Below are positions 1-14,369 of a stretch of 14,369 nucleotides of DNA, one piece after another. Source of the stretch: Alphaproteobacteria bacterium (GTDB taxonomy: Bacteria; Pseudomonadota; Alphaproteobacteria; UBA8366). The stretch covers positions 1 through 14,369 of the forward strand of contig JABJCS010000364.1 in the NCBI GenBank assembly GCA_018665505.1, written 5' to 3'. Each line of letters opens with the position of its first letter. Within the stretch, counting starts at the first letter, position 1. Made by a program: the position numbers and the translations under genes. The notes under the pieces were generated by a model. The model was not told the origin of the DNA, did not search any database, and saw only the letters and a program-made list of their open reading frames with translations.

Positions 1-1
1 C

Positions 2-421
2 GTTGCGGATAAATTGCTGATCGCCTCGGTGATTCTCATGCTCTGCGCGTTCGGTCGGATAACTGGTTTAGCGATCTTGGCCGCAGTGGTCATATTGGCG
101 CGGGAGATTCTTGTCTCCGGACTGCGCGAGTTTCTTGCGACTCTGCGCACCGGGCTTCCGGTCAGCGGTCTCGCCAAATGGAAGACCACGATTCAAATGT
201 TTTCGCTTGGATTCCTTATCGTCGGCACTGCCTCTCCCGATTGGATTCCCGCCATCGCGATCGGAGAAGTCGGACTGTGGGCCGCCGCCGTGCTAACGCT
301 GATTACCGGATATGACTATCTCGCCATCGGCCTGCGCCATATGAATGAGGACTCACCCGAGGAACAGAATCAACCCGCGAAGCCGACCGACGGCCTCAGC
401 CGCACCGGCGGCGCGGAGTAA
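2..421 (+). CDS. pgsA: CDP-diacylglycerol--glycerol-3-phosphate 3-phosphatidyltransferase, C-terminal part
   Basis: Truncated at the left edge; 139 codons remain plus TAA. The first residues read V-A-D-K-L-L, which fits the end of the CDP-alcohol phosphotransferase signature (usually ...D-P-x-A-D-K), so the catalytic motif itself lies mostly outside the window. Hydrophobic stretches, an A-R-E-I-x-V-S-G-L-R-E-F segment and a G-L-A-K-W-K-T motif follow, all characteristic of PgsA. The family is an inner-membrane enzyme that makes phosphatidylglycerol phosphate from CDP-diacylglycerol and glycerol 3-phosphate, the first committed step to phosphatidylglycerol and cardiolipin. The last ~28 residues are a hydrophilic tail rich in E, P and T. 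mobB starts 12 bases downstream, so the two are probably co-transcribed. In alphaproteobacteria pgsA commonly precedes moaD-moaE; here mobB and moeA lie between. The TTG at position 14 is not the start, because the frame is open to the window edge. Confidence 0.93.
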   Translation, partial: VADKLLIASVILMLCAFGRITGLAILAAVVILAREILVSGLREFLATLRTGLPVSGLAKWKTTIQMFSLGFLIVGTASPDWIPAIAIGEVGLWAAAVLTLITGYDYLAIGLRHMNEDSPEEQNQPAKPTDGLSRTGGAE

Positions 422-433
422 CCGGATCAAACA

Positions 434-937
434 ATGAAGATATTCGGCCTCGCAGGGTGGAGTGGCAGTGGTAAGACGACCCTTTTGACCCGGCTGATCC
501 CAAATTTGACCGGACGCGGCATCTCGGTCTCGACGATCAAACATGCGCATCATCGCTTCGACATCGATACACCGGGAAAGGATTCATACGAGCATCGCAA
601 GGCCGGTGCGAGTGAAGTGATGGTGACTTCAGTGGATCGCTGGGCGCTGATGCATGAGAATCGCGGGAAAGACGAACCCGATTTCGACACCCTCGTCGCC
701 AAGATGGCACCGGTCGACCTGCTACTTATCGAAGGCTTCAAGAGTTATCCCCACGAAAAGCTTGAAGTCTATCGAGCATCCGTCGGCAAAAACCTTTTGG
801 CCCCAGAAGATGACAGTATCGTCGCGATTGCATGCGACAGCGCGCTATCCGATATTAATCGACCGGTACTGAATCTCGGCGACATCCCTAGCATCGCGGA
901 TTTCGTCATAGCGCATTGCAACTTGAACGGATCGTAG
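434..937 (+). CDS. mobB: Molybdopterin-guanine dinucleotide biosynthesis adaptor protein MobB
   Basis: A 167-residue protein, the usual length for the family. A clear P-loop G-W-S-G-S-G-K-T-T spans residues 8-16, preceded by the short beta strand MKIFGLA. The family segment T-I-K-H-A-H-H-x-F-D-I-D-T-P-G-K-D-S follows, then H-R-x-A-G-A, and a D-L-L-L-I-E-G-F-K motif near residue 95-105 typical of MobB. MobB is a soluble GTP-binding protein that assists MobA in attaching GMP to molybdopterin, giving the dinucleotide form used by DMSO-reductase-type enzymes. mobA is not in the window. The gene lies between pgsA and moeA; its TAG stop ends 4 bases before the moeA ATG, implying co-transcription. 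No strong Shine-Dalgarno sequence precedes the ATG, consistent with translation within an operon. Identification is confident; the in vivo partner is inferred. Confidence 0.95.
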   Translation: MKIFGLAGWSGSGKTTLLTRLIPNLTGRGISVSTIKHAHHRFDIDTPGKDSYEHRKAGASEVMVTSVDRWALMHENRGKDEPDFDTLVAKMAPVDLLLIEGFKSYPHEKLEVYRASVGKNLLAPEDDSIVAIACDSALSDINRPVLNLGDIPSIADFVIAHCNLNGS

Positions 938-941
938 AGGA

Positions 942-2210
942 ATGGCGCAGCTTAGTGACGATTGCTTCGCGGGCGCGGAGAGATTGATCACCACATCGGA
1001 GGCGCTCGACATACTCGCGGCCCAGGTCACTCCGGTTGCTGACGAAGTACGTGTTCCACTCCGTGCCGCAAGCGGCCGTATCCTAGCCGAAGACGTTACG
1101 TCATCCATCAATGTTCCACCGCACGCGAATTCGGCGGTCGACGGCTATGCCGCACATTTTTCGGACCTTCACTCCGATCAGCCGACAAGCCTGCCCATGG
1201 GCGGCCGTGCCGCCGCCGGACATCCCTTGGGGCGCGCGGCCAAACCGGGAGAAGCCATCCGCATCTTCACCGGCGCGCCGATGCCGACCGGACCCGAGAC
1301 AGTCATGATGCAAGAAGACTGCACGGAGCAAGACGGCATCGTGACCATCGCACCCGGTATTAAATCTGGTGCTAATTGCCGCTCGGCCGGCGAAGATGTC
1401 ACCGCCGGTCAGATCGTGCTCAGACGAGGCTTGCGCTTGCGCCCTCAAGAAATCGGCATGGCGGCGGCGGTCGGGCGCACCGAATTGCAGGTATATCAAA
1501 AAATTTCCGTCGCGGTCTTCTCCACCGGCGACGAGGTCGGTGAGCCAGGCACCGACTTGAGCCCCGGAAAAATTTACGATTCCAACCGATTCATCTCGAT
1601 CACCGCGCTTGAACGGCTCGGCTGCGTTGTCGAGGATCTTGGTATTCTACCGGACCGACCCGAGAAAATCGGAAATGCCATCCGCCAAGCCGCCACCAAC
1701 CATGACCTCATCGTCACCAGCGGCGGCATGTCTGTCGGCGAAGAAGATCATGTGCGTAAGGCAGTGCAAGACAACGGCACGCTCCATTTTTGGCGGCTTG
1801 CCATCAAACCGGGACGACCGGTCTCGCTCGGTCAGATACGCGCCGGTGATCGGACGGCGGCATTCGTCGGGCTGCCCGGGAATCCGGTGGCTGCGATGGT
1901 GACTTTCCTGTTGATCGGTCGCCCCCTCGCATTACGCCTGGGTGGGGCAATGGAAATTGCGCCGACCGTCTATCAGGTTCCGGCGGACTTCAGCCATAGG
2001 AAGAAGCTCGACCGCCGGGAATATGTCCGCGCACGCCTCTTCACTGGTGCCGACGGTATATCGCGCGCCCAAAAACATGGCGCCAGTGGTGCCGGCGTTC
2101 TGTCCTCACTGGTCGGCGCCGACGGATTGGTGGAATTGCCGGAAAACATGACGTCTCTGGAATCCGGCAACATGGTCGACTTTCTGCCCTTTAATGAGGT
2201 TTTTGCATGA
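942..2210 (+). CDS. moeA: Molybdopterin molybdotransferase MoeA
   Basis: A 422-residue protein, near the ~410 typical of bacterial MoeA. It catalyses insertion of molybdate into adenylylated molybdopterin, giving active Moco in the cytosol. Visible motifs: S-E-A-L near the N-terminus; N-S-A-V-D-G-Y-A at 63-70 (the usual form is N-S-A-M-D-G-Y-A, so Met is replaced by Val); F-T-G-A-P-M-P at 109-115; S-T-G-D-E-V at 194-199; the MoCF fold motif T-S-G-G-M-S-V-G-E-E-D-H-V at 259-271; K-P-G-R-P-V at 289-294; and G-L-P-G-N-P at 310-315. The C-terminal ~85 residues match MoeA domain IV. An AGAGGA sequence sits immediately before the ATG. The stop TGA (2208-2210) overlaps the moaD ATG as ATGA, a sign of coupled translation. 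This is the only TGA used as a normal stop among the genes in the window. Confidence 0.97.
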   Translation: MAQLSDDCFAGAERLITTSEALDILAAQVTPVADEVRVPLRAASGRILAEDVTSSINVPPHANSAVDGYAAHFSDLHSDQPTSLPMGGRAAAGHPLGRAAKPGEAIRIFTGAPMPTGPETVMMQEDCTEQDGIVTIAPGIKSGANCRSAGEDVTAGQIVLRRGLRLRPQEIGMAAAVGRTELQVYQKISVAVFSTGDEVGEPGTDLSPGKIYDSNRFISITALERLGCVVEDLGILPDRPEKIGNAIRQAATNHDLIVTSGGMSVGEEDHVRKAVQDNGTLHFWRLAIKPGRPVSLGQIRAGDRTAAFVGLPGNPVAAMVTFLLIGRPLALRLGGAMEIAPTVYQVPADFSHRKKLDRREYVRARLFTGADGISRAQKHGASGAGVLSSLVGADGLVELPENMTSLESGNMVDFLPFNEVFA

Positions 2211-2458
2211 GAATTCTTTACTTTGCATGGTTGCGGCAGAAGACGGGTATCGATTCAGAAGAAGTTGAAATGCCGTCCCATATTACCAATGTCGCGGGCT
2301 TAATCGAATGGCTGAAGGAGCGGAACGAGAACTTTGCCGAAGCCCTCTCTGATTTCGATTCGATCCGGGTCGCCGTCAACCAAGAATTCGCCGAGCCTGA
2401 CGCCCCGGTCGCCCAGGGGGACGAAGTCGCGATCTTCCCGCCGATGACAGGGGGATAG
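2207..2458 (+). CDS. moaD: Molybdopterin synthase sulfur-carrier subunit MoaD
   Basis: An 83-residue ubiquitin-like protein. The start M-R-I-L-Y-F-A-W-L-R and the end F-P-P-M-T-G-G are diagnostic: the C-terminal Gly-Gly tail is adenylated by MoeB and converted to a thiocarboxylate that donates sulfur to precursor Z (cyclic pyranopterin monophosphate). It works as a heterotetramer with MoaE, encoded 3 bases downstream. The start overlaps the moeA stop by four bases, so ribosome re-initiation is likely. The length is normal and the GG tail intact, so the gene should be functional. moeB and moaA/moaC are not in the window. Confidence 0.96.
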   Translation: MRILYFAWLRQKTGIDSEEVEMPSHITNVAGLIEWLKERNENFAEALSDFDSIRVAVNQEFAEPDAPVAQGDEVAIFPPMTGG

Positions 2459-2461
2459 GCC

Positions 2462-2938
2462 ATGGTAGTGAAGGTCCAAAGCGAAGACTTCGACGTCGGT
2501 GCGGAACTCTCCGCGCTGACCACCGGGAATACCGCGATCGGCGGAATGACCAGTTTCGTCGGGCTCGTGCGCGATCTGGGCGGAGAGGACGCACTGAAAG
2601 CCATGACGCTGGAGCACTATCCCGGCATGACAGAGAAAATGCTAAGAGAAATAGAGGCAGAAGCGAACGACCGTTGGCCACTGGAGGCCAGCTTAATCGT
2701 GCATCGCTACGGCCGACTGGAACCAGGAGACCAAATCGTCCTGGTCGCCACCGCGAGCGCGCACCGCCAAGCGGCATTCGATTCCTGCGCTTTCTTGATC
2801 GACTGGCTGAAAACCAAAGCCCCGTTTTGGAAGCTCGAAGACACCCAGAATGAAGGCGCGCGCTGGGTCGAGGCAAAAGTCGCCGATGACCGCGCCGCTG
2901 AGCGTTGGGAGCGGCCAGACAAGGGCGTAGCGGAATAA
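2462..2938 (+). CDS. moaE: Molybdopterin synthase catalytic subunit MoaE
   Basis: A 158-residue protein with the MoaE fold signatures: F-V-G-L-V-R at 32-37, L-E-H-Y-P-G-M at 50-56, H-R-Y-G near 81, and H-R-x-x-A-F-D-S-C at 101-109. L-K-T-K-A-P-F-W-K then carries K117 and K124; their spacing of seven matches the two active-site lysines of E. coli MoaE (K119 and K126). MoaE with MoaD converts cyclic pyranopterin monophosphate to molybdopterin by adding two dithiolene sulfurs. It starts 3 bases after moaD. Its last ~10 residues extend slightly past the usual core. Stop TAA; the next gene begins two bases later. Confidence 0.96.
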   Translation: MVVKVQSEDFDVGAELSALTTGNTAIGGMTSFVGLVRDLGGEDALKAMTLEHYPGMTEKMLREIEAEANDRWPLEASLIVHRYGRLEPGDQIVLVATASAHRQAAFDSCAFLIDWLKTKAPFWKLEDTQNEGARWVEAKVADDRAAERWERPDKGVAE

Positions 2939-2940
2939 TC

Positions 2941-3123
2941 ATGGGCGATGTCGTCAATCTTCGCGAATTCCGAAAAGGCAAAGCTCGCCAGGAGAAATCC
3001 GAAAAGGCTGCCGCCAACCGGCGCAAGCACGGACGGACGAAAGCAGAAGTCGAACGCGATAATCGCAGGCGGGACGAAGTGAAGCGTTCGTTGGACGATA
3101 AGCAGATCGACGACGACAGTTAA
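2941..3123 (+). CDS. Small basic/acidic DUF4169-family protein
   Basis: A 60-residue, highly charged protein beginning M-G-D-V-V-N-L-R-E-F-R-K and continuing with a Lys/Arg/Glu-rich helix containing N-R-R-K-H-G-R-T-K-A-E-V. This V-N-L-R-x-F-R-K ... N-R-x-x-x-G-R-T-K-x-E pattern is what I recall of DUF4169, a small family of unknown function found mainly in alphaproteobacteria. The chosen ATG sits two bases after the moaE stop; a longer reading from an upstream ATG inside moaE would overlap moaE by 34 bases and lacks family support. No membrane segment or cysteine is present. Strong helix propensity suggests a nucleic-acid- or protein-binding helix, but no function can be assigned. It is probably co-transcribed with the Moco genes. 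Confidence 0.8.
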   Translation: MGDVVNLREFRKGKARQEKSEKAAANRRKHGRTKAEVERDNRRRDEVKRSLDDKQIDDDS

Positions 3124-3145
3124 ATCATCGAAGCGGGGGGAAATC

Positions 3146-4318
3146 ATGCCGCAACAAGGCGTCTTCACATATCCGGATATCGAACGGGTTGTCTTCGGTA
3201 CACCCTTCGTCGACGCCGTGCTGGCGGAGGCCCACCGTCTCGGCAAGTCGCGGATTTATGTCCTAGCGAGCGGAACGCTCGCGCGCGAGACCGATTGCCT
3301 TTCTCGGCTTCAAGCCGCGATGGGCGGGCGCATCGCGGGCGTATTCGATCGCTTGCGACCGCACGTGCAACGGGACGACGTGCTGGAGGCCACCACCGAG
3401 GCCCGGGCCGCGGATGCGGATTTAATCCTTACCGTCGGCGGTGGCACGCCGACGGACGCCGCAAAGATGGTTTGCCTCTGCCTCGCCAACGACACGGTGA
3501 ACTACGAAGAGGTCGATCGGCTCCGCTCAATCAGTAAACCCGACGGTAGTATTCTGCACCCGGACCTGAAGGCACCGACCGTGCGATCGATCTTCGTGCC
3601 AACCACCTTATCCGCCGGAGAGTTCGCATCCGGTGCAGGTTGCACGGATTCCAGAGCGAAGATGAAGCAGATGTTCCGCCACCCTCTACTGGCACCCCAA
3701 GTCGTCATCCTCGATCCGGAAATCACCATGCACACGCCGGAATGGCTCTGGCTGTCGACTGGGGTGCGCGCCGTCGATCACGTGGTCGAGGATTTATGCT
3801 CTATTAATCTGCAGCCTTATGTCGAAGGCACGGCCCGGCATGCTCTAAGATTACTGGCCTCCGGTCTGCCGCGTTGCAAGGCCGACCCTTCGGACCTGGA
3901 TGCCCGGCTCGATTGTCAGATCGGCGCTTGGATGTCGATGATCGGTGGTGCTGCCGGTGTTACCAAAGGTGCGAGCCATGGCATCGGCCACATGTTGGGC
4001 GGCACGGCCAATGTGCCGCACGGCTATACTTCCTGCGTTATGCTGCCGAGCGTCCTGTCTTGGAATGAGTCCGTAAACGGCGACCAGCAAGCGGTCGTCA
4101 GCGAGACATTGGGGCGAGCGGGCGAGCCCGCCGCGCAAGCGGTTGGAGACCTGATCGCCGGGCTTGGCATGCCAACCCGCCTACAGGATGTCGACGTCCG
4201 GAAAGATCAATTTCAAGCTATTGCCGAAGCCTCGATGCACGACCGTTGGATACGGACCAACCCTCGGAAAATCATCGACCCGGCTCAAGTCATCGAAATT
4301 TTGGAGATGGCGTGGTAG
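3146..4318 (+). CDS. Iron-containing (group III) alcohol dehydrogenase / maleylacetate-reductase-like protein
   Basis: A 390-residue protein of the Fe-ADH superfamily. The N-terminal half has the dinucleotide-binding G-G-G-T-P-T-D-A-A-K at 98-107 (usual form G-G-G-S-x-x-D-x-x-K). The C-terminal half keeps the metal-ligand histidines: H212 in R-A-V-D-H-V-V-E, H278 in G-A-S-H-G-I-G-H (H282 follows), and H292 in V-P-H-G-Y. The residue four before H212 is Arg208, where FucO-type enzymes carry the Asp ligand; an Asp directly precedes the His instead. Maleylacetate reductases also deviate here, so this is probably a subfamily trait rather than a defect. The expected role is NAD(P)H-dependent interconversion of an alcohol and a carbonyl, or maleylacetate reduction; the substrate is unknown. 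A G-run (3135-3140) five bases before ATG is a good ribosome site. It lies 22 bases after the DUF4169 gene and 5 bases before the glycosyltransferase gene. Confidence 0.88.
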   Translation: MPQQGVFTYPDIERVVFGTPFVDAVLAEAHRLGKSRIYVLASGTLARETDCLSRLQAAMGGRIAGVFDRLRPHVQRDDVLEATTEARAADADLILTVGGGTPTDAAKMVCLCLANDTVNYEEVDRLRSISKPDGSILHPDLKAPTVRSIFVPTTLSAGEFASGAGCTDSRAKMKQMFRHPLLAPQVVILDPEITMHTPEWLWLSTGVRAVDHVVEDLCSINLQPYVEGTARHALRLLASGLPRCKADPSDLDARLDCQIGAWMSMIGGAAGVTKGASHGIGHMLGGTANVPHGYTSCVMLPSVLSWNESVNGDQQAVVSETLGRAGEPAAQAVGDLIAGLGMPTRLQDVDVRKDQFQAIAEASMHDRWIRTNPRKIIDPAQVIEILEMAW

Positions 4319-4323
4319 GGCCG

Positions 4324-7300
4324 ATGAATCGCCAACAACGCCGTCAAGCAGCAAAAGCTGCGAAGCGACAAGGGCAAGCTTCCCAAGATCCTCGCATGGC
4401 GGTGGCGCGGCAAGCCCATATGGAGGGTCGGCATGCGGAGGCGGAGGCGATCTATGACACACTCCTCTCCGAAAACCCGAAAGATGCGGACGCACTCCAC
4501 TTCAAAGGATTGTTACTTTTTCAACACGGGCGAAGCGAGGAAGCCGTGGCAGCACTGCGCGAAGCCATTGCGCTCCGACGCGGGGTGGCGAGCTTTCATG
4601 GAAACTTCGCTAATGTCCTTTTAAATATCGGCGAATTGGAAGAAGCGGAAATCGAATTCCGGAAGGCCATCCGTCTCGACAAGAATTACGCCCGAGCATA
4701 CGTCAATTTCAGCGCCTTGCTCATTGAGAAGGGGAAATTGTCAGAGGCGGAAAGTGCGATCGATCGAGCCTTGAAGCTGGATCCAAATAATTACGAAGCG
4801 ATCAATAACCTGGCCTCTATCTATCGTCGTCAGGGTCGGAACGATGATGCTGAGGCGGCCTTGCACCGTGCCTTGGCGATCAACCCCAATTACGAACTTG
4901 CATATGCGGGTTTGATTTTCGTCCGCGACTTCAATCCACGTTTGAGCTTCGAAGATCAACAAATGGATCGACGCCGATGGGCCGAGAAGTTCATCGATCC
5001 CTTGTCACCCGATTTACCGCCGCAATTCAAGAATCCCAAAGACCCGGAGCGGAAACTCCGTATCGGTTATGTTTCCGGAGATTTTCGCAATCACTCAGCA
5101 GCTATTTCGTTCAGTCCATCCATTCTCGAGCGAGATCGCAATTCCTTTGATGCGTATTGCTATATGACGTCCGCACACCGCGATTCCATTACCGAGAAGT
5201 TCGAAGCGTCAGCTGACGCTTGGCGAACCGCGTGGGGAATGTCGGATGCGGATTTATTGGCGCATATTCAAGCGGACGAAATCGACATCTTGGTTGATTT
5301 GGCCGGCCATTCCGCCGGCAATCGACTTCCCGTATTTGCACGCCACCCCGCACCCATTCAAATATCTGCCTGGGGCCATTGCACAGGGACGGGTATGAAG
5401 GCGATGGACTACATTTTCGCCGATAATATGGTAATGCCGCCAGAAGATGCGCGCCATTGCTCGGAGGAAGTCGTCGAGCTTTCCTGCTGCATCAGCTTCG
5501 CACCGCCTCAGGATGCACCGGATGTTACGACCTCACCCGCTCTGGCGAACGGCTTCGTGACGTTCGGGAGCCTGAATCGGATTGAGAAGATTAGCGACCA
5601 AACTCTTGCGGCGTGGTCGGATATCTTGCGAAAGACGCCGGGTTCCCGGTTGCAATTAAAGAATACCGCGTTTGACGACAAAGATGCCGTGTCTCAAATG
5701 CGCAATCGAATGCGTGCCGTGAACATCAATATTGACCAGGTCGATCTCATCGGCCGAACGCGATGGTACGAGCACCTTGCCACATTGGGGAATGTCGATA
5801 TCGCTTTGGACACATTCCCCAATAATGGCGGCATCACGACATTGGAAACATTGTGGATGGGTGTGCCGGTCGTAGCCATCCGCGGAAAGGGAGCGGCAAG
5901 TCGGATCGCCGCTTCAATCATTTTCGCCAGCGGTCACAATGAATGGGTCGCTGCTTCGGAAACGGAGTACATAAACATCGCAACAAAGCTCGCAAGCGAT
6001 GCCATCGTTCTGGGTGATACCCGCTCAAATCTCCGATCGGAAATCGCGAGCCGCCCACTCGGAAATCCAACCTTATACGCAAAGGAAGTTGAGGATCAAT
6101 ATCGCCGTCTGTGGCGGAACTGGTGCAACGGCGGTGACCCCCTTCAGCACCACTCCGACGTAAATACCGAGAGCGCACCGAGAACCGAAGCTTCCGAACG
6201 CAAAGCTGAGGATGGCAATGCCGATGAGATAATCAGAACGGCGATGGAACACCACAACGCAGGGCGGTTCGATCTAGCCATTTCTGGATACGAAGAAGCA
6301 CTGCAACGACGACCGGACGACCCTGAATTATACCATTTAAAAGGCGTGGCGCTCTCCCAAGCAGGACAATTGGAAGCGGGGATCGCACTCATCCGGCAAG
6401 CCGTTGAACTAAAAGACGATGCGGTAGATTTTCACAATAACTTAGGTCTCTTGCTCTCTCAGGCGGGCCAATTGGAAGCAGCGGAACAATCCCTTCGAAA
6501 GGCCCTTGTAGTAAAGCCAGATCACACACCGGCTTATAGCAATCTCGCCAATGTGCTTGATCGGATGGGCCGAGAGGAAGACGCTTTGGCCGCCCATCGG
6601 ACAGCTATTGAAATCGAACCGAAGAATTCAGCATTGCACGGCAATCTCGGTCTCTTACTGCAAAAGACCGGGCGGACAGAGGAAGCTGCAGCTATTTTGG
6701 GGATCGCAGCTGAGCTGGCGCCGGACTCTCCCCAAGCGCACAATAATTTTGCGAACATGTTGCAGGCAACCGGCGAGTTCGGGCGCGCGGAGACCGAGTT
6801 CAAACACGCCATCGAACTAAATCCAAATTACGCCAACGCCTATCAAAATTTGGGCAGTCTGCTTATCGAAATCGGCCGGACGGAAGAGGGTACTCAGGCG
6901 CTGCGCAAGGCGATAGAGATTCACCCGAATCACGCACAGGCACTCGCTAACCTGTCGACCGGGCTCAATTTATTGAGCCAACACCTTGATGCGGCCGCAG
7001 CTGCGCGAAGGGCGATCGAGATCGCTCCGAATTTAGCTGATGCTCAAAACAATTTGGGCGCAGCCTTACGAGCCCTCGGCGATCATGCGGGTGCCGAGAC
7101 CGCATACAGACGTGCCGTCGCACTTGACCCTGCTCACTCCAAGGCTCACAGCAACCTCATATATTCGCTTGATTTCAATGCCGCCTACGACGTTCGAGAT
7201 CATCAGGCGGAACGGCGGCGTTGGTATGAGCAACACGGTAAACCCCTTGCCGATAAATTTCGTCCACACTCGAACAGTCCGACAGCCAAACGGCGGCTTC

Positions 7301-8397
7301 GCGTGGGATATGTATCGTCCGATTTTCGGCACCATTCCGCAACGAACGGATTTGGCCCGATGTTGTTGTCGTACGACCGGTCCAAGTTCGACGTCATCTG
7401 CTATGCTTGTAATATTACGCAGGATGACGTCACAGATCGTCTCCGTACGGCTGCAACCGAATGGCGGGATTGCGCCCACATGGGAGATGCCGCACTAGCA
7501 GCCCAAATACGCGAAGACAAAATTGATATCTTAGTCGACCTCTCGGGTCACTCGGCGGGTAATCGGTTAATGGTGTTCGCGCACAAGCCGGCACCGGTGC
7601 AAGTCACCGCCTGGGGTTTTGCGAATGGAACCGGCCTGCCGACAATCGATTACTTTTTGACGGACGCGATTGTTACACCGGAGTCGGAACATCACATGTA
7701 TGCCGAATCTGTTCGATTCCTGCCGAGTCACCTGCCCTATATGGCGCCGGTCCCGTCGCCCGACGTCGTCGAGCCACCGTGCCTGGTTAACGACTTTGTG
7801 ACCTTCGGCAGTTTCAATCGGCTTGAAAAAATGAACGATGCCGCCCTTGCAACTTGGTCCGAAATACTCAAACGAGTACCGGACGCGAGACTAATTATAA
7901 AAAGTCAGGCACTCGACCGCGAGACGGTGTTGAAGGAGTTCACTGCACGAATGGCGGTGACTGGTATTGACGCGGATAGGTTCGAACTCCTCGGCAGCGA
8001 TCCGCAACCGGAACACTTAGCCAAACACGCCCTTGTCGACATCATGCTCGACCCTTTCCCACACGGAGGAGGAATGAGCTCGGCTGATTCGCTATGGATG
8101 GGAGTTCCAGTTGTCGCACTGCGCGGAAACACGATTGCTGGCCGGATCGGTGCGTCGGCGCTACACGCCTTAGGGCTCGACGATTTTATCGCATCGAGCA
8201 GAGAGGACTACATTAAGATCGCCTTACGCATGGCCGACGATCTCGGTTATTTAGAGGAACTCCGCACTTTGCTGCGGGGTAAAATACTCACGAGCCCAGT
8301 CGGCGACCCAAGCCTATATGTCGGCGCAGTCGAAGAGATCTATCGGGATATTTGGACAGACTGGTGCGGCGCGCAAAATAGCGCCCCCCCTCTTTAG
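4324..8397 (+). CDS. Tandem TPR-GT41 (SPINDLY/OGT-like) O-glycosyltransferase with two complete catalytic units
   Basis: A 1357-residue protein. The start at 4324 gives M-N-R-Q-Q-R-R, the basic opening typical of alphaproteobacterial TPR glycosyltransferases, and avoids overlap with the dehydrogenase; the frame is open further upstream. Order of domains: five 34-residue TPRs (about 25-194); a GT41 catalytic domain (about 244-603) with G-Y-V-S-G-D-F-R-N-H at 248-257, D-L-A-G-H-S-A-G-N-R-L, N-R-I-E-K422, and D496-T-F-P-N-N-G-G; an acidic linker (604-635); nine TPRs (about 636-941); and a second GT41 domain (about 990-1348) with G-Y-V-S-S-D-F-R-H-H at 995-1004, N-R-L-E-K1169, and D1243-P-F-P-H-G-G-G. 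K422 and K1169 align with the sugar-nucleotide lysine of human OGT. The family transfers a sugar (GlcNAc or fucose) from a nucleotide sugar to Ser/Thr of proteins. There is no signal peptide or membrane segment, so it is predicted cytosolic. By eye it is more A/T-rich than the Moco genes. The target protein is unknown. Confidence 0.92.
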   Translation: MNRQQRRQAAKAAKRQGQASQDPRMAVARQAHMEGRHAEAEAIYDTLLSENPKDADALHFKGLLLFQHGRSEEAVAALREAIALRRGVASFHGNFANVLLNIGELEEAEIEFRKAIRLDKNYARAYVNFSALLIEKGKLSEAESAIDRALKLDPNNYEAINNLASIYRRQGRNDDAEAALHRALAINPNYELAYAGLIFVRDFNPRLSFEDQQMDRRRWAEKFIDPLSPDLPPQFKNPKDPERKLRIGYVSGDFRNHSAAISFSPSILERDRNSFDAYCYMTSAHRDSITEKFEASADAWRTAWGMSDADLLAHIQADEIDILVDLAGHSAGNRLPVFARHPAPIQISAWGHCTGTGMKAMDYIFADNMVMPPEDARHCSEEVVELSCCISFAPPQDAPDVTTSPALANGFVTFGSLNRIEKISDQTLAAWSDILRKTPGSRLQLKNTAFDDKDAVSQMRNRMRAVNINIDQVDLIGRTRWYEHLATLGNVDIALDTFPNNGGITTLETLWMGVPVVAIRGKGAASRIAASIIFASGHNEWVAASETEYINIATKLASDAIVLGDTRSNLRSEIASRPLGNPTLYAKEVEDQYRRLWRNWCNGGDPLQHHSDVNTESAPRTEASERKAEDGNADEIIRTAMEHHNAGRFDLAISGYEEALQRRPDDPELYHLKGVALSQAGQLEAGIALIRQAVELKDDAVDFHNNLGLLLSQAGQLEAAEQSLRKALVVKPDHTPAYSNLANVLDRMGREEDALAAHRTAIEIEPKNSALHGNLGLLLQKTGRTEEAAAILGIAAELAPDSPQAHNNFANMLQATGEFGRAETEFKHAIELNPNYANAYQNLGSLLIEIGRTEEGTQALRKAIEIHPNHAQALANLSTGLNLLSQHLDAAAAARRAIEIAPNLADAQNNLGAALRALGDHAGAETAYRRAVALDPAHSKAHSNLIYSLDFNAAYDVRDHQAERRRWYEQHGKPLADKFRPHSNSPTAKRRLRVGYVSSDFRHHSATNGFGPMLLSYDRSKFDVICYACNITQDDVTDRLRTAATEWRDCAHMGDAALAAQIREDKIDILVDLSGHSAGNRLMVFAHKPAPVQVTAWGFANGTGLPTIDYFLTDAIVTPESEHHMYAESVRFLPSHLPYMAPVPSPDVVEPPCLVNDFVTFGSFNRLEKMNDAALATWSEILKRVPDARLIIKSQALDRETVLKEFTARMAVTGIDADRFELLGSDPQPEHLAKHALVDIMLDPFPHGGGMSSADSLWMGVPVVALRGNTIAGRIGASALHALGLDDFIASSREDYIKIALRMADDLGYLEELRTLLRGKILTSPVGDPSLYVGAVEEIYRDIWTDWCGAQNSAPPL
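4396..6132 (+). repeat. Intragenic module 1: five TPRs plus first GT41 domain
   Basis: First copy of the duplicated unit in the 1357-residue protein (about residues 25-603). It aligns in order with the second copy: TPR array, then R-x-G-Y-V-S-x-D-F-R-x-H-S, a D-I-L-V-D-L-x-G-H-S-A-G-N-R-L segment, F-V-T-F-G-S-x-N-R-x-E-K, L-W-M-G-V-P-V-V-A-x-R-G, and a closing N/D-P-x-L-Y-x-x-x-V-E...Y-R-x-x-W-x-x-W-C. Boundaries are judged by eye. Confidence 0.85.
6229..8367 (+). repeat. Intragenic module 2: nine TPRs plus second GT41 domain
   Basis: Second copy of the unit (about residues 636-1348). It carries four more TPRs than copy 1 and has the same motif order in the catalytic part, but clearly diverged residues (for example H-G-G-G in place of N-N-G-G in the nucleotide-sugar loop). 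Each copy ends in an identical W-x-x-W-C context (W600-C601 and W1347-C1348), fixing the duplication boundary near that point. Confidence 0.85.
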
Positions 8398-9248
8398 TGG
8401 CACATCAAGACCGGCATTTCCGCCGCATCAAGGATATGACTGGTGATACCACCGAATATCATTTGCCGGATGCGGCTGCGGGTATAAGCGCCTTTTATTA
8501 GCAGATCGGCGTTAATTCTTTCCGCCTCTTCCAAGACCGCTTCACCTGCCGTACGGCGCCCGGCTTCGACATTCAGAGCCTCAGCGTTGATTCCATTGCG
8601 CCGCAAATGGATCGTGGCATCGTTGGCGGTCGGCCCCGGCACCATGCCTTCTTCGACTTGCAAGACCGTTACCTTTTCCGCTTCTCGCAACAAAGGCATG
8701 GCGAAGCTGATACAGCGCGGCGTCTCATAACTCCCATTCCAAGACACAACAACGTTCCTACCAAGGCCGGACGGCGGCTTCGGCGGCGCGATCAATATGG
8801 GCCGGCCCGTTTCAAAAAGCGCTGCTTCCAGTAGGCTCATGGTCGGCGTCGCGGAGTTTCGCACCGGTCGTCCAACGACAATCAAATCGAACAAGCGCCC
8901 CCGATTACCGACCAAATCACGGCCCGGAACCTCTTCTTCTACCCAGCCCGCCGTTGGGTGATCTTGCGGTGAGCCGCCACCGTTCAACGGCACGCCTTTC
9001 TCCTTCATGAACGCTTCAAAGAGCTCATGCGCGCGAACGGCGCGTTCTTTCTCTTGTTGTTGAAACGTCTCGACTAAATCGGGTGGCGTCACGCCCAAAC
9101 CTTCGCCGGCGACGACAACTTCGGTTAATCCCGGTTGTTCGTATAAACCTTCGACGTAGCTATCGAATCGTTTCGCCACGATTAACGCTGCTTCGAGTAT
9201 CGAGGGTAAAACGTCGCTTTCTTCCAACGGCACCAAGATCGTTTTCAT
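8394..9248 (-). CDS. Universal stress protein, two UspA domains
   Basis: A 284-residue protein with two UspA-type alpha/beta domains. Domain 1 opens M-K-T-I-L-V-P-L-E and ends D-L-I-V-V-G-R-P near 121-128. Domain 2 runs from about 163 (R-N-V-V-V-S-W-N-G-S) to I-K-G-A-Y-T-R-S-R at 251-259, then F-G-G-I-T-S at 265-270 and a closing M-P-V-L-M-C-H. The second domain resembles the ATP-binding G-x-x-G-(9x)-G-S/T motif, but the second Gly is Thr256, so nucleotide binding is uncertain. Family members are soluble stress-induced proteins without one defined reaction. I chose ATG 9248 because the six-G run (9253-9258) then has normal Shine-Dalgarno spacing; ATG 9251 would add one Met, and a TTG at 9260 is less likely. 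Its TAA stop overlaps the TAG of the convergent glycosyltransferase gene. Confidence 0.9.
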   Translation of the reverse strand: MKTILVPLEESDVLPSILEAALIVAKRFDSYVEGLYEQPGLTEVVVAGEGLGVTPPDLVETFQQQEKERAVRAHELFEAFMKEKGVPLNGGGSPQDHPTAGWVEEEVPGRDLVGNRGRLFDLIVVGRPVRNSATPTMSLLEAALFETGRPILIAPPKPPSGLGRNVVVSWNGSYETPRCISFAMPLLREAEKVTVLQVEEGMVPGPTANDATIHLRRNGINAEALNVEAGRRTAGEAVLEEAERINADLLIKGAYTRSRIRQMIFGGITSHILDAAEMPVLMCH

Positions 9249-9283
9249 CATACCCCCCAAAGGCGTTGTTCGGCTTCATGCAT

Positions 9284-9312
9284 ATTCTATACGAGGGGAT
9301 CGCGTAGGTTAA
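9284..9312 (-). promoter_or_regulatory. Putative sigma70-type promoter of the universal stress gene
   Basis: On the minus strand, a TTAACC -35 box (9307-9312; 4 of 6 consensus bases) and a TAGAAT -10 box (9284-9289; 5 of 6) are separated by exactly 17 bases. Transcription would start about 25-30 bases before the chosen ATG. The site lies in the 93-base gap after the GGDEF-EAL gene, the right place for an independent promoter. Not proven; judged by matching consensus only. Confidence 0.45.
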
Positions 9313-9341
9313 GCTTTATAACGACAGACCGGGAAGCGGCG

Positions 9342-11387
9342 TTATTCCATACCAGTCAAGGATGACGAGCCAGTCTCATGGTTATTGAACCAATCGACAA
9401 AACTCATCGCATCGATCGGCGGGCTAAAATGATAACCCTGCACGACGTCGCAACCATTCTCTCTCAGGAACTCAAGCTGCGGGACGGTCTCAACTCCCTC
9501 GGCAATGACGCCAAGATTTAATTGCTTCGCCAGATTGATAATAATCTGGGCGATTGCCGCATCGTCCGCATCATCCACGACATCGTTCACGAAAGATCTG
9601 TCGATCTTTAATTTATCCATCGGAAACCGTTTGAGGTAGGCCAACGACGAATGCCCCGTACCGAAATCATCGATGGCAAGACTCACCCCGATGTCATGCA
9701 ATCCGTGGAGCGCCATCACTGTCGCCTCTACATTTTCCATGATCATGCTCTCGGTAATTTCTAGCTCCAGACTGGCAGGGTCGACTTTGAACTCATTGAT
9801 CATTTGACCGATACCCTCCACGAGGTCGGTTCGCTTGAACTGTACCGCCGATAAGTTCACCGCAATCGGAATTGGCGGCAAACCGGTCGCCTTCCATTCA
9901 ACGAGCTGCTCACACGCTTTGCGCAAGACCCAATCACCGATGGGTACGATCAATCCAGAAGTTTCCGCGATAGGAATGAATTCGGCCGGGGAAATTTCTC
10001 CATGCTTTTCATGCGTCCAGCGGAGCAGCGCTTCGACGCCGACGATCTTGCCAGCGGCAATATCAACTTTCGGCTGATACTTGAGCCGCAATCCATCGTC
10101 GGAGATCGCCGTCCTTAACGCGTACTCCAATTCTTTTCGACGCAGCGCCTTGGCGTTGAGTTCCGCATTGTAAAAAGAGAACTTTCCGCGTCCGACATTC
10201 TTCGCCTGATATAGCGCCATATCCGCATTCTTCAGGAGGATATCTGGATCGCCGGAATCTTCGGGGAATAATGTAATACCGACGCTTGCCGTCGTGAAAA
10301 TTTCCGTCCCCTCGAGATTGATTGATTGTCGAAGTGCCTCCTCGACGGTTTGGGCAATCACGGTTGCGCCATTTGCATCGGTCAAGTTATTGGCAACGAT
10401 GGCAAACTCGTCACCTCCAAGACGGGCGACGAAGTCCGTTTCACGTGCCCGGCTGACAAGCCGCTGCGCAACCCGCTTCAGCAATGCATCTCCGGCTGGG
10501 TGCCCCAGAGAATCATTGACGTGTTTGAAATTATCTAGATCGAGTAGTAACAGCGCCCCGGTTCCACCGGAACGTCCGACTTGCGCGATTGCCTGGCGCA
10601 GCTCGCTCTGAAACATCGTGCGATTGGCGAGGCCGGTCAGAACATCGTAACTGGCGAGCCGCGCCAAACGTTGCTCAGCCAATTTGCGTTCAGTGACATC
10701 GGTCAGCCAATGCTGAGTTGCCCGTTCGCCATTCCACGTGACGACACGCACGCTGGTCTGAACCCAAATCTGTTCGCCGTCCGCACGAACCGCCTCAAAT
10801 TCGTAAATCTCCGGCGCGGCATTGCCGGCAAACCGAGCCTCGTTAAAAAGCTTCAAACGTTCATGCTCATGCATTGCGTATAATTCGCGGACGCTTTTGA
10901 GTTTGAGAATCTCGTCGACATCCGAGAAACCAAATATCCGCGCCAACGCTTGGTTGCCGAATACCGGGCGCCAATTGCGATGAATTAGAATTCCTTGCTG
11001 CGATTCCTCGACCAGATCCCGAAATCCGCCATCCTCATCTCGTAGCGATGGAATAGCTGATCGAGCTGGTGCCTCAGGCGCTGCAGCCAAGAAACAAACG
11101 CTCCTCGATTCTCTCTCCGGGACTGCAGTGAAATTTACAATATCGCCGGGTTCTCCTACCTGAATTTCCAGGGGTTGCCCGGAATTAAATACAGAGATGG
11201 CGGTTCTGCACATTTGCCTGAAATCATTCTCCCAAGCCGCCGCTTTCCGACCTTGGAGCCATTTTTCCGCCGCTGGGTTTTGATATTGAACGGAGCAATC
11301 CTCCGACAAAATGAGAACCGGCAGGGGATTCAGAGAAAAGTAGTCCAGCTCCGATCTGAACGATGGAAGTTCCACATGTGACGCCAT
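9342..11387 (-). CDS. PAS-PAS-GGDEF-EAL cyclic-di-GMP diguanylate cyclase/phosphodiesterase
   Basis: A 681-residue cytosolic protein with no transmembrane segment. Order: a divergent N-terminal PAS-like domain (about 12-100), a PAS/PAC domain (about 121-240, ending W-L-T-D-V-T-E-R-K), GGDEF (about 243-405) and EAL (about 415-665). The GGDEF signature G324-G-D-E-F328 is intact and is preceded by R315-E-T-D318 five residues upstream, the product-inhibition I-site. The EAL domain keeps E452-A-L, N511, the E-I-T-E block, D573-D574-F-G-T-G, K594, E630-G-V-E-T and Q650-G-Y, the metal and catalytic set of active phosphodiesterases. It can therefore in principle both make and break c-di-GMP; which activity dominates probably depends on the PAS sensors. 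The ligand is unknown. The gene is divergent from ridA. Confidence 0.95.
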   Translation of the reverse strand: MASHVELPSFRSELDYFSLNPLPVLILSEDCSVQYQNPAAEKWLQGRKAAAWENDFRQMCRTAISVFNSGQPLEIQVGEPGDIVNFTAVPERESRSVCFLAAAPEAPARSAIPSLRDEDGGFRDLVEESQQGILIHRNWRPVFGNQALARIFGFSDVDEILKLKSVRELYAMHEHERLKLFNEARFAGNAAPEIYEFEAVRADGEQIWVQTSVRVVTWNGERATQHWLTDVTERKLAEQRLARLASYDVLTGLANRTMFQSELRQAIAQVGRSGGTGALLLLDLDNFKHVNDSLGHPAGDALLKRVAQRLVSRARETDFVARLGGDEFAIVANNLTDANGATVIAQTVEEALRQSINLEGTEIFTTASVGITLFPEDSGDPDILLKNADMALYQAKNVGRGKFSFYNAELNAKALRRKELEYALRTAISDDGLRLKYQPKVDIAAGKIVGVEALLRWTHEKHGEISPAEFIPIAETSGLIVPIGDWVLRKACEQLVEWKATGLPPIPIAVNLSAVQFKRTDLVEGIGQMINEFKVDPASLELEITESMIMENVEATVMALHGLHDIGVSLAIDDFGTGHSSLAYLKRFPMDKLKIDRSFVNDVVDDADDAAIAQIIINLAKQLNLGVIAEGVETVPQLEFLRENGCDVVQGYHFSPPIDAMSFVDWFNNHETGSSSLTGME

Positions 11388-11574
11388 TTTTTCGTTCGCC
11401 CGTTAAGATCTCAATTTGGCGCATTTCCTTGGTTTATCAGCTTTGACAGATACCAAGAACAATCCGTGGTTAGATTAAAGTCACCAATTCGTATAGATTT
11501 AGTTAACATTCGAGCATGTCTAAAAATTACCGAAAATGAGACCCGCAACACAACAACTAGAGGAATTCTAAAAA
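11388..11574. other. A/T-rich divergent intergenic region between the GGDEF-EAL gene and ridA
   Basis: The 187 bases between two divergently oriented starts should hold both promoters. It is visibly more A/T-rich than the genes. A TTGACA hexamer (11443-11448) is present, but no good -10 lies 16-18 bases downstream. The likely ribosome site of ridA is AGAGGA (11559-11564). An imperfect inverted repeat at 11428-11457 is listed separately. Readings of this region as coding show no recognisable protein. Confidence 0.6.
11428..11457. promoter_or_regulatory. Imperfect inverted repeat upstream of the GGDEF-EAL gene
   Basis: CTTGGT-TT-ATC (11428-11438) is complementary to GAT-ACCAAG (11449-11457): nine pairs, a two-base bulge and a ten-base loop that contains most of the TTGACA hexamer. 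It lies 41-70 bases before the GGDEF-EAL start. It could be an operator or a leader hairpin; no T-run follows in either direction, so it is not a classical terminator. Confidence 0.3.
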
Positions 11575-11925
11575 ATGACGATTGAGCGCCGACATTCAGG
11601 CCCGCGCATGAGCCAAGTAGTGGTTCACAACAACACGGTTTATCTCGCTGGTATTGTGGCTGATGACCGCGACGCCGACATGGCAACACAAACTCAACAA
11701 GTATTAGCTAAAATTGACGGACTCCTTGCCGAAGTTGGTTCAAACAAGTCCAAATTGCTCTGCGCGGAAATCTGGATCAACGACATGGCGAAATTCGGCG
11801 AAATGAACGGTGTTTGGGATGCTTGGATTGATCCGAGCAATCCCCCAACGCGTGCCTGCGGACAAGTGCCTCTGGCGCATCCGGACTTTAAGGTCGAGAT
11901 CATCGTCAGGGCAGCTGTCGACTAG
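11575..11925 (+). CDS. RidA-family (YjgF/YER057c/UK114) enamine/imine deaminase
   Basis: A 116-residue protein matching the Rid family along its length: G-x-x-Y-L-A-G at the first strand, T-Q-x-V-L-x-K-I-D in the helix, W-D-A-W-I-D, then P-T-R93-A-C95-G and K-V-E108-I-I-V. The Arg to Glu spacing of 15 equals that of R105 and E120 in the catalytically competent RidA subgroup. Such proteins form homotrimers and hydrolyse reactive imines such as 2-aminoacrylate, protecting pyridoxal-phosphate enzymes. AGAGGA lies ten bases before the ATG. The gene stands alone on the plus strand, divergent from the c-di-GMP gene and convergent with the selenoprotein gene. The exact Rid subgroup cannot be decided by eye, so no symbol is assigned. 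Confidence 0.92.
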   Translation: MTIERRHSGPRMSQVVVHNNTVYLAGIVADDRDADMATQTQQVLAKIDGLLAEVGSNKSKLLCAEIWINDMAKFGEMNGVWDAWIDPSNPPTRACGQVPLAHPDFKVEIIVRAAVD

Positions 11926-11933
11926 ATTCGTCC

Positions 11934-11965
11934 GCGGCGGCGTCTGAAAATTACAGCGCCGCCGC
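11934..11965. terminator. Hairpin between convergent ridA and selenoprotein genes (possible bidirectional terminator)
   Basis: GCGGCGGCG (11934-11942) pairs perfectly with CGCCGCCGC (11957-11965). The stem extends inward by CTG/CAG after a one-base bulge, leaving a seven-base A/T loop: twelve pairs in all. It starts eight bases past the ridA stop and covers the last codons and stop of the minus-strand gene. No T-run follows on either strand, so it would be a weak or Rho-assisted terminator, or an RNA 3'-end protector. Confidence 0.45.
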
Positions 11966-13189
11966 CTTACGTTCCCGTTGAGCAGCTGGAATTAGCGTTC
12001 TATCGCCGATCTTCGCGGCATACTCATCGCCACTTTCCATGAGAATGGGACGAAGCGCGAACAGGACGGTCGAGGCTGTTGTCTCATCCCAAAACCAATT
12101 GTCGAGTGCGGCACTGTCGGCTTGGCGGCCGGGCTGCGCGGCGGCGGCTTCGAGATAGAAGCTTTTCAAATCCTCGGTCGCATATTTTAGCGTATCTACC
12201 AACTGGACGTCTTCGCGTGGGTTTTCAGGCCATGGCCGTTCGAGAAATTCGGTGATGAACATCGCGAGGTCGGTAATCTCGATCCGTGACAAACCGACCG
12301 TCGTCCGGCCATTACGCGCTTTTAATCCGATATCGTACCATGGGCGCAATTGGTGCATTTCAGCGGCGACGGCTTCGGCCATGCTGCCCGGCGCGGCATC
12401 CGCGCCGGCGGGAGCGCCGAGCGCCACCGGGCACACCCAGCCCGAACCGTCCCCGGTGTCGGCGCTCGCGGGCGCGTCCTCCGGGAAGTCCTCGAGAACA
12501 GGGCCATCTTTCCGCTCCAATAGGCCGAGTGCCTTACCAATTACCCGGCGTTGAAACGCTGGGTCACCCGGCGCACCGAAGGGCCGCCCCAATTCGAACG
12601 ATACCCACAACGCGCGCGGTGGACGGATCCGCTCTGTATGTGGACGCACCAAGCTTATTTGCGTCGTCGCCAGTCCCGCTTCTTCCAGATAATGTGCGAG
12701 CGCGCCCACGGCACGCGTGCAATTCGGTCAGACCGGTGCCAGAAGCACCGCATTGACCTGATCCTCTTTCAAAAACCCGGCGATCTTGCGAACCAGCGGC
12801 GCCATTTCGGCTGGATCGGTCGCTCCCATGAACGAGTAATGATAGTCGGCCACGGAACCGATGATCTTTTCGGTGGCCATTTCGCCCAATCGTTCAATAG
12901 GGAAGACCACGTTCAGGTCTTGCTGATAACCGGTCCGGTCAAAATTCACCGAAATATGGCTCATTACGATGTCTTCTGCCGGCGTGTCGCGATGGAAGAC
13001 TCGGTAATCAGCATCCCCCCGTGCAAACGGCCTATCGTCGCGCAATTGCAGGCCCGCCGTCGAAATCACCGCGACGCGGCGCGCGCGCAAGGGCGGACCA
13101 TCGACGAAAGACGAAGTCTCGAAAGTGGGGCATTCCAAATGCAAGAGGTGCTGCTTTTCTTCCCCAGCAAGGTCGCTCATACGAACCAT
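11951..13189 (-). CDS. Predicted selenoprotein, glycine/sarcosine/betaine/D-proline reductase selenoprotein B (GrdB/PrdB)-like, with in-frame UGA
   Basis: One gene read through a TGA at 12728-12730, giving 412 residues with selenocysteine at 154. The codons before it read A-V-L-L-A-P-V and those after read P-N-C-T-R-A-V-G-A-L-A in the same frame. From memory, clostridial GrdB has U-G-T-C-T-R at its active site, so U-P-N-C-T-R fits. The N-terminal part has I-S-T-A-G-L, D-A-D-Y-R-V, S-H-I-S-V-N-F-D-R-T-G, L-N-V-V-F-P-I-E-R and Y-S-F-M-G-A-T-D-P, all family-like. After about residue 235 a ~175-residue extension is not recognised. The family carries out selenol-based reductive chemistry on amino-acid-derived substrates; here the substrate is unknown and a general thiol/selenol redox role is as likely. 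Start ATG 13189 has GGAA 6 bases upstream; ATG 13180 is an alternative. The frame is also open into the upstream metallophosphoesterase gene, but that part is not family-like. Alternatives are a nonsense mutation or sequencing error. Confidence 0.82.
12695..12721 (-). promoter_or_regulatory. bSECIS-like hairpin for selenocysteine insertion
   Basis: In the mRNA, six bases after the UGA begins a hairpin: UGC (12721-12719), a 2x2 mismatch (AC opposite UC), a seven-pair stem GCGUGCC (12716-12710) with GGCGCGC (12706-12700, one G-U pair), and a GUG triloop (12709-12707), closed by GCA (12697-12695). The loop begins 19 bases after the UGA and its first base is G. Both fit the known rules for bacterial SECIS elements bound by SelB (about 16-37 bases to a small loop with a G near its start). 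Predicted by hand; no folding energy computed. Confidence 0.6.
12728..12730 (-). other. In-frame UGA codon, predicted selenocysteine (Sec154)
   Basis: Stop-type codon TGA within a continuous family-like reading frame, at the position of the family's redox residue and followed three codons later by Cys157 (U-x-x-C). Elsewhere in the window TGA still acts as stop (moeA), so global reassignment of TGA to tryptophan is unlikely. Confidence 0.8.
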
Positions 13190-13213
13190 GGTCGTTCCAT
13201 TGCGTTGTGATGG

Positions 13214-13243
13214 ATTGTATAAATTGTAGTCGCTTGCTAGCAA
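13214..13243 (-). promoter_or_regulatory. Putative promoter upstream of the selenoprotein gene
   Basis: On the minus strand TTGCTA (13238-13243; 4 of 6) and TACAAT (13214-13219; 5 of 6) are 18 bases apart, placing a start about 15-20 bases before ATG 13189. The -35 box is part of a ten-base perfect palindrome TTGCTAGCAA (13234-13243). It lies in the 67-base gap after the metallophosphoesterase gene. Weak evidence: consensus match only. Confidence 0.35.
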
Positions 13244-13256
13244 CGGGCCAGAGACT

Positions 13257-14042
13257 TTAGTCGATACTATGATCGAAAACGCCGTGAACCCGCCCGGCAT
13301 CGAGGTCCATGATCCGGAACGGAAACGGTGTCTCGCAAAAGGCAGGACCGGTCGAATAAGTCACGTCGTTCGCGCTGCGCGTATAAGCGCCCGGATGGTA
13401 GTGCCCAGAGAGAACGGCACGAACCTTAGGGTTCCGATCCACCCGCGCCGCTATCTCCGCATCACCTTGATAGCTATAGGCCGTTCGCCGATAAAGCCGC
13501 GGTCGCAGAATATAATGCTGAAGATGTATTTGCGGTGTCCGATCTTCTTCGCCGCCAAGAGCCGCATCAAATCGCCGCTGTTCATAATTTGGCCGCACGG
13601 GCGTGCGACGCTCGTCGAGGGCATCGTCAAAGCCGATAAAACGCCAGCCTCCTCGCGCCGTATCGGGTGAGGTAGTGGAGAAGACATCGATAAAGGCCGC
13701 TCGATGATCGTGGTTCCCGGGAATAACAACCCAATCCAACGCCGTGCTCTCCAACCAATCGTGCATCCAACGGTAATCGAGCGTCGCTTGCACGACCGCT
13801 TCGGCATAAGCGTCCGGCGCGCTTTCATACAGGCTTTCGTCTACGACCTCATCCGGTACGTCCAGCAAGTCGCCGGTCATAACAATGACGTCGGGCGTCC
13901 ACTCGGACAGTCGGTCGCCAAGGCGTTCCAACAATTTCGGAATATCTCGGGATAGCCGCTCCGTCTGAGTGGCGGTTCCCGCAAGGGCCTGTCGCATATG
14001 CAGGTCGGTCAAATGCAGGATGCGCAGCCGGTCGCCGGCCAT
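13257..14042 (-). CDS. Calcineurin-like metallophosphoesterase
   Basis: A 261-residue protein with the full dimetal phosphoesterase signature set: D13-L-H15, G57-D58, G109-N-H-D112, H176 (L-Q-H) and G213-H-Y-H216. The order and spacing match class III cyclic-nucleotide-phosphodiesterase-like enzymes, which hydrolyse phosphomono- or diesters with two metal ions; the actual substrate is unknown. No signal peptide, so it is predicted cytosolic. I chose ATG 14042 because GGAG lies exactly six bases upstream; ATG 14054 is a second option, while a GTG at 14069 would fall inside the terminator hairpin of the upstream gene. It is followed by the selenoprotein gene on the same strand after 67 bases, so a functional link is possible but not shown. 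Confidence 0.92.
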   Translation of the reverse strand: MAGDRLRILHLTDLHMRQALAGTATQTERLSRDIPKLLERLGDRLSEWTPDVIVMTGDLLDVPDEVVDESLYESAPDAYAEAVVQATLDYRWMHDWLESTALDWVVIPGNHDHRAAFIDVFSTTSPDTARGGWRFIGFDDALDERRTPVRPNYEQRRFDAALGGEEDRTPQIHLQHYILRPRLYRRTAYSYQGDAEIAARVDRNPKVRAVLSGHYHPGAYTRSANDVTYSTGPAFCETPFPFRIMDLDAGRVHGVFDHSID

Positions 14043-14058
14043 ATCTGTCTCCATGACG

Positions 14059-14087
14059 AAAAAGCCCACCCTCGCAGAGAGGGGCGC
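14059..14087 (-). terminator. Rho-independent terminator after the aminotransferase gene
   Basis: On the minus strand, 15 bases past the aminotransferase stop, a stem with core CCCTC / GAGGG (loop TCTGC), extended outward by C-G, C-G and G-C pairs around a bulge and one mismatch, is followed directly by TTTTT (14059-14063). It ends only 16 bases before the chosen metallophosphoesterase start, which implies that gene uses read-through or a promoter overlapping this site. Confidence 0.65.
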
Positions 14088-14102
14088 ATTTCCGCCGAAG
14101 GG

Positions 14103-14369
14103 TTACGCGGCGCTCGTGCTAACGAGAGCGGTCCGCTTATCCTGACGCATCACCAACGTGTCGTAATCGTTCATCAACTGCCGGGTGGTCTCGCCCGGCG
14201 TGAATTTATGATCACCAATTTCGGACACCGGCGTCACTTCGACCGCCGTCCCCGTAAGGAACACCTCCTTCGCCTGCGAGAGCTCTTCCGGCTTGATATG
14301 CCGTTCGATGACTTTAATACCGCGCTCTTTTGCCAGTTTCATGACGGTTCTTTTGGTAATTCCGTCGAG
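14103..14369 (-). CDS. ilvE: Branched-chain amino acid aminotransferase, C-terminal part
   Basis: Truncated at the right edge; 88 codons plus TAA remain, open to the last base. The visible end reads D-G-I-T-K-R-T-V, then R-G-I-K-V-I-E-R, E-V-F-L-T-G-T-A-V-E-V-T-P-V and P-G-E-T-T-R-Q-L, the classic C-terminal block of class IV pyridoxal-phosphate aminotransferases of the IlvE type (G-T-A-x-E-V-T-P contacts the cofactor phosphate). The enzyme transfers the amino group between glutamate and the 2-oxo acids of Val, Leu and Ile in the cytosol. The pyridoxal-phosphate lysine lies outside the window. D-amino-acid aminotransferases share the fold, but these motifs favour IlvE. An ATG at 14342 is internal, not the start. 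Confidence 0.88.
   Translation of the reverse strand, partial: LDGITKRTVMKLAKERGIKVIERHIKPEELSQAKEVFLTGTAVEVTPVSEIGDHKFTPGETTRQLMNDYDTLVMRQDKRTALVSTSAA

Follow-up and report, generated by a model that had tools for sequence, protein, structure and literature searches.

The window, which is the whole 14,369-nucleotide stretch analyzed here (contig JABJCS010000364.1 of the alphaproteobacterial assembly GCA_018665505.1), carries on its minus strand a gene that encodes, with very high confidence, a selenoprotein. The features to which we refer are listed below, one per line.

11951..13189, minus strand: gene of 412 residues, almost surely a selenoprotein, with U at 154 (ATG at 13189, TAA at 11953-11951)
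12728..12730, minus strand: in-frame TGA, almost certainly read as selenocysteine, residue 154 (TGA in homologues, Cys relatives, PrdB column)
12719..12721, minus strand: Cys157 of the U-x-x-C motif, putative resolving thiol (invariant in alignment A2 of 46 proteins)
12700..12716, minus strand: putative SECIS-type hairpin (12716-12711 pairs with 12705-12700 as the stem; CGUGG loop at 12710-12706)
12485..13093, minus strand: N-terminal PrdB/GrdB-like alpha/beta domain, residues about 33-235 (NCBIfam PrdB, Pfam GRDB, AlphaFold2)
11957..12391, minus strand: C-terminal all-helical domain, residues about 267-411 (AlphaFold2; absent from PrdB)
13257..14069, minus strand: metallophosphoesterase, 67 bp upstream of the gene (same order in the relatives L001 and L002, not in the other 72 loci)
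14103..14369, minus strand: IlvE-type class IV aminotransferase, truncated where the window ends (order shared by L001 and L002; not found at the remaining 72 loci)

Translation of the minus strand from 13189 to 11951 gives 413 codons that contain one internal stop and then end with TAA. The internal stop is a TGA in the context LLAPV-(TGA)-PNCTRAVG, and there is no frameshift between the two halves in this translated frame. This agrees with an earlier sequence-only reading, which had taken two adjacent frames, lying in the same frame and separated by a single TGA, to be one selenoprotein. Nearly the whole read-through protein can be aligned with the corresponding proteins of L001 (67% identity over residues 1-411) and L002 (64% identity over residues 1-407). 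A mechanical listing of open reading frames reports the halves separately, as 13300-12728 and as a GTG-started frame at 12709-11951, and public protein sets are split likewise: all six best hits inspected (P0001-P0005 and P0007) start at residue 161, with VGALAHY or MGALAHY, which is the start of the second frame in the window. The name given to three of these six C-terminal hits is 'hypothetical protein'. The locus is thus one intact gene that gene callers misread as split. Given that the callers halve the gene and leave the second half hypothetical or unnamed (all six C-terminal hits inspected), a widespread selenoprotein is easily overlooked in this way.

The TGA column and the hairpin 3' of it

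We found 74 loci in species-representative genomes, including a locus (L057) of the cultured carrier Zwartia hollandica; 73 of the loci cover the site (L071 lacks that part), and every one of the 77 copies that cover column 154 has TGA there. None of the six search peptides spans this column, and therefore the TGA was not selected for by the search. We also searched a sample of 289 alphaproteobacterial genomes at E 1e-30 for the two-domain protein, hereafter the long form, and found it in 23 genomes at 26 places. One TGA is present at 24 of these places, and the other two are free of stops and read TGC and TGT; the long form of genome G047 has a TAG in addition to its TGA. Among database proteins, P0006, P0013, P0014, P0020 and P0022 have Cys at the site, a W occupies it in the fragment P0054, and the surrounding stretch is missing from P0019. 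In a tree of 85 rows, seven Cys forms fall in three places among the Sec forms, and well-supported branches force three changes between U and C; the window gene is sister to L001 (support 100/96), with L002 next (100/99). Whether column 154 would be U or C in homologues was one of the checks proposed by the sequence-only reading, and the homologues alternate between UGA and Cys. The in-frame TGA is almost certainly a selenocysteine codon.

Two observations on the loci themselves may be added. Long-form genes occur in tandem, with a TGA in each, at L012:8001-10436, L019:8001-10446, L046:8001-10564 and L051:8001-10440, and the tandem copies of L019 and L051 fall in separate branches of the tree; given these tandem copies in four of 74 loci, some long forms may work as pairs. 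In addition, three metagenome bins titled as Bordetella parapertussis (L040, L041 and L059) group with environmental Burkholderiales and Betaproteobacteria bins, so that these titles are probably wrong.

Next, we analyzed the sequence directly 3' of the TGA, in which a hairpin lies 12 to 28 bases from the UGA. All six stem pairs form in the window's own sequence, as read off the alignment, and one of them is a G-U pair, which is preserved because the Arg codon of the window is CGT. Synonymous codon freezing was ranked over the 152 columns that have a dominant degenerate residue (median 0.47), and the four most frozen codons all overlap the hairpin, namely codons 159 (CGC in 46 of 46), 160 (GCC in 71 of 76), 162 (GGC in 50 of 54) and 158 (ACG in 68 of 77). 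Covariation was then calculated on 77 aligned sequences, 73 of them distinct, which comprised the window sequence and all copies but one (76 of 77); the copy left out has a three-base insertion. The proportion of hairpin cells that pair was 90.4%, compared with at most 70.5% in slid registers, a control that is favorable to the tested register because this register was picked by eye from the alignment. Double changes occupied 24 cells, whereas the shuffles averaged 8.5 and none of 500 reached 24. Four stem pairs show changes on both sides; the clearest is a pair that is normally C-G and becomes U-A in 18 sequences, with the first base of codon 159 and its partner changing together. The second loop base is an invariant G across the alignment, and an early G is characteristic of bacterial SECIS loops.

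Over the 45 bases that follow the UGA, folding energy averaged -14.0, lower than in 11 of 12 other segments taken from these genes but above the lowest value, -15.8. Unguided RNAalifold predicted only three pairs, in another register, and an Rfam search at the site gave only a chance-level hit. The case for the hairpin rests on covariation and codon freezing. These sequence comparisons support the interpretation that the hairpin is a bacterial SECIS-type element maintained by compensatory changes.

If the TGA were instead a true stop, the locus would contain two genes or a pseudogene, with an N-terminal half that ends at residue 153 and a C-terminal half that is either dead or started from the GTG at 12709. 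Gene callers do make the same split. However, TAA and TAG never occur at the column, the proposed GTG start varies among the copies (only 48 of 77 have GTG as codon 161), the Cys relatives are a single unbroken chain, and a covarying hairpin with frozen codons directly follows the TGA. We therefore consider a true stop extremely improbable, and treat the gene as encoding an intact selenoprotein.

Selenocysteine machinery and other candidate selenoproteins in carrier genomes

To decode this codon, a carrier genome should encode the Sec machinery. We screened for sel genes in 13 genomes that were hand-picked from those behind the 74 loci. The selB gene was above the cut-off in all 13 and selA in 12 (G003 had no match). 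A tRNA-Sec was also above the cut-off in 12 of the 13, but the same cut-off was passed by five of 14 control genomes, and therefore only the 11 clear matches of at least 65 bits are counted; of the remaining two genomes, G007 barely passes the cut-off and G012 fails it. In the sample of 289 genomes, selA was found in 41: in 20 of the 21 genomes with a TGA form (G277 lacks it), in neither of the two with a Cys form, and in 21 of the 266 without a long form. The difference between genomes with the TGA form and those with no long form gave a Fisher p of 1.7e-18, a value in which the independence of these related genomes is overstated. The missing selA in G003 and G277 is likely due to incomplete assemblies.

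In nine of the 20 genomes that have both the TGA long form and selA, the two share a contig and are separated by 0.13 to 9.9 kb (G300, G207, G066, G047, G209, G274, G115, G080 and G221). Gene order is common to G300 and G207 and also to G115 and G221, so that the nine represent about seven settings. Genome G008, which is outside the sample, is a tenth linked case, at 3.6 kb. In the other 11 genomes, including that of the nearest relative (G001), the long form and selA lie on different contigs. We fetched the ten linked stretches (L092-L101) and found selA and tRNA-Sec in all ten, a selB-type gene in eight and a selD-type gene in seven; selD was looked at in these islands only, and the selB- and selD-type calls were confirmed on representatives. 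The three selD-type genes examined (L097, L099 and L100) each carry a fused pyridine-nucleotide oxidoreductase domain.

According to the published passages cited here, formate dehydrogenase is the main user of Sec in alpha-, beta- and gammaproteobacteria, fdhA moves together with the sel genes, and the selenoprotein found alongside sel genes in these classes is formate dehydrogenase (Zhang and co-workers, PMC1794560; Mukai, PMC8124441). We therefore compared the long form with TGA-type FDH-N, which was scored on at most two candidates per genome. TGA-type FDH-N was found in 10 of the 289 genomes, all of them selA-positive, and was within 10 kb of selA in seven of the ten. Among the 41 selA-positive genomes, 20 carry the TGA long form and 10 carry TGA-type FDH-N; four of the 20 carry both, and TGA-type FDH-N had no match in the nine genomes in which the long form is within 10 kb of selA. 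Within this sample, the sel genes have a second frequent companion in the long form.

We also considered whether the long form is the sole selenoprotein of the islands, and rejected this, because eight of the ten island genomes have other matches that contain TGA. Candidate Sec residues were found in Prx-type matches (11 of 90, in G115, G080, G221, G207 and G300), in SelW-type matches (all five, in G066, G080, G274, G221 and G207) and in short PrdB-type matches (in G047 and G080). None of the 70 molybdopterin-oxidoreductase matches in the ten genomes has a TGA, and among the families searched G209 and G008 have no other candidate selenoprotein.

The frequent position of the long form in sel islands would be accounted for if its redox chemistry served the housekeeping of selenium or sulfur itself, for example by acting on selenide, selenite or a thiol disulfide. 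Besides the nine genomes with selA within 10 kb, the gene adjoins selA or a selD-type gene in several. However, in the 11 genomes with separate contigs linkage is neither shown nor excluded, TGA-type FDH-N, which has no role in selenium handling, is also found within 10 kb of selA in seven of its ten genomes, and the protein is kept in the two Cys-form genomes that have no selA match. A housekeeping role thus seems unlikely to us.

Domains, neighboring genes and the proposed reaction

The best NCBIfam profile for the protein is PrdB (TIGR04483), with 94 bits over residues 33-225 against an equivalog cut-off of 300. Pfam GRDB (PF07355) matches residues 80-151 with 28.8 bits, above its cut-off of 22, while the profiles for the glycine, sarcosine and betaine reductase B subunits score 35-55 bits against cut-offs of 602-800, all below, and the subfamily TIGR01918 scores 44.7 bits against 65.45. 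Together with the shared TGA column, these matches uphold the earlier assignment to a GrdB/PrdB-like family, and we regard the presence of a PrdB-like domain as virtually certain. AlphaFold2 gave a confident two-domain model (mean pLDDT 91; 93.5 for the C-terminal domain alone), in which the U-x-x-C site lies at the start of a helix. The second half alone (residues 155-412) matched no Pfam or NCBIfam family at E 0.001, the C-terminal domain has no convincing Pfam family, and a fold comparison against the PDB gave no clear match to a solved structure for either part. The conserved residues of the C-terminal domain include E277, W284, R295, D340, Y345, E347, P353, G354, W365 and T370, which indicates that this domain is under selection. 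No plasmid was found with a long form at 80% query coverage (24 records match, and the 15 listed match the N-terminal part), and no long form was found among phages.

We next looked for a partner subunit by means of PF09338, a family that we take to cover the pyruvoyl subunits (PrdA/GrdE type). It had no match in nine of the 13 relatives' genomes, including the two nearest (G001 and G002), and was above the cut-off in three. One PF09338 gene in each of G003 and G006 is 0.8-0.9 kb away from another, distant GrdB-type gene rather than from the long form, and no family member is listed close to the other G003 copy or to the copy in G012. The absence from the two nearest genomes is in line with the sequence-only reading, which had described the gene as a free-standing homologue with no other reductase subunits in view.

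Gene neighbors were scanned from the 74 loci (41 upstream and 30 downstream, on the same strand, within 300 bp, as simple open reading frames of at least 110 residues). No Pfam family appeared more than twice among the 41 upstream neighbors, and TauD was directly downstream in three of the 30. Relatives of the aminotransferase, the metallophosphoesterase and the RidA near the window gene were found only at L001 and L002, and we take this arrangement as local synteny; the aminotransferase looks like a housekeeping IlvE. We considered the neighborhood as a clue to function and rejected it, since the neighbors are not conserved and point to no substrate. Elsewhere in the window, a plus-strand frame of 1383 residues (4246-8397) has two halves that are alike and that match two separate stretches of L001; judged by eye, it may be a doubled TPR plus glycosyltransferase-like protein.

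A TauD/TfdA dioxygenase follows the long form at L055, L063 and L064 and is fused to it in P0022. In the tree, four Cys forms (L080, L081, P0020 and P0022) are grouped with L063 and L064. In one branch, the association with TauD hints at the catabolism of small molecules. Monofluoroacetate has been connected with a GrdB-type system (PMC10838667, cited in part), and the selenol site is shared, which raises the possibility that the long form is a reductive dehalogenase, or a C-N or C-O lyase, for marine or xenobiotic-like small molecules. However, the branch with TauD is different from that of the window gene, and this partly cited report is the single source of the analogy. We consider such an activity rather unlikely, if conceivable, for the window gene.

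We propose instead that UGA 154 would be decoded as selenocysteine by SelB and tRNA-Sec, directed by the putative hairpin, to give a protein with a PrdB-like alpha/beta domain bearing U-x-x-C and a C-terminal helical domain. This product most likely acts as a reductase that is stand-alone or self-associating. Sec154, as the selenolate, would attack or reduce a bond in a small cytosolic substrate; closure of a selenide-sulfide bond by Cys157 would follow, and thioredoxin or another cellular dithiol could reset the enzyme. The helical domain probably replaces the pyruvoyl subunit PrdA/GrdE, either in substrate binding or in oligomer contacts. As a whole explanation, an intact selenoprotein gene for a two-domain, PrdB/GrdB-like, stand-alone reductase seems likely to us. 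With regard to its parts, it is quite probable that the protein is a redox enzyme that uses U-x-x-C, and its action without a pyruvoyl partner is somewhat favored.

The carriers may be aerobic, judging from the groups to which they belong and from marine surveys, and some loci are from anaerobic groups such as Desulfobacterales. A more speculative interpretation, which we put forward only tentatively, is that the long form represents a separate selenoenzyme class, that is, a self-sufficient PrdB-like reductase of aerobes in which the helical domain replaces the pyruvoyl subunit and which acts on an undescribed substrate, its importance being such that complete selABCD islands would be kept or passed on with it instead of with formate dehydrogenase. 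A testable question is what selenium-needing reduction the long form carries out.

Comparison with known systems

The closest known system is PrdB. In both Terrisporobacter and Peptoclostridium, the TGA of prdB itself aligns with residue 154 of the window protein, in alignments of about 31% identity that span residues 33-230 and 10-230, respectively. The site reads U-G-T-C-H-R-S in PrdB and U-P-N-C-T-R-A here, so that both have U-x-x-C, whereas the His after the Cys in PrdB is Thr in the window protein. PrdB is about 240 residues long (genes of 714 and 726 bases), whereas the window protein has 412 residues in two domains, and nearly half of it is an extra domain of about 180 residues that is not found in PrdB, a feature on which the sequence-only reading had not remarked. 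The prdB of Terrisporobacter sits in a prdA/prdC/prdD cluster, while the annotated prdB of Peptoclostridium has no prdA annotated within 4 kb on either side. Therefore, a missing prdA-type neighbor by itself says little.

These comparisons bear on the possibility that the long form is a true subunit of D-proline, glycine, sarcosine or betaine reductase whose pyruvoyl partner is encoded elsewhere. The rank of PrdB as best profile, the identical Sec column and the fact that an annotated clostridial prdB may also sit apart from prdA are all consistent with this. On the other hand, the score is far from the PrdB equivalog cut-off, PF09338 is absent from the two nearest genomes and, in the three of 13 genomes where it exceeds the cut-off, never lies beside the long form, and the protein differs from PrdB in its additional C-terminal half and in the Thr after the Cys. 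We thus regard a true reductase subunit as very unlikely, and retain the stand-alone reductase as our reading.

The GrdB, GrdF and GrdH proteins (PF07355) have U-x-x-C in common with the window protein, and the match to their profiles, which have about 430 positions, covers only profile positions of about 267 to 421. Both GrdB and PrdB carry UxxC, and their enzymes reductively cleave amino acids with other subunits, according to the part of a review cited here (PMC13188914). Short genes of the 'glycine/sarcosine/betaine reductase selenoprotein B family' in the same genomes are 25-41% identical to the long form, mostly over residues 33-230, and the matches stop before its C-terminal domain; the six TGA short forms inspected have a U-x-x-C-H-Q-T motif. 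In the 13 genomes there are 57 family matches, of which 26 are long, all with one TGA, and 31 are shorter, 28 with TGA and three free of stops. Genomes G001, G006 and G007 each have 7 to 11 GrdB/PrdB-type matches, most of them with TGA, and the U-x-x-C-H-Q-T short forms are present in G001.

Selenoproteins of a related kind are common in seawater. A survey of the Sargasso Sea in 2005 listed 42 UxxC 'PrdB' genes, which were among the commonest selenoproteins (PMC1088965), and they ranked as high in the GOS data of 2008, with 235 Sec and 110 Cys forms (PMC2398784). In a 2021 study (PMC9402790), 'proline reductase' accounted for 6.4% of marine selenoprotein genes. As described in the passages cited, these marine proteins have Sec in UxxC and are PrdB/PF07355-like; the same passages do not mention a C-terminal domain or gene order. 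Among the open-licence papers listed by our literature searches, no title or opening part of an abstract describes the long form, its missing partner or its link with sel genes. The marine surveys may well contain this long form. Given that marine UxxC PrdB was reported in 2005 and 2008, the window gene is less surprising than the sequence-only reading had held: the kind of protein is already known, and the two-domain long form is a variant of it.
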